A stretch of 64,000 nucleotides of DNA from Rhizobium jaguaris. GTDB taxonomy: Bacteria; Pseudomonadota; Alphaproteobacteria; Rhizobiales; Rhizobiaceae. Shown piece by piece: positions 1 to 64,000 of the stretch. The stretch's first letter is position 1, and each line of letters begins with the position of its first letter. The translations under genes were made by a program, and so were the position numbers. The notes beneath the pieces were generated by a model, which saw only the letters and a program-made list of their open reading frames with translations, had not been told where the DNA came from and searched no databases. Location: positions 868,001-932,000 of the forward strand of contig NZ_CP032695.1 of the NCBI RefSeq assembly GCF_003627755.1. Direction: 5' to 3'.

Positions 1-2
1 GG

Positions 3-653
3 ATTCACGCGACCGAGACGGAACCGGGCATCGCCACGGATGTCGCCTTTGCGTTCCTGGTTGAACTCGGCCGCCGTGGCACCGGCCAGCCCCTGACTCC
101 TATCCGGGTCGAGTTCATGCGTGCCGGCCCAAAGAGCGATCTCTATCGGCTCTTCTTCGGATGCCCCATCCGATATAGGGCGCCACGCAACAAGCTTGTC
201 CTGAAGTCCGCCGATCTTGACCGGCCCTTTCCGGGGCACAACCCCGAGCTCCTGGATATCCTCACGCCTGCGCTTGCCGCTGCCATGGGTGAACTGGAGG
301 CGCGGAGTTCCGTCGGTGACCAGGTCAAGGTCGTGCTGAAACGAAGTCTGGCAAGCGGGCGGCCGGAGCTGTCGCAGATCGCCCGGGATCTCAATATGAG
401 CGAACGAACGCTCCAGCGCCGCATCACCGACGAGGGCAAGACGTTCCGCGAGCTTCTGTCGGAAGCGCGCCAGGAACTGGGACGGCAACTCCTCTCCAAT
501 CCATCCACTGACATCGACGAGGTAGCGTGTCTGCTGGGCTATCAGGATCGTAGTTCCTTCTATCGTGCGTTTCACGACTGGGAGGGGCTGACACCATTGC
601 AATGGCGTGAATTGAACGGGCGTGACACTCCCGCAGCCCACTCCTTGCATTGA
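3..653 (+). CDS. AraC-family transcriptional regulator, 5'-truncated by window edge
   Basis: The reading frame is open from the first bases, so the true start lies left of the window. The visible C-terminal part (about 216 residues) ends in a two-helix-turn-helix AraC/XylS DNA-binding domain; recognisable pieces are QIARDLNMSERTLQRRI and LLGYQDRSSFYRAFHDW. The upstream part resembles the arabinose-binding-like sensor domain of the OruR/ArgR-type AraC proteins. An SDR gene follows on the same strand after about 190 bases, and it is a plausible target, which is inference. The ligand cannot be told from this sequence. Confidence 0.85.
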   Translation: MHATETEPGIATDVAFAFLVELGRRGTGQPLTPIRVEFMRAGPKSDLYRLFFGCPIRYRAPRNKLVLKSADLDRPFPGHNPELLDILTPALAAAMGELEARSSVGDQVKVVLKRSLASGRPELSQIARDLNMSERTLQRRITDEGKTFRELLSEARQELGRQLLSNPSTDIDEVACLLGYQDRSSFYRAFHDWEGLTPLQWRELNGRDTPAAHSLH

Positions 654-842
654 TGCCGATCGGAGTGGACGCGCTCCATTCCCAGCGCCGAACCGTGAAA
701 CAATCTCCAGTATCAAACAGACGAAATCCTTGGCGCCTTGCGCAATTCGATTGGCGCCGCCGGCGACTGCGCCGGCACGCCCTCGCTGGTACCAAAAGGT
801 GCCGGGGCATCCGAAGCAAGCAATCAAGTTAAGGAGATTAGA

Positions 843-1694
843 ATGTCTGACAAAGTCTGGTTCATCACCGGCGCCTCACGAGGCTTCGGTCGTATCTGGG
901 CGGAAGCTGCCCTCAACCGCGGTGACAAGGTCGCAGCGACGGCACGCTCGCTCGAAAGTGTCGCCGATCTCGCCGTTCGGTATGGCAATACGGTTCTGCC
1001 GCTCGCCCTTGATGTCACCGATGCCAATCAAGTTCGTGGCGTCGTGGAACGCGCACATCGCCATTTCGGCAGACTGGATGTCATCCTGAACAACGCCGGC
1101 TACGCGCTGGTCGGTGCAGTCGAGGAAACGGCCGAAGCCGACATCAAGGCGGAATTCGAAACCAACTTCTTCGGCACGCTTCGCGTGATCCAGGCCGCTC
1201 TGCCGCTGCTGCGTAAGCAGGGGAACGGCCATATCATCGGCGTTTCCAGTGTCGCTGGCCTGGTCGCGAGCCCGATCATCGGGTTCTATCACGCCTCCAA
1301 ATGGGCGTTCGAGGCGATGCACGAAAGTCTTGCACAAGAAGTCGCCGGCTTTGGCATCAAGGTGACGATGCTGGAGCCCGGCGCCTATGCGACCGGCTTC
1401 TCCAGCCAAACGTCTCTAAGAGTCTCGGCAGGTCTTGATGCTTACACGGACCTCAGGGCCAGCATCTTCGCGCGTGCGGCCAACATCGCTTTTGGCGATC
1501 CCGAGGCAACGGTGGATGCCGTTCTGAAGATCGTCGACATGGAGGCTCCGCCGCTTAGACTGTTCCTTGGCACCGAAGGGCTTCCGGTCGTACAATCTGC
1601 CTATTCGGCACGTCTCGCAACCTGGGAAGCATGGGAAAGCGTCTCGAACGCAGCTCAGGGTCAGCCTAAGACGCGGGAAATCGCTTCTCCGTGA
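843..1694 (+). CDS. Short-chain dehydrogenase/reductase (classical SDR)
   Basis: A 283-residue NAD(P)-dependent oxidoreductase of the classical SDR family. The cofactor motif TGASRGFG is at residues 9-16, NNAG at about 83-86, catalytic Ser at 135-136 and Tyr149/Lys153 in YHASK. Upstream in-frame starts exist, but ATG 843 is chosen because AAGGAG lies at the right distance before it and because the protein then begins just before the first beta strand. The long substrate-binding C-terminus is typical of the SDRs often named after oxidation of small ketones or quinones. The substrate is unknown. The gene follows an AraC regulator and converges on a methyltransferase gene. Confidence 0.9.
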   Translation: MSDKVWFITGASRGFGRIWAEAALNRGDKVAATARSLESVADLAVRYGNTVLPLALDVTDANQVRGVVERAHRHFGRLDVILNNAGYALVGAVEETAEADIKAEFETNFFGTLRVIQAALPLLRKQGNGHIIGVSSVAGLVASPIIGFYHASKWAFEAMHESLAQEVAGFGIKVTMLEPGAYATGFSSQTSLRVSAGLDAYTDLRASIFARAANIAFGDPEATVDAVLKIVDMEAPPLRLFLGTEGLPVVQSAYSARLATWEAWESVSNAAQGQPKTREIASP

Positions 1695-1746
1695 ATGCCG
1701 CGGAGTTTTCGGATACCTTCTTTGTCCGCGTCTAAGGCGCAATCCT

Positions 1747-1773
1747 GGCGGCGACCTGAAATAGGTCGCTGCC
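1747..1773. terminator. Stem-loop between convergent genes
   Basis: Arms GGCGGCGACCT and AGGTCGCTGCC pair around a five-base loop, with one internal T-G mismatch. It lies between the 3' ends of the SDR (ends 1694) and the minus-strand methyltransferase (ends 1783). There is no strong T-run on either side, so a terminator role is likely from position but not proven. Confidence 0.5.
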
Positions 1774-1782
1774 GGGAGGTTC

Positions 1783-2334
1783 TTAAACTTTGCGGGCGGG
1801 CCAGGAATAGAGTGCTGCACCGCCCCGCAGCCCTGGTCCTTCCCGCGATGCTTCGACCTGCCGGTCGCGAAACCAGAATGTCAACGAAACCACTGGCGTT
1901 CCGTCTTTGAGCATTTTGTCGAGGAAGCTGCCGATCTTTTGCATCGGCTTGATCATGAGATAACACGTCACGGCGTCCGCATCACTTATATCCTGGTCGA
2001 AGAAATTCCCCCAGCGGATGGTCACGTTTTCGAAGCGGCGCATCCTCAGCTTGGAGAACAAGTATGGCACGGGCGAAATCTCGATTCCGCGGATCTCTGC
2101 ATCCGGAAACGCGTGGGCAAGTGCGATGGCCATGGAGCCCCAACCGCTCCCGAGCTCGTAGATGATCGCGCCCATCGGCAAATTCGCATTCCGCAGCAGT
2201 TCGATGACGTCGGCAATTTCACTCGAGCTGGAGGGTACTGGTGGAACACCCGTCAGACCATGAAAGAGCAGAATCGAAAGACATAGCGATAATACAGCTA
2301 TTCCGGGAATTAGCGACGAAAGATCTAGCGTCAT
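1783..2334 (-). CDS. Membrane-anchored SAM-dependent methyltransferase
   Basis: A 183-residue protein with an N-terminal hydrophobic segment (about residues 8-28) followed by a class I methyltransferase fold. The AdoMet-binding motif I is ELGSGWGS at residues 60-67, followed by an acidic residue in GIEIS. The remainder (WGNFFDQDISDADAVTCYL) is like the small bacterial methyltransferases that carry a single N-terminal anchor. No acceptor can be named. It stands alone on the minus strand, convergent with the SDR at 843-1694. Confidence 0.75.
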   Translation of the reverse strand: MTLDLSSLIPGIAVLSLCLSILLFHGLTGVPPVPSSSSEIADVIELLRNANLPMGAIIYELGSGWGSMAIALAHAFPDAEIRGIEISPVPYLFSKLRMRRFENVTIRWGNFFDQDISDADAVTCYLMIKPMQKIGSFLDKMLKDGTPVVSLTFWFRDRQVEASREGPGLRGGAALYSWPARKV

Positions 2335-2400
2335 TTACGCAAACCTCGCTCCATTTTCTAATTAGCGGTCAACGGCCGGATACGGCTGCCCATCGGAAAT

Positions 2401-2994
2401 ATGATGGAAATCGCAAGAAATTGGCCACTCGGCAGTGGCCTCAGCCGCCACGATGATGGCCCGTCGCGCCAAAAGAGTGCGGGTGGTTCGGGGGACTTGT
2501 CCGAAACCGCGTTCCTGCGGGATGCCATTCGTGGCTCTGATGCCGTGCTCTCCGCTCTGGGACCGTCTTCCGTTCCGCATCCCAAGGATCTCCCGATCAC
2601 CCGTGCGATAGAAGCGATCATCGCCGCTATGAGGCAGGAGGACATAACGCGCCTGATCGCTGTTTCCACCGGTACCGCCGTCGATCCGGGGGATGGTTCC
2701 GATTAGGAGATCTGGCTTCCCACCCTGGCGATCAGGTACGCAACGCGCAGTACTCACGATGACATCATTGGGCTGGCGAAGGCGATACGGAACTCGAATC
2801 TGGATTGGACCATGGTTCGTATAGCCATCTTAAAGAGCGATCCTGCTTTCAGGCGCATCAACATCGGCTTGTATGGCCACACGAAGCATTCCTGGACGGT
2901 CAATCGCGAGGATCTTGCAATCTTCAAGCTGGATCAAATCTCGCAGGGTGATTTCGTGCATCAGGCGCCCGGTATCAGTTCGCGCAAGATTTGA
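2401..2994 (+). pseudogene. Broken NAD(P)-binding (NmrA/SDR-like) protein
   Basis: The frame starting at 2401 encodes an atypical-SDR core (SDAVLSALGPSS, then ITRLIAVSTGTAVDPGD). It meets an in-frame TAG at 2704-2706, and homology continues in the same frame to 2994 (LDWTMVRIAILK, then NIGLYGHTKHSWTV and HQAPGISS). This is the usual C-terminus of the family, so the amber codon is a nonsense change inside one gene. The N-terminus is also damaged: the expected nucleotide-binding strand is missing, and ARRAKRVRVVRG sits in another frame just before about 2490, which implies a frame slip. No intact glycine motif is left. Confidence 0.75.
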
Positions 2995-3357
2995 TCCCCT
3001 GAGAGCTGACCTGCGGCTCGCGCCAATTTCAACCAAAAAATTGCGAAGCCGAGCGGAGGGCATTGCCAAACCCCACTATCATGGACAGCAATGCGGCGTC
3101 GGTGATGCCGACGATTGTCATTTCTATTTCTGCAGACAGCTGAAGACCTCGACAAGCGCGGAGAAGGCGGAGCATCGATGACGCCGGATGGGTAGGGTAG
3201 TCGTCGGAAGGAAATGGAGTGACCGAATGAGTTCGCGCTTCGGCAATAGCGGTGATCGAAAATCGGACCCGACAATTTAGCTTCCGCTTGAAAAACCGAA
3301 TGCAATAAAATCGAACGCTACATGACTCCCGGCTTCATCCCGGCGATATCAAGAGCG

Positions 3358-4362
3358 TCATGCCCTCCGTTCCATAAGGGAGATCACTTCTGCCGGTTGT
3401 CGCAACCCGCTTGCGACGACAGAAACCCTCAGTCGTCCTTCAAGTGTTTCGTTGAAAGTCGCGCCGACGACGATGTTTGCGTCAGCGTCGACTTCCTCGC
3501 GGACACGTGTGGCTGCTTCGTCAACGTCAAAAAGCGTCATGTCCGGACCGCCGGAGATCGAGACGAGCAGTCCTCTCGCTCCCCTGACCGACGTGTCGTC
3601 GAAAAGCGGATTGGCAATCGCTGCCTCCGCAGCGACTCTGGCGCGGCCGTCCCCTGCCGCTTCGCCTGTGCCCATCACCGCTCGACCCATATCGCGCATC
3701 ACCGACCTTACGTCAGCGAAATCCAGATTGATCAACCCTTCCTTGACGATCAGGTCGACAACGGAGCTGACGCCCGCGTGAAGAACGCGATCGGCCATTT
3801 CAAAGGCGTCGGCGAAGGTTGTCTTAGCATCGGCTATTCGGAAAAGGTTCTGATTGGGAATTACGATCACAGTGTCGGCGCTTTCGCTGAGACGCTCAAT
3901 CCCCTGCCGTGCCGTCCGCATTCGATGTGTACCCTCGAAGGCGAACGGCATGGTGACGACACCGACTGTCAGCATGCCCGCCTTTCGCGCAGCCCGAGCA
4001 ATGACGGGCGCTGCCCCTGTTCCAGTGCCGCCTCCCATGCCCGCGGTGACAAAACACATGTGCGTCCCGGCCAGGTGGTCCATAATCTCATCGACCGTTT
4101 CCTCCGCTGCCGCCTGTCCGATCTCGGCCAGAGATCCGGCGCCAAGCCCTTCGGTGACCGTCAGGCCAAGCTGGATACGCCGCGGTGCCTTCGACGTCGA
4201 CAGAGCCTGGGCATCGGTGTTTGCAACGATGAATTCTACCCCCGCCAGATTCTGTGTGATCATATTGTTGACAGCATTGCCTCCGCCGCCACCGACGCCA
4301 ATGACGGCAATCCTTGGCTTGAGGTGCGTTATGTTCTGGATAGTAACCTCCGTTGGTTTCAT
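3358..4362 (-). CDS. FtsZ paralogue lacking the C-terminal tail (FtsZ2-like)
   Basis: A 334-residue tubulin-like GTPase. The GTP-binding signature GGGTGTG is at residues 110-116 and the T7 synergy loop NLDFADV at 212-218, with both acidic residues kept, so GTP hydrolysis should be possible. It stops at the end of the GTPase and C-terminal core domain. The long linker and conserved C-terminal peptide that bind FtsA and ZipA-like partners in housekeeping FtsZ are absent. Short second FtsZ proteins are known in Sinorhizobium and Agrobacterium, where they are accessory. A FabF-like gene lies directly upstream on the same strand (62-base gap). Confidence 0.93.
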
Positions 4363-4424
4363 GGAAGGTCAGCTCCTGGGCAAAGATAAAGGTTTCATGA
4401 TGCTGCGAAGGTGGTGATGAACCA

Positions 4425-5723
4425 TCACCCGATGGAGGATGTCCGACGACTGCTTTCCGTCGGCCAGCGTCGAAAAAGTGCGCTGGCATTGACGCCGCCA
4501 AAACCGAAGCCGTTGGATATCGCGTATTCAGCGTCCAGACGGCTCGCTTTGTTTGCGACAAAATCGATCCCGCTCGCTTCGGCATCCGGTGTATTCAAGT
4601 TCAGGGTCGGCGGCGCGACCTGGTTCTTGAGCGCCAAAATCGTGAAGATGGCTTCAAGCCCCCCGGCCGCGCCAAGCAGGTGTCCGGTTGCCGACTTCGT
4701 TCCACTGACGGCGACAGACTTTCCGTCGCCAAATAGACTCTTGATGGCTCTGATTTCTCCGAGATCTCCCACCGGTGTTGAGGTGGCATGTGCGTTCAGA
4801 TGACCCACGTCATGAGGGGCCACGCCGGCTTGCGCGATGGCAAGCTCCATTGCTCTGCGCGCTCCGCTTCCGTCTTCGGGACCGGAGGTGATGTGGTGGG
4901 CGTCGGCTGTCGTGCCGTATCCAACGAGTTCGGCAATCGGGGTGGCACCGCGAGCAAGAGCGTGGCTCAGTGCTTCGATCACGAGTATGCCCGCTCCTTC
5001 GCCCATGACGAAGCCGTCACGCGACGTGTCGAAGGGACGCGAGGCCTTGCTCGGCGTTTCGTTGAAACCGGTCGACAGCGATCTTGCTGCGGCGAAACCG
5101 CCAAGACTGACGATGTTCATGCAGGCTTCTGTTCCGCCGCAAATGGCAATGTCGGCTTCATTGGATCGAATAAGCCTGGCGGCATCGCCGATCGCCTGAA
5201 CGCCAGCAGCGCATGCCGTCACGGGCGCGCCGAGGGGACCTTTGAAGCCGTGGCGGATAGAGACTTGCCCGGCTGCGAGATTGACGAGGAAGGACGGAAT
5301 GGTGAAGGGCGAAAGGCGGCGCACACCGCGTTGATCGACGGTGCGGACGGCCTCCGTTATTGCCGGAAAGCCACCGATGCCGGACGCGATGATCGTCGCG
5401 GTTCTGAGCCTGTCTTCATGCGACGCCGGCTTCCAGTTTGCCTGCGTCAGGGCCTCTTCCGCGGCTGCCAGCGCGAAGATGATAAACCGGTCGACCTTGC
5501 GTTGATCCTTTGGCGGCATGATCGTATCCGGATCGAAACCTCCCTCGGGGTCTTCTGCTAGAGAGGGGACCACGCCTCCGACTTTCGAAGGCAGATCTCC
5601 GACCACATCGTCACCCAGTCGCCGAATGCCGCTTTGGCCCGCGAGAAGGCGCGACCAGGAAATATCGACATTTGCTCCAAGGGGGCTGACGGCTCCCATA
5701 CCTGTGACAACGATGCGACGCAT
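4425..5723 (-). CDS. Beta-ketoacyl-ACP synthase II (FabF-type)
   Basis: A 432-residue ketosynthase that extends an acyl chain on acyl carrier protein by condensation with malonyl-ACP. The active site is complete: Cys171 (TACAAGVQ), His312 (NAHATSTPVGD), Lys343 and His348 (GTKSATGHLLGAAGG). This looks like an accessory copy, as no acpP, fabG or other housekeeping fatty acid gene is nearby. The following gene on the same strand is the short FtsZ, so the two may be co-transcribed, which is inference. FabF and FabB-like synthases of secondary lipid pathways cannot be told apart here. Confidence 0.9.
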   Translation of the reverse strand: MRRIVVTGMGAVSPLGANVDISWSRLLAGQSGIRRLGDDVVGDLPSKVGGVVPSLAEDPEGGFDPDTIMPPKDQRKVDRFIIFALAAAEEALTQANWKPASHEDRLRTATIIASGIGGFPAITEAVRTVDQRGVRRLSPFTIPSFLVNLAAGQVSIRHGFKGPLGAPVTACAAGVQAIGDAARLIRSNEADIAICGGTEACMNIVSLGGFAAARSLSTGFNETPSKASRPFDTSRDGFVMGEGAGILVIEALSHALARGATPIAELVGYGTTADAHHITSGPEDGSGARRAMELAIAQAGVAPHDVGHLNAHATSTPVGDLGEIRAIKSLFGDGKSVAVSGTKSATGHLLGAAGGLEAIFTILALKNQVAPPTLNLNTPDAEASGIDFVANKASRLDAEYAISNGFGFGGVNASALFRRWPTESSRRTSSIG

Positions 5724-5909
5724 CTATTTTCCACCTGTCTTCGCATTAAAAATTGGTTTGCAATCAGTGTCCCGACCGACAACGGACAACGGGTCGGGGC
5801 CTGCTCAGAACATGCAGCTTACTCAAAGAGCTAAGACGCCTCACCCGACGCCAGCGGCGGCTAGATCTCGGCCCATGTCAGCGCGGGTTCCCTGAGCCCG
5901 ACATAGCCA

Positions 5910-6497
5910 TCAGGCATCATTGTCGCGATGCGCAATACGCCTGACTTCACCAGTGGCTGCGTCGAGCACGCCTTGCGACAACTTCTCATCCTCGATGATG
6001 CGGGATAGCGTGACGGCACCCACCATCAAAGACAGTATCGCCATCGCTTTATCGCTGGGACGTGCGCTGCTGGCGTCACCCATCAGTTCGTCCAGCACCT
6101 CGAAGTGAGCGCGAATACCATCCTCAAATGGACGCCTGACCTCATCGCTTTGCCGAGCAGCATCCGCTCCCAGCGCCGCCAGGGGGCAACCTTCCGCCTT
6201 CTCACCTCTGTGATCCTTGGAAAGATAGAATGCCATGACAGCTTCCAAGGGATCGGAGGCATCTGCGGCCGCGGTCGACCATCTTCTTGTGGCGCTTTCC
6301 AACGCGCGCCTTGATGCAAGTGCGGCAAGGTCGTCCTTCGACGCGAATTGTTTGTAGAACGCGCCCTGGGTGAGGCCGGCCCCCTTCATCAAGTCCTTCA
6401 GCCCGATCCCATCGAATCCATGCTCCCGGAAGAGCCGACTTGCCGCGTTGATTACCGCTTCGCGATTTGCCTCTGCCTGAGTCCGACTGACTCTCAT
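5910..6497 (-). CDS. TetR/AcrR-family repressor
   Basis: About 195 residues, with an N-terminal helix-turn-helix (HGFDGIGLKDLMKGAGLTQG then FYKQFASKDDLAALA) and a variable ligand-binding C-terminus. An ATG 12 bases further upstream (6509) is in frame. The ATG at 6497 is preferred because GGAG lies six bases before it. The gene is divergent from an RND efflux pair, and the intervening 99 bases hold a palindrome overlapping a possible promoter. This is the classical layout of a local efflux repressor whose ligand is likely a pump substrate. Confidence 0.9.
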   Translation of the reverse strand: MRVSRTQAEANREAVINAASRLFREHGFDGIGLKDLMKGAGLTQGAFYKQFASKDDLAALASRRALESATRRWSTAAADASDPLEAVMAFYLSKDHRGEKAEGCPLAALGADAARQSDEVRRPFEDGIRAHFEVLDELMGDASSARPSDKAMAILSLMVGAVTLSRIIEDEKLSQGVLDAATGEVRRIAHRDNDA

Positions 6498-6520
6498 ATC
6501 GATCTCCATTTAGATTTCAC

Positions 6521-6563
6521 TTGACATCTATAACACATTTAGAGTTAGATCGCAATCTAAATT
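6521..6563 (+). promoter_or_regulatory. Candidate promoter with TetR operator for the RND operon
   Basis: TTGACA at 6521-6526 is followed after 18 bases by TTAGAT (6545-6550). TTAGAT and ATCTAA (6555-6560) form an inverted repeat with a four-base centre, so the palindrome overlaps the presumed -10. The element is shared with the promoter region of the SDR at 12567 (TAGAGTTAGAT in both). Confidence 0.55.
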
Positions 6564-6596
6564 AACCGCTGCACCCGTCAACGAGGGTCAAATGAC

Positions 6597-7718
6597 ATGA
6601 ATCGCAAAATTCTCCTCGCCTCCGCGGGCATACTGGTCGCCGCTGGCGCCACCGCATTCGTTCTCCTTGCCGAGTCCTCGGACGGAAGAGCGCAAGCCGC
6701 AGATCCCCGCGTCGCGCCGCCGCTCGTCAGTTTGGTGGATGCGAAGAGGCCGGACACAACGGTACGCACCTTCACCGGCACGATCGCTGCTCGGGTGCAA
6801 AGTAACTTGGGATTTCGTGTGCCCGGCAAGATCATGCAGCGTTACGTAGATGTCGGCGAGCAGGTGAAGGCGGGTCAGCCCTTGATGCGCATCGATGAGA
6901 CCGATCTGCGTCTGGCGCTTGCCGCAAAACGCAATGCGGTCGCTGCGGCTCAGGCCGTCCTGACCCAGGCGCAAGCTGACGAGAGACGCTATGCCGCTTT
7001 GGTGAAAAACGGATTGGCAGCCGCTTCTCCGCAGCGCTATGAACAGGCAAAAGCAGCACTAGACACCGCAACCGCCCAGCTTGCCGCAGCGCAGGCCGAC
7101 GCTAGCGTCGCCGAAAACGCTGCGACTTACTCACTGCTAGTCGCCGATACCGATGGCACCGTCGTCGAAACGCTTGGAGAGCCGGGGCAAGTGGTGACCG
7201 CTGGACAGACCGTAGTCCGGCTCGCCCAGGCGGGGCCTCGTGAGGCGTTGGTCTGGCTTCCGGAATCCGTTCGGCCTCAGATTGGAGACGTAGCCGAAGC
7301 CAGCATCTACGGCAACGAAAGCCGGCAGGACAAGGCGCGACTTCGGCAGATCTCGGACGCCGCCGATCCTCAAACCCGCACCTATGAAGCACGCTGGGTT
7401 CTGGATGGCGCCGCAGCCTCGGCGCCACTCGGCGCGACGGTCACGATCAAAATCTCCAACGATACCGGCCAGGCGCATGCGGTGGTGCCAGTCGGCGCTG
7501 TCCTTGACGACGGCAGCCGAACTGGAGTGTGGGTCTTTGACGAAAAAACGTCGACCGTCCACTTCCGCCAGGTGAAGGTCGAGAAGATGGGTGAGGAGGT
7601 CGCGGTGGTTTCCAGCCTCAAGGCGGGCGAGCCCATTGTCGCTCTTGGGGCGCATCTCCTGCAGGACGGCGCCAGCGTCCGGATCACGACAGAACAAGCA
7701 GAGGCGGCCAACCAATGA
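6597..7718 (+). CDS. RND efflux periplasmic adaptor (membrane fusion protein)
   Basis: A 373-residue HlyD/AcrA-type adaptor that links an inner-membrane RND pump to an outer-membrane channel. It has an N-terminal membrane or signal segment (about residues 5-25), a barrel-sandwich half (QSNLGFRVPGKI, then GEQVKAGQPLMRID), a coiled-coil hairpin rich in Ala and Gln (about 100-170), the second half of the sandwich (TDGTVVETLGEPGQVV) and beta-barrel and membrane-proximal domains. Its stop overlaps the start of the pump gene by four bases (ATGA). No outer-membrane channel gene is present nearby. Confidence 0.93.
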   Translation: MNRKILLASAGILVAAGATAFVLLAESSDGRAQAADPRVAPPLVSLVDAKRPDTTVRTFTGTIAARVQSNLGFRVPGKIMQRYVDVGEQVKAGQPLMRIDETDLRLALAAKRNAVAAAQAVLTQAQADERRYAALVKNGLAAASPQRYEQAKAALDTATAQLAAAQADASVAENAATYSLLVADTDGTVVETLGEPGQVVTAGQTVVRLAQAGPREALVWLPESVRPQIGDVAEASIYGNESRQDKARLRQISDAADPQTRTYEARWVLDGAAASAPLGATVTIKISNDTGQAHAVVPVGAVLDDGSRTGVWVFDEKTSTVHFRQVKVEKMGEEVAVVSSLKAGEPIVALGAHLLQDGASVRITTEQAEAANQ

Positions 7719-10700
7719 ACTTCAATCTATCCGCGCTCGCGGTTCGCGAGAGAGCCGTTACGCTGTTCTTCATCGTCCTGCTTGCCGCCGCCGGCGTCTA
7801 TGCCTTCGCCAAGCTCGGACGGGCGGAGGATCCCTCGTTCACCATCAAGACACTGACCGTGACAGCCGTGTGGCCGGGCGCGACAGCGCGCGAGATGCAG
7901 GATCTTGTCGCCGAGCCTCTTGAGAAGCGCCTCCAGGAGCTCACATGGTATGACCGCGTCGAGACGACCACGCGGCCGGGATACGCTTTTCTGACCGTCA
8001 CGCTGAAGGACAGTACACCGCCCACAGCGGTGGAGGAGGAGTTCTATCAGGCACGAAAGAAGCTTGGAGACGAGGCGCCAAACCTGCCCCAGGGCGTTCT
8101 TGGTCCCTTTGTCAACGATGAATATTCCGACGTTAGCTTCGGTCTCTATGCTCTAAAGGCCAAGGGCATGCCGATGCGCGACCTCGTGCGTCAGGCAGAG
8201 GTGATCCGGCAGGACCTTCTGCATGTGCCCGGCGTAAAGAAGATCAACATTCTCGGAGAACGGCCCGAACAGATCTTTGTTGAATTCTCCTTTGCCAAAC
8301 TGGCCACGCTCGGAATTTCGGCACAGGATATCGCGGCCGCTTTGCAGCGGCAGAATACCGTGATGCCGGCGGGATCGATCGATACGCGCGGCCCGCAGGT
8401 GTTCATCCGTTTTAATGGTGCTTACGACAGCATCCAGGCGATCGCCGACACGCCGATCGTCGCGGGCGGACGCACGCTCAAGCTCTCGGATTTTGCAGAG
8501 ATTCGCCGCGGGTATGAAGATCCGGCCACCTATCTCATCCGTCACAATGGCGAACCGGCCATTATGCTTGGCGTGGTGATGCAGCAGGGCTGGAATGGCC
8601 TGGAACTCGGCAAAGCGCTGGAAGAAAGATCCGGTGCGATCGCACAGACCTTGCCGCTCGGCATGACGCTCGCCAAGGTTAGCGACCAGGCCGTCAACAT
8701 CCAGGAAGCCGTCGGCGAATTCATGCTGAAATTCGCCATGGCGCTCGGCGTTGTGTTGTTCGTAAGCCTCATCAGCCTCGGCTGGCGCGTCGGTATCGTT
8801 GTCGCCCTGGCCGTTCCGCTCACGCTTGCCGTGGTCTTCCTCATCATGCTGGAGACCGGCAGGTTTTTCGACCGTATCACGCTCGGCGCGCTCATTCTGG
8901 CGCTTGGCCTTCTGGTCGACGATGCCATCATCGCCATCGAGGTGATGGTGGTGAAAATGGAAGAGGGAATGGACCGGATCAAGGCAGCCGCCTATGCGTG
9001 GAGCCATACGGCTGCTCCCATGCTGTCCGGCACGCTGGTGACGATCATCGGGCTGATGCCGGTCGGCTTCGCCCGTTCGACCGCCGGCGAATATGCCGGC
9101 AACATCTTCTGGGTGGTGGGCTTTGCCCTCATTGTCTCCTGGATCGTCGCCGTGGTCTTCACACCCTATCTCGGCGTCAAGATGCTGCCGGCGATCAAGC
9201 CGATCGATGGTGGCCATCACGCCATCTACGACACGCCGAACTATCGCCGCCTTCGTGGGATGATCGCATTTGCGGTGCGACACAAGTTCGTCACCTGCGC
9301 GGTGGTCGGCATCGCTATGGGTGTGTCCGTCGTTGGCATGGGAGCGGTCAAGCAACAGTTCTTCCCGACATCGGACCGTCCCGAAGTATTGGTGGAGGTC
9401 CGCTTACCCGAGGGCACCAGTATCGAGACGACCACGGCGACAGTCGAGAAGCTCGAAGGATGGCTGCAGAAGCAGCCCGAGGCAAAGACCGTCACGAGCT
9501 ATATAGGGCAGGGCGCTCCTCGCTTCTTCTTCGCGATGGCGCCGGAATTGCCGGACCCGTCCTTTGCTAAGATCGTCGTGCTGACGCCGGACGCCGAGAC
9601 GCGCGAAGCGCTGAAGCAGCGCCTCCGCGCCGCCGTCTCGGAGGGGCTCGCTCCTGAAGCCTATGTCCGCGTCACGCAGCTCGTATTCGGTCCCTACACA
9701 CCATTCCCGGTCGAGTTTCGCGTCATGGGACCTGATCCCAAGAAATTGTACGAGATCTCCGAGAAAGCCCTCGACATCATGAAGGGTGTGCCGGATGTCC
9801 GTCAGGCCAATCGTGACTGGGGCAACCGCATGCCGGTGCTGCGCTTCGTTCCTGACCAGGATCGGCTGAGCCTGATCGGCCTTTCGCCGGCGGAGGCAGC
9901 CCAGCAGATGCAATTACTGTTGAGCGGCGTTCCGATCACGCAGGTTCGCGAGAATATTCGCACTGTGCCCGTCATCGCGCGCAGTGCCGGCGAAAACAGG
10001 CTTGATCCGTCAAGGCTGGCTGACTTCTCGCTGATGAGCCGGGATGGTCGACAGGTTCCGCTTGATCAGATCGGCCACTCGGAAATCCGGTTTGAAGAAC
10101 CGATCCTGAAAAGGCGTGATCGAACGCCTGTCATTACAGTCCGCTCGGACATCAATGAGGCGACACAGCCTCCGGAAGTCTCGCAACAGATTCTGAAGGC
10201 GCTTCAGCCGCTGATCGCCTCGCTTCCGGTCGGGTATCGTATCGAGATGGGCGGAAACATTGAGGAATCCTTGAAGGCTAATGTTGCCCTCGTTCAGATC
10301 TTCCCGGCGATGATTGCCGCAATGCTGATCGTCATCGTCTTGCAGGTCCGTAGCCTTTCGACGATGACCATGGTGATGCTGACGGGACCGCTTGGTCTTG
10401 CTGGAGTTGTTCCCGTCCTGCTCCTCTTCCATCAACCGTTCGGCTTCAATGCCATTCTCGGACTGATCGGCCTCGCGGGGATTCTCATGCGCAACACCTT
10501 GATCCTGACCGAGCAGATCAAGGAGAACCAGGCGGCCGGTCTCGATGACTATCACGCGGTCATCGAGGCGACGGTGCAGCGGACGCGTCCGGTCATGCTG
10601 ACAGCACTCGCGGCCGTCCTTGCCTTCATCCCTCTCACTCACTCGGTATTCTGGGGGTCGATGGCCTACACGCTGATCGGCGGCACGGCCGTCGGAACCG

Positions 10701-10825
10701 TAATGATCCTGCTCTTCCTCCCCGCTCTCTATGCCACCTGGTTCCGCATTAAGCCGACTGAGGGAGCAACTCACCATACGGAGCAAAAAGCTCCGGAACT
10801 GCAACGCGCGATGGCTGCGGAGTGA
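7715..10825 (+). CDS. RND multidrug efflux permease
   Basis: A 1036-residue proton-driven AcrB-superfamily pump of normal length, with two repeats each of one plus five transmembrane helices and two large periplasmic loops. The proton-relay acids are in GLLVDDAIIAIE (Asp402, Asp403). The sequence style (PGATAREMQDLVAEPLEKRL) places it with the VexF/MexK-like hydrophobe and amphiphile exporters rather than heavy-metal CusA pumps, since the methionine signature is absent. It is translationally coupled to the adaptor and is probably controlled by the divergent TetR at 5910-6497. Substrates are unknown. Confidence 0.95.
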   Translation: MNFNLSALAVRERAVTLFFIVLLAAAGVYAFAKLGRAEDPSFTIKTLTVTAVWPGATAREMQDLVAEPLEKRLQELTWYDRVETTTRPGYAFLTVTLKDSTPPTAVEEEFYQARKKLGDEAPNLPQGVLGPFVNDEYSDVSFGLYALKAKGMPMRDLVRQAEVIRQDLLHVPGVKKINILGERPEQIFVEFSFAKLATLGISAQDIAAALQRQNTVMPAGSIDTRGPQVFIRFNGAYDSIQAIADTPIVAGGRTLKLSDFAEIRRGYEDPATYLIRHNGEPAIMLGVVMQQGWNGLELGKALEERSGAIAQTLPLGMTLAKVSDQAVNIQEAVGEFMLKFAMALGVVLFVSLISLGWRVGIVVALAVPLTLAVVFLIMLETGRFFDRITLGALILALGLLVDDAIIAIEVMVVKMEEGMDRIKAAAYAWSHTAAPMLSGTLVTIIGLMPVGFARSTAGEYAGNIFWVVGFALIVSWIVAVVFTPYLGVKMLPAIKPIDGGHHAIYDTPNYRRLRGMIAFAVRHKFVTCAVVGIAMGVSVVGMGAVKQQFFPTSDRPEVLVEVRLPEGTSIETTTATVEKLEGWLQKQPEAKTVTSYIGQGAPRFFFAMAPELPDPSFAKIVVLTPDAETREALKQRLRAAVSEGLAPEAYVRVTQLVFGPYTPFPVEFRVMGPDPKKLYEISEKALDIMKGVPDVRQANRDWGNRMPVLRFVPDQDRLSLIGLSPAEAAQQMQLLLSGVPITQVRENIRTVPVIARSAGENRLDPSRLADFSLMSRDGRQVPLDQIGHSEIRFEEPILKRRDRTPVITVRSDINEATQPPEVSQQILKALQPLIASLPVGYRIEMGGNIEESLKANVALVQIFPAMIAAMLIVIVLQVRSLSTMTMVMLTGPLGLAGVVPVLLLFHQPFGFNAILGLIGLAGILMRNTLILTEQIKENQAAGLDDYHAVIEATVQRTRPVMLTALAAVLAFIPLTHSVFWGSMAYTLIGGTAVGTVMILLFLPALYATWFRIKPTEGATHHTEQKAPELQRAMAAE

Positions 10826-10829
10826 CATC

Positions 10830-11609
10830 ATGTTTAGGATGTGTACTGACGTGACTGCCCCTGACGCGAAGGCGAAAACGAACGGTTCAGCATCGATCGT
10901 CCGGGATGCTGATTGGGCCCTTAATCGACAGGAACCGGAATCTCAGGAACGAGGGCCTTATTCCTTAGCTTCGGATGAAGCAATTTTAGAGGAAGGGCGT
11001 GATCGTATCCTCGATATTGCGGAAAAATACATTCGCCATATCGGTCATCGCAAGACGACCGTTGCAGACATTGCGTCCGACCTGGGTACAAGTCGAGCGA
11101 ATGTGTACCGCTTCTTTCCCACAAGGGCGGCAATCAACAATTCTGTCTGTGCGCGTATCGTCGAAAAGGTCACCGAAATTGCTTTCTCTATCGCACGGAC
11201 AGACGCGGCAGCGAGTAAAAAGCTTGTTGAACTTTTGAACATCCTTCACCGGCATAGCAGAATGACGCTGATGGAAGCAAAACCCATTCACGAGCTGTTC
11301 GTCGCTGCCATGAACGAAAACTGGGCCACGATGAATGCGCATAATCAGCGTATTCGGGCGATCCTGGAGGCGATTATCCGCCAGGGTCTGCAAACGGGTG
11401 AGTTCCAGGTGGAAGATGCCGACCATGCCACAAGGGGAGTGATCACCGCATTCCTGCCGTTCTTCCATCCGGTTTTGCTTGAGCAACGTGTTCAAGAGGG
11501 GGAGGACATAGCTGAAGCAGCGCACGTGCAAATCCGCTTCATCATGCGAGCTCTCGGCAAATCCGACTGGCGGAGCGCCGAAGCATCGGAGGTGATGATA
11601 AGCGCCTAG
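10830..11609 (+). CDS. TetR-family regulator, second in the RND cluster
   Basis: A 259-residue TetR protein whose DNA-binding domain (HIGHRKTTVADIASDLGTSR, then ANVYRFFPTRAAIN) is preceded by an unusually long 60-residue N-terminal extension of low complexity. ATG 10830 follows the pump stop by four bases, with GGAG just before it, so it is probably co-transcribed with the pump. The C-terminal part is like that of TetR proteins next to RND operons. Two TetR genes bracket this efflux pair; which one binds the palindromes at 6545 and 12435 cannot be decided from sequence. Confidence 0.88.
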   Translation: MFRMCTDVTAPDAKAKTNGSASIVRDADWALNRQEPESQERGPYSLASDEAILEEGRDRILDIAEKYIRHIGHRKTTVADIASDLGTSRANVYRFFPTRAAINNSVCARIVEKVTEIAFSIARTDAAASKKLVELLNILHRHSRMTLMEAKPIHELFVAAMNENWATMNAHNQRIRAILEAIIRQGLQTGEFQVEDADHATRGVITAFLPFFHPVLLEQRVQEGEDIAEAAHVQIRFIMRALGKSDWRSAEASEVMISA

Positions 11610-11724
11610 ATTTCGTCCCGGCATCCTTATCTGCAATATATGAAGGGCTTCATGACGGCGGGCCGAAGCCTGCCGCACGCCGCCGCCAAATCCCAAGTCA
11701 GTTTCGAAACTAGTTGCTCGAACA

Positions 11725-12153
11725 TCACGTTCCGGGTCGAACGATCAGGCAGGTTGACGTGCCATGGGCATAAAGCTTGCCTTCCGAGCCTTCGATCCTG
11801 CCGTCCAAAGTAATGACCGTCCGGCCACGAGAGATCACCTTTCCGGTAATCCTTAATTCGCCGCAGTCGGCAGAAATTGGACGTACAAATTTAACCGAGG
11901 TTTCTTGCGAAGGGCAGACCTCGCCGGACATCAACGTTGTTTGTGCAGCAAGCGACATGGAAGTGTCGAGCATCGTCATGATCCATCCGCCGTGGACCGT
12001 ATTCATCGTATTGAGAAAACGGGCTTCCGGCCTGGCGAGAAGCTCAACGTGACCTTCGTCCGGCGGAAAAAGTGTGAAAGGCAGCAGGTCTGCCATCGAT
12101 GGGCGAGGGAGGATCCCCTGTGAAAGTCCCGTCACAAACTCCAAACCATTCAT
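11725..12153 (-). CDS. PaaI-like hotdog-fold acyl-CoA thioesterase
   Basis: A hotdog-fold thioesterase of about 142 residues, which would hydrolyse an acyl- or aryl-CoA. The helix motif NTVHGGWIMTMLDTSMSLAA holds the His-Gly-Gly pair and the Asp typical of the PaaI/YdiI group, followed by the strand TSVKFVRPI. An in-frame TTG at 12294 would add 47 residues without family similarity, so ATG 12153 is preferred. It is convergent with the TetR gene ending at 11609. Its link to the efflux genes is not shown. Confidence 0.8.
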   Translation of the reverse strand: MNGLEFVTGLSQGILPRPSMADLLPFTLFPPDEGHVELLARPEARFLNTMNTVHGGWIMTMLDTSMSLAAQTTLMSGEVCPSQETSVKFVRPISADCGELRITGKVISRGRTVITLDGRIEGSEGKLYAHGTSTCLIVRPGT

Positions 12154-12413
12154 CAGCGTAGTGTCAGGCAAGGAACCGCTCCTCGTTTGCTCGATCGTCC
12201 ATCGTTCATCATAGCGTCCCGCCCACGTAGCGGCCTCGAACACAAACCGACGCGGTGACGCTAAGCACGTTGCCAATGTTGCGCTGGTCACCAATTGACT
12301 GCGCAGTAGCTCTGTACACCCAACTGCGGCCGTTGCAGCCGGACCCCGGCACGTTCAAACGCGTCACTTCAATGAAAATGCTCCGAAACAGTAAGAGCTT
12401 TTCATTTTATATG

Positions 12414-12458
12414 TTGATCGACATCCAAAATAGAGTTAGATTGTGATCGAAATCTAAC
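12414..12458 (+). promoter_or_regulatory. Candidate promoter/operator before SDR 12567
   Basis: TTGATC (12414-12419), a 17-base spacer and TAGATT (12437-12442) form a weak promoter. GTTAGAT at 12435-12441 and ATCTAAC at 12452-12458 make a seven-base perfect inverted repeat. The left part TAGAGTTAGAT is identical to the element in front of the RND operon, which suggests one TetR protein acts at both. Confidence 0.5.
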
Positions 12459-12566
12459 GGAACGTAGTGAGAAGCAAAATGCGGAATTTCGCCTGACAAA
12501 GGAACAGGAAATCTGATCCCGCTGAAAGCTTCCTAGCACTCGTTCGCACAAAGCTCAGGAGCATGC

Positions 12567-13376
12567 ATGTCCAATCAGAAAGTCGTCGTTATCACCGGCG
12601 CATCATCCGGAATAGGCGAGGCCGCGGCGCGCCTTCTCGCACAAAATGGCTTCAAGGTGTTTGGGGGCGTACGCAACCCGAACCGCGTCAGTTCAATTCC
12701 CGGCGTGCGCTTCGGAACCGTTGACGTCAACGACGACACGTCGGTTGCGAACTTTGTGGAATGGGTTCTGTCCGAAGCAGGTAAGATCGACGTCCTGATC
12801 AACAATGCCGGCGTTTCGCTGCTCGGCCCTGTCGAGAATACCTCGACCGCGGAAGCTCAAAGAGTATTCGATACCAACGTGTTTGGCCCGTTGCGCATGA
12901 TACGTGCCGCTCTGCCATCCATGCGAGCCGCCCGGAGCGGGCTCATAATCAATGTTAGCTCGGTTTTGGGCTTCCTGCCTGCGCCGTTCATGGGACTATA
13001 TGCCAGCAGCAAGCATGCGCTTGAAGGGCTGTCTGAGTCGCTCGACCACGAGATCCGCGAGTTCAACGTGAGGGTCGTGCTGCTCGAACCCACTTTCACC
13101 AACACGAAGCTCGACGTAAACGCGGCACACACCGAGGCCCCCTTGGGCGTCTACGAAAGGCAGGCCTATGCGACTATTGAGACGGTTCAGGATCAGATCA
13201 AATCAGCGCCGTCACCGCAGGCGGTAGCCGCAAAAATCCTGGCCGCCATCAACGGTCCGTACCAAATGCGTCAACCGGCGGGCGGTCAAGCGACACTTCT
13301 CAGCCGATTGCGCAGATTCATGCCGGCGAACGCAGTCGATAAGAGTTTGCGCAAGACATTCGGCTTCGGCAGGTGA
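12567..13376 (+). CDS. Short-chain dehydrogenase/reductase (classical SDR)
   Basis: A 269-residue NAD(P)-dependent oxidoreductase with the full SDR set: TGASSGIG at 10-17, NNAG at about 79-82, Ser131/132, and Tyr145/Lys149 in YASSK. It resembles the SDR at 843-1694 in layout, but the two differ clearly in sequence. It stands alone, with a 270-base upstream region holding a palindrome shared with the RND promoter, so it may be induced with the efflux pump, perhaps to modify the same toxic compound (inference). Downstream is a decayed region. Confidence 0.92.
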   Translation: MSNQKVVVITGASSGIGEAAARLLAQNGFKVFGGVRNPNRVSSIPGVRFGTVDVNDDTSVANFVEWVLSEAGKIDVLINNAGVSLLGPVENTSTAEAQRVFDTNVFGPLRMIRAALPSMRAARSGLIINVSSVLGFLPAPFMGLYASSKHALEGLSESLDHEIREFNVRVVLLEPTFTNTKLDVNAAHTEAPLGVYERQAYATIETVQDQIKSAPSPQAVAAKILAAINGPYQMRQPAGGQATLLSRLRRFMPANAVDKSLRKTFGFGR

Positions 13377-13538
13377 AAGGCTCTCCAAGCTTTTGCTGAA
13401 GCAACCAGATTTTACCACCGCTGGCATCGCTTCGCTTGGCACCTTCGCCGGCGACGGGCGGCAAATGGCTGATGTTGATATATTTGCGAGGTGTCGCGAC
13501 TCCTCGCTGCCAATAACCCATAGTTTGATGAAGGGCGC

Positions 13539-13965
13539 TCAGGTCGAATTTCGGATGACCAATTTACCAGGCAATGTGACGGTCTCGGCTTCAATGGTTC
13601 CGAGGATCATGGTGATGATCGCCCGGACCATTTCATGTCGAGGCTGTTCATAGGTGGTGAGGCTGTAGGCGTGCGACCCGCCGAGCTCGTAATTGTCGAA
13701 GCCGACGATCGCGATATCTTCGGGGATGCGGAGGCCGAATTTTCCTCTGATCTCATCCATCGCCCCGAAGGCTAGGATGTCGTTCTCGCACATTAGAACG
13801 TCGGCACGATCTGCAGCCGCGGTTACGGAAAGGTAGTTTCATACGGAAATCGCGCCGGCTTCGGCGCTGTATTTCTCAGCCGAAAGATAGTCCACAGCCT
13901 GGACGTCCTTTTCGGCCCAGAACTCGGCAAAGTGCTGCTTTCGGCGAAGCGCGGTCGACAGTGCC
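13539..13965 (-). pseudogene. LacI-family regulator C-terminal relic
   Basis: The frame from about 13965 down to 13539 reads like the ligand-binding C-terminus of a LacI repressor (HFAEFWAEKDV, YSAEAGAIS, ADVLMCENDILAFGAMDEIR, then PEDIAIVGFDN). It is broken by an in-frame TGA at 13839-13841. The DNA-binding N-terminus is gone, replaced by an IS66-type transposase piece. Not functional. Confidence 0.7.
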
Positions 13966-14320
13966 GCCGCGCAGTAGCGACAGGAAATTCAGACGTGACT
14001 TCGATCTTGTGGTGCGAAAGACAGTAAAATTCGGGCCGCCGATGTGTGTGGCGTAAGACGGATTATGGGAATGTCGGGCGTCGGTGTCGTCGACGGTGAC
14101 ATAAGACGACGACACTAGACCGGCATGCAACACCGCCGCGTCCTCGGCGGCAAAGCCATCCAGTTGCCGGGTCAAAAGCCGTACGATCTGGCGTTTTGAG
14201 ATGTCGAGACCAATGTCATTGAGCAATGTCGTCAGACGCGTGGTCGTTACCTGTCCTTGTGCATGCAACACTAGGCACAGCCGCTTGAGATTGGCGCCAT
14301 ACGGGAGCAGATCTTGTTCC
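13965..14320 (-). mobile_element. IS66-like transposase, internal fragment
   Basis: The minus frame contains a central part of an IS66-type transposase: YGANLKRLCLVLHAQGQVTT, DISKRQIVRLLTRQLDGFAA, SSSYVTVDDTDARH (with a DDE-type acid), and FTVFRTTRSKSRLNFLSLLR. Both ends are missing and the downstream side is joined to the LacI relic. A C-terminal piece of a similar transposase sits at 39579-39836. Confidence 0.7.
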
Positions 14321-14380
14321 GACCCCCGCTGCTTTTGCACCGCGTTGTTACTTTGTCGCCCTGATGGACATCTCCTCAGA

Positions 14381-14414
14381 TTGACAAATGTGCTACTGAG
14401 TAGCAAACTAGACT
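14381..14414 (+). promoter_or_regulatory. ParDE promoter with palindromic operator
   Basis: TTGACA at 14381-14386 is followed by the perfect inverted repeat TGCTACT / AGTAGCA (14391-14397 and 14399-14405, one-base centre), which would lie between the -35 and -10. ParD-type antitoxins repress their own operons through such sites. The antitoxin ATG is at 14431, with AAAGGGAG upstream. Confidence 0.55.
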
Positions 14415-14430
14415 AAAGGGAGTTAAACCG

Positions 14431-14706
14431 ATGAGTGTCAAATCGTCGATCTCGCTGACCGACCAGCAGGATGCGTTTGCCCGTTCGCTGGTGGAGAGCG
14501 GCCGGTATTCCAGCATGAGTTCGGTTCTGCAGCAGGGCCTAGAGTTGCTTCGCCAAAAGACGGAAGCTGAGACCGTCGAAACGGCAGCGCTTCGCGAATT
14601 GGTCCAGCGGCGATTGAACGGACCGATGATTTCTGCGACGGAAATGGAAAGCCGCGTCGCGGCAATGATTGAGCGGAAGCGACGGATTGTTCGTGTGGAC
14701 TCTTGA
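14431..14706 (+). CDS. parD: ParD-type antitoxin
   Basis: A 91-residue ribbon-helix-helix antitoxin (SSISLTDQQDAFARSLVESG, then YSSMSSVLQQGLELLRQK) that neutralises the ParE toxin encoded next to it and represses the operon. The C-terminal half, which would wrap the toxin, is charged and helical. It overlaps the toxin gene by 14 bases. It lies between IS66, integrase and AbiEii relics, so it is a TA pair that survived in decayed mobile DNA. Confidence 0.88.
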   Translation: MSVKSSISLTDQQDAFARSLVESGRYSSMSSVLQQGLELLRQKTEAETVETAALRELVQRRLNGPMISATEMESRVAAMIERKRRIVRVDS

Positions 14707-15037
14707 ATATTCTGAGCATGCCGAACGCGATTTCGAGTTGATCTTCGATCACCTGTTCGACGCCTATGTCGAATTCGGGGACTCGCCTGACGAGGCCGTG
14801 GAGCGTACCGCTGAACGGATCCACAAATTGCGTGTCGAAATCGATCGTCTCGTCGATACGCCTTATATCGGGACTCTGCGGCCCGACATTCATCCCGGGA
14901 TCCGGTTTCTTCGGCGGGACAAAGCGGCTATTTGGTTTCTACCTGTGGAACATAGACGCACAATCATTGTCGCGGCAATTTTTTACGGCGCGCAGGACCA
15001 CATTAGAAATATGCTCGCACGCATGCTGGCGGGATAA
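14693..15037 (+). CDS. parE: ParE-type toxin (RelE/ParE fold)
   Basis: A 114-residue toxin of the ParE/RelE superfamily. Family ParE proteins poison DNA gyrase. Recognisable parts are LEYSEHAERDFELIFDHL and the C-terminal RRDKAAIWFLPVEHRRTIIV with AIFYGAQDH. GTG 14693 is chosen so that the protein begins with the first strand (VWTLEYS); a TTG at 14669 would extend it by eight residues. The overlap with parD implies translational coupling. Intact length suggests it is active. Confidence 0.88.
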   Translation: MWTLEYSEHAERDFELIFDHLFDAYVEFGDSPDEAVERTAERIHKLRVEIDRLVDTPYIGTLRPDIHPGIRFLRRDKAAIWFLPVEHRRTIIVAAIFYGAQDHIRNMLARMLAG

Positions 15038-15045
15038 GCTCCACT

Positions 15046-15138
15046 ACAGCCCGAGGCCTTCGTCAGACTAACCCGGAAGCGGTCTCGCCGGCGCTGGTAT
15101 TTGCGGGTCATTTCCGCACTCGCGTGGCCGAGCATCGA
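15046..15138 (-). pseudogene. Tyrosine recombinase C-terminal relic
   Basis: A short minus-strand frame keeps the end of a phage-type integrase: MLGHASAEMTRKYQRRRDRF. This is the GH..xxT..Y box, with the catalytic Tyr replaced or shifted in this remnant context. The rest of the gene is missing, and its upstream side is fused to an AbiEii relic. Confidence 0.6.
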
Positions 15139-15149
15139 TCGTCCATCCG

Positions 15150-15293
15150 CAAGTAAACAAGGTCGATATCGACCAAGAGCCGCGGCAGCTCTCGAATGAA
15201 GAGATTGATGGCCGTACCGCCCTTCAGGGCGAAGCACGGTTCCTGCGCAATGATAGGCAGAATGCGTATCAGGAGCCTGACTTGTCGGTAGTC
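15150..15293 (-). pseudogene. AbiEii-like nucleotidyltransferase toxin, N-terminal relic
   Basis: The stretch YRQVRLLIRILPIIAQEPCF followed by ALKGGTAINLFIRELPRL and VDIDLVYL is the conserved N-terminus of AbiEii/AbiGii nucleotidyltransferase toxins, including the GG-T and D-D nucleotidyltransferase signature. It ends abruptly at about 15150, where integrase sequence begins. No AbiEi antitoxin is seen. This is a relic only. Confidence 0.6.
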
Positions 15294-15338
15294 GGGGCTG
15301 GCGGTGTCCACATGTCCTCCCGAACGGTTATTTTGTAC

Positions 15339-15515
15339 TTTGCCGCCGTCATGTTGACCGTCATCACCACATGCCGCCTCAACGATGTCGACCCAAAGGC
15401 GTGGCTTGCCGATGTCTTTGCCCGCATCGCCGATCTTCCTGTCTCCCGCCTGCACGAACTGCTCCCATGGGAGTGGAAGGCACACAAAGTGACGGCTATC
15501 GCGGCGACCGCGTAA
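15339..15515 (+). mobile_element. IS66 transposase C-terminal fragment
   Basis: The plus frame gives CRLNDVDPKAWLADVFARI followed by ADLPVSRLHELLPWEW, which is the standard end of IS66-family TnpC transposases. Everything upstream is missing or scrambled. The fragment overlaps the 3' end of the DUF6429 gene on the other strand by 20 bases, an arrangement often seen beside IS66 elements. Confidence 0.75.
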
Positions 15516-15729
15516 ACAACTCCCGGAACAACGCTTCCGAACGCTCCAGGCCCTCATCGGTCAACACCAATGACTTCGACTTGTTGACTGGGTCGCCGAT
15601 CATGCCCTTCTGGTGAAGCCGATCCGTCGTTGCCCAATCAAAACCCTTCCAGGCACAACGCTCGTTATGCAGCGTCAGCCACAACAGCGCCAAAACTGCA
15701 TCGTCGATCTTGTCCTCATCTATCTCCAT
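15496..15729 (-). CDS. DUF6429 family small protein
   Basis: A 77-residue protein (MEIDEDKIDDAVLALLWLTL, then WKGFDWATTDRLHQKGMIGD and LVLTDEGLERSEALF) matching a small conserved family found beside IS66 elements and in many Rhizobiales plasmids. It has a winged-helix-like shape: two helices, then a strand pair ending in a short helix. Function is unknown. It looks complete, while the neighbouring transposase is not. Confidence 0.75.
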   Translation of the reverse strand: MEIDEDKIDDAVLALLWLTLHNERCAWKGFDWATTDRLHQKGMIGDPVNKSKSLVLTDEGLERSEALFRELFTRSPR

Positions 15730-16467
15730 GAACCGACATTACCACGCGTGGCGCCCAAAATCCCGCGGTCCTGCTCGGTCCTGCTCGGATGGATACCATC
15801 GTCATTCGGCTGGACTATTTGAAACGCCAATCCGCTTTGAACATTCGGAGCGCGAAAAGTATCACCGTAAGACCTAATAGGAGGAATAACCATTCATTGT
15901 GGATCCTCATTGTGAGCGGTTCGGCCATTGCGTTGCGTGCGGTTCGCATGTTCTGAAAAGAGCTGGAGATGTGGACGTCTCGTCTAGCGTCACGGTCGTT
16001 TCGCCCCCGACAGGAGGACAACAGGCGTTTGAAACGGACGCACCTTCTTGCTCGATCTCCCACATCGTTCCAAACAGATCGCGGATTGGCGGCATCGCCG
16101 AAAGGCCGCGAATGTGCCAATTCACCTGAAGGACCATATCGCAAGAAAGGGTGCGGTCACTCAGCGCGAGTAACCAGTTCAACCTGCGTTACATCGGAGG
16201 CGTTCGGCGCAGGCGCGTCGACGCTGGTCGCAAACAATATGACGTCGCTTATGCGTTAGAAATTCTACCTCATCTTGTATCTGTAAAAGGATAGTCCATT
16301 CAACGTAGAGGGATATCATGTTGCCTATAGTGATCCAGCGCAGACCGATTGCAGCATAGCTCTAGTGTGAGTTACGCCTAATCCTGCAAGATTGCTACGC
16401 GTTGCCCCGGATTTATTTTATGTTGGGAATATGGTAGCAGATATATATTGATTGCCTTGGAGTGTTA
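15730..16467. other. Gene-poor stretch
   Basis: About 740 bases with no gene I can support. Short overlapping minus frames at 15815-16182 have no recognised family. One of them would end in a 37-residue peptide with a single hydrophobic segment (WLFLLLGLTVILFAL, near 15830-15890), which could be a small membrane protein but lacks further support. The right half is AT-richer than its surroundings. Confidence 0.4.
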
Positions 16468-16668
16468 ATGGTGGAAATCAGGTTCGGTGAGCCCCCTCAC
16501 GGAGAAGGCGTTGACGACATTTCGAGCGAATGCCAACGCCAGCTACATCCTATCGTTAACGAAATTGTTCGCTCTGCGGTTGCGGCCGGATGGAATCAAA
16601 AGGATGTGCTGCTCGGGCTCGTAGAGGTAGCGTGGGATCTTTACGAAAAGCGCCAAGGCGATCTGTAG
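16468..16668 (+). CDS. Small hypothetical protein
   Basis: A 66-residue acidic protein starting at ATG 16468, with GGAG six bases upstream; an in-frame GTG at 16462 is the alternative. It has no membrane segment. The C-terminal half (IVRSAVAAGWNQKDVLLGLV then EVAWDLYEKRQ) is predicted helical and resembles small uncharacterised Rhizobiales proteins. It precedes the AraC gene at 16960 by about 290 bases. I do not recognise the family. Confidence 0.55.
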   Translation: MVEIRFGEPPHGEGVDDISSECQRQLHPIVNEIVRSAVAAGWNQKDVLLGLVEVAWDLYEKRQGDL

Positions 16669-16959
16669 CAACAGCGGTCCACCAAAACAGAGTCTTCCGT
16701 GCTTCCTAAGTGTACCAGAATAGGTCGATGACAGTGTGGCAGTTCGACCGGCCCAATGACCGGTGGCATCCCGGTTTCATTCTTTTTTTACCATGCGCAC
16801 AGCCGCCCTTCCAAACCCGGGAGTTTGTACTATCTAATTGCGCGTTATCCGTTGATATGCGGCAGCGATCAGCCAGCAATGTTGGGAAATAAAATTCAAT
16901 CATAGGGTGGATTTTCAGCTGCTTGTGGATATTTACTGGATTTCGTTCGGGCGGGCGGA

Positions 16960-17844
16960 ATGAAACGTGCAGATGAGGTCCGGGAACGGGCCGATCGATA
17001 TGTATTCGACATAATTCCTGAAAATGCAGGTCCAAGAAAAACCACCATGCGGGGGAGCGTGATCCATTCTGTACGCGCTCCAGGTTCACAGACGTTCCTG
17101 GCCAAGGAGCATGCCGTGGGAATTGTGTTGGAGCCCGCACGCAAATTGAGAGCGTCGCTCGGGAGCGATAGGATCACCGAGTATGATGCGCCAGCTGGCT
17201 GTATCGTGGTCAACCCTGCAGGTGTGGATAGTCGCCTTGCCTGGTCGGAAACCCGGAAAAATCTTGTCGTAGCCATACCTCCAGAAGTTCTGTCTGATTT
17301 GGCCGTTCAGGAATTCGATCTAGCCAATGTAGAGTTTGAGCCTCCTGCTTTTGGCACTGTGGACATGCGGGCTCTCGACATTGCTCAGCGGATTTCTGTC
17401 GAGCTAACTCGGAAGGCAACTCCAAATGAACTCTTTCTGGATTCATTGGTTACGTTGTTTAGTGTTCACCTCCTTCGTACTTATGCAAGCCGCATGAAAC
17501 AGCCTCCGTCGCTCAGGGGAGGACTCTCTGCGAAAAGCGCTCGACGCGTGCAGGAGTATCTCCACGAACATTTTACCCAGAAGATACACGTCGCCGAGCT
17601 CGCGGCGGTCGCCGGCATTTCATCGAACCATTTCATACACAGGTTCGCCAAGACGTTTGGGATGCCGCCGCATCGATACCTGATTAACCTGCGTCTGGAC
17701 TTTGCAGAAAAACTGCTTGTCGAAGGTGAGGTCCCGATTGCTGAAATTGCCTACCTGGCAGGTTTTTCGGATCAAAGCCACTTGGCGACCACCATGAAGC
17801 GGTTTCGAGGAAAAACGCCAACAGAATTGCGATTCGCGAGATAG
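16960..17844 (+). CDS. AraC-family transcriptional regulator
   Basis: A 294-residue regulator with a non-conserved sensor half (residues 1-190) and a C-terminal AraC DNA-binding domain (about 195-294) with both helix-turn-helix units: IHVAELAAVAGISSNHFIHR and PIAEIAYLAGFSDQSHLATT. The final helix KRFRGKTPTELRF is standard. It is placed directly upstream of the adhesin operon on the same strand. The 216-base gap holds two 16-base direct repeats 21 bases apart, the spacing typical of AraC-type sites, so it is a good candidate activator of that operon (inference). Confidence 0.92.
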   Translation: MKRADEVRERADRYVFDIIPENAGPRKTTMRGSVIHSVRAPGSQTFLAKEHAVGIVLEPARKLRASLGSDRITEYDAPAGCIVVNPAGVDSRLAWSETRKNLVVAIPPEVLSDLAVQEFDLANVEFEPPAFGTVDMRALDIAQRISVELTRKATPNELFLDSLVTLFSVHLLRTYASRMKQPPSLRGGLSAKSARRVQEYLHEHFTQKIHVAELAAVAGISSNHFIHRFAKTFGMPPHRYLINLRLDFAEKLLVEGEVPIAEIAYLAGFSDQSHLATTMKRFRGKTPTELRFAR

Positions 17845-17950
17845 TCTCGGGCACATCCGACGAAAATTTATTTCCATCCCAAGGGCTTATCCAACAGCGC
17901 ATGGGGGCGCGCGCCCGAATCATTCATTTGCGTGCAATGGGCAAAACAGC

Positions 17951-18045
17951 CTGCGGTAAGTGTGGCGCTGCGGTTACACGCTGGGCCAGTTTCGCAAAAA
18001 CCGTAATTTCCTAAAAACAGTCCGTAGTTTTCTAAAATACCGCAG
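17951..18045 (+). promoter_or_regulatory. Direct repeats upstream of adhesin operon, candidate AraC site
   Basis: CCGTAATTTCCTAAAA (18001-18016) and CCGTAGTTTTCTAAAA (18022-18037) differ at two positions and start 21 bases apart, which is two helical turns. An outer inverted repeat CTGCGGTA (17951-17958) / TACCGCAG (18038-18045) brackets the region. The first gene starts 16-46 bases downstream. AraC dimers bind such direct repeats next to the -35. Confidence 0.55.
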
Positions 18046-18060
18046 CCCTGAATTAAGACC

Positions 18061-18510
18061 ATGCTTGCTATGGTAACCATTCGGTGCGGTATGGACACTC
18101 AATTCCCGGAATTTGAAATCTTTGCTCCGAAAATCGAGGTGGCCTGGGCCACCTTACAACGTCAATACGCCAGCCAGATAACCGGCGCGGAACTCGATCA
18201 CCTATTTGCCTGTCTCGTCTTTGGATTGACTTCTCCAGCGTATGCCGAGCGGAAACCGGCTCTTCATTTCGATATCTGCCGCGCATTGGTGGCGATGAAG
18301 CTTCCCTCCAATAGGACGGACGCTGCATTACATGCCGTTCCGGAGCCCACTCAGCCATGGGTCGAGAGCGCCCGTGAGCTGATTGAAAGCCAGGGCGCCA
18401 AGATGGGGCGCATGCTTCAAGAAACGCATCATTTCAATGACGACTCGGCCGCCGATGCGGATCCAAGCGCGCCCGGTCGTCCAGGCAACAGCGAGGACAA
18501 AGCAGCATGA
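18061..18510 (+). CDS. Hypothetical protein, first gene of the adhesin operon
   Basis: A 149-residue cytoplasmic-looking protein with no signal peptide or membrane segment. In-frame starts at 18061, 18070 and 18091 are possible; the best-looking N-terminus begins MDTQFPEFEIF at 18091. The middle is helical (ELDHLFACLVFGLTSPAYAE), and the C-terminus is acidic and low-complexity. I do not recognise a family. Its stop overlaps the adhesin start (ATGA at 18507), so it is translated together with the adhesin and may assist its expression or export (inference from position only). Confidence 0.7.
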   Translation: MLAMVTIRCGMDTQFPEFEIFAPKIEVAWATLQRQYASQITGAELDHLFACLVFGLTSPAYAERKPALHFDICRALVAMKLPSNRTDAALHAVPEPTQPWVESARELIESQGAKMGRMLQETHHFNDDSAADADPSAPGRPGNSEDKAA

Positions 18511-21500
18511 CGGAATGCGTTGGGGAGCATTTGCAGTTCAAATCTCGTACCGGATCTGTCGGAAGTTGGATGTTGGGGAAAACCGATAGTCGTTCCGCGC
18601 GTCGCAGGCTAATGGCAGCGCTCCGAACAGCTCATCGCGTGCTGGGTATGAAACGGCTTCGGTTGGGGTTGGGTACGCCGGCAATCGGCGGCACTGCTGG
18701 AGCGCTGCTTGTCGTCATTGGCGGCATGACCCCGCAGGCGGCGTTCGCGCAGCTTGCTATTGGTAACGGGGTTCTGACCAACACCGCGAATTGCACGACC
18801 CCCTCTGCAGGGGGGCAAAGCATAGCTATCGGCTGTGCCAGCACCGCGCCCGGTTCTGCCTCAACCGCCATCGGCTCTGGCGCCCATGTGAATGGCAACA
18901 ACGGCGTGGCTTTGGGCACCGGTATCACCGCAACGGGCGATGCTTCGATCGCCATCGGTTATACGATGAGTGCCAGTGGCCTCAACGCCATAGGCATGGG
19001 TGTCTTTGCGAACGCGACGGGCGTCAATGCTCTTGCCGTGGGCGGCAACGCCCACGCACTCGCGGACGGAGCTTCAGCCTTTGGTGTCAACACCACTGCA
19101 AACGGGGCGAACGCTGTTGCCCTCGGTTCAACAGCCAGCGCCTCGGGTGGTGCCTCGGTGGCGATTGGATTGTCCTCCAACGCCTCATCTTCCAACGGTT
19201 CCGCCGTCGCCTTGGGTGTCAGCGCCAAGGCAAACGCCGGAACGGGCGGCGGTTCTCCAGTTGCCATTGGCACGAACGCCAATGCAAGCGGCACCGCTCC
19301 GGCCGGCTTCACGTTCGAGGCCGTTGCGCTGGGTTCCGGTACGAACGCCACGGGGGCATGGTCTACCGCCGTAGGTCCAACTTCATCTGCGACAGGGACC
19401 GGAGCCAGCGCCTTCGGCACGTCGGCCGGTGCAACGGCAGACCAGTCCACGGCGATCGGAAACGGGGCAACTGCTTCCGCCCTAAGGGGCTCGGCCATGG
19501 GTTACCTTGCCAAGGCCTCGAACACCGATACCATTGCCATCGGCACGTCAGCCGCCGCATCGGGGACCAACTCGCTCGCCATCGGCCCCACCACCGTTGC
19601 TTCGGGGGCTTTCGGAATCGCTTTGGGTAACCAAGCGCAAGCGCTCGCTGCCGGTGGTGGTGTTGCGATAGGTTCAGGCGCAATCGTCGCAAGCACCGCG
19701 ACCTCCGGCGTCGCGCTCGGCAACAATGCGAATGCCGGTGGTGTTTTATCGGTTGCAACCGGCGCCGGTGCCAGTGCCGGCGGCGACAATTCCACTGCTA
19801 CCGGGCGCCAGGCCGTCGCCAGTGGCACAAACTCCTCCTCGTACGGATCTGGAACGAATGCGGCGGGAGATAATTCACTCGCTGCCGGCGTCAGCGCCAA
19901 TGCCGGCGGGGCCGGCAGTACCGCGCTCGGCATTGGCACCGCCGCCAGCGCCAGCCAATCACTCGCCGCAGGCTATCTCTCCGCGGCCAGCGGTACGAGC
20001 GCCACGGCCATCGGCCAGAGCGCCACGGCCTCCGCCACATCGGCGATCGCTGTAGGCAACAGCGCCAAGGCTGATTCCGCCGAGGCAGTCGCCATGGGCA
20101 CGAATGCTGTGGCGACCGGCGGCAAGGCGGTGTCGATCGGCTCCGGCAACACCGCTTACGGCGACGGCGCGGTTGCGATCGGCGATCCGAGCTATGCCAG
20201 CGGCACCGGTGCCTTCACCGGCGGCGCCAACAACATCGCCAATAGCGACGGCACGGCGAGCGCCACCGCCGCTAATCAGGCTGCCGGCGCAGTCGCGATC
20301 GGCAACAACAACAAGGCGATCGGCCAGGGCTCGGTTGCGCTTGGTAACGGTTCCATCGCGGGCGCTTCCGGTTTTGTCGGGAACGTGGCCTTGGGTAATG
20401 GTGCAACGGCGACGGCGAGTTCCGGCGACGTAGCCCTGGGTTCGGGCTCGTCGACCCTCGCAGCGGTCGGCACCGCCAGCGCCACGATCGGCGGCAACAC
20501 CTATAATTTCGCCGGTAGGACACCAACCTCGACAGTGAGTGTCGGCGCGGCGGGTGCCGAACGCACCATCACCAATGTCGCGGCGGGCAGGCTCAACAAC
20601 GGTTCGACGGATGCCGTCAATGGATCGCAGCTCTTTGCGACCAACCAGCAAGTTGACCTGAACACAACCGATATTGCCAACCTGAGCAACACGATCACCA
20701 ATATCAACACCGGTGGCGGCATCAAGTATTTCCATGCCAATTCTGTCCTGCCGGATTCCCAAGCCCTCGGGACGGATTCGGTTGCCGTCGGCCCGAATGC
20801 CATCGCCAACAATGCCGGTGATGTGGCCATCGGCCTGAATTCTCAGTCTGGTGCGACGACGGCGGTCTCGGGTGTTACCGTGGGAGGCAATACTTACAGC
20901 TTCGCAGGCACGACGCCGGCGGGCGCCTTCTCGGTTGGTTCCGCCGGTGCAGAGCGCCAGATCCAGAATGTTGCTGCTGGCCAGCTCAACGGCGGCTCGA
21001 CCGACGCGGTCAACGGCTCACAGCTCTTTGCCACCAATCAGGCGGTCGACAGTCTTAATACGACGGTCACCACAATCGGCGGCAACCTGACCAATCTCGG
21101 CAATACGATCAACAATATTGCCGGTGACACATCGACGACCTACACCAATGCAAACGGTGAGGGCATTCGCTATGTGCGCACCAATGACAGCACCCTTGCC
21201 GTCAGCGATTCCTCTGCGCAAGGTGTCGGTTCAACTGCCGTCGGCTATAATGCCACCTCGGTCGCCGACAATTCACTAGCGCTTGGAATGAATAGCCAGG
21301 CCACCATCGTCGGTGGCGTAGCCCTTGGTTCAGGATCGGTTGCCGATCGCGCCCTGGCACCCGCCGCCGGCCAGATCGCGGCGGGACCAACGAACTTTAT
21401 CCAATATAATACGACGGACAAAACTCTGTTGGGTGCGGTCTCCGTCGGTTCGAGCAGCTCCTATCGACAGATCACCAATGTCGCCGATGGTACCAGCGCG

Positions 21501-23138
21501 CAGGATGCCGTGACGGTTCGCCAGCTCCAGGGTGCCATCGCTTCGGTCGCGACGACGCCTAGCAAGTACTTCCATGCGAACTCGGCTGCCGGCGACTCCC
21601 TTGCCGTTGGCGCCGAGTCGGTGGCGGTAGGCCCGACGACGGTGGTCAATGGAGACAATGGCATCGGTATAGGCAATGGCGCGGTCGTCGACCAGATCGC
21701 GCCCGGCGGCACGGCCATCGGCCAGAATGCCCACGTCATGCTGGCCGATGGCGTGGCGCTCGGTACAAACTCGGTGGCTGCGGGAGTCCAATCGGTAGCA
21801 TTGGGCGCCGGCGCACAGAGCAACAATATCAATAGCGTTGCTCTCGGCGCACAATCCGTGACCAGCGTGGGCGCACAGACGAACTACACCGCCTTTGCTC
21901 TTGCGAGCCCGCAAAGCTCTGTCGGCGAAGTGTCGATCGGATCGGCCGGATCGGAGCGCAAGCTGACCAATCTGGCAGCCGGTTCGGCCGACACCGACGC
22001 CGTGAATGTCAGCCAGTTGAGGGGTCTCGGCACCAATGTCACCAACTTGATCGGCGGCAATACCACAGTGAACCCGGATGGCTCGATCACCGGCCCCACC
22101 TATAACATCCAGGGCAACAATTATAGCACGGTCTACGATGCCTTCGGCGCAGTCGATAACACGTTGACCAACATCACCAATGGCGGTGGCATCAAGTATT
22201 TCCACGCCAACTCGACACTCGCTGATTCCGCTGCCAGCGGCACCGATAGCGTTGCGATCGGTCCTCAGAGCGTGGCCAGTGGAACGAACAGCCTGGCCGC
22301 GGGCAATGGAGCCGCAGCCGCAGGGCAGGGCGCGGTTGCCCTCGGCCAAGGGGCGCAAGCCAACAATGCCAATGACGTCGCTTTGGGTTCCGGTTCCGTA
22401 ACGCAGGCTGCTGTCGGAACCTCCGGCACCACCATTCAGGGTCAGCACTACGACTTTGCCGGCACCGCACCTGTCGGAACGGTGAGCGTTGGTGCGCAAG
22501 GAGCTGAAAGAACCATCACGAACGTCGCTGCCGGCCGCATTTCTGCCGACAGCACCGATGCCATCAACGGATCGCAGCTTTATGCGACCAATGAGGCGAT
22601 CGACAGCCTGCAGACGGGTGTCGGGACTATTACCAAGAACGCCGTCACCTATGACCTCAATCCCGATGGCAGCAAGACGAACAGCATCACGCTGCAGGGC
22701 GGTGACGTGAACGCGCCGGTGGTCATCTCCAACGTCGGCAGGGGCGTCGCGTCTACGGATGCTGTGAACGTTGCCCAATTGGGCGATAGCATCACGCAGG
22801 TCAAATCGTACACGGACACCGCTGTCGCCAATACATTGACTGCCGCCAACAACTATACGGACCAGAAATTCGGGCAACTGAACCAGCAACTCGGTGACGT
22901 AAGGTCCGAGGCGAGGCAGGCGGCCGCGATAGGGCTTGCCGCGGCATCGCTTCGCTATGATGACCGTCCCGGCAAGCTTAGCGTGGCTGTCGGTGGCGGC
23001 GTCTGGCGGGGTGAAGGGGCGCTTGCCTTCGGCGCGGGCTACACCAGCGAAGACGGCCGCATTCGCGGCAACTTGTCGGGCACGGCGGCCGGCGGACAAG
23101 TGGGCGTCGGCGCTGGCCTCAGCTTCACCTTGAATTGA
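18507..23138 (+). CDS. Trimeric autotransporter adhesin (YadA/BadA-like, type Vc)
   Basis: A 1543-residue surface adhesin that should trimerise and insert its own C-terminal barrel in the outer membrane. Order: long N-terminus with a signal segment ending near Ala81 (QAAFA-QLA); a head of left-handed parallel beta-roll repeats (variants of ASAIGxxAxASGxNSxAxG) to about residue 660; three KYFHANS (HANS) connectors; neck motifs such as STDAVNGSQLFATNQ; a short coiled stalk; and a YadA anchor over the last 75 or so residues (AAIGLAAASLRYDDRPGKLS to the final FTLN). The terminal residue is Asn rather than Phe or Trp. The same layout occurs in host-attachment adhesins of Bartonella and Brucella. 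Downstream IalB genes overlap or follow closely. Confidence 0.95.
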   Translation: MTECVGEHLQFKSRTGSVGSWMLGKTDSRSARRRLMAALRTAHRVLGMKRLRLGLGTPAIGGTAGALLVVIGGMTPQAAFAQLAIGNGVLTNTANCTTPSAGGQSIAIGCASTAPGSASTAIGSGAHVNGNNGVALGTGITATGDASIAIGYTMSASGLNAIGMGVFANATGVNALAVGGNAHALADGASAFGVNTTANGANAVALGSTASASGGASVAIGLSSNASSSNGSAVALGVSAKANAGTGGGSPVAIGTNANASGTAPAGFTFEAVALGSGTNATGAWSTAVGPTSSATGTGASAFGTSAGATADQSTAIGNGATASALRGSAMGYLAKASNTDTIAIGTSAAASGTNSLAIGPTTVASGAFGIALGNQAQALAAGGGVAIGSGAIVASTATSGVALGNNANAGGVLSVATGAGASAGGDNSTATGRQAVASGTNSSSYGSGTNAAGDNSLAAGVSANAGGAGSTALGIGTAASASQSLAAGYLSAASGTSATAIGQSATASATSAIAVGNSAKADSAEAVAMGTNAVATGGKAVSIGSGNTAYGDGAVAIGDPSYASGTGAFTGGANNIANSDGTASATAANQAAGAVAIGNNNKAIGQGSVALGNGSIAGASGFVGNVALGNGATATASSGDVALGSGSSTLAAVGTASATIGGNTYNFAGRTPTSTVSVGAAGAERTITNVAAGRLNNGSTDAVNGSQLFATNQQVDLNTTDIANLSNTITNINTGGGIKYFHANSVLPDSQALGTDSVAVGPNAIANNAGDVAIGLNSQSGATTAVSGVTVGGNTYSFAGTTPAGAFSVGSAGAERQIQNVAAGQLNGGSTDAVNGSQLFATNQAVDSLNTTVTTIGGNLTNLGNTINNIAGDTSTTYTNANGEGIRYVRTNDSTLAVSDSSAQGVGSTAVGYNATSVADNSLALGMNSQATIVGGVALGSGSVADRALAPAAGQIAAGPTNFIQYNTTDKTLLGAVSVGSSSSYRQITNVADGTSAQDAVTVRQLQGAIASVATTPSKYFHANSAAGDSLAVGAESVAVGPTTVVNGDNGIGIGNGAVVDQIAPGGTAIGQNAHVMLADGVALGTNSVAAGVQSVALGAGAQSNNINSVALGAQSVTSVGAQTNYTAFALASPQSSVGEVSIGSAGSERKLTNLAAGSADTDAVNVSQLRGLGTNVTNLIGGNTTVNPDGSITGPTYNIQGNNYSTVYDAFGAVDNTLTNITNGGGIKYFHANSTLADSAASGTDSVAIGPQSVASGTNSLAAGNGAAAAGQGAVALGQGAQANNANDVALGSGSVTQAAVGTSGTTIQGQHYDFAGTAPVGTVSVGAQGAERTITNVAAGRISADSTDAINGSQLYATNEAIDSLQTGVGTITKNAVTYDLNPDGSKTNSITLQGGDVNAPVVISNVGRGVASTDAVNVAQLGDSITQVKSYTDTAVANTLTAANNYTDQKFGQLNQQLGDVRSEARQAAAIGLAAASLRYDDRPGKLSVAVGGGVWRGEGALAFGAGYTSEDGRIRGNLSGTAAGGQVGVGAGLSFTLN
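20724..22214 (+). repeat. Repeated HANS-connector modules within the adhesin gene
   Basis: The KYFHANS motif is encoded at 20724-20744, 21564-21584 and 22194-22214, each followed by an S/AVAVGP-type head repeat. Around each module the DNA is clearly similar, for example GGCATCAAGTATTTCCA in the first and third copies. Such in-frame repeats allow the adhesin to change length by recombination. Confidence 0.8.
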
Positions 23139-23146
23139 GCCCCGTC

Positions 23147-23722
23147 ATGCTGAAAGGAGCGCTTTTCGGCGTCCCGGCTCTCGTGGCTTGCACCCTCCTG
23201 TTTGGTCCGTTTGCGGCCGGACAGGAGGGTGCCCTCCCAAATTATCGCATAAAGCCTTCCGACGTCGTTGTTCCTCCGGAGGTGAAGCTTGGCGATTATG
23301 AGAGAACCATCCGTCCGTTCGAAAATTGGACTCTCATCTGCGATGAAAACCTGAAGGTCCGCCAGCGGGTTTGCAATGTCACTCAGACTATCGAGAACGA
23401 GGCAGGACAGATTGCATTCAGCTGGTCGCTCGCCGCCACCAAAAAGGGCGAGCCCTACATGATTATGCGAACCGCCCCGGTTGCAAAGAGCGATGGTCGT
23501 ATCTCGCTGCAATTCGAGGACCGCAAGGAGCCCATACAAGTCAAGCTCGATGGGTGCAGCCAAACGGTTTGCGTCGGCATGCTCCCAATCGGACCGATGA
23601 TGCGCGAGCAGATTTCGAAGAATACCGCGCCCGCGATCTCCTATCCAACGGCGGATGGAAGGACGATCAGCGTGACCGCAAACCTCAAAGGCCTTTCTAC
23701 CGCCGTTAAGGCGATAAAGTGA
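23147..23722 (+). CDS. Invasion-associated locus B (IalB) family protein, copy 1
   Basis: About 191 residues with a cleavable signal peptide (GALFGVPALVACTLLFGPF, then AAG-QEG), followed by the IalB domain: ENWTLICDENLKVRQRVCNV, later GRISLQFEDRKEPIQVKL and DGCSQTVCVGMLP. The four Cys of the family are present in two pairs, which suggests periplasmic disulfides. IalB of Bartonella is linked to erythrocyte invasion; most Rhizobiales copies are uncharacterised. ATG 23147 is used, while a TTG at 23135 overlaps the adhesin stop. It is transcribed directly after the adhesin. Confidence 0.88.
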   Translation: MLKGALFGVPALVACTLLFGPFAAGQEGALPNYRIKPSDVVVPPEVKLGDYERTIRPFENWTLICDENLKVRQRVCNVTQTIENEAGQIAFSWSLAATKKGEPYMIMRTAPVAKSDGRISLQFEDRKEPIQVKLDGCSQTVCVGMLPIGPMMREQISKNTAPAISYPTADGRTISVTANLKGLSTAVKAIK

Positions 23723-24432
23723 CGGACGGATTTTCCATGAACCAGCAATCAATCCACGAGCGCATCATGTCCCGAAGCAGGAACGACGCAGCAATTCAGA
23801 ACCTAGCCGGCGATCAGGCGAAGCCGCGGCGGAAATGGCCGAGGACGACCGTTCTTTCGCTGCTTGCAATTGCATTCGCCGGTGCTGCCGGCTACGCCGT
23901 CGCCCGATACGACGTGATCGGCAACCTTCTATCGCAGCCAGCGGTCGCCGCGGCGAACGATGCCAATCAAACATTGCCAGACACGCCGTTTCTGCAGCAC
24001 GCCAAAAAGGCTGGCCTGCAATCCTGTTCGACCGTCTTCCCAGTTCTCGGACAGCTGCTGACAAACGGCACGCAATATAATGTCCAATCGATCTGGAACA
24101 ACGAGGCGGCCGACAAGCACGCGGTGCAAGCGCTTGTCGGCATGAACTATGCCACACAGGGTTATAGCGGCCCGGCCGCCGGCATCGTATTCGCCGCACC
24201 GGTCGCATCGGGCTGCGAAGGCGCGATGGTTCGCGTGGCGCCGTTTACAGGCTCTTGTCCGGAAATCTCGACCAAGTTTCCGAATGGAAGCAAGCTCGTC
24301 AACAATCTCGGGCAGGTTGGGGTTTACGAACTCGGTAACGGCGGCGGCGATGCGATGCTTCTGCCGACTGGAAACGGCTGCGTCGTCATTTCCGTAGCCT
24401 CGGCAGCAGGAAAACCAGGGGGCTCAAAATGA
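23719..24432 (+). CDS. Membrane-anchored hypothetical protein in adhesin operon
   Basis: A 237-residue protein with a charged cytoplasmic N-terminus, one membrane segment at about residues 44-66 (VLSLLAIAFAGAAGYAVARY) and a periplasmic domain with three Cys (LQSCSTVFPVLGQLL, SGCEGAMV, TGSCPEIS) and a fourth near the end (GNGCVVIS). GTG 23719 overlaps the IalB stop; ATG 23737 is an alternative. It overlaps the following DUF4189 gene by four bases. The first domain strand (SCSTVFPVLGQ) looks like a periplasmic assembly or cargo protein, but I do not recognise a family. Confidence 0.75.
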   Translation: MTDGFSMNQQSIHERIMSRSRNDAAIQNLAGDQAKPRRKWPRTTVLSLLAIAFAGAAGYAVARYDVIGNLLSQPAVAAANDANQTLPDTPFLQHAKKAGLQSCSTVFPVLGQLLTNGTQYNVQSIWNNEAADKHAVQALVGMNYATQGYSGPAAGIVFAAPVASGCEGAMVRVAPFTGSCPEISTKFPNGSKLVNNLGQVGVYELGNGGGDAMLLPTGNGCVVISVASAAGKPGGSK

Positions 24433-24902
24433 AATTGAGATCCGCCATTGCGGCGATCGGCATGCTGTTTGTCTATACCGGGCAGTTGGGGGCCGCTGAT
24501 CTCCTTACGACAGAGCAGGCGCCAGCTCCTCCGCCAGATGAGCGAGGCATTTGGGCGGCCATCGCCTATTCTGCACCCGATGAAAGATACGGTTTCTTTT
24601 GGGGCGCCGACAAACGGCAGGAAGCCATGGATATCGCGCTCAAGCATTGCGAGCGGGATAAGGGTAACAAGTGCATCGTGGTCAGCGTATTTCGCAATCA
24701 TCGGCACTGGGATGATGACGACAATACCGGCTTCCCCTACAATCATTGCGGTGCGCTCGCCATCGGCAAAGACGAAAACAAGCGGGTCGCGCCATGGGGC
24801 GCAAATTCAGCCTCGACGCGTCGAGAAGCTGAAAACCTCGCCCTCAAAGCATGCGAGCGTTCAGGATCGCAATGCAAGATCCGCGAGTGGGTATGTACGT
24901 GA
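24429..24902 (+). CDS. DUF4189-domain secreted protein
   Basis: A 157-residue protein with a signal peptide (MKLRSAIAAIGMLFVYTGQL, then GAADL) and one DUF4189 domain. The domain is marked by WAAIAYSAPDERYGFFWGA, the AMDIALKHCERDKGNKCIVV pair and the repeated half (NLALKACERSGSQCKIREWV). The six or so Cys would form disulfides in the periplasm. The domain is widespread, and its biochemical role is not established. The gene overlaps the one before (ATGA at 24429) and closes the overlapping part of the adhesin operon. Confidence 0.85.
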   Translation: MKLRSAIAAIGMLFVYTGQLGAADLLTTEQAPAPPPDERGIWAAIAYSAPDERYGFFWGADKRQEAMDIALKHCERDKGNKCIVVSVFRNHRHWDDDDNTGFPYNHCGALAIGKDENKRVAPWGANSASTRREAENLALKACERSGSQCKIREWVCT

Positions 24903-25039
24903 CCCCATCCGCAACCATGACCGCCGTAAGCTTGGACTTTCATTCCCGTGACGGGCGCCGCTGACCTTGGTCTCTTCCCCGTGAGCTTTACGGGGCCGAC
25001 CGAGGAAATGTCCTCTTCCAAGCAGAAAGACGTCATCAA

Positions 25040-25609
25040 TTGCCAATTTCCACATTGATTTCCCCCCATCAACGAGGGGGCCTCCTGTCTTGTCGGAGGC
25101 TCATCCTTCTTTGTGCAGGCATTATTCTTGCGTTTACTTCGGCTGCCTTTGCTCAGTCAGCCCTGCCAAACGGCGCATCGGCGCTACAGGAGACCTACCA
25201 GGACTGGCGGGTCGCGTGTAATGCTCGTGACAAGGCGCCAGTATGCACGATTTCCCAGGATCAGACGCAGCAGAATGGTCAGAGGCTGCTCGCCGTCGAG
25301 ATACAAATGCGCTCGGATGGCAACGCGGCCGCAACGCTCCTCCTTCCATTCGGCATCGTCTTCGACTCCGGTGTTACGCCGACTATCGATGATCAGCCGC
25401 CTCTGAAGCCAGTGCGTTTCCGCACCTGTTTGCCAGCGGGATGCATTGCCTTGTTTCCTATCGACTCACCGACACTTACAAAGCTACGGATGAGCTCCCG
25501 GCTAAACCTTAAGGTTACGAACGATTCGGATAAGGAATTGAGCTTTCAGGTGTCGCTACGCGGCTTCTCAGCTGCTCTGGATCGTGTTGTCGCGTTGAGT
25601 GCCAGATAG
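25040..25609 (+). CDS. Invasion-associated locus B (IalB) family protein, copy 2
   Basis: Up to 189 residues: a signal peptide (RRLILLCAGIILAFTSAAFA), then the IalB domain with four Cys in the same order as copy 1 (WRVACNARDKAPVCTISQ and FRTCLPAGCIALFP). No ATG fits: the frame is open from TTG 25040, with another TTG at 25055, so the N-terminus is uncertain. It is separated from the DUF4189 gene by 137 bases. It differs strongly from the IalB at 23147, so the two are not a recent duplication. Confidence 0.82.
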   Translation: MPISTLISPHQRGGLLSCRRLILLCAGIILAFTSAAFAQSALPNGASALQETYQDWRVACNARDKAPVCTISQDQTQQNGQRLLAVEIQMRSDGNAAATLLLPFGIVFDSGVTPTIDDQPPLKPVRFRTCLPAGCIALFPIDSPTLTKLRMSSRLNLKVTNDSDKELSFQVSLRGFSAALDRVVALSAR

Positions 25610-25631
25610 GGGAGCGGAAGAACTGCTCCCC
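25609..25631 (+). terminator. GC-rich stem-loop after the adhesin/IalB cluster
   Basis: GGGGAGC and GCTCCCC pair perfectly around a nine-base loop, beginning at the last base of the IalB stop codon. No T-run follows, so it is a weak or factor-assisted terminator. It marks the end of the adhesin/IalB set. Confidence 0.45.
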
Positions 25632-25704
25632 CCACACGCTAAGCCCGAACGGATTGCGAACATCATGCCGGTTGGAGGGTTCCACCCGGAAGCCGCAAGG
25701 GTCT

Positions 25705-26060
25705 GAGACGAGACATGTTTCAGCAGCTCGTCGAGAATGTTTCGGCCCCGCTGTCGCAGGTGAGCCGCCGCCCGGCTAAGATAGACAGTATTTCAGTGGA
25801 CGATGGCGCTGACGAAGAGATTAAGCCCGGAGGCACCGAATGCCTGACGGTCGAGGGACCGGTCACGGATTTCACCGCGTTCGTGGAAGAAGACGGCGCG
25901 CTTGAGCTTGTGGATGGCTTCGCCTTTGTTGAGTCCAGCCTGGTAGCGCGCAATGCCGGGATGGCGTACCATTCGATCATGAACAGGGTGCGCTTGATGC
26001 GACCGAGCTCGCGCAGCGCTGTGGCCAAGTCGCTGGACTTGGAAGAGGCGCCAATCTCTT
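25705..26060 (-). mobile_element. Tn3-family transposase C-terminal relic
   Basis: Two minus frames read the end of a Tn3-type transposase: [20 protein letters not shown] in one, then [40 protein letters not shown] and, after an in-frame TGA in place of the usual Trp codon, NTVYLSRAAAHLRQRG with LLKHVS. So the gene has a frameshift near 25970 and a nonsense codon near 25795. The N-terminal two thirds are absent. Confidence 0.8.
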
Positions 26061-26457
26061 GAGGATCGTCTAGGGCGCAACGGTCGTGACATGATCGATG
26101 CAGCCACCCCTCGATAATTAAGGGGTCGACAGTTCGTATCCACTCAACTGCACCGGACGCCATACGGGATGTCTCAAGTTCGACTCCCATCCAGACGATC
26201 AGTCGGGCCATTCATCAAAGTGTCAAACGACATCGGGAACTGGCCGGACCAGTTTGGCATGTCGCCTGAGAGGCGGCACGACGAGGCGCCTTTATTTCGA
26301 TGGTAGCCCGCGGGAGTTTGGCGGCGGCGCGAAAACAGGTGCGCTAATGCGGGAAACCTGTTGATTTGGGCGGAGAGCTGACCCGGGCTATGGGACACGG
26401 CCCAAAATTCTGATCCAGATAGCCTGCCCAAACACCAAAATGCGCCCCAGTTGTAAC

Positions 26458-26604
26458 TCAATCCCGGATGAGCCCAAATCGGCGAGCTTCATCCAGCAAA
26501 ACCCTTACGGAAGACGGCTGCCATTTGCAGCCGCCACGTGTGGGTCGCTCGCCCATTTGATCCAATTGCGCGGCGATGTCGCGTAACGACATCCCTGGAT
26601 CAGC
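26458..26604 (-). mobile_element. Serine recombinase C-terminal relic
   Basis: The minus frame ending at TGA 26458-26460 gives ADPGMSLRDIAAQLDQMG followed by RGGCKWQPSSVRVLLDEARR. This is the small helix-turn-helix tail of a resolvase/invertase-type serine recombinase. The catalytic domain is missing. With the Tn3 relic next to it, this is probably what is left of one Tn3-like transposon. Confidence 0.65.
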
Positions 26605-26924
26605 AAGCGCGATCGGGCGACCAGCTTCATCAGATGATCCTCAGATGTCCGTTTTGGAGAGCGAGCCAGCAGCTCCGGTTCTGCTAGCTTCTCGCGCACA
26701 AGGCAAATCGGGGCGGCGTGAGTTGGTGCGCATCGCTTCTAAATGACCAGCCGCGTCGCGCGGCCCATCTTTCGCTCTGCATGGTTGTAATAGCCTGCCG
26801 CCTGGGTCACGGACTTGTGCAGGGACTGCTGCATGGCTTCGGGCAGAGGAATGCCGCGAATCACCGCAATATCATCTCAGCCAATGCTGGCCTGACAGGA
26901 GGCGGATCGTGAAAGGTCCGCGTG

Positions 26925-26963
26925 CGCGATACACGCGACACTTGTCGTGTCGCGTGTATCGCG
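26925..26963. promoter_or_regulatory. Perfect 17-bp inverted repeat before the amino acid ABC operon
   Basis: CGCGATACACGCGACAC (26925-26941) is repeated exactly in inverted form at 26947-26963 with a five-base centre. It lies 117 bases before the first ABC gene. It has no T-run, so it could be an operator, a transposon-end remnant or a processing hairpin. The rest of 26605-27079 holds no gene that I can support. Confidence 0.6.
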
Positions 26964-27079
26964 ATCAGCTCCAAGATCAGGTTGACGGACGCGCCTATCC
27001 TCTGATCCTATCAGCCGCCGCAGGCGAGTGGCGGCGCGCTGAATTTCGATAACTCACTCGTCCAGTAAGGGGAACAACA

Positions 27080-27898
27080 ATGACCTTTTCCAACCTTTTG
27101 AAATCCGCTGTGTTCGGCCTTGCCATGCTGGGCGTGACTGTGCCCGCCATGGCCGACCAGCTTGCTGATATCAAGGCCAAGGGCAAGATTGAAACGGCCA
27201 CCGACATGCACTACGCGCCGTTCGACATGATCGATAACGGCACTTACGAAGGCATGACGAAGGATCTCTTCGACGCCGTGGCGAAGGAGATCGGCGCGGA
27301 GCCGGTCTACCAAGATATTCCTTGGACGGCCGAACTGCCTGGCCTCGAGGTGAAGAAGTTCGATATCATCATCGCGCCGGTCACAATTACACCGGAGCGC
27401 CTGCAGCGTTACGCCTTCACATTGCCGATCGCCGACGCCACGGTCGCGCTGTTGCGTGCCGCCAGCAATGCCGACCTGAAGAAGCCGGAGGACATCAAGG
27501 GCAAGACCGTCGGCGTGCAGCAGGGCACCGCACAGTTCAAGCAGCTTCAGGCCTTCGGCGACAAGATTGGCGGCGTAAACATCAAGGAATATGGCACCAC
27601 CGACGAAGCCTACGCGGATCTCGCCGCCGGCCGTCTGGACGCGGTTGCCGGATCGCTGCCAAACCTCACCTACTTGGTCAAGACCCGCCCTGAAACATTT
27701 GCCATGTTCGATAAGGCGACGTTTGGCCAGCCGACCTATTTCGCCTGGGTCGTGCGCAAGGACGCCGACAGCGAAAGCTTCGTCAAGGCCATCAACGCCG
27801 CCATGCTTAAGATGACTGACGACGGGCGCGTCAAGGCCATCCAGGAAAAATGGCTGGGCGCCTCCGCCGAGCTGCCGCGTGAAGTTCCGACCAAGTGA
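27080..27898 (+). CDS. Polar amino acid ABC transporter, substrate-binding protein
   Basis: A 272-residue periplasmic binding protein of the SBP_bac_3 family. The signal peptide is cleaved after about Ala25 (VPAMA-DQL). Domain marks are ATDMHYAPFDMID near the mature start, TITPERLQRYAFTLPIADA, and GKTVGVQQGTAQFKQL. It feeds the permease pair and ATPase that follow, forming a complete family 3 (polar amino acid, opine or amine) importer. The ligand cannot be read from sequence. A strong hairpin lies upstream. Confidence 0.92.
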   Translation: MTFSNLLKSAVFGLAMLGVTVPAMADQLADIKAKGKIETATDMHYAPFDMIDNGTYEGMTKDLFDAVAKEIGAEPVYQDIPWTAELPGLEVKKFDIIIAPVTITPERLQRYAFTLPIADATVALLRAASNADLKKPEDIKGKTVGVQQGTAQFKQLQAFGDKIGGVNIKEYGTTDEAYADLAAGRLDAVAGSLPNLTYLVKTRPETFAMFDKATFGQPTYFAWVVRKDADSESFVKAINAAMLKMTDDGRVKAIQEKWLGASAELPREVPTK

Positions 27899-28013
27899 GG
27901 ATCCGACGCGGGTGGGAGTGATCCCGCCCGCGCTATAGTTCCGCTTGCCGGGAGCCATCTGTTGCGCGCTTGCTCATGTGACGGCCCTGCGCGACCCCGG
28001 TCCTGGAGTGCTG

Positions 28014-28661
28014 ATGTTTTCGATCTCTACCTTTCTCGGCAGTTTCGAGCCGCTCTTCTGGGCAGCGCGCTTCACGCTGCTGATCTCCATTCTGGGCATC
28101 GCGCTCGGGCTCGTGGTCGGCGCGCTGATCTGTGCCGCCGCACTTTCGCGCGCAACCTGGCTGCGCTGGGTCGCGGCCATTTGGGTCAGCTTTCTGCGCG
28201 GCGTTCCGCTGCTGGTCCAGCTGCTCCTTTGCTATTACCTGCTGCCTGTCATCGGCGTCAACGTGCCGGCCATGGTCGCGGCCGTGGTCACCGTCGGCGT
28301 CTGCTCCAGTGCCTATGTCTCGGAGATTTGGCGCGGCGCCATCACCGCATTGCCCAGAGGACAGATGGAGGCGGCAACCGCAATCGGCATGCGGCCGAGT
28401 GACATCTGGCTGCGTGTGATCCTGCCGCAGGCGTTTGCGATATCGCTGCCGGCGCTGGTCAACGAGTTGATCCTCCTGGTCAAGGCCTCGTCACTGGTTT
28501 CTGTCGTCGGGATTCTGGAAGTGACGCGCGCCAGCCAGGCCCAGGCCGCCATGACCTTCCGCCCACTGGAAGTCTATATCGCGGCCGCGTGTATCTATCT
28601 GATCATCAACTTATGCCTCGCGGCACTCGGGCGTTATCTTGAACACAAGGTGGCCGTGTAA
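28014..28661 (+). CDS. Polar amino acid ABC transporter permease 1
   Basis: A 215-residue HisM/GlnP-type inner-membrane permease with about five membrane helices and the cytoplasmic EAA loop (GQMEAATAIGMRPSDIWLRV then ILPQAF) that docks on the ATPase. ATG 28014 is chosen over the more upstream frame start because CTGGAG precedes it and the protein then starts at the first helix. The stop overlaps the next permease gene by one base. Confidence 0.92.
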   Translation: MFSISTFLGSFEPLFWAARFTLLISILGIALGLVVGALICAAALSRATWLRWVAAIWVSFLRGVPLLVQLLLCYYLLPVIGVNVPAMVAAVVTVGVCSSAYVSEIWRGAITALPRGQMEAATAIGMRPSDIWLRVILPQAFAISLPALVNELILLVKASSLVSVVGILEVTRASQAQAAMTFRPLEVYIAAACIYLIINLCLAALGRYLEHKVAV

Positions 28662-29323
28662 TGGACCTGAGCATCCTGGTGCAATATTGGCCGACCCTGC
28701 TGGGCGGCTTCGAGTTGACGGTCTTCTGCTGGGTACTCGGCACGATATTCAGCATGGTACTAGGCCTGATCATTTCTTTGGCGCAGCGTTACGGGCCGCG
28801 ACCGCTCGGCTGGCTGCTGCGGGCGTATATAGAGGTCATACGTGGCACACCCTTCCTGGTGCAGCTCTTCGTGCTCTACTACGGCGGGCCACTACTGGGA
28901 CTACGCCTCGAGGCTCTGCCTGCCGGTATTCTGGGGCTCACCGTCTATGGCAGTCCGTATTTTGCCGAGATTTTCCGTGCAGGCTATCTCGCCGTGCCGG
29001 TTGGCCTACTCGAGGCAGCGCGCGCCATCGGCATGTCGGAATTGACCATCGTGGGTCGCATCCTTTTGCCGCTCAGCCTGGTCTCAGCACTCCCGGCACT
29101 GGTCAATTTCTCTATCATCTTGACCAAGGAGACGGTCATCCTGTCCATCATCACCGTCCCGGAGGTGATGTACTCGGTGCAGCGCATGTCCACCGAAACA
29201 TTCCGCTATCTGGAGGCGAACCTGGTGCTGGCGCTGTTTTTCTGGGCATTGGTCGAAATCATCTCGCGTGCCGGCCGTCTGCTGGAGACACGCATCACCA
29301 GACATCTGATCGAAAGGGCATAG
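28661..29323 (+). CDS. Polar amino acid ABC transporter permease 2
   Basis: A 220-residue partner permease of the same HisMQ/GlnP family. It has about five membrane helices and an EAA loop (GLLEAARAIGMSELTIVGRI then LLPLSL). It starts inside the stop codon of permease 1 (TAATG) and ends two bases before the ATPase gene, so the four importer genes form one operon. It would pair with permease 1 as a heterodimeric channel. Confidence 0.92.
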   Translation: MDLSILVQYWPTLLGGFELTVFCWVLGTIFSMVLGLIISLAQRYGPRPLGWLLRAYIEVIRGTPFLVQLFVLYYGGPLLGLRLEALPAGILGLTVYGSPYFAEIFRAGYLAVPVGLLEAARAIGMSELTIVGRILLPLSLVSALPALVNFSIILTKETVILSIITVPEVMYSVQRMSTETFRYLEANLVLALFFWALVEIISRAGRLLETRITRHLIERA

Positions 29324-29324
29324 G

Positions 29325-30101
29325 ATGGTTGAAGCGTCATCCGTCGAGATCCGCAAGGTCAACAAGTTCTACGGTCCCTTTCAGGCGTTGAAGGATGTAA
29401 ACCTGTCGATCCTGCCAGGCAAGGTCACCTGCCTGATCGGCCCTTCGGGCTCGGGCAAGTCTACGCTGTTGCGCTGCATCAATTTCCTGGAGGAATACGA
29501 TTCCGGTGAGATCGCCATCGACGGCCTGTTGATCGGCTATGCCAGCCCCGGTGGCCGCAAGATGCGGGGCCGACAGCTTCGCCAGATGCGGCGTTCCATC
29601 GGAATGGTGTTCCAGCAATTTAATCTATGGCCGCATATGACGGCGTTGCAGAACGTGGCGGAAGGCTTGATCCGCGTTCGCGGCCTGCCCAAAGTGGAAG
29701 CATTGGCTCGTGCCGCCGAGGCGCTGAAGAAGGTGGGACTGGCCGACAAGTTGGCCAACTATCCCTCACGCCTTTCCGGCGGTCAGCAGCAGCGCGTCGC
29801 CATTGCTCGCGCTGTCGCCATGGAGCCGCGCCTGATGCTGTTCGACGAGCCGACCTCGGCGCTCGACCCTGAACTGGTGGGCGAGGTGCTCAGCGTCATG
29901 CGGACGCTCGCCGCAGAAGGCATGACCATGGTTGTCGTCACGCACGAGATGGGTTTCGCTGCCCATGTCGCGGACCAGGTCGCCTTCATGGAAAAGGGCG
30001 AACTCGTCAGTGTCGACGCGCCGGCGCGCATTCTTCACCACCCCGAAGATCAGCGCATCCAATCGTTCCTCCGCACCTATCACGAGCGCAACAGCTTTTA
30101 A
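29325..30101 (+). CDS. Polar amino acid ABC transporter ATPase
   Basis: A 258-residue GlnQ/HisP-type ATPase. Walker A GPSGSGKST is at residues 39-47, followed by the Q-loop (IGMVFQQFNLWPHM), the signature LSGGQQQR, Walker B LMLFDEPTSALDPE and the H-loop His (VVVTHEMGFA). It contains a short insertion between Walker A and the Q-loop (YASPGGRKMRGRQL), which is common in a subset of these importers. It powers uptake through the two permeases upstream. Confidence 0.95.
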   Translation: MVEASSVEIRKVNKFYGPFQALKDVNLSILPGKVTCLIGPSGSGKSTLLRCINFLEEYDSGEIAIDGLLIGYASPGGRKMRGRQLRQMRRSIGMVFQQFNLWPHMTALQNVAEGLIRVRGLPKVEALARAAEALKKVGLADKLANYPSRLSGGQQQRVAIARAVAMEPRLMLFDEPTSALDPELVGEVLSVMRTLAAEGMTMVVVTHEMGFAAHVADQVAFMEKGELVSVDAPARILHHPEDQRIQSFLRTYHERNSF

Positions 30102-30233
30102 CTCCCTTTGGTCATCGGTTCTATCGGCCAAGAGAAGGTGAACACGAGGATCGGGCGCTCGGCCGCCGGCTGCGAAATGCGGACCGGCGTTCATCCATGA
30201 AAGGAGCTCCGTCGGCTGCGCCAAGTTCCATAA

Positions 30234-30383
30234 TGCGGGAGACTGTTTCGGGAACGCCACCCTCAGGTTGAGGTGTCCCTGAAGACGTGGTACGCAGTTG
30301 TCAGCAAGTATGAATGGACCGGCCCGGCCGCCGCCGAAGTCTTCCGCAAGAAATTGCTCGCCCAGATAAGGCATGCCGGTTAG
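30234..30383 (+). pseudogene. HigB-like toxin fragment
   Basis: The plus frame to TAG 30381-30383 reads RLFRERHPQVEVSLKTWY then AVVSKYEWTGPAAAEVF, which matches the N-terminal half of HigB mRNA interferases (E/D-RHP...L..WY......W.GP). There is no start codon with a ribosome site, the C-terminal half is missing and no HigA follows. The rest of 30102-30480 shows nothing else. Confidence 0.5.
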
Positions 30384-30480
30384 TTTAGGCAGACCCGCAA
30401 GTCGCGGTTCAGCATGAACTCACACGACATAAACGGTGATGTGTCGATAATGTTTGTATTGTCGACATTTCTGCTGCCTA

Positions 30481-30903
30481 CTACGAGGAATTCCAGGGAT
30501 TAATGACGTTCAGACCTGCGGCCTGGAAGGGACTTGTGTCACGTGTGGCAACCATCAGACCGCGCGCCGCGGCCGTTGCGGCGATGTAGCCATCAGCCTT
30601 CCCAATAGCCCTACCGGCTTCCTTCGCTCGCGCCATTAGCTCGGCGTAGGCTTGCGACGCATCCAGGTCGAAAGAAAGAACTCGGCCGGAGAACGCTGGC
30701 AAAACCTCCCGTTCAAGACGATCCTGGTAGATCGTTTGCCGTTTGCCTTCCGGCATCGTTGCCACACCATAGCGCAATTCAGCGACGGTGATCGTAGACA
30801 GGTAGAGGGTTTCGATCAGTTGGGCGTCAATCCAGGCCAAAACGTTCGTATCCGGCTCGACTTTCCAGAGTTCGGAGATCACATTGGTATCGAGAACGAT
30901 CAT
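30481..30903 (-). CDS. PIN-domain toxin (VapC/FitB-like)
   Basis: A 140-residue PIN ribonuclease. The acidic active-site residues are visible in VLDTNVISEL (Asp5), VAELRYG (Glu), KADGYIAATA (Asp) and VATRDTSPF (Asp). It overlaps the antitoxin gene by four bases (ATGA), so toxin and antitoxin are coupled. The companion is a FitA-type ribbon-helix-helix protein, which makes this a FitAB-like pair rather than a classical AbrB-type VapBC. FitB-type toxins cleave RNA. Confidence 0.92.
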   Translation of the reverse strand: MIVLDTNVISELWKVEPDTNVLAWIDAQLIETLYLSTITVAELRYGVATMPEGKRQTIYQDRLEREVLPAFSGRVLSFDLDASQAYAELMARAKEAGRAIGKADGYIAATAAARGLMVATRDTSPFQAAGLNVINPWNSS

Positions 30904-31157
30904 TCAAAGCTCATAGGTTCAGCCGGAGTCTTGTCACGAAGCTGATTGAGGCGTTCCGCTTCGGCGTCCGTCAGACCTCCAGCCTCACGGGCGATAGAGG
31001 TCAATAGTGTGCCCAGCTTCAAACGTCCCTCTGGTTTGGCAGCCTGTTCGAGAATGCTGCGGATTTCTGCCTCGGCGCTGCGGCCGTGCAGGGCGGCCCG
31101 GACACGAATGGCACGATGGACTTCGTCTGGCACGTTGCGAATAGTGATGGACGGCAT
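30900..31157 (-). CDS. FitA-like ribbon-helix-helix antitoxin
   Basis: An 85-residue Arc/FitA-type antitoxin: a DNA-binding ribbon and helices at the N-terminus (PSITIRNVPDEVHRAIRVRA, then HGRSAEAEIRSILEQA) and a toxin-binding tail. ATG 31157 (MPSITIRNV) is taken as the start because the family begins there; a longer frame reaches 31190. The palindromic region directly upstream (31176-31218) is the likely autoregulatory operator. Confidence 0.88.
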   Translation of the reverse strand: MPSITIRNVPDEVHRAIRVRAALHGRSAEAEIRSILEQAAKPEGRLKLGTLLTSIAREAGGLTDAEAERLNQLRDKTPAEPMSFE

Positions 31158-31175
31158 TGCTTTCCATCCTCCAGA

Positions 31176-31218
31176 TTGATTGCGATGCATGCATGATAGC
31201 TTAATGCAATCAATTGAT
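31176..31218 (-). promoter_or_regulatory. Palindrome cluster upstream of the FitA-like antitoxin
   Basis: TTGATTGC (31176-31183) and GCAATCAA (31206-31213) form an eight-base inverted repeat. Between and beside them lie the palindromes ATGCATGCAT (31185-31194) and ATCAATTGAT (31209-31218). The placement just before the antitoxin start fits FitAB-type autoregulation. Confidence 0.5.
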
Positions 31219-31911
31219 CAATCGGCATGGTTGGTGATGGTGGCGAAAAGATCCGATTGTCGCGCCGAATAAGCGGGATTGCCTGCACTTAGCCGCATTG
31301 TCTTGTCCGCAAGTTGGCGTGCCGGCCGCTATCTGAAACACGAGAGCGCATTCAGTATGCGATTTCCAAATGTAGAAGATGCCGATAAGCAACAGCGTCG
31401 CCACTCCAGCATCCTTAACCCCTGGCGTGTCGAGGCATGGACATCGAGGCTACCGCCGCCCGAAATGGTAATCAGCTGCGGGACATCGGCGAGTGGCACT
31501 CCTATCCGATTGGGCAGGTCCTCCGCCCCGAGTGGAACCGATATCGAGCAGATCAAGCAGTTCAACGGCGCAATGTCGTGCTGTGGCTCCGCACCGCAAC
31601 CCGCCACTACCGCCGCAAATACAGCAACCCAATTTCTCGGACGAGTCGCGAAGTCAATGCGCCCCAACGACAGCGTTCCAACAATCGCGAAGGCCTACGT
31701 GACCGAAGTGCTGGAAACCTATGGGCGCGCTTGTCGACCATCGGCTTGAATGTGCCCCTATTTGTCTACACCGATAACTGCCACCGGCAAGCAGCCGCAT
31801 CGACGCTTCGCCGGGTCGGAGAACACGTTCGACTGGCGGTACACAACGAAGGCGTATTTGCAGCGGTGGGCCGAGAAGGTACGTGGGTCGAAGAAGGCGG
31901 CGACGTCGGGC
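31219..31911. other. No gene supported
   Basis: Nearly 700 bases with overlapping frames on both strands (for example 31329-31667 minus and 31437-32039 plus), none of which shows a known domain or a convincing ribosome site. It is probably decayed sequence between the FitAB pair and the aminotransferase. Confidence 0.4.
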
Positions 31912-33411
31912 CTACGCACAAGCCGCCCCCCGTCGCGCCGAAGCGATCGGCGAGAAGGTCGCCCGCGCCGGATCGAACGTGTAGAGCGGCACGTACGCCG
32001 ATGCGTCCCGCGCGAGCTGGACGACCGAATCCAGGATGAAGGAAACCTTCTCCTTCGAAGCCAGAACGCTCAGATTGAGACGCGTGAACCCCGGCTTCTC
32101 GATCTCCCTGCCGTCCAGGATCGCCTGCCGTATGCGCTGGGAAGTCGGGCCGTCAATGGAAAGTAGCCTGTGCACGTAAGGGCCTGCGCAGGCGCAGCCG
32201 CCGCGGGCCTGGATGCCGAAACGGTCGCTCAGCATGCGTGTGACTAGTTGGTGGTGGACGTAGCCGCCCCCGCCGTCGCGCAGGCGAAATGAAAAGATCG
32301 GCAGTCTCGCCATCGATGTGGAGCCGAGCAGTTCGATCTCGGGAACGTCCTTCCAGGCAGCGAAGACGCGTCGCGTGAAACCGACGTTTAGCCGCTGGAT
32401 TTCATCAACGCCGATCGCGTCCTTGATGAGGAATACGAGGGCCGCGCGAATGTCGCCGATGACGTTGGGCGTTCCGGCCTCCTCCCTCGACTCGAGGCTG
32501 TCGCTGTAGTCGTGGCCCATGGGCGACACGAACTTGACGGTGCCACCGCCAGGCCAGGAAGGCTTGGTCGTTACGACCGCGTCGTGCCGCACCACCAGCA
32601 CGCCGGAAGCTCCAGGCCCGCCGAGGAACTTGTGCGGAGACACGACTATCGCGTCGATCTCGGCGCCTTCGTCCGGCGTCATCGCGATGGGCATGTATGG
32701 TCCCGCGCCGGCATAGTCCCATACCACTTTGGCGCCCGCAGCCTTTGCGATCTTCGTGAGCGCTGTGACGTCGGTGCGGATCCCGGTGACGTTCGACGCC
32801 GCGGAGAACGAGCAGATGATCAGATCCGCGCCGGCGGACTCAAGAGCCTCCCGTAGCCGCGCGGGGTCCGGGCCACCGTTGTCGCCCTCGGTGATCTCGA
32901 TGACGTCCGCTCCGCTCTCGCGCCACGGCAGTATGTTCGAATGGTGTTCATACGGGCCGATGACGACGCGCGCGCGCTTCCCGGCTGCGATGGCGTCGGT
33001 GACGCCGAGCAGCTTCACCAGGCGGTTGATCCCCGCCGTCGCGCCGGACCCAGCGAAGATCACTGCATGTCGCGCGTCCGCCCCGCAGAGGTCCCTGATG
33101 ACCGACCGTGCTTCCCGGCGCAGGCGGGTCATCATGCCGCCGCAGTAGGACGCCTCGGTATGGCTGTTCGCATAGTAGGGCAGGACTTCTTCCAGGATGA
33201 ATTCCTCGATCTGTCGGAGCGCGCGTCCCGAGGCCACGTAGTCGGCATAAACGAGATCCTTGGGACCGAAGGGACCGTCCACCTTTGCCTTCGATCCGAT
33301 CAAGCCGCTCCTGAATGCGGCGATGGGATCGCCCTGACCGATGCTGCTTCTGAACTTGTCGAGGACGGTGAGAAGTTCCGTTGAAGGTTGGCGTGCGTCC
33401 CGTTCGCGCAT
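31912..33411 (-). CDS. Class V aminotransferase / cysteine desulfurase-like PLP enzyme
   Basis: A PLP enzyme of about 499 residues with the class V fold. The lysine that binds PLP is in VVSPHKFLGGPGASGVLV. Other marks are YADYVASGRALRQIEEFI, SGATAGINRLVKLLG, GPYEHHSNILPWRESGADV and the small-domain GGCACAGPYVHRLL, whose Cys is in the place of the persulfide Cys of desulfurases. It is longer than SufS (about 410), with a C-terminal extension. No suf genes are nearby, so the reaction is uncertain. It is divergent from an Lrp-type regulator, its likely controller. ATG 33411 (MRERDARQ) is preferred to a start nine codons upstream. Confidence 0.85.
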   Translation of the reverse strand: MRERDARQPSTELLTVLDKFRSSIGQGDPIAAFRSGLIGSKAKVDGPFGPKDLVYADYVASGRALRQIEEFILEEVLPYYANSHTEASYCGGMMTRLRREARSVIRDLCGADARHAVIFAGSGATAGINRLVKLLGVTDAIAAGKRARVVIGPYEHHSNILPWRESGADVIEITEGDNGGPDPARLREALESAGADLIICSFSAASNVTGIRTDVTALTKIAKAAGAKVVWDYAGAGPYMPIAMTPDEGAEIDAIVVSPHKFLGGPGASGVLVVRHDAVVTTKPSWPGGGTVKFVSPMGHDYSDSLESREEAGTPNVIGDIRAALVFLIKDAIGVDEIQRLNVGFTRRVFAAWKDVPEIELLGSTSMARLPIFSFRLRDGGGGYVHHQLVTRMLSDRFGIQARGGCACAGPYVHRLLSIDGPTSQRIRQAILDGREIEKPGFTRLNLSVLASKEKVSFILDSVVQLARDASAYVPLYTFDPARATFSPIASARRGAACA

Positions 33412-33507
33412 TGTCAGTCTCCATGGAAGATTTGACAATGATTCTAATCTGCATCAGGGTCGGAAACTTCACCAATATTTGCGTAAAGATATAGAAAATT
33501 GGGTCAT

Positions 33508-33990
33508 ATGATCGGAAAAGACGTAAAGATTGACGAAATTGATCTGAGAATTCTGACTTGCATGCAGCGCGATTCCACGCTCTCCCAACGTGAGCTTGCG
33601 GAGCGCGTGGGGCTGTCCCAGAATGCTTGCTGGCGCAGGCTTCAGCGTCTTTATGCGGCCGGCGTCGTCAAGGGTTCGCGAGCCTCGATCGACTTCGAGG
33701 TTCTGGGGTTCGACCTCACCGTGATCGTCATGATCCGGACCCGGCATCATTCGAAGGAATGGTCCGACGACTTTCGCAGGCACGTCGAGCGGCTACCCGA
33801 GGTCGTCGACTTCTACCGGATAGGCGGCGACTGGGACTATCTGATCAAGGTCGTCACGAAGGGTATGTCGGGTTACGACGCTTTCTACCGGAAGCTCATC
33901 ACTAACTTCGATCTGGCGACCGTGACCGGTTATTTTTCGATGGAGGCCATCATCAGCAACCGCGCGGTCGACCTTGTCCGCATGCGGTGA
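33508..33990 (+). CDS. Lrp/AsnC-family transcriptional regulator
   Basis: A 160-residue Lrp-type regulator with an N-terminal helix-turn-helix (IDLRILTCMQRDSTLSQREL then AERVGLSQNACWRRLQRLY) and a C-terminal RAM ligand domain (DFYRIGGDWDYLIKVVTKGM). ATG 33508 is used, and an in-frame TTG lies three codons upstream. It is divergently transcribed from the class V aminotransferase with a 96-base gap, the standard layout for an Lrp protein that senses an amino acid and controls its catabolic gene. Confidence 0.93.
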   Translation: MIGKDVKIDEIDLRILTCMQRDSTLSQRELAERVGLSQNACWRRLQRLYAAGVVKGSRASIDFEVLGFDLTVIVMIRTRHHSKEWSDDFRRHVERLPEVVDFYRIGGDWDYLIKVVTKGMSGYDAFYRKLITNFDLATVTGYFSMEAIISNRAVDLVRMR

Positions 33991-34435
33991 CGGTTCCGCA
34001 GCGGCTCCCTCCGGCAGGGCCTGCTTCATCCGCCAGACTTCTCGCGCTCTCATCGCGGATCCTCGCGCCAATTGTTGGCAATCTCGCTGACTCTCACATC
34101 CGTGGCGTCATGGTCCGAACACGCCGCGACCACGGATCTCTGGCCGCTACGCCGGCCCAGATCGTCCAGGACGCCAGGCGGCACCGCGTGAAGGTGCGTC
34201 AATTCTGCTTTAACTGCTCGCGCTGGGACTGTCTCTCGCGCCATCGACGGAGATGGCCTCCACGCCGCCGCTCCATGCGCATGGCGCGAGGGCTGGCATG
34301 GCGGAAGCTGCGCGCATTGTGGCCGCCCGGTGCCGAGCGTTCCGCCCTGGACCGGTTGCAATCAGCGCTCACATGACTACTTTCTGTGCTAGCCATCCCT
34401 CTCAATGGCAGAGAGAAAATGACCGGGAGCAAGTC
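33991..34435. other. No gene supported
   Basis: About 445 bases between the Lrp gene and the DUF2277 gene. Frames are open on both strands because of high GC content, but none shows a family or a ribosome site. Confidence 0.4.
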
Positions 34436-34702
34436 ATGTGCCGAAATATAAAATCCCTGTTCAATTTCGATCCACCGGCGACGGACGAGGAGATTCATGA
34501 TGCCGCGCTCCAGTTCGTGCGCAAGGTAAGCGGAACGACCAAACCATCGAAGCGCAACGAGATCGCGTTCGAGCGCGCGGTCAATTCGATCGCGGCATGC
34601 GCCCATGAGCTGCTCGATTCGCTGGAAACTTCTCAGCCACCGCGCGATCGCGAGGAGGTAGCAGCAAAGGCGCGCGCGCGAGCGGCGGTTCGGTTCGCTT
34701 AA
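34436..34702 (+). CDS. DUF2277 family protein
   Basis: An 88-residue protein that begins MCRNIKSLFNFDPPATDEEI and ends with PPRDREEVAAKARARAAVRF, the two conserved ends of DUF2277. The middle is helical (HDAALQFVRKVSGTTKPSKR). The start ATG 34436 is preceded by GGGAG. The longer frame upstream is not conserved. The family is common in proteobacteria and actinobacteria and has no established role. Soluble, single gene. Confidence 0.88.
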   Translation: MCRNIKSLFNFDPPATDEEIHDAALQFVRKVSGTTKPSKRNEIAFERAVNSIAACAHELLDSLETSQPPRDREEVAAKARARAAVRFA

Positions 34703-35015
34703 GAGAGATCCCATCACGCAAAAGGAAATCCCGGTCAGTCCTCAGGTTGGCCCAAAGGAGGCACTGCCTGATGGCGGCTTGCGGCTGCGTAAAGTGGCCA
34801 TCGCGGGGGGGAGTATCCGCCCGTCAAGGAGGCGAAGCAGCTCAAGATCATCATCTACGATCAGGTCAATGCGGCCTGCGCCGGTACCACGCGGAGCAGG
34901 CGACCACGGACATGCAGGCCGGCGCCAGCACTTTCATGCGGCGGCGCGGATATTTTAAAAGCTGATGCGATCGAACTTGGGCACGACGAGGAAAACCAGG
35001 CCAGCGCAGACGGTT

Positions 35016-35062
35016 AGAGCATGATCCCAAAAAGTGAAAAGCGGTTTTTGGATAAGATCATG
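35016..35062. repeat. Rhizobiales-type intergenic palindromic element
   Basis: The stretch starts AGAGCATGATC and ends GATCATG, with the internal pair CAAAAA / TTTTTG around GTGAAAAGCGG. It matches the well-known GAGCATGATC...GATCATG intergenic palindromes of Rhizobium, Agrobacterium and relatives. It is the only convincing copy in this window. The rest of 34703-35085 has no supported gene. Confidence 0.65.
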
Positions 35063-35085
35063 TAAGATCAAACAGCGAGAGCACG

Positions 35086-36126
35086 ATGACGGCTCGAAGA
35101 AAAGTCACCGTGTCCTCGTCGATTCATTTCTCTCAACGGAGCAGGACATTGGCAAACGAGACGATCAGCCTTTGGAACGGCACGACAATTCCGCGGCTCG
35201 GCATGGGATGCTGGGCCATCGGCGGCCCCTATCATTCCGGCAACACTGCCCTGAGTTGGGGAACGGTGAACGATCAGGAATCCCGGAAGGCGATCGAGCG
35301 CGCACTGGATCTCGGCATCCGGTTCTTCGATACCGCATCAAGCTACGGTGCCGGGCATTCCGAAGAGATTCTCGGAACAGCTTTGAAGAACCGCTCCGAC
35401 GTGGTGATCGCGACGAAATTCGGCAACATGTTCGATCCGTCCACCAAGCAAGCGCTCGGCTCAAGCGCCACACCGGCCTTCATTCGAGATTCCACCGAGC
35501 AATCTTTGCGTCGACTGCAACGCGATTCCATCGATCTTCTCCAGTTTCACATCAACGGCCACCCGATAGACGAAGCGATCGCCGTGTTCGACACGCTCGA
35601 CGAGCTTCGCCACGGGGGCAAAATCGCCGCCTATGGCTGGAGTACCGATGATCCGACGAGAGCAGAGGCATTTGCCGATCGGCCAGGCTTCGTTACTGTC
35701 CAGCATAATCTCAACGTTCTCGATCCGGCACCGGATATGATCGCCGTCGTGGAGCGGTTCAACCTCGTCTCGATCAACCGCGGCCCGCTCGCGATGGGGC
35801 TGCTGTCCGGCAAATTCGACCACGTGAAGCTTCCAGAGGATGACGTTCGCAGCTCGAACGCGGCCTGGCTGCGTTACTTCAAGGACGGCGCCGTGCAACC
35901 CGAATTCCGCCGTAAGCTCGATTCTGTGCGTGAACTTCTGCGCTCCGACGGGCGAACGCTGGTTCAGGGCGCCCTCGGATGGATCTGGGCCACCTCGCCT
36001 CGGACGCTTCCAATCCCAGGCTTCCGAAATGTGACGCAGGTTGAGGAAAACGTCGGGGCGCTTGAAAAAGGCGCACTCTCGCCGGCCACGATGACCGAAA
36101 TCAAGACATTGATCGGATCGTCATGA
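35086..36126 (+). CDS. Aldo/keto reductase
   Basis: A 346-residue NADPH-dependent oxidoreductase with the aldo/keto reductase barrel. The catalytic tetrad is complete in this numbering: Asp82 and Tyr87 (FFDTASSYGAGHSEEI), Lys111 (VIATKFG), His155 (LLQFHINGH). The C-terminal cofactor segment is LPIPGFRNVTQVEENVGAL. The first 21 residues do not look conserved, and a TTG at 35149 with GGAG seven bases upstream may be the real start, since the intergenic palindrome ends only 24 bases before ATG 35086. The closest general type is the plant- and plasmid-associated YajO/Tas-like reductases; the substrate is unknown. Confidence 0.88.
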   Translation: MTARRKVTVSSSIHFSQRSRTLANETISLWNGTTIPRLGMGCWAIGGPYHSGNTALSWGTVNDQESRKAIERALDLGIRFFDTASSYGAGHSEEILGTALKNRSDVVIATKFGNMFDPSTKQALGSSATPAFIRDSTEQSLRRLQRDSIDLLQFHINGHPIDEAIAVFDTLDELRHGGKIAAYGWSTDDPTRAEAFADRPGFVTVQHNLNVLDPAPDMIAVVERFNLVSINRGPLAMGLLSGKFDHVKLPEDDVRSSNAAWLRYFKDGAVQPEFRRKLDSVRELLRSDGRTLVQGALGWIWATSPRTLPIPGFRNVTQVEENVGALEKGALSPATMTEIKTLIGSS

Positions 36127-36422
36127 CCCTGCGAAAGGCCGCCAGTCGCGATGGGAACCGCGCCTTCGGCAACCCAGTCGTGAAAGATGCGTGGACCATC
36201 AAGGCTTTGATGCCAAATTCGAAACGGTCCTGGACCTTTTCCAGGAGAACCTCATTCTGACGGAGTGGCGCCCGTTGCCTCAGTTGGAAAACGTCCTGCC
36301 GCACATGGACACATGCGCCCTCTTTTCGCTCGACTTTAGAGCGACACGATATGAGGTTGATCGGATTCGGCGACGTCTTCGCAGCATCGCCGAACCGGCA
36401 TGATCGGCTGTCCATCCTACGC

Positions 36423-36980
36423 GTGGTTCCTTTGCACATTTCACGACCGGCTTTCATCCTCGGCATCTTCGTGGCGACGGCCGTCCCTGCCGCATCGGCG
36501 ATTGCAGCAGACGATCTCGTCGTGCTGCGCCAGGCCGACATGAAGGCCATGGCCGCGGCCGCGAAGGTCATCGCTGACATGTTCCGGAATCCCGCCAGCT
36601 ATTCGTCGGCGGAGTTCGCGAAGGCGGCCGAGACCATCGAGGGCAAGTCCGGCGATGTGCTGGCCGGTCATTTCGCCGGTGGGTTGGACGACCCGCGGTC
36701 GAAGGCGAAGCCGGAGATCGGAGCGGAACGCGACCGCTTCGACCGTCTGGCGAGCGATCTCAGAGATTATGCGCGGTCTCTCGGCGCGGACGCCGCGGAC
36801 AATCCCGGACCGATGACCGACCGCATGCGGATGAGGCCTGGCGAGGCGATGGGCGGCGGCCCACTCGGAACCTATGTCCGAAACAAGGCCGAATTATCTT
36901 CCATCACCGCAGAGCACGTCTTTCACCTGATGCTACAGACCTGCGCGACCTGCCATGCGAGGTTCAGGGTGGGCCAATGA
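36423..36980 (+). CDS. Cytochrome c' family protein
   Basis: A periplasmic haem protein of about 185 residues. After the signal peptide (RPAFILGIFVATAVPAASAI, cleaved before ADD) it is largely helical and ends with the haem-binding motif CATCH close to the C-terminus (QTCATCHARFRVGQ), which is where cytochrome c' carries it. GTG 36423 puts the signal peptide at the N-terminus; the open frame extends to ATG 36351. Cytochromes c' bind NO or protect against it. The preceding 296 bases contain only a doubtful short frame. Confidence 0.82.
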   Translation: MVPLHISRPAFILGIFVATAVPAASAIAADDLVVLRQADMKAMAAAAKVIADMFRNPASYSSAEFAKAAETIEGKSGDVLAGHFAGGLDDPRSKAKPEIGAERDRFDRLASDLRDYARSLGADAADNPGPMTDRMRMRPGEAMGGGPLGTYVRNKAELSSITAEHVFHLMLQTCATCHARFRVGQ

Positions 36981-37293
36981 GACGCCGACCGCAGTGTCCG
37001 GCTACTCGATTCTGCGCCCGTTGACGTCGAAGCGGGCGTCGATTGGGGGGCCGGTCGTTTTTTGCGCCTGCACCGGCGATCTCGTCGATGATCGGACTGT
37101 CGGGGCGTTTCGTTGCCGTGACAGTGGCTCGGCAAGTGCGTCGGCGTGGTCGTCCCCGCCCATCGTGGGGCTCGCCTTCACTGTGCATGTCATCCCTGCG
37201 ATCTACATTACCTTTGAGGCGGACGCTGTGATCGCAACGAGGCGGCGCCCGCGCGACTGGAACTCAAGCCGGCTTGAACCGATGGAGACGACG

Positions 37294-37680
37294 ATGGGCT
37301 ACTATTTTTCAAAGACGATCGCCTGTAGCTTCGACGAGGCGATCAAGCGCACGACCGAGGCTCTCAAGAAGGCCGGCTTCGGCATCATCACCGAAATCGA
37401 CGTCAAGGAAACGCTCAAGCAGAAGCTCAACGTCGACTTCCGCAACTATCACATCCTCGGTGCCTGCAACCCAATGATGGCGCGCGAAGCGCTGGAGATC
37501 GAGGACAAGATCGGCACCATGCTGCCTTGCAATGTAATCGTCCAGGATGCTGGTGACGGCAAAATCGAGATCGCGGCCATTGATCCTGTTGCTTCCATGC
37601 AGGCAGTCGATAACCCGGCGCTTCGTGATCCGGCCGGAAAGATCCGCGCAATGCTGCAGACGGTAGTCGACGAAATCTGA
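37294..37680 (+). CDS. DUF302 domain protein
   Basis: A 128-residue single-domain DUF302 protein: MGYYFSKTIACSFDEAIKRT, then GFGIITEIDVKETLKQKL, HILGACNPMMAREALE and LPCNVIVQDAGDGKIEIAAI. ATG 37294 has GGAG at the right distance; an ATG four codons upstream is in frame. It is soluble, without a signal peptide. The two Cys in ACNP and LPCN are typical of the family, which often accompanies redox or sulfur genes. The function is unestablished. It follows cytochrome c' on the same strand at about 310 bases. Confidence 0.9.
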   Translation: MGYYFSKTIACSFDEAIKRTTEALKKAGFGIITEIDVKETLKQKLNVDFRNYHILGACNPMMAREALEIEDKIGTMLPCNVIVQDAGDGKIEIAAIDPVASMQAVDNPALRDPAGKIRAMLQTVVDEI

Positions 37681-37709
37681 CGGCACGCCTCACAGCCGCC
37701 GCTCATGGA

Positions 37710-37829
37710 GCGTTAGGCTGATTGCCAATCGGTCGAGCCTACGCAGATCATGTTCTGTGGTCCTAGAACGACCGCTGCGAGGGCGGATCTCAAAGGTGGA
37801 GTCCCCTTCGATAGGCGTTAGGCTGATTG
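37710..37829. repeat. Direct repeat pair GCGTTAGGCTGATTG
   Basis: Identical 15-base copies at 37710-37724 and 37815-37829, 105 bases apart, lie between the DUF302 gene and the 3' end of the Fic gene. They may be a duplication left by a past insertion and excision. No gene lies between them. Confidence 0.6.
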
Positions 37830-37833
37830 TGCA

Positions 37834-39381
37834 TCACCCCGCTGCTTCCTGAATTGCAGCGTAAATTGTCTCGACCCTAGCGGCCTCTGCGTCGCTGAGC
37901 GCTGAAAACTCCTTGTCGCGAGCCCGCTTTGACAGTCGCCCTTCGTTCTGGCGCAGGAAGCGGAACAAGAGATCCAGCAAGCGATCGGGCATATCGATCA
38001 TCTGCTGCACTTCGATCTTGAACGCGTCATAGATGCGTAGGAATGCCGTCTCGGTAGGGAGATCCACATCAATGGTACGGGCTACGCACTCGAACAGGAA
38101 TTCCGCGTGCGGCGTCGCGTCGAAGTAGCGGTAGAAGTCTGAGGTGTCATTCAGCACCGTCACATTGCCACGATCCGTTGATTGCCAACGAACAAGCGGC
38201 AAAAGGCGGCGTGAGTAGCTTTCCAACACGGTTCGATAGGCATCGATGCGGTCCAGGATGACGGACGAGACCGGAAAGACCAGCCCGGGAGGGTTGAACC
38301 CGCGCTCGGCGAGAACATGATGGATCAGATAGCGGTGTAGTCGTCCGTTTCCGTCCTCGAAAGGGTGGATGTAGACGAAGCCGAAGGCGAGAGCCGCGGC
38401 GGCGAGAACAGGATCGAGGCGCTGTGCTGCGCCGCGGTCGAAAGAGGTCAGGCCGTCGATCAACGCAGGCAGATCTTCATGTCGGGCGCTAACATGATCG
38501 GGGATCGGCGCGCCCGTCAGGCGATCATGCTCGCCGATGAAGCCACCCTCGGCGCGCAGGCCGAGATGGACGAAGCGCGCGTCGCCGATGACGATGCGTT
38601 GCAACCGTTCCAGTTCGGCGCGATCTATCGACCGGCGGCCGGCTTCACCGATCACCTGGCCCCAGCGCTGGATGCGATCTTGCGGCGGATCTTCTCCCTC
38701 GATCTGGAAGCTCGAGCGCGAATCCTTGAGCAGCAGGAATGCGGCGGTGCGTGCAAGCAGGTCCGCCGGCACTTCGGCGATCAACTGCCGCGCTTCGTCG
38801 CCAAGCCCGCGTGCAACGAAAGCTTCAAGTGCGGGCGTGCGGAAGATCATCGGACAGAAGGCTGGTGTACCCGGCAAATTGTTTTTCACCCGATGTCTTG
38901 TCGAACTCGTCCCAACCACCGCGAATTGCCGGTCGGGATCGACGACAAGGGCATAGGTGCCCTGTGCCGCGTCGGGCAGATCGAGCCTTGTATCGAGCAG
39001 CCATTCGTAGAGAAACCACAGCCGTCGCGCATAGGCGCCAGTAGGCGCCGCGCGCACCATGTTGGTGATCGGTTCAGGACCTGTTTGCCGGAACAGGGCT
39101 TTCAGAACGGCAAGGTCGAGCCCTTCATAGCGCAGCGCGAAGGTCAGGTGTCCGGCAAGGTCATTGTCCGGCTGGTGGCGCGGGGTGTAAATGTTCCAAC
39201 CCCCGGCCTGATAGACTTTGTGGCGTGGACCGATCGCTGACAGGGTGATTGGCACAGGCACGGGTAAATCAAATGCATCGATCAGGACCGCATAGCCGAC
39301 AGGGATGGCGGCTTCCGGCATCCAGCGGCCGTGAAAAATGCTGACCGCGCCTGAAAACGGGTTTTCTTGTCCCTGCTCCAT
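37834..39381 (-). CDS. Fic-domain protein (class II, self-inhibited AMPylase type)
   Basis: A 515-residue protein. The Fic active site HPFEDGNGRLHR is complete at residues 339-350, including the His that activates the target hydroxyl and the Asp/Glu-Gly-Asn-Gly loop for ATP. A class II inhibitory motif, Ser-Phe-Gln-Ile-Glu-Gly (S224-E228-G229, in SRSSFQIEGE), lies N-terminal to it, so the enzyme should be autoinhibited. The first 200 residues form an extra domain, and the C-terminal 130 residues look like a winged-helix or helical bundle. No signal peptide. Family members add AMP to hydroxyls of protein targets; the target is unknown. Confidence 0.9.
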   Translation of the reverse strand: MEQGQENPFSGAVSIFHGRWMPEAAIPVGYAVLIDAFDLPVPVPITLSAIGPRHKVYQAGGWNIYTPRHQPDNDLAGHLTFALRYEGLDLAVLKALFRQTGPEPITNMVRAAPTGAYARRLWFLYEWLLDTRLDLPDAAQGTYALVVDPDRQFAVVGTSSTRHRVKNNLPGTPAFCPMIFRTPALEAFVARGLGDEARQLIAEVPADLLARTAAFLLLKDSRSSFQIEGEDPPQDRIQRWGQVIGEAGRRSIDRAELERLQRIVIGDARFVHLGLRAEGGFIGEHDRLTGAPIPDHVSARHEDLPALIDGLTSFDRGAAQRLDPVLAAAALAFGFVYIHPFEDGNGRLHRYLIHHVLAERGFNPPGLVFPVSSVILDRIDAYRTVLESYSRRLLPLVRWQSTDRGNVTVLNDTSDFYRYFDATPHAEFLFECVARTIDVDLPTETAFLRIYDAFKIEVQQMIDMPDRLLDLLFRFLRQNEGRLSKRARDKEFSALSDAEAARVETIYAAIQEAAG

Positions 39382-39578
39382 GAATCTTGATATCCGCTTC
39401 TGAAAATTAGTTTTAAAGCAAAGCTCTCATGAAATTCGATCAGCGGCAATGAATTTCGATGACAAGGAGGCCATTTTTACGAATATTGATTCTAGCGGGT
39501 AAGTGGGGCAGATTTGGTGGGGGCGCCGGTTCATTGGGCAACGGTGATGGCGCAGCCGAGCCGAAGCGGCCCGGGTGT

Positions 39579-39836
39579 TCAAGCCCGAGCGAGAATGATC
39601 GCCGACAGGGGCGGAACCGGTTGGCCAACGTTGCCGATACCAAGCCGGTCACCGAGATAGTGGTAAAAGGACAGCCCAAGCTTTTGGCAGGTCTTCATAA
39701 GGCCAAGCATAACGTCGCGCGCAACACGGCCATCGCGACTCATCGTGCCGCCGGAGATCTTTCGCTTCGTGAAAAAACTCCGCAGATCATTTTCGGATGC
39801 ATTGATGTGCAGCGGAATCTCGGGATGAGCGAGCAC
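39579..39836 (-). mobile_element. IS66-like transposase C-terminal fragment
   Basis: The minus frame encodes VLAHPEIPLHINASENDLRS, then KRKISGGTMSRDGRVARDVM and LGLMKTCQKLGLSFYHYLGD, which is the C-terminal part of the IS66-type transposase with the catalytic Glu region (SEND). It is truncated at its 5' side near the start of the small gene at 39862. It complements, but does not overlap, the internal fragment at 13965-14320. Confidence 0.75.
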
Positions 39837-39861
39837 CTGCGTAGCCGCGCTCGGGCGATCA

Positions 39862-40065
39862 CTATGCCTTCCCGCCCTTCTTTTTTGCTTTCGTCGCTGG
39901 CTCCGTCTCTTGCGCCAAACGAAGCGCGCGAAGCCTGTCCGTCTTCTTCTGCCGAGCAGACGCCTCATTGGCCAGGATATCCTTGGCAATCGACGTCGTC
40001 TGCTCGGACTTGGCCTGTGCAGACAGCTTTTCAGGCTTGAAAAGGTTGTCTTTTGTCTTTGTCAT
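39862..40065 (-). CDS. Small basic protein of the cspA/rpsU cluster
   Basis: A 67-residue, very Lys- and Ala-rich protein (TKTKDNLFKPEKLSAQAKSE, and the end ATKAKKKGGKA) with no signal peptide or membrane segment. It lies 39 bases downstream of rpsU on the same strand, and such short proteins are found at this position in several Rhizobiales genomes. It is probably nucleic-acid binding judging by charge alone. No family function is known to me. Confidence 0.65.
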   Translation of the reverse strand: MTKTKDNLFKPEKLSAQAKSEQTTSIAKDILANEASARQKKTDRLRALRLAQETEPATKAKKKGGKA

Positions 40066-40104
40066 GCTTCCACCACTTCAGTAGGCGCGCTTCCAAGAGA
40101 CGTG

Positions 40105-40347
40105 TCAGCGAGCTCGCGCTATGACTTTCTTCTTAGGTGCCGGCAACAGGCCTTCACGTTGGGCCTGCTTACGGGCAAGCTTTCGGGCCCGGCGGACCGC
40201 CTCGCTCTTTTCACGGGCGCGCTTTTCGGACGGCTTTTCATAGGCGCTATGGGCCTTCATCTCCCGAAACACACCTTCGCGCTGCAACTTCTTCTTCAGG
40301 ACGCGGAGCGCCTGTTCAACGTTGTTGTCTCTGACCAGAACCTGCAA
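40105..40347 (-). CDS. rpsU: 30S ribosomal protein S21 (accessory copy)
   Basis: An 80-residue basic protein with the S21 signature: [20 protein letters not shown] then [20 protein letters not shown], and a Lys/Arg-rich tail. S21 sits on the small ribosomal subunit near the anti-Shine-Dalgarno sequence and affects initiation. Rhizobiales often have several rpsU genes; one next to cspA, as here, may serve cold shock. It is likely transcribed after the 93-residue gene at 40376. Confidence 0.93.
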
Positions 40348-40375
40348 AGTGTCTCCTTCTCAGCTCACGCTACGC

Positions 40376-40657
40376 TTATTTCTTGGTACGGATCGAATTC
40401 GAGTTGATCCAGCTTGATTTCGATGTTTGCGGTATCTCAGCTTGCGCTGGCGAAAGCGACGATGGTGACGCCTCAACGTCGATATCATCCTGACGGACGC
40501 TTCGCTCGAAATTCTCGTTCCGGAAGCGGACGCGGTAGTGAACAACGCCCTGTGAGACCGGCATGACAGACACGACGCTGCCGGCGGGTTGGGTGTTTCC
40601 AAAAATTCCGGGCTTCAGGACGATGCTGTCGCCCTGCTGGTAACGACCACGTGCCAT
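40376..40657 (-). CDS. Small conserved hypothetical protein between cspA and rpsU
   Basis: A 93-residue soluble protein beginning MARGRYQQGDSIVLKPGIFG and continuing PAGSVVSVMPVSQGVVHYRV then RFRNENFERSVRQDDID, which reads as a small SH3-like beta barrel, followed by a Ser-rich tail. The longer upstream frame is not conserved, so the start is at 40657. It lies downstream of a terminator after cspA and 28 bases upstream of rpsU. I know it only as a conserved hypothetical of this gene cluster. Confidence 0.75.
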   Translation of the reverse strand: MARGRYQQGDSIVLKPGIFGNTQPAGSVVSVMPVSQGVVHYRVRFRNENFERSVRQDDIDVEASPSSLSPAQAEIPQTSKSSWINSNSIRTKK

Positions 40658-40670
40658 GTCGTTCTCCGTT

Positions 40671-40711
40671 CGAAATGAAAAACAAAAGGCCGGGACGTAC
40701 GTATCCCGACC
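40671..40711 (-). terminator. Intrinsic terminator after cspA
   Basis: On the minus strand GGTCGGGA (40711-40704) pairs with TCCCGGCC (40695-40688) around an eight-base loop, with one G-T pair, and is followed by TTTTGTTTTT. This is a strong factor-independent terminator about 60 bases after the cspA stop codon. Confidence 0.75.
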
Positions 40712-40771
40712 TTCCTCGGTCATGGTCTCAGCGCGCCAGTACATCCGTGGTCGCGCCAAGCCGTGACAAAC

Positions 40772-40981
40772 TTATGCGGCCCGAAGATTATCAGCCGAGC
40801 TCTTGCCAGACCGACGGTCCTGCACGATGTCGTAAGTGATCTTCTGGCCGTCGTTGAGCGAACGCATGCCGGCGCGCTCTACAGCCGAGATATGGACGAA
40901 GACGTCCGTGCTGCCATCATCAGGCTGAATGAAGCCGAAGCCTTTGGTGGAATTAAACCACTTTACAGTACCAGTGTTCAT
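40772..40981 (-). CDS. cspA: Cold-shock protein CspA family
   Basis: A 69-residue single cold-shock domain with both RNA-binding motifs: KGFGFIQ (RNP1) and VFVHIS (RNP2), in [20 protein letters not shown] and [15 protein letters not shown]. It binds single-stranded RNA and DNA and melts RNA structure. It has a ribosome site GAAAGGAAA before ATG 40981 and an upstream region of about 120 bases that could be a long leader. A strong terminator follows. The neighbouring rpsU suggests a translation-in-the-cold unit. Confidence 0.95.
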
Positions 40982-41414
40982 AACGATTTCCTTTCAAAGC
41001 AATCGTTGTTTATTCCGCGATACCTTGCGGAGTTAGATCGATTATTTGGAGGGAAATCTGACGAGAGCGCAACGGCTCTTGAGCGACGTCTCAAGCAATG
41101 GTCGATAAGCTCACCATAGATTCAATTCGAAATTTTGGCAACAGAGGCGGTCAGAATGACGGTTCTCGGCCTCTAGCCTTCCAAGACGAACTTCGGCCCG
41201 CTGGGTCTGTTCCAGCAGACCGGCCACCAGATTGCGGAACGCGCTCAGTAAAAGCGTGTCGGTGTGCTCAGGGGAGGGGATACCCCGATTGCGTGGCCAA
41301 ATAAGCGCTTTCAGCAATAGCTATAAACGATCGCAATTCTCATCGTCCCAGCCCGCCGGAAGGCAGAAATGCCCTAGGTTGCCAAATTTTGCCATTGGAC
41401 CTATAGCTTTTCGT

Positions 41415-41630
41415 ATGAGCACGATGAACATTTCTCTCCCGGATCATCTCAAGAGCTTTGTTGATGAGCAGGTGACGGGAGGCGGATATGGGACCAGCAG
41501 CGAGTATATCCGCGAATTGATCAGGCGGGATCAAGGCCGTCTTATTTTGCGCGGGCTTTTGCTTGACGGAGCATCGTCTGCACAATCTGGCGACATATCG
41601 CCCTCAGCGCTGATCAGGCATTCCCTGTGA
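41415..41630 (+). CDS. Orphan ParD-type antitoxin, C-terminally altered
   Basis: A 71-residue ribbon-helix-helix antitoxin: STMNISLPDHLKSFVDEQVT, then GYGTSSEYIRELIRRDQGR. The first 54 residues are typical ParD. After GLLLDGASSA the family sequence is lost and the protein stops about ten residues short, without the usual end. No ParE gene follows; the next gene is an unrelated VapC on the other strand. It could still bind DNA. Probably a decayed TA unit. Confidence 0.75.
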   Translation: MSTMNISLPDHLKSFVDEQVTGGGYGTSSEYIRELIRRDQGRLILRGLLLDGASSAQSGDISPSALIRHSL

Positions 41631-41702
41631 GCTTCTCCGCACCGGTCGGGGCAATGGACGCGAAGGTCTTGGAATGTGGCAACGGTGCCCATGATACCCC
41701 TG

Positions 41703-42107
41703 CTATCTCTCAAGCCAGTTTTCGAGATTGAGGCCGCGAATGCGTTGAAACTCGCGCATATTGTCCGTCACAAGGGTTAGGTCTAGCGCACAGGCATGCG
41801 CGGCGATCAGCAGATCGTTGAGGCCGATGGTCTGCCCTGCAGCTTCCAACTCCGCACAAATGTCGCCGTACTTGATATCGGAGGGGATATCCAGCGGCAG
41901 TATCGGAAGCGTTCCGAGTATGCTTTCGACCTTGGCCAGTAGCTTGGCTGATCCTTTTTTTGCGCAGCCGTATCGCAACTCCGATGCGACAATGATGCTG
42001 GTGCAAATCTCTTTGGGATCTATATCTTCGATGCGGCGTGCCACCGGTCCGAAGGGATTGCGTATGATGTCACTGATGATGTTCGTATCAAGCAAGTACC
42101 CGTTCAA
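41703..42107 (-). CDS. vapC: VapC-type PIN-domain toxin
   Basis: A 134-residue PIN ribonuclease. Acidic active-site residues appear in LLDTNIISDI (Asp7), VASELRYG (Glu), LNDLLIAAHA (Asp) and LVTDNMREF (Asp). It overlaps the VapB gene by four bases (ATGA). The pairing with an AbrB/SpoVT-type antitoxin makes this the classical VapBC type, whose toxins cleave initiator tRNA or rRNA. It is distinct from the FitAB-like pair at 30481. Confidence 0.92.
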   Translation of the reverse strand: MNGYLLDTNIISDIIRNPFGPVARRIEDIDPKEICTSIIVASELRYGCAKKGSAKLLAKVESILGTLPILPLDIPSDIKYGDICAELEAAGQTIGLNDLLIAAHACALDLTLVTDNMREFQRIRGLNLENWLER

Positions 42108-42376
42108 AAAATGTTCTCCGGCTTGGCAGGCGTATCCTCAATATCCGGGAACTGATCTTCAGGCTCGAGTGGAGCTTCCTTTTTCCACGCGGCAATGAGC
42201 TCCACGATATTGGACGGCCTGGTGACAGGCTCGATGATGAGCTTATCGCCTTCGCGGTGGATTAGCACGCGATCCCCTGGTAACTCGAATTCCGCAGGGA
42301 TGCGCACCGCCTGGCTACGGTTGTTGCGGAACAGCTTCACTTCTTTCGGTCTTGATGAGGGTAATGAAACAGGCAT
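42104..42376 (-). CDS. vapB: VapB-type antitoxin (AbrB-like swapped hairpin)
   Basis: A 90-residue antitoxin: an AbrB/MazE-type DNA-binding hairpin (KEVKLFRNNRSQAVRIPAEF then ELPGDRVLIHREGDKLIIEP) and a toxin-binding tail with acidic residues and Pro. It overlaps the VapC gene. Two identical 11-base direct repeats lie just upstream and are the likely autoregulatory sites. Confidence 0.92.
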   Translation of the reverse strand: MPVSLPSSRPKEVKLFRNNRSQAVRIPAEFELPGDRVLIHREGDKLIIEPVTRPSNIVELIAAWKKEAPLEPEDQFPDIEDTPAKPENIF

Positions 42377-42390
42377 ACGAAAGCCTCGTT

Positions 42391-42415
42391 TGTATATGCC
42401 ACAATGTATATGCCA
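42391..42415 (-). promoter_or_regulatory. Direct repeats upstream of VapB
   Basis: TGTATATGCCA occurs twice on the plus strand, at 42391-42401 and 42405-42415. Read on the coding strand this is TGGCATATACA, repeated with a 14-base period, 15 bases before the VapB start. It is a likely operator for the VapBC complex. Confidence 0.55.
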
Positions 42416-42519
42416 TACGCCGCTGGTTCAAGCCCGACTGCTCATCGTTTATCACGGCGTAAGGACTCACGCGACGAAGGTGGTCAATCTGTGCGACTTT
42501 TTGAGAGCGTTTACGGAAC

Positions 42520-43452
42520 TTATTCCGGATTGGAGGGTGACAGTGGCCCTGCGTCATGACCAAGGAGAGCGCCTGCTCGCTCACCGAGCAGCGTGAGGAA
42601 AGCTTTCGTTCTTGCGGTGGGGCGCGGCCCCGGCGGATAGATGGCATGGACATCCACTCGCCTGAACTCATAGGAGGGTAGCACCGGAACGAGTCTTCCT
42701 TCGGCGATTTCCTGGCCACAGACGGCAGCGAACAATGAGCCTATTCCCCTTTCCGCCAACACCGCCTCCATGAGCGGCCTCCAGTGATTGACCCGCCATG
42801 CGGTACGGATGGGCACTTCCACCGGCCCGCCGTCGGGACCGCTCAGATGCAGCCGCTCGTCCGCTGCGAAACCGGCGAAACGGATGAAGGGGTGTGCCGC
42901 AAGATCTGCCGGTTCACACGGCAGCCCTTGCCGCTTGACATAGCCGGGAGCGGCCAGCAGGAGCCGCCGCATCGTCCCCAACCGGCGGGCGATGAAATTG
43001 CCGCTACCGATCTCGCCGATGCGGATGGAGAGATCCACACCTTCAGTCGTCGGATCGACGAAGCGGTCGTTCAGGGTCACATCGATGGCCAGAGCCGGAT
43101 GCAGCCTCTGAAATTCGATGAGCAGCCTCGGCAATGTCATCTCTCCAAGCCCGTGCGGTGCCGCGATCCGAAACGTTCCGGTCAGCGACGTTTCAGCCGA
43201 AGCGACGGAAGCCTCGGCCTCCTCGGCTGCTTCGATGGCGCGCTTGGCATAGTCGTAGAACCGCGCCCCGGCGTCGGTCGCCTGTACCGAGCGGGTCGTG
43301 CGGTAGAGAAGCCGCGCGCTCAAATGTTTTTCCAGCTTTTCGACGCGTTCACTGACGGTGGGCTGACCGAGGCCGAGATCGCGCGCCGCGGCCGAGAGGC
43401 TGCCGCGTTCGACAACGCGGGTGAAGATGCGCATGGCAGAAAGCATATCCAT
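42520..43452 (-). CDS. LysR-family transcriptional regulator
   Basis: A 310-residue LysR-type regulator: the N-terminal winged helix-turn-helix (MRIFTRVVERGSLSAAARDL then GLGQPTVSERVEKLEKHLSA) and a periplasmic-binding-protein-like effector domain. The effector domain is close to the group that includes regulators of small oxidoreductases (RIAAPHGLGEMTLPRLLIEF). It is divergent from an SDR-fold gene; a palindrome of the T-N11-A type lies in the gap. Its target is likely that SDR (inference). Confidence 0.93.
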   Translation of the reverse strand: MDMLSAMRIFTRVVERGSLSAAARDLGLGQPTVSERVEKLEKHLSARLLYRTTRSVQATDAGARFYDYAKRAIEAAEEAEASVASAETSLTGTFRIAAPHGLGEMTLPRLLIEFQRLHPALAIDVTLNDRFVDPTTEGVDLSIRIGEIGSGNFIARRLGTMRRLLLAAPGYVKRQGLPCEPADLAAHPFIRFAGFAADERLHLSGPDGGPVEVPIRTAWRVNHWRPLMEAVLAERGIGSLFAAVCGQEIAEGRLVPVLPSYEFRRVDVHAIYPPGPRPTARTKAFLTLLGERAGALLGHDAGPLSPSNPE

Positions 43453-43462
43453 GCCTGCATTC

Positions 43463-43479
43463 TATCGTCTTTTACGATA
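43463..43479. promoter_or_regulatory. LysR-type palindrome (ATC-N9-GAT)
   Basis: TATCGT (43463-43468) and ACGATA (43474-43479) pair around a five-base centre and fit the T-N11-A pattern of LysR sites. It ends directly before ATG 43481, so if it controls the SDR the real start of that gene is likely downstream (TTG 43565). Confidence 0.5.
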
Positions 43480-43480
43480 A

Positions 43481-44311
43481 ATGACATCGCCGTTCGCTTC
43501 CTTCCAAAGCATATGCCGATCAACGATCTTCGGGCTGGTCAACAATCCAATCGGAGAACCAGTCTTGCAGACCAACATCATTCAAGCAGGCAACACACAG
43601 CCTCAGCCGTTCCAGGGCCAGAACATCGTCATCATCGGCGGCTCCTCGGGGATCGGGCTCGCGACCGCCAGGCAGGCCAAGGATGCCGGCGCAAATCTCT
43701 TTCTGGTATCCCGCAATCCGCAACGTCTTCGGGAAGCTGCCGAAGCAATCGGCGGCGCGGTCCAGATCGTCGCAGACATTGCCGCCCCACAGCCGGCAAT
43801 ATTTGCGGGGATCGAAAGGATCGATCATCTGCTGATCACGGCCGGAACGGTACACCTGCAGTCGCTCAAGGATCAGTCGGAGGCGGATCTCTCAAAGGTT
43901 GTCAGCGAGCGCCTGATCGGGCCCTTGCTCGCCATCAAGGCTGCGCTTCCCCTTCTGCATGCAGCAAGCTCGATCACCATGACTTCCGGACAATTCGCCT
44001 CCCGCCCCGCTGCCATCGGTGCGGTCGTGGCGGCGGCCGTCGCCGCGGTCGAGAGCACGGTTCGCGCCCTCGCCATTGAATTGTCGCCGATGCGCATCAA
44101 CGCGGTTTCGCCGGGATGGGTGGATACCCCGCTGCTCGATGGCCTGATGGGCGAGGCCAAGCGGCAAGTACTCGAACAAACCGCCTCGACCCTGCCCAGC
44201 CGCAACATCGGCCAGCCGGAAGATATCGCTCAGGCCATTCTCTTCCTGATGGCCAACCGCTTTGTTACGGGAGAGGTATTGCATGCGGATGGCGGTGGCC
44301 GCTTGATATAA
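43481..44311 (+). CDS. SDR-fold protein lacking the catalytic Tyr/Lys
   Basis: A 276-residue protein with a normal SDR nucleotide-binding start (GGSSGIGLATARQAKDAG) and the C-terminal SDR block (INAVSPGWVDTPLL, then FVTGEVLHADGG). In place of the catalytic YxxxK motif it has AVVAAAVAAVES, so the alignment gives Val in place of both Tyr and Lys. It therefore may not be a standard dehydrogenase. Such divergent SDRs occur next to LysR regulators. The start is uncertain: TTG 43565, with GGAG eight bases upstream, is a better candidate than ATG 43481 because the LysR-type palindrome abuts the latter. Confidence 0.85.
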   Translation: MTSPFASFQSICRSTIFGLVNNPIGEPVLQTNIIQAGNTQPQPFQGQNIVIIGGSSGIGLATARQAKDAGANLFLVSRNPQRLREAAEAIGGAVQIVADIAAPQPAIFAGIERIDHLLITAGTVHLQSLKDQSEADLSKVVSERLIGPLLAIKAALPLLHAASSITMTSGQFASRPAAIGAVVAAAVAAVESTVRALAIELSPMRINAVSPGWVDTPLLDGLMGEAKRQVLEQTASTLPSRNIGQPEDIAQAILFLMANRFVTGEVLHADGGGRLI

Positions 44312-44484
44312 TGGAGCCAAGGCTGCTTGGCCTTTGGTGCGGCTGTCCTCCTGTGGCATTCCATACTTGTCATGCAGACCGCAAAGCCGCTCAGCATTCT
44401 CAATTTTTGTCTGAAGGATCTCCTGCTTCACAATCTCCCGCGCGAGGCTTCTTTCCTCGCGGTGAATATACCTATGCGCCACAT

Positions 44485-44781
44485 TCACGATCCTAATCCG
44501 AGTGTCCTACCAAGGGCTCGTTTGAGGTCGTATTGAAGTGAGAGCTCGGTGTTTCGAGTTCTATCGACAATCCGCGCGACAGCTTTGATCTGATCAATAA
44601 CGCCTGGGGTTTCTGAGCCAGCCCACAGATCTTCCTTCCAATTGCGGCTGTGCATGGACCCAACGCGCACTTCATCAATAGAGGGGCGTGGTGAGGATTC
44701 CGCAGTCTTTGAAAGTGCCGCCGGTCCCGATGCATGGAGACCGACGACGGCGTCTGATATCAGCGAATCCAGTTGTTCCAC
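44485..44781 (-). CDS. Possible small hypothetical protein downstream of the binding protein
   Basis: A 98-residue frame starting at GTG 44781 and overlapping the last 22 bases of the substrate-binding gene in another frame. The sequence (SISDAVV-like start, later IDEVRVGSMHSRNWKEDLW and DQIKAVARIVDRTRN) is not low-complexity and could be a real short protein, but no family is recognised and GTG has no clear ribosome site. It may simply be a decayed gene end. Confidence 0.25.
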   Translation of the reverse strand: MEQLDSLISDAVVGLHASGPAALSKTAESSPRPSIDEVRVGSMHSRNWKEDLWAGSETPGVIDQIKAVARIVDRTRNTELSLQYDLKRALGRTLGLGS

Positions 44782-45833
44782 TGTTCCAGCAGTTCGGCGG
44801 CGTGATCGTTAATCCATTTGGCATCCGGAACGACGATGCTATCGCGTATGTCCTCGGCGCTCGGCATTTGATCGCGAACTGCCTGGGGCATTAAGGTGAT
44901 TGCTGCGCTGCTCGGCGGCGTGCAAAGCAAGGCTTCGCAGACCTTGGCCTGACTATCAGGGGAGTCCAACCAGAAGGCGATTAGCTTTAGCGCATTTTCC
45001 CGATTGGGAGCGCCTTTGATAACGGTGAGGCGATCGCCCACCAGAAACGCTGCTTTGTTCGACCAGGCAATCGAACGCCCTTCGGACTTGAGCGCGCTTG
45101 CTCTCGTCAGCCAGATTTGCCCAACGCTGTAGTCCTTCGCGCGAAAGCCCTGAACGCTCTGGTCACCGGTTTTCCACCAGAGAGAGATCGATGGCCGTAG
45201 TTTATCGAGCTTCTTGAATGCGCGGTCGACGTCAAGCGGGAACAGATTCTCGCGCTTGACCCCGTCCGCCAGAAGCGCGGCGGCCATGACCCGCCATGGA
45301 TCATCGAAATTGGGGAATGAACGTCCACCGGGGAATTTGGTCGTATCCCACATGTCAGCCCAGGTCATCGGTTGGCTGCCCTTGAACGCCTGCGGATCGT
45401 AGGTCATCAGAGTGGCCGTCGAAAAAAGCCTGACACCGGCTGGGATACAGGCGTCAGGAACCAGATCCTGGCGATCCTTGTACTGCGCGCAAAAATTGTC
45501 GAGCGGTTCGGAAATGGCGAGATGATCCTGCGAACTGACCTGGATTTCACCGTCTGGATAGAGGTCCCAGGTCACGTTGCCCGTCTTGACCATCGCTGTC
45601 GCCTTGGCACGCATCTCTGCGTTGGTCGCCGCGACGGAGACGACCTGGATACCGGTCTTGGCCGTGAACGGATCGAACCACCATTTCCGCAGTGCCGCAT
45701 CATAGGCGCCACCTGTCGTAGCAATCACGACCTGATCACTGGCAAGTGCTGGGCGAGGCATTCCGCCTCCAATGAAAGCGGCTGCGCCGAGCATAGCAAT
45801 GCCGCTCAGCCGGATGGCTGTCTTTATTATCAT
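44760..45833 (-). CDS. PotF/PotD-like ABC substrate-binding protein
   Basis: A 357-residue periplasmic binding protein with a signal peptide (RLSGIAMLGAAAFIGGGM, cleaved after about Ala31, ALA-SDQ) and the family 1 extracellular binding fold used for putrescine and spermidine (VVIATTGGAYDAALRKWWFD, then DLYPDGEIQVSSQDHLAI). ATG 45833 is chosen because the family and signal peptide begin there; an open frame extends far upstream. It is the third-strand end of an ATPase-permease-permease-binding protein operon on the minus strand. The ligand is unknown; the aminotransferase cassette beyond GntR suggests an amine or amino acid. Confidence 0.9.
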   Translation of the reverse strand: MIIKTAIRLSGIAMLGAAAFIGGGMPRPALASDQVVIATTGGAYDAALRKWWFDPFTAKTGIQVVSVAATNAEMRAKATAMVKTGNVTWDLYPDGEIQVSSQDHLAISEPLDNFCAQYKDRQDLVPDACIPAGVRLFSTATLMTYDPQAFKGSQPMTWADMWDTTKFPGGRSFPNFDDPWRVMAAALLADGVKRENLFPLDVDRAFKKLDKLRPSISLWWKTGDQSVQGFRAKDYSVGQIWLTRASALKSEGRSIAWSNKAAFLVGDRLTVIKGAPNRENALKLIAFWLDSPDSQAKVCEALLCTPPSSAAITLMPQAVRDQMPSAEDIRDSIVVPDAKWINDHAAELLEQWNNWIR

Positions 45834-45883
45834 CAATGTTTCCCTCTTTATGAAATATCCCGCTTGAGGCGGATGTTCAGCCG

Positions 45884-46744
45884 CTATTGCTGCTCCTGGC
45901 GGCCGTTCAGGAGATGGATTGCGCCCATCAAAAGCAGCGAAACGGCGACAACAATGGCCGAAACGGCGGCAATGACAGGCGTCAGGTTGAAGTCTATGTC
46001 TTCGAACATTTTCCGGCTGATCGTCTTTCCGCCGGTGTCGGAGATGAAGAACGATACGGTCGCTTCGTCGAAGGACGTCAGGAAGGCAAAGACGGCGGCG
46101 GTCGCGACGGCCGGGGCGAGGTTGGGCAACGTCACTCCAAAAAACGCCCTTAGCCGGCTCGCTCCGCAACTCAGGGCCGCCAATTCCAGAAGAGGGTCGA
46201 TTCTTTCGAGCGCCGCGGAGACGATGACCACGACGAACGGGACGGCCAATACCGAATGCGCAAGGACGAAGCCAGGCAGGTTGCCGGTCAGTTGTAGCGG
46301 AGAGAAGACGAGGTAGAGCGCTACGCCGAAGACGATCGGCGGCACAATCATCGGTCCGAGGCAGAGCACTTGCAACAACGCTTTGCCCGGCAGCTTGCCG
46401 CGGACGAGAGCGATCGCTGCCATCGTGCCGACGATCGTTGCCACGACGGTAGTTGCGGCGGCGATCTCAAGGCTGAAGATGGTCGCAATCCGCCAGTCGG
46501 GGTCGGATAGATAGGCTTCGAACCAGCGCAGCGTCAGCCCCTGCGGCGGGAAGGCGATATAGGAGGCGTCGTTGAGGGCCAGTGGCACGACCAGCAGCGT
46601 CGGCAGCACGAGAAAGAACAGCACTGTCGCGATCACGAGGTCGGCCGAGCGCCTCACCATCTGCCGCCAGACGGCGCTGCGACGACCGGCGCCAGACGAA
46701 TGCGATGTCAATCGTTGCGCCAGGGGTTGGGATTCAATGGACAC
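45884..46744 (-). CDS. PotC/PotI-like ABC transporter permease
   Basis: A 286-residue inner-membrane permease of the spermidine/putrescine type, with six membrane helices and the EAA loop near ELAALSCGASRLRAFFGVTL. GTG 46744 overlaps the end of the upstream permease by 11 bases, so translation is coupled. It forms the channel with the permease at 46734-47633. Confidence 0.92.
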   Translation of the reverse strand: MSIESQPLAQRLTSHSSGAGRRSAVWRQMVRRSADLVIATVLFFLVLPTLLVVPLALNDASYIAFPPQGLTLRWFEAYLSDPDWRIATIFSLEIAAATTVVATIVGTMAAIALVRGKLPGKALLQVLCLGPMIVPPIVFGVALYLVFSPLQLTGNLPGFVLAHSVLAVPFVVVIVSAALERIDPLLELAALSCGASRLRAFFGVTLPNLAPAVATAAVFAFLTSFDEATVSFFISDTGGKTISRKMFEDIDFNLTPVIAAVSAIVVAVSLLLMGAIHLLNGRQEQQ

Positions 46745-47633
46745 TGTTCAAACCTTTGCTGAAAGAGAGCGCGCGTCGGAAGACCATGACCAGCAGCAAT
46801 GTCGCAACCAGCAGGATCGCCGACAAGGCGGCGGCGAACGGCCAATCCAGCAGGACGATTGTCTGTTGGCCGATCAGGGTCGCCATCATCAGCGCGCCCG
46901 GTCCTCCGACCAGCGCAGGCGTGATGTAAAAACCGATCGCAAGAATGAAGCAGATCACGCAGCCGGCGAAGACGCCCGGCAGGCTGAGCGGAAAGGTCAC
47001 CCGCCGAAAGGCAACCATCCGGCCGGCACCGAGATTGCGCGCCGCCTGCTCATAGGCGCTGGGGATCGAGCGCAGTGCCGAATGGATCGGCAAGATCATG
47101 AAGGGCATCAGCACATGTGTCATGGCGACGATGACGGCGCCCTCGGTGTAGAGCATCTTCAGCGGCGCAGAAATAAGACCCATGTCAAGGAGCAGGTTAT
47201 TGATGATGCCATTGCGCCCCAGCAAGACGATCCACGCATAGGAACGGACAAGCACGGAGGTCCATAGCGGGATGAACAGGCATGCCATGCCGAGCTTTGC
47301 AAGCCGGCCTCGCATGTGCGCGATGGCATATGCGGTGGGATATCCGATTGCAAAACATGCGAAGGTTACGACCGTCGCGATCCGGAATGTTCTGAGAAGA
47401 ACCTGCATATAGAGCGGATTCTCGAAGGCGCGACGATAGGGTTCGAAAGGGGCTGCTTCGGAAAGGCTGATGCCGACGAGTCGCAAAACCGGATAGACGA
47501 AACCTGCCGCCAGCAGGATGAGCAGCGGCAGGATTAGCAGGATCGCCAGCAATGGAGAATAATGGCGGCTCGATCCGGTCAGGAGCCCGCGAAAAGTTGA
47601 CGCTGCAGATTGTCTTGCGAGGGATGAGGTCAT
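46734..47633 (-). CDS. PotB/PotH-like ABC transporter permease
   Basis: A 299-residue permease with six or more membrane helices and an EAA loop (AYEQAARNLGAGRMVAFRRV then TFPLSLPGV). It starts two bases after the end of the ATPase gene and overlaps the next permease. It belongs to the binding-protein-dependent type that is paired as PotB/PotC and PotH/PotI. Confidence 0.92.
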   Translation of the reverse strand: MTSSLARQSAASTFRGLLTGSSRHYSPLLAILLILPLLILLAAGFVYPVLRLVGISLSEAAPFEPYRRAFENPLYMQVLLRTFRIATVVTFACFAIGYPTAYAIAHMRGRLAKLGMACLFIPLWTSVLVRSYAWIVLLGRNGIINNLLLDMGLISAPLKMLYTEGAVIVAMTHVLMPFMILPIHSALRSIPSAYEQAARNLGAGRMVAFRRVTFPLSLPGVFAGCVICFILAIGFYITPALVGGPGALMMATLIGQQTIVLLDWPFAAALSAILLVATLLLVMVFRRALSFSKGLNSVH

Positions 47634-47635
47634 GG

Positions 47636-48742
47636 CTAGGCCTCCAAATTCGCAAACAGACGCAAGGCGTTCGATTCAGCAATGACATCGACCAGATCGC
47701 CCCGGCGGAAACTTGCGGCTACATGCCCAACAGGCATCTGAATCTGGAGCAGGCTGTCGTCACCGCTCTGGGTTCGAACAAAAAAGAGAAAAAACGAACC
47801 CGCAAACACGGCTGCGTCTACGGTACCGGTCAAAATGGCGCCGCGGTCACGGCCGTGCGGCGCAAGTGACAGTCGTTCCGGGCGCACGGCAACGCTGACT
47901 GTCTGCCCGAGCGGGAAGGGGTTAACCTCGTCCTCGGCAGGCGCCGTAGCAACGACATTGCCGCCTCGCAGCCGCACCATGTGATTTCCATTCTCTCGTC
48001 CCAGGTAGCCGGCTTCGAGAAAATTCATGCGGCCAATGAAGTCTCCCACGAAGGCGGAGACGGGTGAGCGATAAAGTTCGAGCGGTGATCCGACCTGGGC
48101 TAGGCGTCCGTTCGCCACCACCGCCACACGATCGGACATGGTCAGCGCCTCCTCCTGGTCATGCGTGACGTAGACGACTGTTGCTCCGAGCCGCTGCTGA
48201 AGGCCTTTGATTTCCAATTGCAGCGTCTCGCGCAGCTTCTTGTCGAGGGCGCCGAGCGGTTCGTCCATCAACAGGACCGGTGGTTCAAAGATGATGGCCC
48301 GGGCGACGGCGACGCGTTGTTGCTGGCCGCCGGATAGCTGGTGCGGATATCGGTCACCGTATCCGTCGAGATGCACCTGTGCCAACGCCGCTTCCACCTT
48401 GCGGCGAACGAGAGTTTCGTTAATGCGGCGCATGCGCAACGGAAAAGCAATGTTTGCCGCCGCCGTCAGATGGGGAAAGAGCGCATAGCGCTGGAACACC
48501 ATGCCGATATTGCGCTTGTTCGGAGCCATGTAAGTGACATCGCGACGGCCGATCATGATCTGGCCGCTGCTGGGGCTTTCGAAGCCGGCGATCATTGTCA
48601 GAAGCGTGGTCTTGCCTGAGCCCGACGGTCCGAGGATCGACAAGAATTCCCCCGCCCGGATTGTGAGTGAGACACCGTTCACGGCAATCGCCTTGTCGTA
48701 TCGCTTTTCTAGTTCTTGCAGCGTAAGCGCTTCGCCAATCAA
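47636..48742 (-). CDS. PotA/PotG-like ABC transporter ATPase
   Basis: A 368-residue ATPase with Walker A GPSGSGKTT at residues 38-46, Q-loop (MVFQRYALFPHL), signature LSGGQQQR, Walker B LLMDEPLGALDK and switch His (VYVTHDQEEAL), followed by a C-terminal TOBE regulatory domain (SVAVRPERLSLAP). The family start falls at TTG 48742 (LIGEALTLQEL), which is preceded by AGGAGAGG; the frame is open upstream to 49018, but that part is not conserved. First gene of the importer operon, divergent from GntR. Confidence 0.93.
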   Translation of the reverse strand: MIGEALTLQELEKRYDKAIAVNGVSLTIRAGEFLSILGPSGSGKTTLLTMIAGFESPSSGQIMIGRRDVTYMAPNKRNIGMVFQRYALFPHLTAAANIAFPLRMRRINETLVRRKVEAALAQVHLDGYGDRYPHQLSGGQQQRVAVARAIIFEPPVLLMDEPLGALDKKLRETLQLEIKGLQQRLGATVVYVTHDQEEALTMSDRVAVVANGRLAQVGSPLELYRSPVSAFVGDFIGRMNFLEAGYLGRENGNHMVRLRGGNVVATAPAEDEVNPFPLGQTVSVAVRPERLSLAPHGRDRGAILTGTVDAAVFAGSFFLFFVRTQSGDDSLLQIQMPVGHVAASFRRGDLVDVIAESNALRLFANLEA

Positions 48743-48927
48743 AGTTCCTCTCCTTTTTGTTTTCGTTTTCAGGCACGCGTGGACATGCGGCTTTACCGGC
48801 TGGCCTGTGCCGGCGATGATCTGTTCGCAGCCCATTTTCGCGAACCGAACTTTCCGAAGACGCGAATTTACAAAGATGGTATGACGTTTGATGTCACATA
48901 ACGTTCGCAACGGCGTCGCTTTTTGTT

Positions 48928-48941
48928 TTTGTTGCAACAAA
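48928..48941. promoter_or_regulatory. GntR operator, site 1 (importer/GntR side)
   Basis: A perfect 14-base palindrome, TTTGTTGCAACAAA, lies in the gap between the divergent importer operon (start 48742) and the GntR gene (start 48977). The same palindrome occurs at 49715-49732. It is a plausible FCD-type GntR site controlling both directions. Confidence 0.65.
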
Positions 48942-48976
48942 TTTGCGAAGTTGTCAAAGGAATTTGGAGGAATTGC

Positions 48977-49681
48977 GTGGAAAAACCACCGGAAGACGAG
49001 GGAAGCTACCAGCATCAACCCAACCGATTGGGCGAAATGGCCTATCGCAATATGAAAGAGCGCCTTATCCGCGGGGCTTTTTCGCCCGGTGACAAGCTCA
49101 CGGTGCGCGCAGTCTCGCAGATGCTGGATGTCAGTTCAACGCCGGCCCGCGATGCCATCAATCGTCTCGTCGTCGATGGAGCGCTGGTTTACTCTGGCCC
49201 GAAGACTGTCATCGTGCCGCATTTAAGGCTGTCGGACCTCGAGGAGATCACGCAGATGCGCTTGGCGCTGGAAGGATTGGCTGCGTCTTTGTCTGCCAAG
49301 GCGGTCAGCGATGCCGCACTCGCAGAATTAGAGATGATTCAAGCGAAAATTGACGCGGCTTTGGATGAGCGCCGTTATTTTGATGCGCTTTGGCACAACA
49401 AGGAGTTTCATTTCACGATCTATCGCCTGACCGGCATGCCCTATCTTTTGCAGACGATCGAGGCTCTTTGGCTGCGAGTTGGGGCATCGTTTAACGGTCT
49501 CTATCCTGTATTTGCAGAGACGCGTTATGGCGCGCGCAATCATCGTTCCGCTATCGAAGCGCTCACAGAAAAAGACGCCTCGGCTGTCCGCGCCGCGATT
49601 GAAAATGATATTCGAGACGGATTCCGGCAAATGAAAAAGGCCTGCACGGAACGCGATCGGCAGAATCTCTGTCGGCGCTGA
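48977..49681 (+). CDS. GntR-family transcriptional regulator (FCD subfamily)
   Basis: A 234-residue regulator: an N-terminal winged helix (MAYRNMKERLIRGAFSPGDK then LTVRAVSQMLDVSSTPARDA) and an all-helical FCD ligand domain with metal-type His residues (LWHNKEFHFTIYRLTG, later NHRSAIEAL). GTG 48977 is chosen because GGAGGAAT lies just before it; longer in-frame starts lack this. It stands between two operons, and the same palindrome occurs on both sides, so it likely represses both the importer and the aminotransferase operon until its ligand is present (inference). Confidence 0.92.
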   Translation: MEKPPEDEGSYQHQPNRLGEMAYRNMKERLIRGAFSPGDKLTVRAVSQMLDVSSTPARDAINRLVVDGALVYSGPKTVIVPHLRLSDLEEITQMRLALEGLAASLSAKAVSDAALAELEMIQAKIDAALDERRYFDALWHNKEFHFTIYRLTGMPYLLQTIEALWLRVGASFNGLYPVFAETRYGARNHRSAIEALTEKDASAVRAAIENDIRDGFRQMKKACTERDRQNLCRR

Positions 49682-49714
49682 AAATTTATGTTGCACTTTC
49701 CATGCCTTCATGTT

Positions 49715-49732
49715 TTTTTGTTGCAACAAAAA
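49715..49732 (+). promoter_or_regulatory. GntR operator, site 2 (metabolic operon)
   Basis: An 18-base perfect palindrome, TTTTTGTTGCAACAAAAA, lies 48 bases before the aminotransferase ATG at 49780 and contains the 14-base core of site 1 unchanged. A partial copy (ATGTTGCA, 49688-49695) lies slightly upstream. Confidence 0.7.
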
Positions 49733-49779
49733 TGTGAACGGGATGCGAACACGCATCTCTCGATTGGAGAGGGCAAGGC

Positions 49780-51141
49780 ATGCTTCATCAGGATTTACTT
49801 TCATTTCGACGGGCGGCGCTCCGCTCGCGCTCGCAATATTTCTTCGAGCGCGGGCAACTCGTGTTTCCCGATGGAACCACTCGTGTCACCGTCGAGCGCG
49901 ACCCCACGCCAACCTATATCGCCCGCGGTGAGGGCGCCTATCTCATTGACGTTGATGGCAATCGCCTACTTGATCTCAACAACAACTTCACCACGCTGAT
50001 CCATGGTCACGGCTATCTGCCGATCGCCGACGCGGTTGCGGATCTTTTGCAGCGAGGGACCTGCTTTTCCAATCCGACCGAGCATGAGCTCGGGTTGGCG
50101 GAACTGCTTGTCCAACGCATTCCGGCAATCGAGCATATTCGCTTCGTCAATAGTGGCACAGAGGCCGTCATGTTTGCGATCAAGGCGGCGCGTGCCTTCA
50201 CCGGCCGGTCGCGCATCGCACGTGTCGAAGGTGCCTATCATGGCGCCTATGATTGGGCCGAGGTAAGCCAAAGCGCTGCGCCGGCCTCCTGGGGACCTGA
50301 TGAGGCGCCGGCGGCGACGACCGCCTACAGGGGCGCACCACAAAGCGTTGCCGAAGAAGTTGATGTGATCCGCTTCAACGACATTGAAGGCCTGGAGCGG
50401 CGATTGGCTGTATCAGGCAGGGACCTTGCGTGCATTCTGATCGATCCGATCCCGAGCAGGGCTGGGTTGATCGCACCGGATCCAGCCTTTGTCGAGGCGA
50501 TTTCCATCCTTTCGCGACAATATGGTTTTCTCGTCGTTGCTGACGAGGTTCTCAACCTGCGGCAAGGGTATCGCGGCGCGTCGGCGCGGTTTGGGCTTGA
50601 GCCCGATCTGGTCGCTGCTGGAAAGATCATTGGCGGCGGTTTTCCGGTGGGCGCTGTCGGCGGCCGCATGGAGGTAATGGAGGTCTTCGCAGGCATCGGC
50701 GCCAAGCCGGCTCTGCCGCAGGGTGGCACCTTCTCGGCCAATCCAGTGTCGATGGTAGCTGGGCGCGTCGCCATGGAAGCGCTGACGCCGGCAAGCTTTG
50801 AGCGACTGGAGGAGATGGGTACACGCGTGCGCAATGGTCTTTGTGCCGCAATCGAGGGCCGTGAGGCGCCTTTTTCTGTGACCGGATCCGCTTCGCTTTT
50901 CCGCATCCACCCCAAGCGCCAGGCGCCCCGCGACTATCGGCAAGCCTTCCCGACGTCGGAGCAGAACAGTTGGATGACCAATATGACGCGCCATTTTCGC
51001 TCCCTTGACATTCTCCTTCCCTTTGGGGCTGCCGCCTGCCTCTCCACAGCAATGACGAATTCCGATCTCGACCTGATCGTCGAAGCCTTCGGCGATTTCC
51101 TTGACACTTATGAAACAGATTTTGATGGGGCAAAGGCATGA
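49780..51141 (+). CDS. Class III PLP aminotransferase (GSA aminotransferase-like)
   Basis: A 453-residue PLP enzyme of the class III (omega or 4-aminobutyrate) fold, closest in style to glutamate-1-semialdehyde aminomutases: FVNSGTEAVMFAIKAARAFT, EGAYHGAYDWAEV, VADEVLNLRQGYRG and the PLP-binding Lys282 (AAGKIIGGGFPVGAVGG). It should move an amino group between an amino acid or amine and a 2-oxo acid. It is the first of three overlapping genes after a GntR palindrome, and no tetrapyrrole genes are near, so haem synthesis is not its likely role. Confidence 0.9.
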   Translation: MLHQDLLSFRRAALRSRSQYFFERGQLVFPDGTTRVTVERDPTPTYIARGEGAYLIDVDGNRLLDLNNNFTTLIHGHGYLPIADAVADLLQRGTCFSNPTEHELGLAELLVQRIPAIEHIRFVNSGTEAVMFAIKAARAFTGRSRIARVEGAYHGAYDWAEVSQSAAPASWGPDEAPAATTAYRGAPQSVAEEVDVIRFNDIEGLERRLAVSGRDLACILIDPIPSRAGLIAPDPAFVEAISILSRQYGFLVVADEVLNLRQGYRGASARFGLEPDLVAAGKIIGGGFPVGAVGGRMEVMEVFAGIGAKPALPQGGTFSANPVSMVAGRVAMEALTPASFERLEEMGTRVRNGLCAAIEGREAPFSVTGSASLFRIHPKRQAPRDYRQAFPTSEQNSWMTNMTRHFRSLDILLPFGAAACLSTAMTNSDLDLIVEAFGDFLDTYETDFDGAKA

Positions 51142-52850
51142 CTGCGGAGACCTTGGAAACCGTCGCTGAGTGCTTAGCTCGCTCGCTGCTGCGCCATGAC
51201 GTCACACATATATTTGCGCAGAGCTTGCCGTCAGCGCTCATTCTCGCCGCCGAATCCGCCGGCATTCGTCAGATTGCCTATCGTCAAGAAAACATGGGCG
51301 GCGCGATGGCTGACGGTTATGCGCGGCGCTCCGGAAAAATCGGTGTGGTGGCAGCTCAGAATGGACCTGCGGCTACTCTGCTGGTGCCCCCGATGGCTGA
51401 GGCGCTGAAGGCAAGCGTTCCGATTGTCGCGCTCGTGCAGGAGGTCGAGCGCGATCAGATGGACCGGAACGCCTTTCAGGAACTCGACCATATCGCCCTC
51501 TTCCAATCCTGCACGAAATGGGTGCGCAGGATCATGGTGCCGGAACGGATCGAGGACTATATCGATGCCGCCTTCACCGCAGCCGCCTCCGGTCGGCCCG
51601 GACCCGTGGCATTGCTGCTACCCGCCGATTTGTTGCGTTCAGAGCTTGCCGTCAGGTCGCCAGCGCGGTCTCTCAATCTTGGGCATTGGCCCCTTGATCG
51701 CTCGTGCCCCGATCGCACGACGCTGCAAACGGCCGCAAATATGATTTCGCACGCCAGAAATCCGGTAGTGATCGCAGGCGGTGGCGTCCTCGGTAGTCAT
51801 GCTTGCGATGAACTGGCTGTTTTGCAGGAGATGGCAGCGCTTCCTGTCTTGACCACCAATATGGGCAAGGGCGCCGTCGACGAACACCATTCCCTTTCAG
51901 CGGGGGTCTTGGGATCGCTTGTTGGTCCGCGCTCACTCGGACGCCATACCGCCGCATTGGTCAATGGTGCCGATCTTGTCATCCTGATCGGAACGCGTAC
52001 CAACCAGAACGGCACAGATAGCTGGCGACAAATTTCTGCTGGCACGCAGGTAATCCATATCGATGTCGACCCTCAGGAAATCGGCCGCAATTATCAAGCT
52101 CTGCGTTTGGTCGGTGATGCCCGAGAGACGCTGCGAGAGCTTATTCATGCGTTGAAGGAATGCGACCTGTCTCAACGCTGGAATCATCGAGCCGCTGTCG
52201 TTGCCCGTATTGCCGAATGCTGGCGGCGGTTTGAGGAGGACCGACATCAGTTTGTTCACGCCACGTCATCATCAATTCGCCCCGAACGCATCATGGCGGA
52301 ATTACAGGCGTCATTGACATCGCAAACCACCATTGTTGCGGACGCGAGCTATTCATCAATGTGGGTCGTTGGTCAGTTGCGCTCGCTTGCCCCCGGAATG
52401 CGGTTTCTTACGCCACGTGGACTTGCGGGACTGGGATGGGGGCTGCCGCTTGCGCTGGGCGCAAAGGCTGCACTGCCGGATCAGCCTGTCGTTGCCCTTG
52501 TTGGTGACGGTGGGTTCGCGCATAGCTGGGCGGAAATTGAAACAATGGTGCGGTGCAATCTGCCGATCACCATCATCCTTCTCAATAACGGCATCTTAGG
52601 CTTCCAGCGGGATGCGGAGACCGTAAAGTTCGGCCGTTTCACATCGGCTTGCCATTTTGCGCCCGTCGATCATGTGCAAATCGCTCAAGCCTGCGGATGC
52701 CCAGCAGTCCGCGTCGAGGATCCGCGCGAGCTTAAAGCCCATTTGCAGGTTGGATTGGCAGGGAAGGTACCACTGCTCATCGAGGTTATGACAGACCCAC
52801 AGGCCCACCCGGCTTTATCTCTGTTTGCCGGTATGGACGAGGCGGCATGA
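51138..52850 (+). CDS. Thiamine diphosphate-dependent enzyme (acetolactate synthase-like)
   Basis: A 570-residue three-domain TPP enzyme: an N-terminal pyrimidine-binding domain with the cofactor-activating Glu51 (AYRQENMGGAMADGYARRSG), a central Rossmann-like domain (VIAGGGVLGSHACDELAVLQ, then TNMGKGAVDEHHSLSAGVLG) and a C-terminal pyrophosphate-binding domain with GDG at 456-458 (VALVGDGGFAHSWAEIE) and IILLNNGILGFQ. It would decarboxylate or ligate a 2-oxo acid. No acetolactate synthase small subunit is present, so it is probably not for branched-chain amino acids. It overlaps its neighbours on both sides by four bases. Confidence 0.9.
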   Translation: MTAETLETVAECLARSLLRHDVTHIFAQSLPSALILAAESAGIRQIAYRQENMGGAMADGYARRSGKIGVVAAQNGPAATLLVPPMAEALKASVPIVALVQEVERDQMDRNAFQELDHIALFQSCTKWVRRIMVPERIEDYIDAAFTAAASGRPGPVALLLPADLLRSELAVRSPARSLNLGHWPLDRSCPDRTTLQTAANMISHARNPVVIAGGGVLGSHACDELAVLQEMAALPVLTTNMGKGAVDEHHSLSAGVLGSLVGPRSLGRHTAALVNGADLVILIGTRTNQNGTDSWRQISAGTQVIHIDVDPQEIGRNYQALRLVGDARETLRELIHALKECDLSQRWNHRAAVVARIAECWRRFEEDRHQFVHATSSSIRPERIMAELQASLTSQTTIVADASYSSMWVVGQLRSLAPGMRFLTPRGLAGLGWGLPLALGAKAALPDQPVVALVGDGGFAHSWAEIETMVRCNLPITIILLNNGILGFQRDAETVKFGRFTSACHFAPVDHVQIAQACGCPAVRVEDPRELKAHLQVGLAGKVPLLIEVMTDPQAHPALSLFAGMDEAA

Positions 52851-53620
52851 TGTCGGAGCCGTCTCGCATCGCGGTAGTGACGGGAGGAACAAGCGGCATT
52901 GGACTGGCGACGGCGCGAAAACTGCTGACGGCGGGGCATCGTGTGGCTGTCTTCAGTCATCGCGCCGACGTGGTCGCAGAGGCAAGCGCGTCGCTTTCTG
53001 CCGAATTCGACCCCAGTCAGGTTGTGGCCCGTGTCGTCGATCTGGCGAAGCCGGCCGCGATCACTCATTTCTTCGATGAACTCCGGTCCATCTGGGGCAT
53101 TGCGGATATTCTGGTCTGCAACGCCGGAATATCGCCGAAAGGGCCAAATGGCTCGCGACGGTTCGAAGATGTGGGGTTGGATGAGTGGAACGAAGTGCTG
53201 GCGGTGAACTTGACCGGCGCGATGTTGTGCTGCCAGGCGGTGGTCGGTGGTATGCGACAAACAGGTTTCGGACGCATCGTTCTGGTCGGATCGCTTGCGG
53301 GGCGTACGCGTCCTCATGTGGCTGGGCCAGCATACACTGCCAGCAAGGCGGGGCTGGCAGGTCTGATGCGTACCCTTGTGGGACCATTTAGTCCTTTTGG
53401 GATCACCGTCAATCTGGTGGCGCCCGGCAGAATTTCGACACCTTTGATCGGAGATCCTCATACCCCGACAAATCGAGAAGCCGTCGGGCGCATCCCGGCC
53501 GCCCGGCTTGGAACGCCGGAGGAGGTCGCTGCCGTCATCGCATTTTTGGCGTCAATGGATGCCGGTTTCGTTAACGGGGCAATCATCGATGTCAATGGTG
53601 GTGAATACGCGCCTGCCTAG
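52847..53620 (+). CDS. Short-chain dehydrogenase/reductase of the GntR cassette
   Basis: A 257-residue classical SDR: cofactor motif TGGTSGIG at residues 12-19, CNAG, catalytic Ser in VLVGSLAGR, and Tyr163/Lys167 in YTASK. The C-terminus (GAIIDVNGGEYAPA) is typical of the FabG-like group. Its start ATG 52847 overlaps the TPP enzyme stop. Together the three enzymes could turn an amine or amino acid into a 2-oxo acid, then an aldehyde or hydroxyketone, and then an alcohol or acid. That order is inference. Confidence 0.93.
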   Translation: MMSEPSRIAVVTGGTSGIGLATARKLLTAGHRVAVFSHRADVVAEASASLSAEFDPSQVVARVVDLAKPAAITHFFDELRSIWGIADILVCNAGISPKGPNGSRRFEDVGLDEWNEVLAVNLTGAMLCCQAVVGGMRQTGFGRIVLVGSLAGRTRPHVAGPAYTASKAGLAGLMRTLVGPFSPFGITVNLVAPGRISTPLIGDPHTPTNREAVGRIPAARLGTPEEVAAVIAFLASMDAGFVNGAIIDVNGGEYAPA

Positions 53621-53665
53621 GGCGACTGCGCGTCCGGCGCGTTCAGCCGCAAGAACTCCGAAGGG

Positions 53666-54409
53666 ATGAGCGACATGAATTTGGCTGAGTGCAACAGGGT
53701 CCTCATTTGGACTGCGGATGCAGAGCTGTTCCTGCCCTTCAGCTATATTCTGAAGATGGAGGGTTTTATGCCGTTACTCGCCTGTAGCGCCAACGACGTG
53801 CTGGAATCATGTGCGAACGGTGTGACCCATGCCATTCTCCTGGATTGCGCCGATGAAACCCAAGATGCTGTTTTCCTCTGTCGCGAGGTAAGACGATCTG
53901 CTCGCGGTAACGAAGTGCGTTTGATTGCTCTGCTCCGAGACGGAGGGCAGCTGATTCACCTCGCCTTGCTACGAGCCGGTGTCGATGACTGCCTCGTCAG
54001 ACCGCTTTCACCAGAGAAATTGCTGACGTCGCTCAGACAGGCAAAACCGGGGAAAGTCAAAATGTCAGATGTGGAAATGACCACAATACCAGCAAGCTTT
54101 GGATTCGAGATCGATACCGAGGGTCGTCGTGTTCAGTGCAACGGTCAGAATGTCGTTCTATCGCCCATCGAGATCAAGATCCTATCCCACTTGGTCGGGA
54201 GAGCGGGGCAACTTTGCAGCCGCTCCGAATTGATCGCATCGGCCTGGCCGCCTACCGCCGAAGTCACGCCGCGGACTGTGGATGTTCACATTGGCCGCTT
54301 GCGCAGGGCGCTGGCGGAGCGGCTTGGATACGGTGACGCCATCCGCACCGTCCATGCCGCTGGCTATGTATTAGAACCAAGGGGCTTGCGAAAGGCACCG
54401 CGTCTTTGA
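53666..54409 (+). CDS. OmpR/PhoB-type response regulator with degenerate receiver
   Basis: A 247-residue protein: an N-terminal receiver-like domain and a C-terminal OmpR/PhoB winged helix (VVLSPIEIKILSHLVGRAGQ, later TVDVHIGRLRRALAERLGYG then IRTVHAAGYVLEP). The phosphoacceptor Asp60 is present (AILLDCADE). The acid pair that binds metal reads Thr-Ala (VLIWTAD), the switch Thr/Ser is Leu90 (LIALL), and the Lys of the KP motif is Arg112 (VRPLS). It thus probably does not work by normal phosphorylation. No histidine kinase is adjacent. It follows the SDR by 45 bases on the same strand. Confidence 0.88.
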   Translation: MSDMNLAECNRVLIWTADAELFLPFSYILKMEGFMPLLACSANDVLESCANGVTHAILLDCADETQDAVFLCREVRRSARGNEVRLIALLRDGGQLIHLALLRAGVDDCLVRPLSPEKLLTSLRQAKPGKVKMSDVEMTTIPASFGFEIDTEGRRVQCNGQNVVLSPIEIKILSHLVGRAGQLCSRSELIASAWPPTAEVTPRTVDVHIGRLRRALAERLGYGDAIRTVHAAGYVLEPRGLRKAPRL

Positions 54410-54557
54410 CGGGCATGTCGTCACCGACATGAATTCCGTCATCACAATCGTCAGGATAGTAGCCGTCGAGGTCGACGGTCATGCTCCTGCCCTGATAGGT
54501 CACGACGAACGGGCGCCTGTCACGGTCCAGCGCCGGCGTCGATCCCGCGGGCGTCAT
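54405..54557 (-). pseudogene. MqsA-like antitoxin N-terminal fragment
   Basis: A short frame starting at ATG 54557, which overlaps the BrnA stop. It reads DRDRRPFVVTYQGRSMTVDL then GYYPDDCDDGIHVGDDM. This resembles the start of MqsA-type antitoxins of the YgiT group (strand-rich, YPxxDGxGxHVG). It loses similarity where it meets the end of the response regulator gene, so the DNA-binding part is missing. Confidence 0.35.
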
Positions 54558-54832
54558 CGTTGTGGACCCGAAGCGTCGATCTTTTCCGAGAGCCAGATCT
54601 TGATGAGCGACTGATAGGGCACGTCGCGCTTGCCCGCCGCGACCTTGATCCGCTCAAGCAGCGCGTTCGGCAGCCGCAGCGAGATCGATGTGGAGGATGG
54701 TTTCAGGTTCGGAAGACGCACACGCTCCGCCTTGCTCCAGTCGATATGATCGTCGGAATCCGGGCTCTCCCAGAAGGCGCGTTCTTCCGCTTCCGTCTTG
54801 AACTCCGGTACTGGCTTAAGCGTCTTGCTCAT
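54554..54832 (-). CDS. brnA: BrnA-type antitoxin
   Basis: A 92-residue ribbon-helix-helix antitoxin of the BrnA family: DDHIDWSKAERVRLPNLKPS, then STSISLRLPNALLERIKVAA and VPYQSLIKIWLSEKI. The gene order toxin-antitoxin (BrnT first) is characteristic. It overlaps the BrnT gene by 17 bases. BrnA binds BrnT and represses the operon. Confidence 0.92.
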   Translation of the reverse strand: MSKTLKPVPEFKTEAEERAFWESPDSDDHIDWSKAERVRLPNLKPSSTSISLRLPNALLERIKVAAGKRDVPYQSLIKIWLSEKIDASGPQR

Positions 54833-55118
54833 AATAGCTCCGCTCCTTGCGGCTCATGTCCCGGGCCGAGATCACCCGTATCTTCGTCTCGTTTTGCCGA
54901 AGCGTGAAAGTGATATGCAGCAGCCTCCCATCGTCGGTGCGCCCGAGAGGGTGGATGCGTCGCTCCTCAGCGCTGTGCCTTGCGTCGGGAACCATTAGCA
55001 GTGGTTCGTTGAAAAACACCTGCTCCGCTTCGGCCTGGCTGACGTCATGCTTCTCGACACTCTTGCGGGCATTTTCCGCGTCCCAGTCGAAGCCGGTGAT
55101 CCGTTCCCAATCAATCAT
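54816..55118 (-). CDS. brnT: BrnT-type ribonuclease toxin
   Basis: A 100-residue RelE-fold toxin: DWERITGFDWDAENARKSVE (KHDVSQAEAEQVFFNEP follows), then IHPLGRTDDGRLLHITFTLR and RVISARDMSRKERSYY. BrnT toxins cleave mRNA and block translation. ATG 55118 is just after a perfect palindrome that is the probable BrnTA operator. Confidence 0.92.
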   Translation of the reverse strand: MIDWERITGFDWDAENARKSVEKHDVSQAEAEQVFFNEPLLMVPDARHSAEERRIHPLGRTDDGRLLHITFTLRQNETKIRVISARDMSRKERSYYEQDA

Positions 55119-55120
55119 TG

Positions 55121-55143
55121 TTGTATATTTCCATAATATACAA
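55121..55143 (-). promoter_or_regulatory. BrnTA operator palindrome
   Basis: TTGTATATT (55121-55129) and AATATACAA (55135-55143) form a nine-base perfect inverted repeat with a five-base centre, two bases before the toxin start codon. The position over the translation start is right for autoregulation by BrnA. Confidence 0.65.
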
Positions 55144-55280
55144 CGATTTCAAGGGCGAGACGGCGAAAGGGGAAAGCGTTGGAGAAAAAGAAAGAAAAAT
55201 CCACTCCCAGACTGGCCGATCCGGCAGCGCTGACGCTTAACCGCGGTCTGACGCGCGATCCCGGCCCGTCGTCCTTCGCA

Positions 55281-55405
55281 GGGCTGATGCCCCGCTTGGT
55301 AGGCCCTGCCTCTTCAGAAGACGCGTCAGCAAACGCTTGGCTGCCTTGGTGTTGCGGGGCGTCTGGACGATCTCGTCGAGCACACAGCCATCCTGATCGA
55401 CCACT
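55281..55405 (-). mobile_element. IS6-family transposase fragment
   Basis: The minus frame encodes VVDQDGCVLDEIVQTPRNTK followed by AAKRLLTRLLKRQGLP, the segment around the second catalytic Asp of IS6-type transposases. Both sides are cut. The rest of 55144-55778 has no gene I can support. Confidence 0.7.
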
Positions 55406-55778
55406 CAGGAGATCGGCGCTGTCTTCGGCAACGTCGCCCCAGCGCCCGGCGGCGAGGAAAACCGAAAGGTCATCCTCAAGGCACGGAAGAGGATGTCCGC
55501 ATGCGAGGCTGTCATCAGGACGGTGCATACGTCGAGCTACACATTCGATCCGCCGCCCTTTGGCACAAATATGATTGTGAGCTGACACTCCGGCGGCAGC
55601 ATACCTCCGCAAATTCCGCAGTTAAATGGTGATGCGAGCAGGGGGAGTCGGCCTATGCATCCCCAGACCAGAGACACTCGATCGGAAACGGAGTTACCTA
55701 CTGCTTGTAACGGTGGGAAAATCAAACTGATTTCTTTGATACGCTTTTGTTGGCTTTTGCGAGGCTTTCCAAGCTCTT

Positions 55779-56132
55779 CTATTTTGGCTGAAAGCTCCGC
55801 AACCTCTCTAAAATCTGCGGGGAAATCTCAAATTGGCGTGCCTTGCCCCGCCCCATCGAATTTTTGACGAATGTCTCCGTGAGCATGCCGCGCGCGAGCA
55901 GCGGCTCGATGACTTCGGAGACGCCCATGCGCGTCAGCTTCGTAATTTCCACTATATTTGAGATAGTTAAAGCCTGATGCCCCTGATGCATGATGTAGAG
56001 GATACTCATCATGCCGACCTGCTTCAGTCGGGATTGCGGTGTCTCGTCTTCCTTCGGGTTGTCCATGATCTCATGCAGGATGAAGGCTGCGAACGAAAGA
56101 CTGTGCAATTGCGTGTTAAGAGTGCTTGTCAT
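55779..56132 (-). CDS. Small winged-helix regulator (MarR-like)
   Basis: A 117-residue DNA-binding protein with a long N-terminal helix and a winged helix: QVGMMSILYIMHQGHQALTI, then TISNIVEITKLTRMGVSEVI and EPLLARGMLTETFVKN. It reads as a MarR-like repressor, with a basic end. The longer frame to 56195 is less likely; ATG 56132 begins the conserved part. It is divergent from the T4SS operon with a 99-base gap that holds a weak inverted repeat, and it is a good candidate for a local T4SS regulator (inference). Confidence 0.8.
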   Translation of the reverse strand: MTSTLNTQLHSLSFAAFILHEIMDNPKEDETPQSRLKQVGMMSILYIMHQGHQALTISNIVEITKLTRMGVSEVIEPLLARGMLTETFVKNSMGRGKARQFEISPQILERLRSFQPK

Positions 56133-56148
56133 CGTTTTAACTGCATTG

Positions 56149-56162
56149 TATACGTTAGTATA
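56149..56162. promoter_or_regulatory. Weak inverted repeat between regulator and T4SS operon
   Basis: TATAC (56149-56153) and GTATA (56158-56162) pair around four bases, 17 bases upstream of the regulator start codon and about 70 bases before the first T4SS gene. It is a candidate operator only; the arms are short. Confidence 0.35.
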
Positions 56163-56231
56163 AGCGACGACGGAGCCGTGGTGCTTAGTCGCCAAGATCG
56201 CGTTATGCCGTCACATCGAGAGGTTCTGCTC

Positions 56232-56771
56232 ATGAAAAGCCTTCTGATTGGAATGGTCTTCGCCACTGCTGGCGGCAGCTTTATATACAGCATTTCAGAG
56301 AGTCATGCGCGAGCCGATGACTGGGGATGCCAGGTTATCTTATGCCTTTCCAATCCAGGTGGTGCGACGCAATATTCCGAGTGCCGTCCACCCATCGACA
56401 GGCTTTGGGAAGAGCTGGCGGAGGGACATTCCTTTCCAGCCTGCAGCGGTGTCGGCTTCCGTGCCTCCCAACCGGGATACGATCCCTATTATTGCAATGA
56501 CGGCTATAATCTGACTACGCGATATGGCGACCGCGGGCAGGAGGCGACCTGCGTCTCCACGACGCTTCAAAAGGTCAACGATCGCTTCTGCAGCTCCGAT
56601 AAGGACAGTGCTCCGGACAATAGCGGGTTGGTGATTTCGGCCCGATGGCGGCGTGATGGTCGGCATCTCGAATGCGTAGCATATCCGACATTGCAACCAA
56701 ACAGGCGATCGCAACCGCATTATGTCGACGTGACCATCGATGGCGTCGGCAGCCAACGTGTGTGGTATTGA
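56232..56771 (+). CDS. TrbM-like conjugal transfer protein
   Basis: A 179-residue secreted protein: a signal peptide (MKSLLIGMVFATAGGSFIYS), then WGCQVILCLSNPGG, SECRPPIDRLWEELAEGHSF and later CSGVGF, with a high Cys content. This is the TrbM domain layout, common at the start of conjugation T4SS operons and in the AvhB/VirB type of Rhizobiales plasmids. ATG 56232 follows the weak operator. It is the first gene of the T4SS operon on this strand and ends three bases before VirB1. Confidence 0.85.
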   Translation: MKSLLIGMVFATAGGSFIYSISESHARADDWGCQVILCLSNPGGATQYSECRPPIDRLWEELAEGHSFPACSGVGFRASQPGYDPYYCNDGYNLTTRYGDRGQEATCVSTTLQKVNDRFCSSDKDSAPDNSGLVISARWRRDGRHLECVAYPTLQPNRRSQPHYVDVTIDGVGSQRVWY

Positions 56772-56774
56772 CCC

Positions 56775-57446
56775 ATGGCGGTTGCCTTCACCGATCTTGC
56801 TGAAACTTGTGCGCCGGCGGTTGCTGTAGAAACCCTAGCGGCCGTCGTCAGTTTGGAGAGCAATTTCCAGCCTTTCGATATCCGCATCAATGCCGATCTG
56901 CCGTTTGGCCAGCAGCCGAAGAGCAAGGCGGAGGCTATCGAAGCGACGACAACACTGATGGCCGAGCAGCATCGGGATCTCCAGCTAGGGCTTGGCGGCA
57001 TCAGGATTGAGGAGCTGCGCAAGCTTGATCTCACAATTTCCGATGCCTTCGATCCGTGCCTAAATCTCAAGGCGACCGCGACGCTGCTCGACGGCTATTA
57101 CCGTCTCGCCGTCCGGGCAGGTGCTGCGCCAGGGCAAGCCGAACACGTAATGCTGCAGTCCTACTACGGACGTTCCCATCCGTTGGTTGGCGAGATGGCG
57201 CAATATGATGAGCAGGTGCGGCGCGAGGCGAAACGGCTTTCGGCAAGATTGGCCTCGCTGGCAATAGCGCAGGCGCCTGATAAGCAGGACGCGCCCGACG
57301 CCAGGTCGCTTGCGACCACTTCCGTCCATGATTCCGAGGGGTCGCAGCCGCGCATGGCAAAGACGCCGTCCTGGGATGTGTTCAATGCGGCGCGTCGCTC
57401 GTCCGCGCTCGTTTTCCAAAGCGATCAACCGGAGCAGCCTGAATGA
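56775..57446 (+). CDS. virB1: VirB1-type lytic transglycosylase
   Basis: A 223-residue enzyme of the SLT family that opens peptidoglycan for assembly of the T4SS. The catalytic Glu28 is in VVSLESNFQPF, followed by NLKATATLLDGYYRLA and later LQSYYGRSH. It lacks a clear signal peptide at its N-terminus, like several VirB1 proteins of conjugation systems. The stop overlaps the next gene. Confidence 0.9.
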   Translation: MAVAFTDLAETCAPAVAVETLAAVVSLESNFQPFDIRINADLPFGQQPKSKAEAIEATTTLMAEQHRDLQLGLGGIRIEELRKLDLTISDAFDPCLNLKATATLLDGYYRLAVRAGAAPGQAEHVMLQSYYGRSHPLVGEMAQYDEQVRREAKRLSARLASLAIAQAPDKQDAPDARSLATTSVHDSEGSQPRMAKTPSWDVFNAARRSSALVFQSDQPEQPE

Positions 57447-57745
57447 TAACGAAGATCGACATCCGCGCATTCGCAGCAAGTGCCTTGATGGCCACCGTCT
57501 TTTCGGCAGCTATGATAGAGCCGGCCTTCGCCCAGAACCCCGGCGGCATCGAGACGGTGCTGCAGAATATCGTGAACATGCTTACGGGCAATGTGATGAA
57601 GCTACTTGCGACGATTGCAATCGCCATCGTCGGGATTGCCTGGATGTTCGGCTACCTGGATTTGCGAAAGGCAGCCTATTGCATTCTCGGTATCGGTGTC
57701 GCCTACGGCGCTCCGCAACTTGTCAGCACTCTTGCGGGCGGCTGA
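57443..57745 (+). CDS. virB2: VirB2-type pilin subunit
   Basis: A 100-residue pilin precursor: a signal peptide cleaved at AFA-QNP after residue 30, then two hydrophobic helices (MKLLATIAIAIVGIAWMFGY and KAAYCILGIGVAYGAPQL) joined by a short basic loop. It would form the T-pilus. It overlaps virB1 by four bases. Confidence 0.92.
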   Translation: MITKIDIRAFAASALMATVFSAAMIEPAFAQNPGGIETVLQNIVNMLTGNVMKLLATIAIAIVGIAWMFGYLDLRKAAYCILGIGVAYGAPQLVSTLAGG

Positions 57746-57750
57746 CGGCG

Positions 57751-58089
57751 ATGACCCAGGTGGCTGCGTTTGAAGAAGATATGCTGTTCCTCGCCTGCAC
57801 ACGCCCGGCAATGATCGCAGGTGTTACCATAGAAGCGATGGGCATCAATGTCATCGTGACGACCATCTTTTATATACTCGCCGGCTCGATCGCCTATGCG
57901 TTAGTCGGCGTGGTCTTCCACTTCATCTTCCGCGCACTCGTCAAACACGACCACAACGTGTTTCGCATCCTGATTGCCTGGGTCGAGACGCGCGGCCGCT
58001 CGCGCAACGGAGCCTTGTGGGGCGGCACTTCGCCGACGCCATTAAGGCTCATGCGGCGCTACGATGAAAGGGACCTCGCCCATGTCTAA
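57751..58089 (+). CDS. virB3: VirB3-type T4SS inner-membrane protein
   Basis: A 112-residue protein with one long or two short N-terminal membrane helices (VIVTTIFYILAGSIAYALVG then VVFHFIFRAL). Its C-terminus runs into the start of the VirB4 gene and overlaps it by eight bases. ATG 57751 is the family start; the longer frame upstream belongs to shadows of virB1 and virB2. VirB3 links VirB4 to the pilus base. Confidence 0.88.
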   Translation: MTQVAAFEEDMLFLACTRPAMIAGVTIEAMGINVIVTTIFYILAGSIAYALVGVVFHFIFRALVKHDHNVFRILIAWVETRGRSRNGALWGGTSPTPLRLMRRYDERDLAHV

Positions 58090-60448
58090 CATGTCCCGCC
58101 TCAAATCCCGTGAACTCGAGCCGGAAACGTTCATCCCTTATGTCCGACACGTGGACGAGACGGTGATTGCACTCGATTCCCGGGCATTAATAGTGATGAT
58201 CGCTCTGGAGGGCGTGTCTTTCGAGACGGCCGATGCTTTCGACCTGAACAGCCTGCAGCGCAATCTCAATACGCTCTACCGCAATATTGCCGACGAACGT
58301 CTGGCAATCTGGACCCATATCATCCGCCGGCGCGACAACGCTTATCCCGATGGCGAGTTCGCCAATCCCTTTTCGGCAACGGTGAATGACAAATATCGCC
58401 AGCGCATGGTGGGCGAGGACCTGTTCCGCAACGATCTATATCTTACCCTGCTCTGGCATCCGGGCCGCGATCCGGCCGAACAGCTCGCAAATCTCCTGTC
58501 GCGGCTGCGCAAGGCCAGACGGACAGCGGCCGAGCTCGATGAAGACAGCCTGAAGCATCTGCACGACAAGGTGGCCGGTGTCACCGCGGGACTGCAACGC
58601 TTCGCCCCACGGGTGCTGTCCCTCTACGATCGCGACGGCATCCTCTTTTCCGAACCGAGTGAGGTGTTGCATCAGTTGGTCGGCGGCCGTCGCGAACCCG
58701 TGCCGTTGACGGAAGGCAGGATCTCCTCGGCGATCTATTCCGATCGGGTCATCGTCGGGCGCGAGACGGTCGAGATCCGCCATGAGGGTTCAAACCGTTA
58801 TGCCGGCATGTTCGGTTTCAAGGAATATCCAGCGAGGACGCGCGGCGGCATGCTGGATGGCATTCTGACGGCGCCATTCGAGCTGATCCTGACGCAGTCC
58901 TTCGCGTTTATGTCCAAAACCGATGCGCGCACAGTCATGGGCCGCAAGCAGAACCAGATGGTCAGTTCCGGTGATAAGGCGGTCTCCCAGATCGAGGAGC
59001 TCGATGCCGCCATGGACGAGTTGGAATCAAACCATTTCGTGCTCGGTGAGCACCATCTGACGCTTTGCGTATTCGCATCCTCGGTAAAGGAACTGACTGA
59101 CAATCTCGCCAAGGCGCGCTCACATCTGACCAATGGTGGGGCTGTCGTGGCACGCGAGGATCTCGGCCTGGAAGCTGCGTGGTGGGCGCAATTGCCAGGC
59201 AATTTTCGCTATCGCGCGCGTTCGGGCGCAATCACATCGCGGAATTTCGCCGCCCTCTCACCGTATCATTCCTATCCGCTTGGCCGCAAGGACGGCAATG
59301 AATGGGGACCGGCCGTCGCCATGTTGAAGACCGCGTCAGGCTCGCCGTTCTATTTCAACTTCCATTATGGCGACCTCGGCAACACTTTCGTCTGCGGCCC
59401 ATCCGGCGCCGGCAAGACGGTGCTCGTCAATTTCATGCTGTCACAGCTCGAAAAGCATGATCCGCACATGGTCTTCTTCGACAAAGACCGCGGTTCAGAC
59501 CTTTTCGTGCGTGCAGCCGGCGGCACCTATCTGCCGCTCAGGAACGGAGTACCGACGAGTTGCGCACCGCTGAAGGCGCTGGAACTGACGCCGCAAAACA
59601 AGGTGTTCCTGGCGCGTTGGATTGGCAAGCTTGTCGGATCGGCGGCGCGGCAATTTTCGGTCAGCGAAGTCGGCGACATCGCCTTGGCAATCGAAGGCCT
59701 TTCGGACCTTCCGCGAGAACAGCGCTCGATCGGAGCTCTGCGCACATTCCTCAACAATACCGATCCGGAAGGGATCGCAGCTCGATTGCGCCATTGGGAG
59801 CGGGGAGGGCCGCTTGGCTGGGTCTTCGACAACGAGACCGACGATATTGGCATTGGTGCCAAGTTCCTCGGCTACGACATGACGGATTTTCTCGACAATG
59901 AGGAGATTCGTACCCCGCTGATGGCCTATCTCTTCCACCGTGTCGAGCAATTGATCGATGGCCGCCGCATCATCATCGTCATCGACGAGTTCTGGCGCGC
60001 GCTGCAGGATGAAAGCTTCCTTGATCTTGCCCAAAACAAACTCAAGACGATCCGCAAGCAAAACGGATTGATGTTGTTTGCCACACAAAGCCCGCGTGAC
60101 GCCATCAACTCCCCGATTGCGCATACGATCATCGAACAGTGCCCGACACAGATTTTCCTTCCAAACCCGCGGGGTAACCATGCCGATTACGTCGACGGGT
60201 TCAAGCTGACGGAACGCGAATTCGAGCTGATCTCACGCGAGTTGTCGGTCGAAAGCCGGCGGTTCATCGTCAAGCAGGGCCACAACAGTGTCGTCGCAGA
60301 GCTCAAACTCAACGGTTTTGACGACGAACTCGCGATCCTTTCCGGGCGGACAGCGAATGTCGAACTTGCCGACGCAATCCGCGACGAACTCGGAGCCGGC
60401 CAGGACGACTGGCTGCGGATATTCCAGCAGAGAAGGAGTATAGGCTGA
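58082..60448 (+). CDS. virB4: VirB4-type T4SS ATPase
   Basis: A 788-residue ATPase. Walker A GPSGAGKT is at residues 439-446 and Walker B IIIVIDEFW ends with Asp635 and Glu636, followed by a conserved helix (LRTIRKQNGLMLF-like region with TQSPRDAI). ATG 58082 is preferred; an in-frame ATG six codons upstream (58064) lacks a ribosome site. VirB4 powers pilus assembly and substrate transfer at the inner membrane. Normal length for the family. Confidence 0.95.
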   Translation: MSNMSRLKSRELEPETFIPYVRHVDETVIALDSRALIVMIALEGVSFETADAFDLNSLQRNLNTLYRNIADERLAIWTHIIRRRDNAYPDGEFANPFSATVNDKYRQRMVGEDLFRNDLYLTLLWHPGRDPAEQLANLLSRLRKARRTAAELDEDSLKHLHDKVAGVTAGLQRFAPRVLSLYDRDGILFSEPSEVLHQLVGGRREPVPLTEGRISSAIYSDRVIVGRETVEIRHEGSNRYAGMFGFKEYPARTRGGMLDGILTAPFELILTQSFAFMSKTDARTVMGRKQNQMVSSGDKAVSQIEELDAAMDELESNHFVLGEHHLTLCVFASSVKELTDNLAKARSHLTNGGAVVAREDLGLEAAWWAQLPGNFRYRARSGAITSRNFAALSPYHSYPLGRKDGNEWGPAVAMLKTASGSPFYFNFHYGDLGNTFVCGPSGAGKTVLVNFMLSQLEKHDPHMVFFDKDRGSDLFVRAAGGTYLPLRNGVPTSCAPLKALELTPQNKVFLARWIGKLVGSAARQFSVSEVGDIALAIEGLSDLPREQRSIGALRTFLNNTDPEGIAARLRHWERGGPLGWVFDNETDDIGIGAKFLGYDMTDFLDNEEIRTPLMAYLFHRVEQLIDGRRIIIVIDEFWRALQDESFLDLAQNKLKTIRKQNGLMLFATQSPRDAINSPIAHTIIEQCPTQIFLPNPRGNHADYVDGFKLTEREFELISRELSVESRRFIVKQGHNSVVAELKLNGFDDELAILSGRTANVELADAIRDELGAGQDDWLRIFQQRRSIG

Positions 60449-61143
60449 TGGTTCAGTGCAAAATGCTCTCCAGGACGGTGGTAGCGCTGTTCCTCTCGGC
60501 CCACGCTGCAGGTGCGCAGGGCATCCCGGTGATCGACCAAACCGCGATCGCCAAGCAGATCGAAAGCATCACCCAGCTCAAATCGCAGCTCGATGCATTG
60601 AACCAGCAGCTTCAGCAAGCGCAACAGCTTTACGGTTCGCTGAACAAGCTGACCAATATGGCTGATGTTGCCGGCGTCTTGAACGATTCTTCGATCCGAA
60701 AAGCACTGCCCCAGGATTTCTCCGCCATCGAAAGCTTGTTCAAAGGGTCCGGCTCGGGTGTGTTCGGCGACGCTGCTTCGAAATTCTTGAGTGACAATTC
60801 GACCTACAAGACAACCGCCAACGATTTTTATGCGCAGGAGCTATCGCGACTTCAAAACCGGAATGCCGGGCAGATGAGCCTCGGCCAGCAGATCTATGAT
60901 GCCGCCACCAAGCGGATCGATGGCATCGATCAGTTGCGCCAGCAAATTTCCTCGGCGAGCGACGCCAAAGACATTGCCGATTTGCAGGCGCGGCTGCAGG
61001 CCGAGACGGCCTTTCTCCAGACCGACGTGCTCAGGATGCAAGGCCTGCGCATGGTTCAGCAAGCGCAGGTCCAGGTCGATGAACAGCGCAAGGCTGAGGA
61101 TTGGCGCAAGCGCATGGATGCGATGGGAGCGGCCCTGCAATGA
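60448..61143 (+). CDS. virB5: VirB5-type minor pilin / T-pilus component
   Basis: A 231-residue secreted protein: a signal peptide (VVALFLSAHAAGA, cleaved before QGI), then a long coiled-coil-like helical region (IESITQLKSQLDALNQQLQQ) and a conserved C-terminal helix. VirB5 sits at the tip of the pilus. It starts in the stop codon of virB4 (TGATG). The sequence is divergent, so the assignment rests on size, signal peptide and location as much as on sequence. Confidence 0.85.
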   Translation: MVQCKMLSRTVVALFLSAHAAGAQGIPVIDQTAIAKQIESITQLKSQLDALNQQLQQAQQLYGSLNKLTNMADVAGVLNDSSIRKALPQDFSAIESLFKGSGSGVFGDAASKFLSDNSTYKTTANDFYAQELSRLQNRNAGQMSLGQQIYDAATKRIDGIDQLRQQISSASDAKDIADLQARLQAETAFLQTDVLRMQGLRMVQQAQVQVDEQRKAEDWRKRMDAMGAALQ

Positions 61144-61373
61144 AATTTCTCGTTCTTTTCACATTCCTCATAGCCTTGGCCAGCTGTGGGAAAAAGGCGG
61201 AGCGCGTCTATTCAGTCGAGGAGCTGTCGGCTGATCAACAACTGCTGACAAATCTGATCGCAAAATGCCGTAACAATCCGGGCGAACTTCGAAGCACGCC
61301 GAACTGCATGAATGCCGAGGCGGCAGATTGGAAAAGCCGCCTCGAGCGTATGGGCAAGGCCCTCGGAGGCTAA
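61140..61373 (+). CDS. EexN-like entry exclusion lipoprotein
   Basis: A 77-residue lipoprotein with a lipobox ending in Cys16 (FLIALASCGKK) and the EexN-like pattern SVEELSADQQLLTNLIAKCR, with further Cys near the end. Its ATG overlaps the virB5 stop. Entry exclusion proteins between virB5 and virB6 block redundant transfer into a cell that already has the plasmid; this points to a conjugation system rather than an effector-only one. Confidence 0.85.
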   Translation: MKFLVLFTFLIALASCGKKAERVYSVEELSADQQLLTNLIAKCRNNPGELRSTPNCMNAEAADWKSRLERMGKALGG

Positions 61374-61376
61374 CGC

Positions 61377-62306
61377 ATGTATCAGGTCTTTGCCTTCGTC
61401 GATGGACAGTTCAAGGCGCCGCTTGAGAGCTTCATATCCTCCGGGACATCGAATATCGCCAGTTGGGTCACCGGTCCGCTTACGGCGGCGTTGACGCTTT
61501 ATATTATTCTCTATGGCTTCCTCATTCTGCGTGGATCAATCCACGAACCAATCATGGATTTTGCGTTTCGGGCGATGAAGCTCGCTATCATCCTTATGCT
61601 GGTTAAGAACGCCAGCGAGTACCAAACCTATGTGACCAACATATTCTTCGACACGCTGCCCAAGGAAATCTCACAGGCACTGAACTCTGGCACGATACCG
61701 AGCGCGTCCACCTTCGATAGCCTGCTCGATAAGGGTCAGAAATGTGCAGAGGAGATCTGGAAGCACGCCGTCTGGCCTGTCGACATTGTCACTGGCATTG
61801 AAGGAATGCTGGTCATAGTCGCGAGCTTCGTGGTGGCTGCGATCGGTTATATCGTCTCGCTCTATGCGCGACTGGCTCTCGCGATCGTGCTTGCCATTGG
61901 ACCGATCTTTATCGCGCTTTCCATGTTCCAGGCAACGCGGCGTTTCACCGAGGCTTGGATCGGACAGCTTGCCAATTTCGTGATCCTGCAGGTGCTGGTC
62001 GTTGCGATCGGCTCGCTGCTCATAACCTGCATCGACTCTACTTTTGCTGTCATTGAAGGTTATAGCGACGTGCTGATGCGGCCGGTTGCGCTCGGCGCCA
62101 TCTGCCTTGCCGCTCTCTACGTCTTCTATCAGCTTCCCGGCATTGCTTCCGCACTCGCGGCGGGCGGAGCCTCGCTCACCTATGGCTATGGGGCTGCGCG
62201 CGACGCGCACGAAGGCACCCTTGCAAGGAGCGCGACCCATGTCGCACGTGTAGCCGATCGAAGCGTGCGCACCGTCGGCCGTGGCCTCCGCTCAGACAGA
62301 GGCTGA
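61377..62306 (+). CDS. virB6: VirB6-type T4SS channel protein
   Basis: A 309-residue polytopic membrane protein of the TrbL/VirB6 family with about seven membrane helices and a central conserved stretch (ALAIVLAIGPIFIALSMFQA then TRRFTEAWIGQLANFVILQ). The C-terminus is cytoplasmic or periplasmic and rich in Arg and Asp. It forms part of the DNA path through the inner membrane. Confidence 0.92.
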   Translation: MYQVFAFVDGQFKAPLESFISSGTSNIASWVTGPLTAALTLYIILYGFLILRGSIHEPIMDFAFRAMKLAIILMLVKNASEYQTYVTNIFFDTLPKEISQALNSGTIPSASTFDSLLDKGQKCAEEIWKHAVWPVDIVTGIEGMLVIVASFVVAAIGYIVSLYARLALAIVLAIGPIFIALSMFQATRRFTEAWIGQLANFVILQVLVVAIGSLLITCIDSTFAVIEGYSDVLMRPVALGAICLAALYVFYQLPGIASALAAGGASLTYGYGAARDAHEGTLARSATHVARVADRSVRTVGRGLRSDRG

Positions 62307-62348
62307 CCGATACAGAGTTTCAAACAGCGAAGAAATGGCTGGTTTAGT

Positions 62349-62633
62349 ATGCTCCGAATACTTGTACTTCTATGCATCGCATCGGTTTTGAGTACTTGCG
62401 CCTCTCGTTCTCATTCCTTGCCCAAATGCGATGGCTATGCGCGCCGGCCACTCAATCGCGCGATGTGGCAATGGGACGGGGATAAGAGATTCTCGCAGCA
62501 GAAATTCAGTCCCGCGGCTGGGCCTGCAAGCACGCCGGCGTCTTTTGTCGAAGAGGAGGTGGATATTGCCCCAGCCGCTTTCGCGCATTTCGACCAAACG
62601 GATTCATATCGTCCTTGTGCGGGGCAGAACTGA
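62349..62633 (+). CDS. virB7: VirB7-like T4SS lipoprotein
   Basis: A 94-residue lipoprotein with a signal peptide and lipobox around Cys17 (LLCIASVLSTCASR) and the short VirB7-like core KCDGYARRPLNRAMWQWDGD. It stabilises VirB9 in the outer membrane. Longer than the Agrobacterium Ti VirB7 (55 residues) but similar to those of Brucella-like and plasmid systems. It overlaps virB8 by a TGATG. Confidence 0.82.
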   Translation: MLRILVLLCIASVLSTCASRSHSLPKCDGYARRPLNRAMWQWDGDKRFSQQKFSPAAGPASTPASFVEEEVDIAPAAFAHFDQTDSYRPCAGQN

Positions 62634-63304
62634 TGGTCACCACGGACAGCCTCAAAAGCTATTTCGATAAGGCTCGGCGCTTCGACCAGGACCGCATGAT
62701 CCAGTTGGAGCGCTCTGCCCGTGTCGCCTGGTTCGTGGCCATTGCCGCGAGCGTTCTGGCCGCAGCGTCGATCTTTGCCGTCGCCGGGCTGACGCCGCTA
62801 AAGACGGTCGAACCTTTCGTTGTGAGGGTCGACAATTCGACCGGCATTGTCGATGTCGTCTCCGGGCTCACTTCGACGGCCGGGACCTATGATGAAGCGG
62901 TCACCAAATATTTTGCCGCCCGTTATGTCCGAGCCCGCGAGGGTTATGTCTGGAGCGAGGCAGAAGAGAATTTCCGCGCGGTTTCGCTGCTGTCGACCGC
63001 CTCGGAACAGACCAGGTTCACCGCCCTTTATCGTGGCAGCAACCCAGATTCTCCGCAAAACGTCTTTGGCCACGGTGCCACGTCGCGCATAAACATTGTT
63101 TCTATTTCGCTGATCAATAGCAACGTGGCTTCAGTTCGCTATATGCGCGCCATCACTCGTGGTGATGAGGTCCATACCACCCATTGGGTGGCGACACTCA
63201 CTTTCTCGTACGTCAACGCTCCAATGTCCTCGACTGATCGATTGGTAAATCCTCTCGGCTTCGTTGTCAGCGAGTATCGATCCGATCCGGAGGCCATCAA
63301 TTGA
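62633..63304 (+). CDS. virB8: VirB8-type T4SS inner-membrane protein
   Basis: A 223-residue bitopic protein with one membrane helix at about residues 29-51 (WFVAIAASVLAAASIFAVAG) and a periplasmic NTF2-like domain (YFAARYVRAREGYVWSEAEE, then INIVSISLINSNVASVRYMR). VirB8 is the assembly hub of the core complex. ATG 62633 overlaps the virB7 stop; the stop overlaps the virB9 start. Confidence 0.92.
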   Translation: MVTTDSLKSYFDKARRFDQDRMIQLERSARVAWFVAIAASVLAAASIFAVAGLTPLKTVEPFVVRVDNSTGIVDVVSGLTSTAGTYDEAVTKYFAARYVRAREGYVWSEAEENFRAVSLLSTASEQTRFTALYRGSNPDSPQNVFGHGATSRINIVSISLINSNVASVRYMRAITRGDEVHTTHWVATLTFSYVNAPMSSTDRLVNPLGFVVSEYRSDPEAIN

Positions 63305-64000
63305 AACATCACTGCGCAATGGTTCTGATTATTGCCGCCAGTTCGTGGTCATCGCCCGTCCTCGGGCTTGAGACGCCACGCGGCGCTCCGCAGGACAATC
63401 GCATCCGCTTTGTTGACTATCAGCCCTATAACATCACCAAGGTCGTGGGCTCGCTACGCTCGTCCGTTCAAGTCGAGTTTGCCGCAGACGAAGAAATCGC
63501 CCATGTGGCGCTTGGAAATACTGTGGCGTGGGAGGTGGCGCCCGCGGGCAATATTCTCTTCTTAAAACCGCGGGAAAACCAACCACTGACAAACATCTCG
63601 GTGGTAACCACGCGGCGGGACGGTTCGACGCGCAGCTATCAAATGGAGCTGACAGTTCGGGATGGACCGCTTGCTTCCGGCCAGGACACCTATTTCTACG
63701 TCAAATACCGCTATCCTGCCGACGAGGCGGAACGCCGGCGGGAGCAGGCCGCAGCACAAACACAATCGGCGCTGGCGAGCGCGGCCGACAAGGTATTGGC
63801 GCTGCATGAGCAATACGGACCGCGCAACTGGCGTTACTCCGCTCAAGGTGCGGCAGCTCTCGAGCCACAGGCGATCTACGACAATGGCAAGATCACAACC
63901 TTCACCTTCCGCGGCAATCAGGAAATGCCGGCAATCTACATGGAAAACTCCGATGGGACCGAAAGCCTGGTGCCGAAGTCCGTGGACGGAGATCTGGTGC
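63301..64000 (+). CDS. virB9: VirB9-type T4SS outer-membrane core protein, cut by window edge
   Basis: The reading frame from TTG 63301 (overlapping the virB8 stop) is open to the right end, 233 residues visible. It has a short signal peptide (CAMVLIIAASSWSSPVLG) and VirB9 marks: RIRFVDYQPYNITKVVGSLR, then VEFAADEEIAHVALGNTVAW and NILFLKPRENQPLTNISVVT, and the C-terminal half (RNWRYSAQG, TTFTFRGNQEMPAIYM). An in-frame ATG at 63319 is an alternative start. virB10 and virB11 presumably lie beyond the edge. Confidence 0.92.
   Translation, partial: MKHHCAMVLIIAASSWSSPVLGLETPRGAPQDNRIRFVDYQPYNITKVVGSLRSSVQVEFAADEEIAHVALGNTVAWEVAPAGNILFLKPRENQPLTNISVVTTRRDGSTRSYQMELTVRDGPLASGQDTYFYVKYRYPADEAERRREQAAAQTQSALASAADKVLALHEQYGPRNWRYSAQGAAALEPQAIYDNGKITTFTFRGNQEMPAIYMENSDGTESLVPKSVDGDLV

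Follow-up and report, generated by a model that had tools for sequence, protein, structure and literature searches.

What do the genes at positions 44760 to 54409 of a 64-kb window of the Rhizobium jaguaris genome (the window being the whole stretch of DNA analysed) take up and convert, and are the two processes switched together? According to Pfam, a Pot-type ABC importer is encoded divergently to a run of genes for a GntR/FCD regulator, a class III aminotransferase, a ThDP enzyme, an SDR and a response regulator. An earlier note on this DNA had listed these genes correctly, each at its proper place and with agreeing Pfam domains. The features are as follows:

44760..45833, minus strand: solute-binding protein (SBP), AttC orthologue; Pfam SBP_bac_8, best PDB match 5l9s (471 bits)
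45884..46744, minus strand: ABC permease, PotC/PotI-like, AttB position; BPD_transp_1, conserved order
46734..47633, minus strand: ABC permease, PotB/PotH-like, AttA2 position; BPD_transp_1, conserved order
47636..48742, minus strand: ABC ATPase, AttA1 position; ABC_tran and TOBE_2
48928..48941, unstranded: predicted operator A, between the ATPase gene and gntR; match to TTTGTTGCAACAAA, conserved as TTGWTGCAWCAA
48977..49681, plus strand: GntR/FCD regulator; GntR and FCD above the Pfam cut-offs
49717..49730, unstranded: predicted operator B, between gntR and the aminotransferase gene; match to TTTGTTGCAACAAA, conserved as TTGWTGCAWCAA
49780..51141, plus strand: class III aminotransferase (AT3), AtrB position; Aminotran_3, best PDB match 6k8h
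51138..52850, plus strand: ThDP enzyme (TPP), NF004772/PRK06112 subfamily; 936.8 bits vs a cut-off of 673, three TPP_enzyme Pfam domains
52847..53620, plus strand: SDR dehydrogenase/reductase; adh_short_C2
53666..54409, plus strand: RR1, OmpR-type response regulator with an atypical receiver; Trans_reg_C

The enzyme genes overlap by 4 bp each (AT3/TPP at 51138-51141, TPP/SDR at 52847-52850), and RR1 starts 45 bp past the SDR stop. For the regulator (GntR domain 48.1 vs 27 bits, FCD 76.1 vs 24.3 bits, both above the Pfam cut-offs) we chose GTG 48977 as the better-placed start, because TTG 48923 would place the upstream palindrome within the gene.

The locus had been proposed as the best candidate here for an undescribed module; as a locus it is already described: this gene set, conserved among rhizobia, is that of the old Agrobacterium "att" genes. 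It corresponds to the att/atr region of pAtC58, and the same order recurs on S. meliloti pSymA. Gene order is conserved across relatives, with all eight core genes kept in 64 of 82 loci, so that one condition named in the earlier note as refuting, a missing homologous order in related strains, did not occur. The attA1A2BC/atr locus of Agrobacterium fabrum C58 has the same order and strands (RR, SDR, ThDP enzyme, aminotransferase and GntR, divergent to ATPase, permease, permease and SBP), its SBP being orthologous to ours. Beyond the SBP gene, the C58 side, on which this comparison was made, carries blcR, attM and genes for an SSADH and an alcohol dehydrogenase. In the att-like locus of S. meliloti 1021 pSymA the eight genes are 57-72% identical and in the same order, but the RR encoded next to the SDR, on its far side, shares just 36% identity with RR1. 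Earlier genetics on the att locus dealt with attachment and with VtlR/VrsA regulation, and it was probably also covered by symbiosis TnSeq. Listings and excerpts from open-licence PMC literature gave no function for the AT3, TPP and SDR genes and no biochemical role for the att genes.

Are the importer and the enzymes switched together? The palindrome that had been noticed on either side of gntR was confirmed, both copies of TTTGTTGCAACAAA being exact (48928 and 49717). Allowing up to two mismatches, these are the only two matches in the 64 kb, against a chance expectation of 0.08 on average and two copies in 0 of 100 shuffles. Its conserved form, TTGWTGCAWCAA, was then counted in 86 sequences with a testable gap in 81 (A) and 79 (B), after turning round three loci with gntR on the minus strand (L119, L121, L139). 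At least 10 of its 12 positions occur in both gntR-flanking gaps in 78 of 79 loci, 42 of them with exact matches in both. Taken singly, the regions equivalent to operator A hold an exact match in 58/81 (absent in 23/81) and at least 10/12 positions in 79/81; for operator B the values are 59/79 (absent in 20/79) and 79/79. Exact matches number 119 in the 36.6 kb of the two gaps vs 8 in 1,624 kb elsewhere in the same 79 sequences, a density about 660 times higher, to be read with the related loci in mind as non-independent samples; the reversed pattern, as a control, occurs once in all of them. C58 has an exact match in the gntR-aminotransferase gap and 10/12 positions at operator A, and S. meliloti 1021 has exact matches in both gaps. 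Scanning for sigma-70 promoters near the operators was uninformative (0 hits vs 0.7 expected). The proposal that uptake and conversion are switched jointly is supported by one predicted operator family in both gaps of nearly all testable loci, and co-regulation of importer and enzyme genes through this putative operator is well supported at the sequence level.

The regulon appears to be larger than first thought. While its two predicted operators stood up, the earlier view had overlooked a further arm: the home genome (8.03 Mb) has only three exact TTGWTGCAWCAA sites, the third of which lies about 225 kb from the locus, upstream of a second response regulator (RR2) that is followed by an alpha-oxoamine synthase (AOS). 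Seven of the eight exact matches outside the gaps are likewise upstream of RR2. At least 10 of 12 positions are found in 30 of 48 stretches upstream of RR2-AOS, vs 64 of 1177 upstream of other, mechanically called ORFs; 48 of 49 stretches were kept (L068 had the wrong upstream stretch), including L114, which is without sequence, and six upstream of AOS itself, where no RR was found. AOS co-occurs with the ThDP enzyme: in the genus it is present in 10/10 genomes with this enzyme vs 0/27 without, in the family in 7/8 vs 0/239. The operator pattern also occurs in genus genomes lacking the module, less often (20 matches in 27 genomes vs 24 in 10 with it). The pair lies near the locus in C58, as AOS-RR, and follows it in S. 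meliloti, in contrast to the distant arm of R. jaguaris. On these patterns, the best reading is that AOS would belong to the same regulon as the importer and AT3-TPP-SDR. The literature passages on att available to us, which are excerpts, make no mention of an AOS arm.

Which compound might be imported? The best PDB match of the SBP, 5l9s, is identical to the C58 att-locus SBP over the N-terminal stretch compared, and the gene of the latter is presumably attC. Uptake of mannopine or another opine, or a role in plant attachment as in the historical view of att, could be read from the PDB name of 5l9s, 'mannopine'; a 2016 structural study reportedly saw no mannopine binding by AttC, which counts against this. 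Attachment-negative attC and attG mutants were reported (Matthysse 2008, as cited in an excerpt of PMC4051167, where the name attC is also used), yet the title of a paper cited there describes these mutations as dominant negative, and part of a review (PMC4231840) ascribes attachment largely to chromosomal genes and has the role of blcABC refuted. We regard this explanation as very improbable. The literature on the attachment and virulence phenotype of att is conflicting.

A GABA-type SBP, 4eq7, which we take to be Atu4243, is a distant relative (127.9 bits vs 471 for 5l9s). The part of PMC11113362 seen places SBPs for GABA and 5-aminovalerate (Atu4243; PA0602/AgtB) in SBP_bac_8, the family of the window SBP. 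The GABA site of iGABASnFR2 includes W202, R205 and D228 as well as W9 (PMC12999171). In our alignment, W241, R244 and D267 occupy the first three positions, preserving W-x-x-R and D, whereas the equivalent of W9 (position 40) is T, as in 61/66 relatives. R244 is kept in 66/66 and D267 in 58/66 relatives, their equivalence to R205 and D228 following from alignment and spacing. Since the SBP has no counterpart of W9, it may well bind something other than GABA. Among SBPs whose loci include an M81 hydrolase (L138 and L139 coded as positive), 10 of 23 have lost D267, vs 1 of 49 others.

The S. meliloti att-like importer is presumably SMa0951-3, and a symbiosis TnSeq study in that species gave it the name potABCD3. 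An excerpt of PMC7268258 names SMa0951-3 as transport genes needed for symbiosis. Uptake and use of putrescine or other polyamines would agree with this name, with the Pot-type transporter families and with an ATPase that falls just short of the potA subfamily model TIGR01187 (352.8 vs 355.6 bits). However, the importer stays below the NCBIfam equivalog cut-offs for PotD (47.5 vs 582 bits), PotA (339 vs 482), PotB (191 vs 348), PotC (123.3 vs 326), PotH, PotI and PotG, and an invariant Arg where the carboxylate would be bound does not suit a diamine, so that we consider a polyamine function improbable.

The closest solved relative of AT3 is 6k8h (393.7 bits), a transaminase of Sphaerobacter thermophilus that was tested on beta- and gamma-amino acids and for which R36 was proposed to bind the substrate carboxyl group (PMC10589169). 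This carboxylate Arg is kept in AT3 (R35, conserved in 81/81 relatives). Assignment as HemL, the glutamate-1-semialdehyde aminomutase, was rejected (TIGR00713, 294.3 vs 527.3 bits).

A few variant loci carry SSADH and HyuAB, neither of which is among the described window genes. Their combination of a class III aminotransferase and SSADH with HyuAB, whose nearest match is CapAB, resembles caprolactam degradation, which proceeds through caprolactamase, an aminotransferase and a semialdehyde dehydrogenase; a ThDP enzyme is not known to be part of this route. The HyuAB of L078 falls below the caprolactamase cut-offs (NF050156/NF050157, 565.8 and 348.8 vs 1000 bits).

The ThDP enzyme retains the catalytic-type Glu of acetohydroxyacid synthase (AHAS) as E51 in 82/82 relatives and exceeds NF004772, a model named 'acetolactate synthase catalytic subunit', and its automatic annotation is in acetolactate and branched-chain amino acid metabolism. 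But R377 and W574 (plant numbering), which we take to be the acceptor-site residues of AHAS, align with N291 (82/82) and A493 (at least 97%), and none of the other listed acetolactate synthase models reaches its cut-off (TIGR00118, for instance, gives 341.8 vs 538.35 bits). We therefore rejected acetolactate synthase identity, and such a role seems the most improbable of those considered. Acetolactate, mannopine and putrescine roles all look unlikely.

We lean towards the view that the agrobacterial and rhizobial att/atr locus is a GntR-controlled uptake-and-conversion regulon for an amino-acid-like compound. Judging from the SBP residues, the AttA1A2BC-type importer would take up a carboxylate compound, usually with a free amine, such as a beta- or omega-amino acid or a close relative. 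In some lineages the neighbouring genes suggest that the compound may be N-blocked or cyclic and opened by the M81 hydrolase, the caprolactamase-like HyuAB or an amidohydrolase. AT3, given its nearest characterised relative and its conserved Arg, would turn it into an oxo-acid or semialdehyde. This product might then undergo decarboxylation or carboligation plus redox steps by means of the ThDP enzyme and SDR or, at some loci, of an SSADH-type dehydrogenase. GntR is predicted, from the computed conservation of the operator, to bind TTGWTGCAWCAA at the importer, enzyme and separate RR2-AOS operons, where it would probably repress until the substrate or an intermediate releases it.

A ThDP carboligase together with an AOS suggests biosynthesis as readily as catabolism. 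An imported precursor could instead be made into a small ketone or aminoketone, with AOS and the ThDP enzyme forming C-C bonds, the aminotransferase and SDR trimming, and two atypical response regulators acting on the product. This would fit an AOS that is a near-constant partner, shares the operator and follows RR2, and a single gene run in L147 that combines AOS, a second class III aminotransferase and a GNAT beside an M81-importer operon. It would also fit the receivers: no Response_reg domain was detected by Pfam in RR1, and among 89 family members most retain the Asp, whereas the usual Lys is Arg in 79 and Lys in none. On the other hand, AOS is not of the CqsA/LqsA-type that makes AHK autoinducers (NF005526, 74.8 vs a cut-off of 428 bits), its own subfamily being the unnamed model NF005697; an unsystematic search saw no sensor kinase among the genes described; and the dedicated importer and the lactamase, SSADH and glutamate-dehydrogenase-like variants point to catabolism. 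We rate biosynthesis or signal reading as rather unlikely. Unlikelier still, and offered as speculation, is a metabolite-to-signal converter that imports a plant- or opine-like nitrogen-containing acid, remodels it through aminotransferase, ThDP carboligase and SDR, and lets AOS join it into a new small molecule read by the two Lys-to-Arg response regulators without a sensor kinase. If true, such a role would account for the use of plant interaction assays to score att mutants even though there is no adhesin gene.

Under the favoured reading as an uptake-and-conversion regulon, genes long labelled as attachment genes now have a predicted operator, a putative three-operon regulon and a narrow candidate ligand class, which makes the question of their function testable with few purified proteins. 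Also in favour of this reading, a C58 vtlR mutant shows reduced expression of the att operon, and its differentially expressed genes include atrA, atrB, atu5116, 5118, 5119 and 5121 (PMC7486931); these RNA-seq changes may stem from VtlR or sRNA effects rather than from GntR. Loci beyond the orthologue group, which except for L121 did not enter the pathway inference, mostly retain the ThDP enzyme alone. Their neighbours differ, e.g. a 2-oxo-tetronate isomerase in L123 and a DhaK-like kinase subunit in L136, and these loci suggest that the ThDP family has several substrates.

In the window (G000:C2:868001-932000, from the home genome of 8.03 Mb) we found open frames for all described genes of the module:

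44760..48742, minus strand: SBP (44760..45833), permease, permease and ATPase of the importer
48977..49681, plus strand: gntR (FCD)
49780..51141, plus strand: AT3, class III aminotransferase
51138..52850, plus strand: TPP, a ThDP enzyme
52847..53620, plus strand: SDR
53666..54409, plus strand: RR1, OmpR-type regulator

The layout described in the earlier note (importer, GntR/FCD regulator, AT3, TPP, SDR and regulator, with a palindrome flanking gntR) is borne out. Directly downstream of the module, a BrnT-type toxin and a CopG-type antitoxin are encoded (54557-55118, minus strand).

That note had put the module forward as a candidate for an undescribed one, which does not hold for the locus: judged by sequence, it is the known att/atr locus, because its SBP matches that of C58, the gene order is that of pAtC58, the genes recur on S. 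meliloti pSymA and an NGR234 relative of AT3 carries the name AtrB. The best solved relative of SBP is 5l9s (471 bits versus 146 for the second), deposited under the name 'mannopine' SBP, and the 5l9s stretch is letter-for-letter identical in the C58 SBP of pAtC58, whose gene we take to be attC; according to a 2016 paper, AttC reportedly does not bind mannopine. The att gene table of PMC4051167 supports the name attC. The pAtC58 record reads RR, SDR, 'acetolactate synthase', 'aspartate aminotransferase', GntR, then ATPase, permease, permease and SBP, in the same order as the window, with blcR, SSADH, alcohol dehydrogenase and attM further along. On pSymA, all eight genes are present at 57-72% identity. 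Among the matches listed, the ThDP gene has its closest named relatives in Rhizobium, at 86-88% protein identity (R. leucaenae, R. tropici and R. rhizogenes, among others). Sought in other genomes, the gene order proved conserved: all eight genes exceeded the identity limits in 64 of 82 loci (pSymA and pAtC58 together with the 80 best of 140 matches). TPP was present in all 82, AT3 in 80, GntR in 77, SDR in 76, the ATPase and each permease in 74 and SBP in 66, part of the losses being due to contig ends. An importer and conversion enzymes under a GntR switch are of a known type; the chemistry here is unusual.

Earlier studies touch on these genes in several ways; we infer the assignment of atu numbers to pAtC58 genes. 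The att operon atu5126-5130 is lowered in vrsA and vtlR mutants, and differential expression in the vtlR mutant includes atu5116, 5118, 5119, 5121, atrA and atrB, to whose promoters VtlR does not bind; attC is altered in abcR1 (all PMC7486931). Atu5119 is a PhoB-type regulator, higher in a pdhS2 mutant (PMC7003649, Table 2), and SMa0951-3 (potABCD3) is listed among transport genes essential in symbiosis (PMC7268258). Two further papers cover the att naming and cast doubt on a role in attachment (PMC4051167, PMC4231840). In the open-licence literature searched for the locus, we saw no pathway assigned to the att/atr genes.

The palindrome TTTGTTGCAACAAA occurs exactly twice in the window, once on each side of gntR (expected with up to two mismatches: 0.08). 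We surveyed 86 sequences, i.e. the 82 loci, the window and three further loci (L121, L138, L139), in which the ATPase-gntR stretch (or that upstream of gntR) could be tested in 81 and the gntR-AT3 stretch in 79. TTGWTGCAWCAA was found exactly in 58 of the former and 59 of the latter, and with up to two mismatches in 79/81 and 79/79; both gaps carried it exactly in 42/79 and with at least 10 of 12 positions in 78/79. Exact matches numbered 119 in 36.6 kb of gntR gaps versus 8 in 1,624 kb outside (660-fold), counts that are not independent since the surveyed sequences are related; the reversed pattern occurred once. Two features speak for a predicted operator: A and T alternate symmetrically at positions 4 and 9, and the motif is conserved on both sides of gntR.

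The exact motif has only three places in the home genome: the two sites flanking gntR and C2:691838, about 225 kb off. The latter lies 75 bp before RR2, a second OmpR-type regulator, which is followed by AOS. Their coordinates are:

L143:9049-9762, minus strand: RR2, OmpR-type regulator
L143:7542-8795: AOS, alpha-oxoamine synthase (NF005697, 526 bits versus a cut-off of 342)

Many relatives have the RR2-AOS pair no more than 10 kb from the att genes. Seven of the eight exact motifs outside gntR gaps are upstream of RR2 (L040 twice, L041, L042, L043, L044, L093); the eighth (L045) is close to a locus end, where there is no RR2 in range. Stretches upstream of RR2-AOS (n=48) matched at least 10 of 12 positions in 30 cases and at least 11 in 15, compared with 64 and 23 of 1177 control stretches that precede other predicted ORFs of these loci. 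In the genus (37 genomes), AOS (E<=1e-100) was found in all 10 genomes that have a TPP orthologue, whereas the 27 without one had no AOS. Among 247 family genomes, seven had AOS (E<=1e-130), all belonging to the eight with TPP (E<=1e-205); G914 has TPP without AOS. Six of these seven carry AOS and TPP on one contig, at most about 11 kb apart; the remaining one is the home genome. SBP varies more than AOS (E<=1e-90 in 9 of the 10 TPP-bearing genus genomes): in G001 it is distant (37.6%) and adjoins an M81 gene, and AOS there adjoins additional gntR and SDR genes, the second of each. Single genome-wide motif matches need caution because module-free genus genomes also carry the motif, at a lower rate (0.74 per genome versus 2.4 with the module). 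RR2-AOS is the predicted third arm of the regulon. The joint switch proposed in the earlier note for uptake and conversion of one compound holds in its core (shared switch, one compound) but is incomplete, the locus being a known one and the regulon having this further arm. The operator and the AOS link are the strongest new, checkable claims.

A gene encoding nucleotidyltransferase and HEPN domains recurs near the RR2-AOS arm (L040:1948-2844 and 27 further loci); in L040 and L118 it separates that arm from the att genes, and in L119 it lies beyond AOS. In the module-linked response regulators, including RR1 (53666-54409) and RR2 (L143:9049-9762), the phospho-acceptor Asp is kept in 79/89, and the usual receiver Lys position is Arg in 79/89 and Lys in none of the 89 (both positions equated with those of PhoB); this suggests atypical signalling.

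Aligned to 4eq7, which we take to be the GABA protein Atu4243, SBP keeps W241, R244 and D267, spaced like W202, R205 and D228 of iGABASnFR2. The iGABASnFR2 residues belong to its GABA site, D228 bonding the GABA amine (PMC12999171). R205 probably holds the carboxylate. Among the matches listed, R244 is conserved in 66/66 relatives and D267 in 58/66. GABA itself is not implied as ligand because W9 of the iGABASnFR2 site is T in SBP; other SBP_bac_8 proteins bind GABA or 5-aminovalerate (PMC11113362). In an enlarged set (n=72, including that of the window), every SBP has R244, but 11 have lost D267: ten from loci with an M81 (MlrC-like) hydrolase and one (L117) from a locus with an amidohydrolase. 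D267 is retained by 13 SBPs from M81 loci and by 48 from other loci. This would fit import of an amine-blocked compound where a hydrolase is present, but the loci are related to each other, and the Asp persists in over half of the M81-locus SBPs. With moderate confidence, we infer a carboxylated amine as imported substrate class.

The best PDB relative of AT3 is 6k8h (393.7 bits), a transaminase assayed with beta- and gamma-amino acids, in which R36 is proposed to bind the carboxyl of the substrate (PMC10589169). The corresponding R35 of AT3 is conserved in 81/81 relatives among the matches listed. TPP scored 936.8 bits against NF004772 (cut-off 673) and stayed below the cut-off of each remaining acetolactate synthase model listed. 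An acetohydroxyacid synthase identity was rejected: its positions R377 and W574 are N291 and A493 in TPP. TPP has the catalytic Glu, a residue that glyoxylate carboligase is known to lack. Variant loci carry further genes:

L082, L100: SSADH-type dehydrogenase (above the TIGR01780 cut-off) after TPP, replacing SDR
L111, and after SDR in L078: SSADH-type dehydrogenase (above the TIGR01780 cut-off)
L078, L083, L096, L100, L111, L113: HyuAB pair
L078, L096: glutamate-dehydrogenase-like gene, below equivalog cut-offs

HyuAB is closest to caprolactamase, under the cut-off where scanned (L078, L096). M81 occurs in 25, an amidohydrolase in 6 and GNAT in 10 of 87 loci. Taken together, these hints would suit a scheme that releases and transaminates a carboxylated amine, with glutamate as amino carrier.

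In L100:7205-8559 the aminotransferase appears as two ORFs, possibly through a frameshift or assembly error. In L147:3825-8466 one gene run comprises AOS, another class III aminotransferase (the second there) and GNAT; it ends beside the M81 gene, which closes the importer operon and is encoded on the other strand. At 13-21 kb in the close relatives L038 and L040-L044, conserved downstream genes resemble, by eye from their translations, a VirB-type secretion/conjugation cluster.
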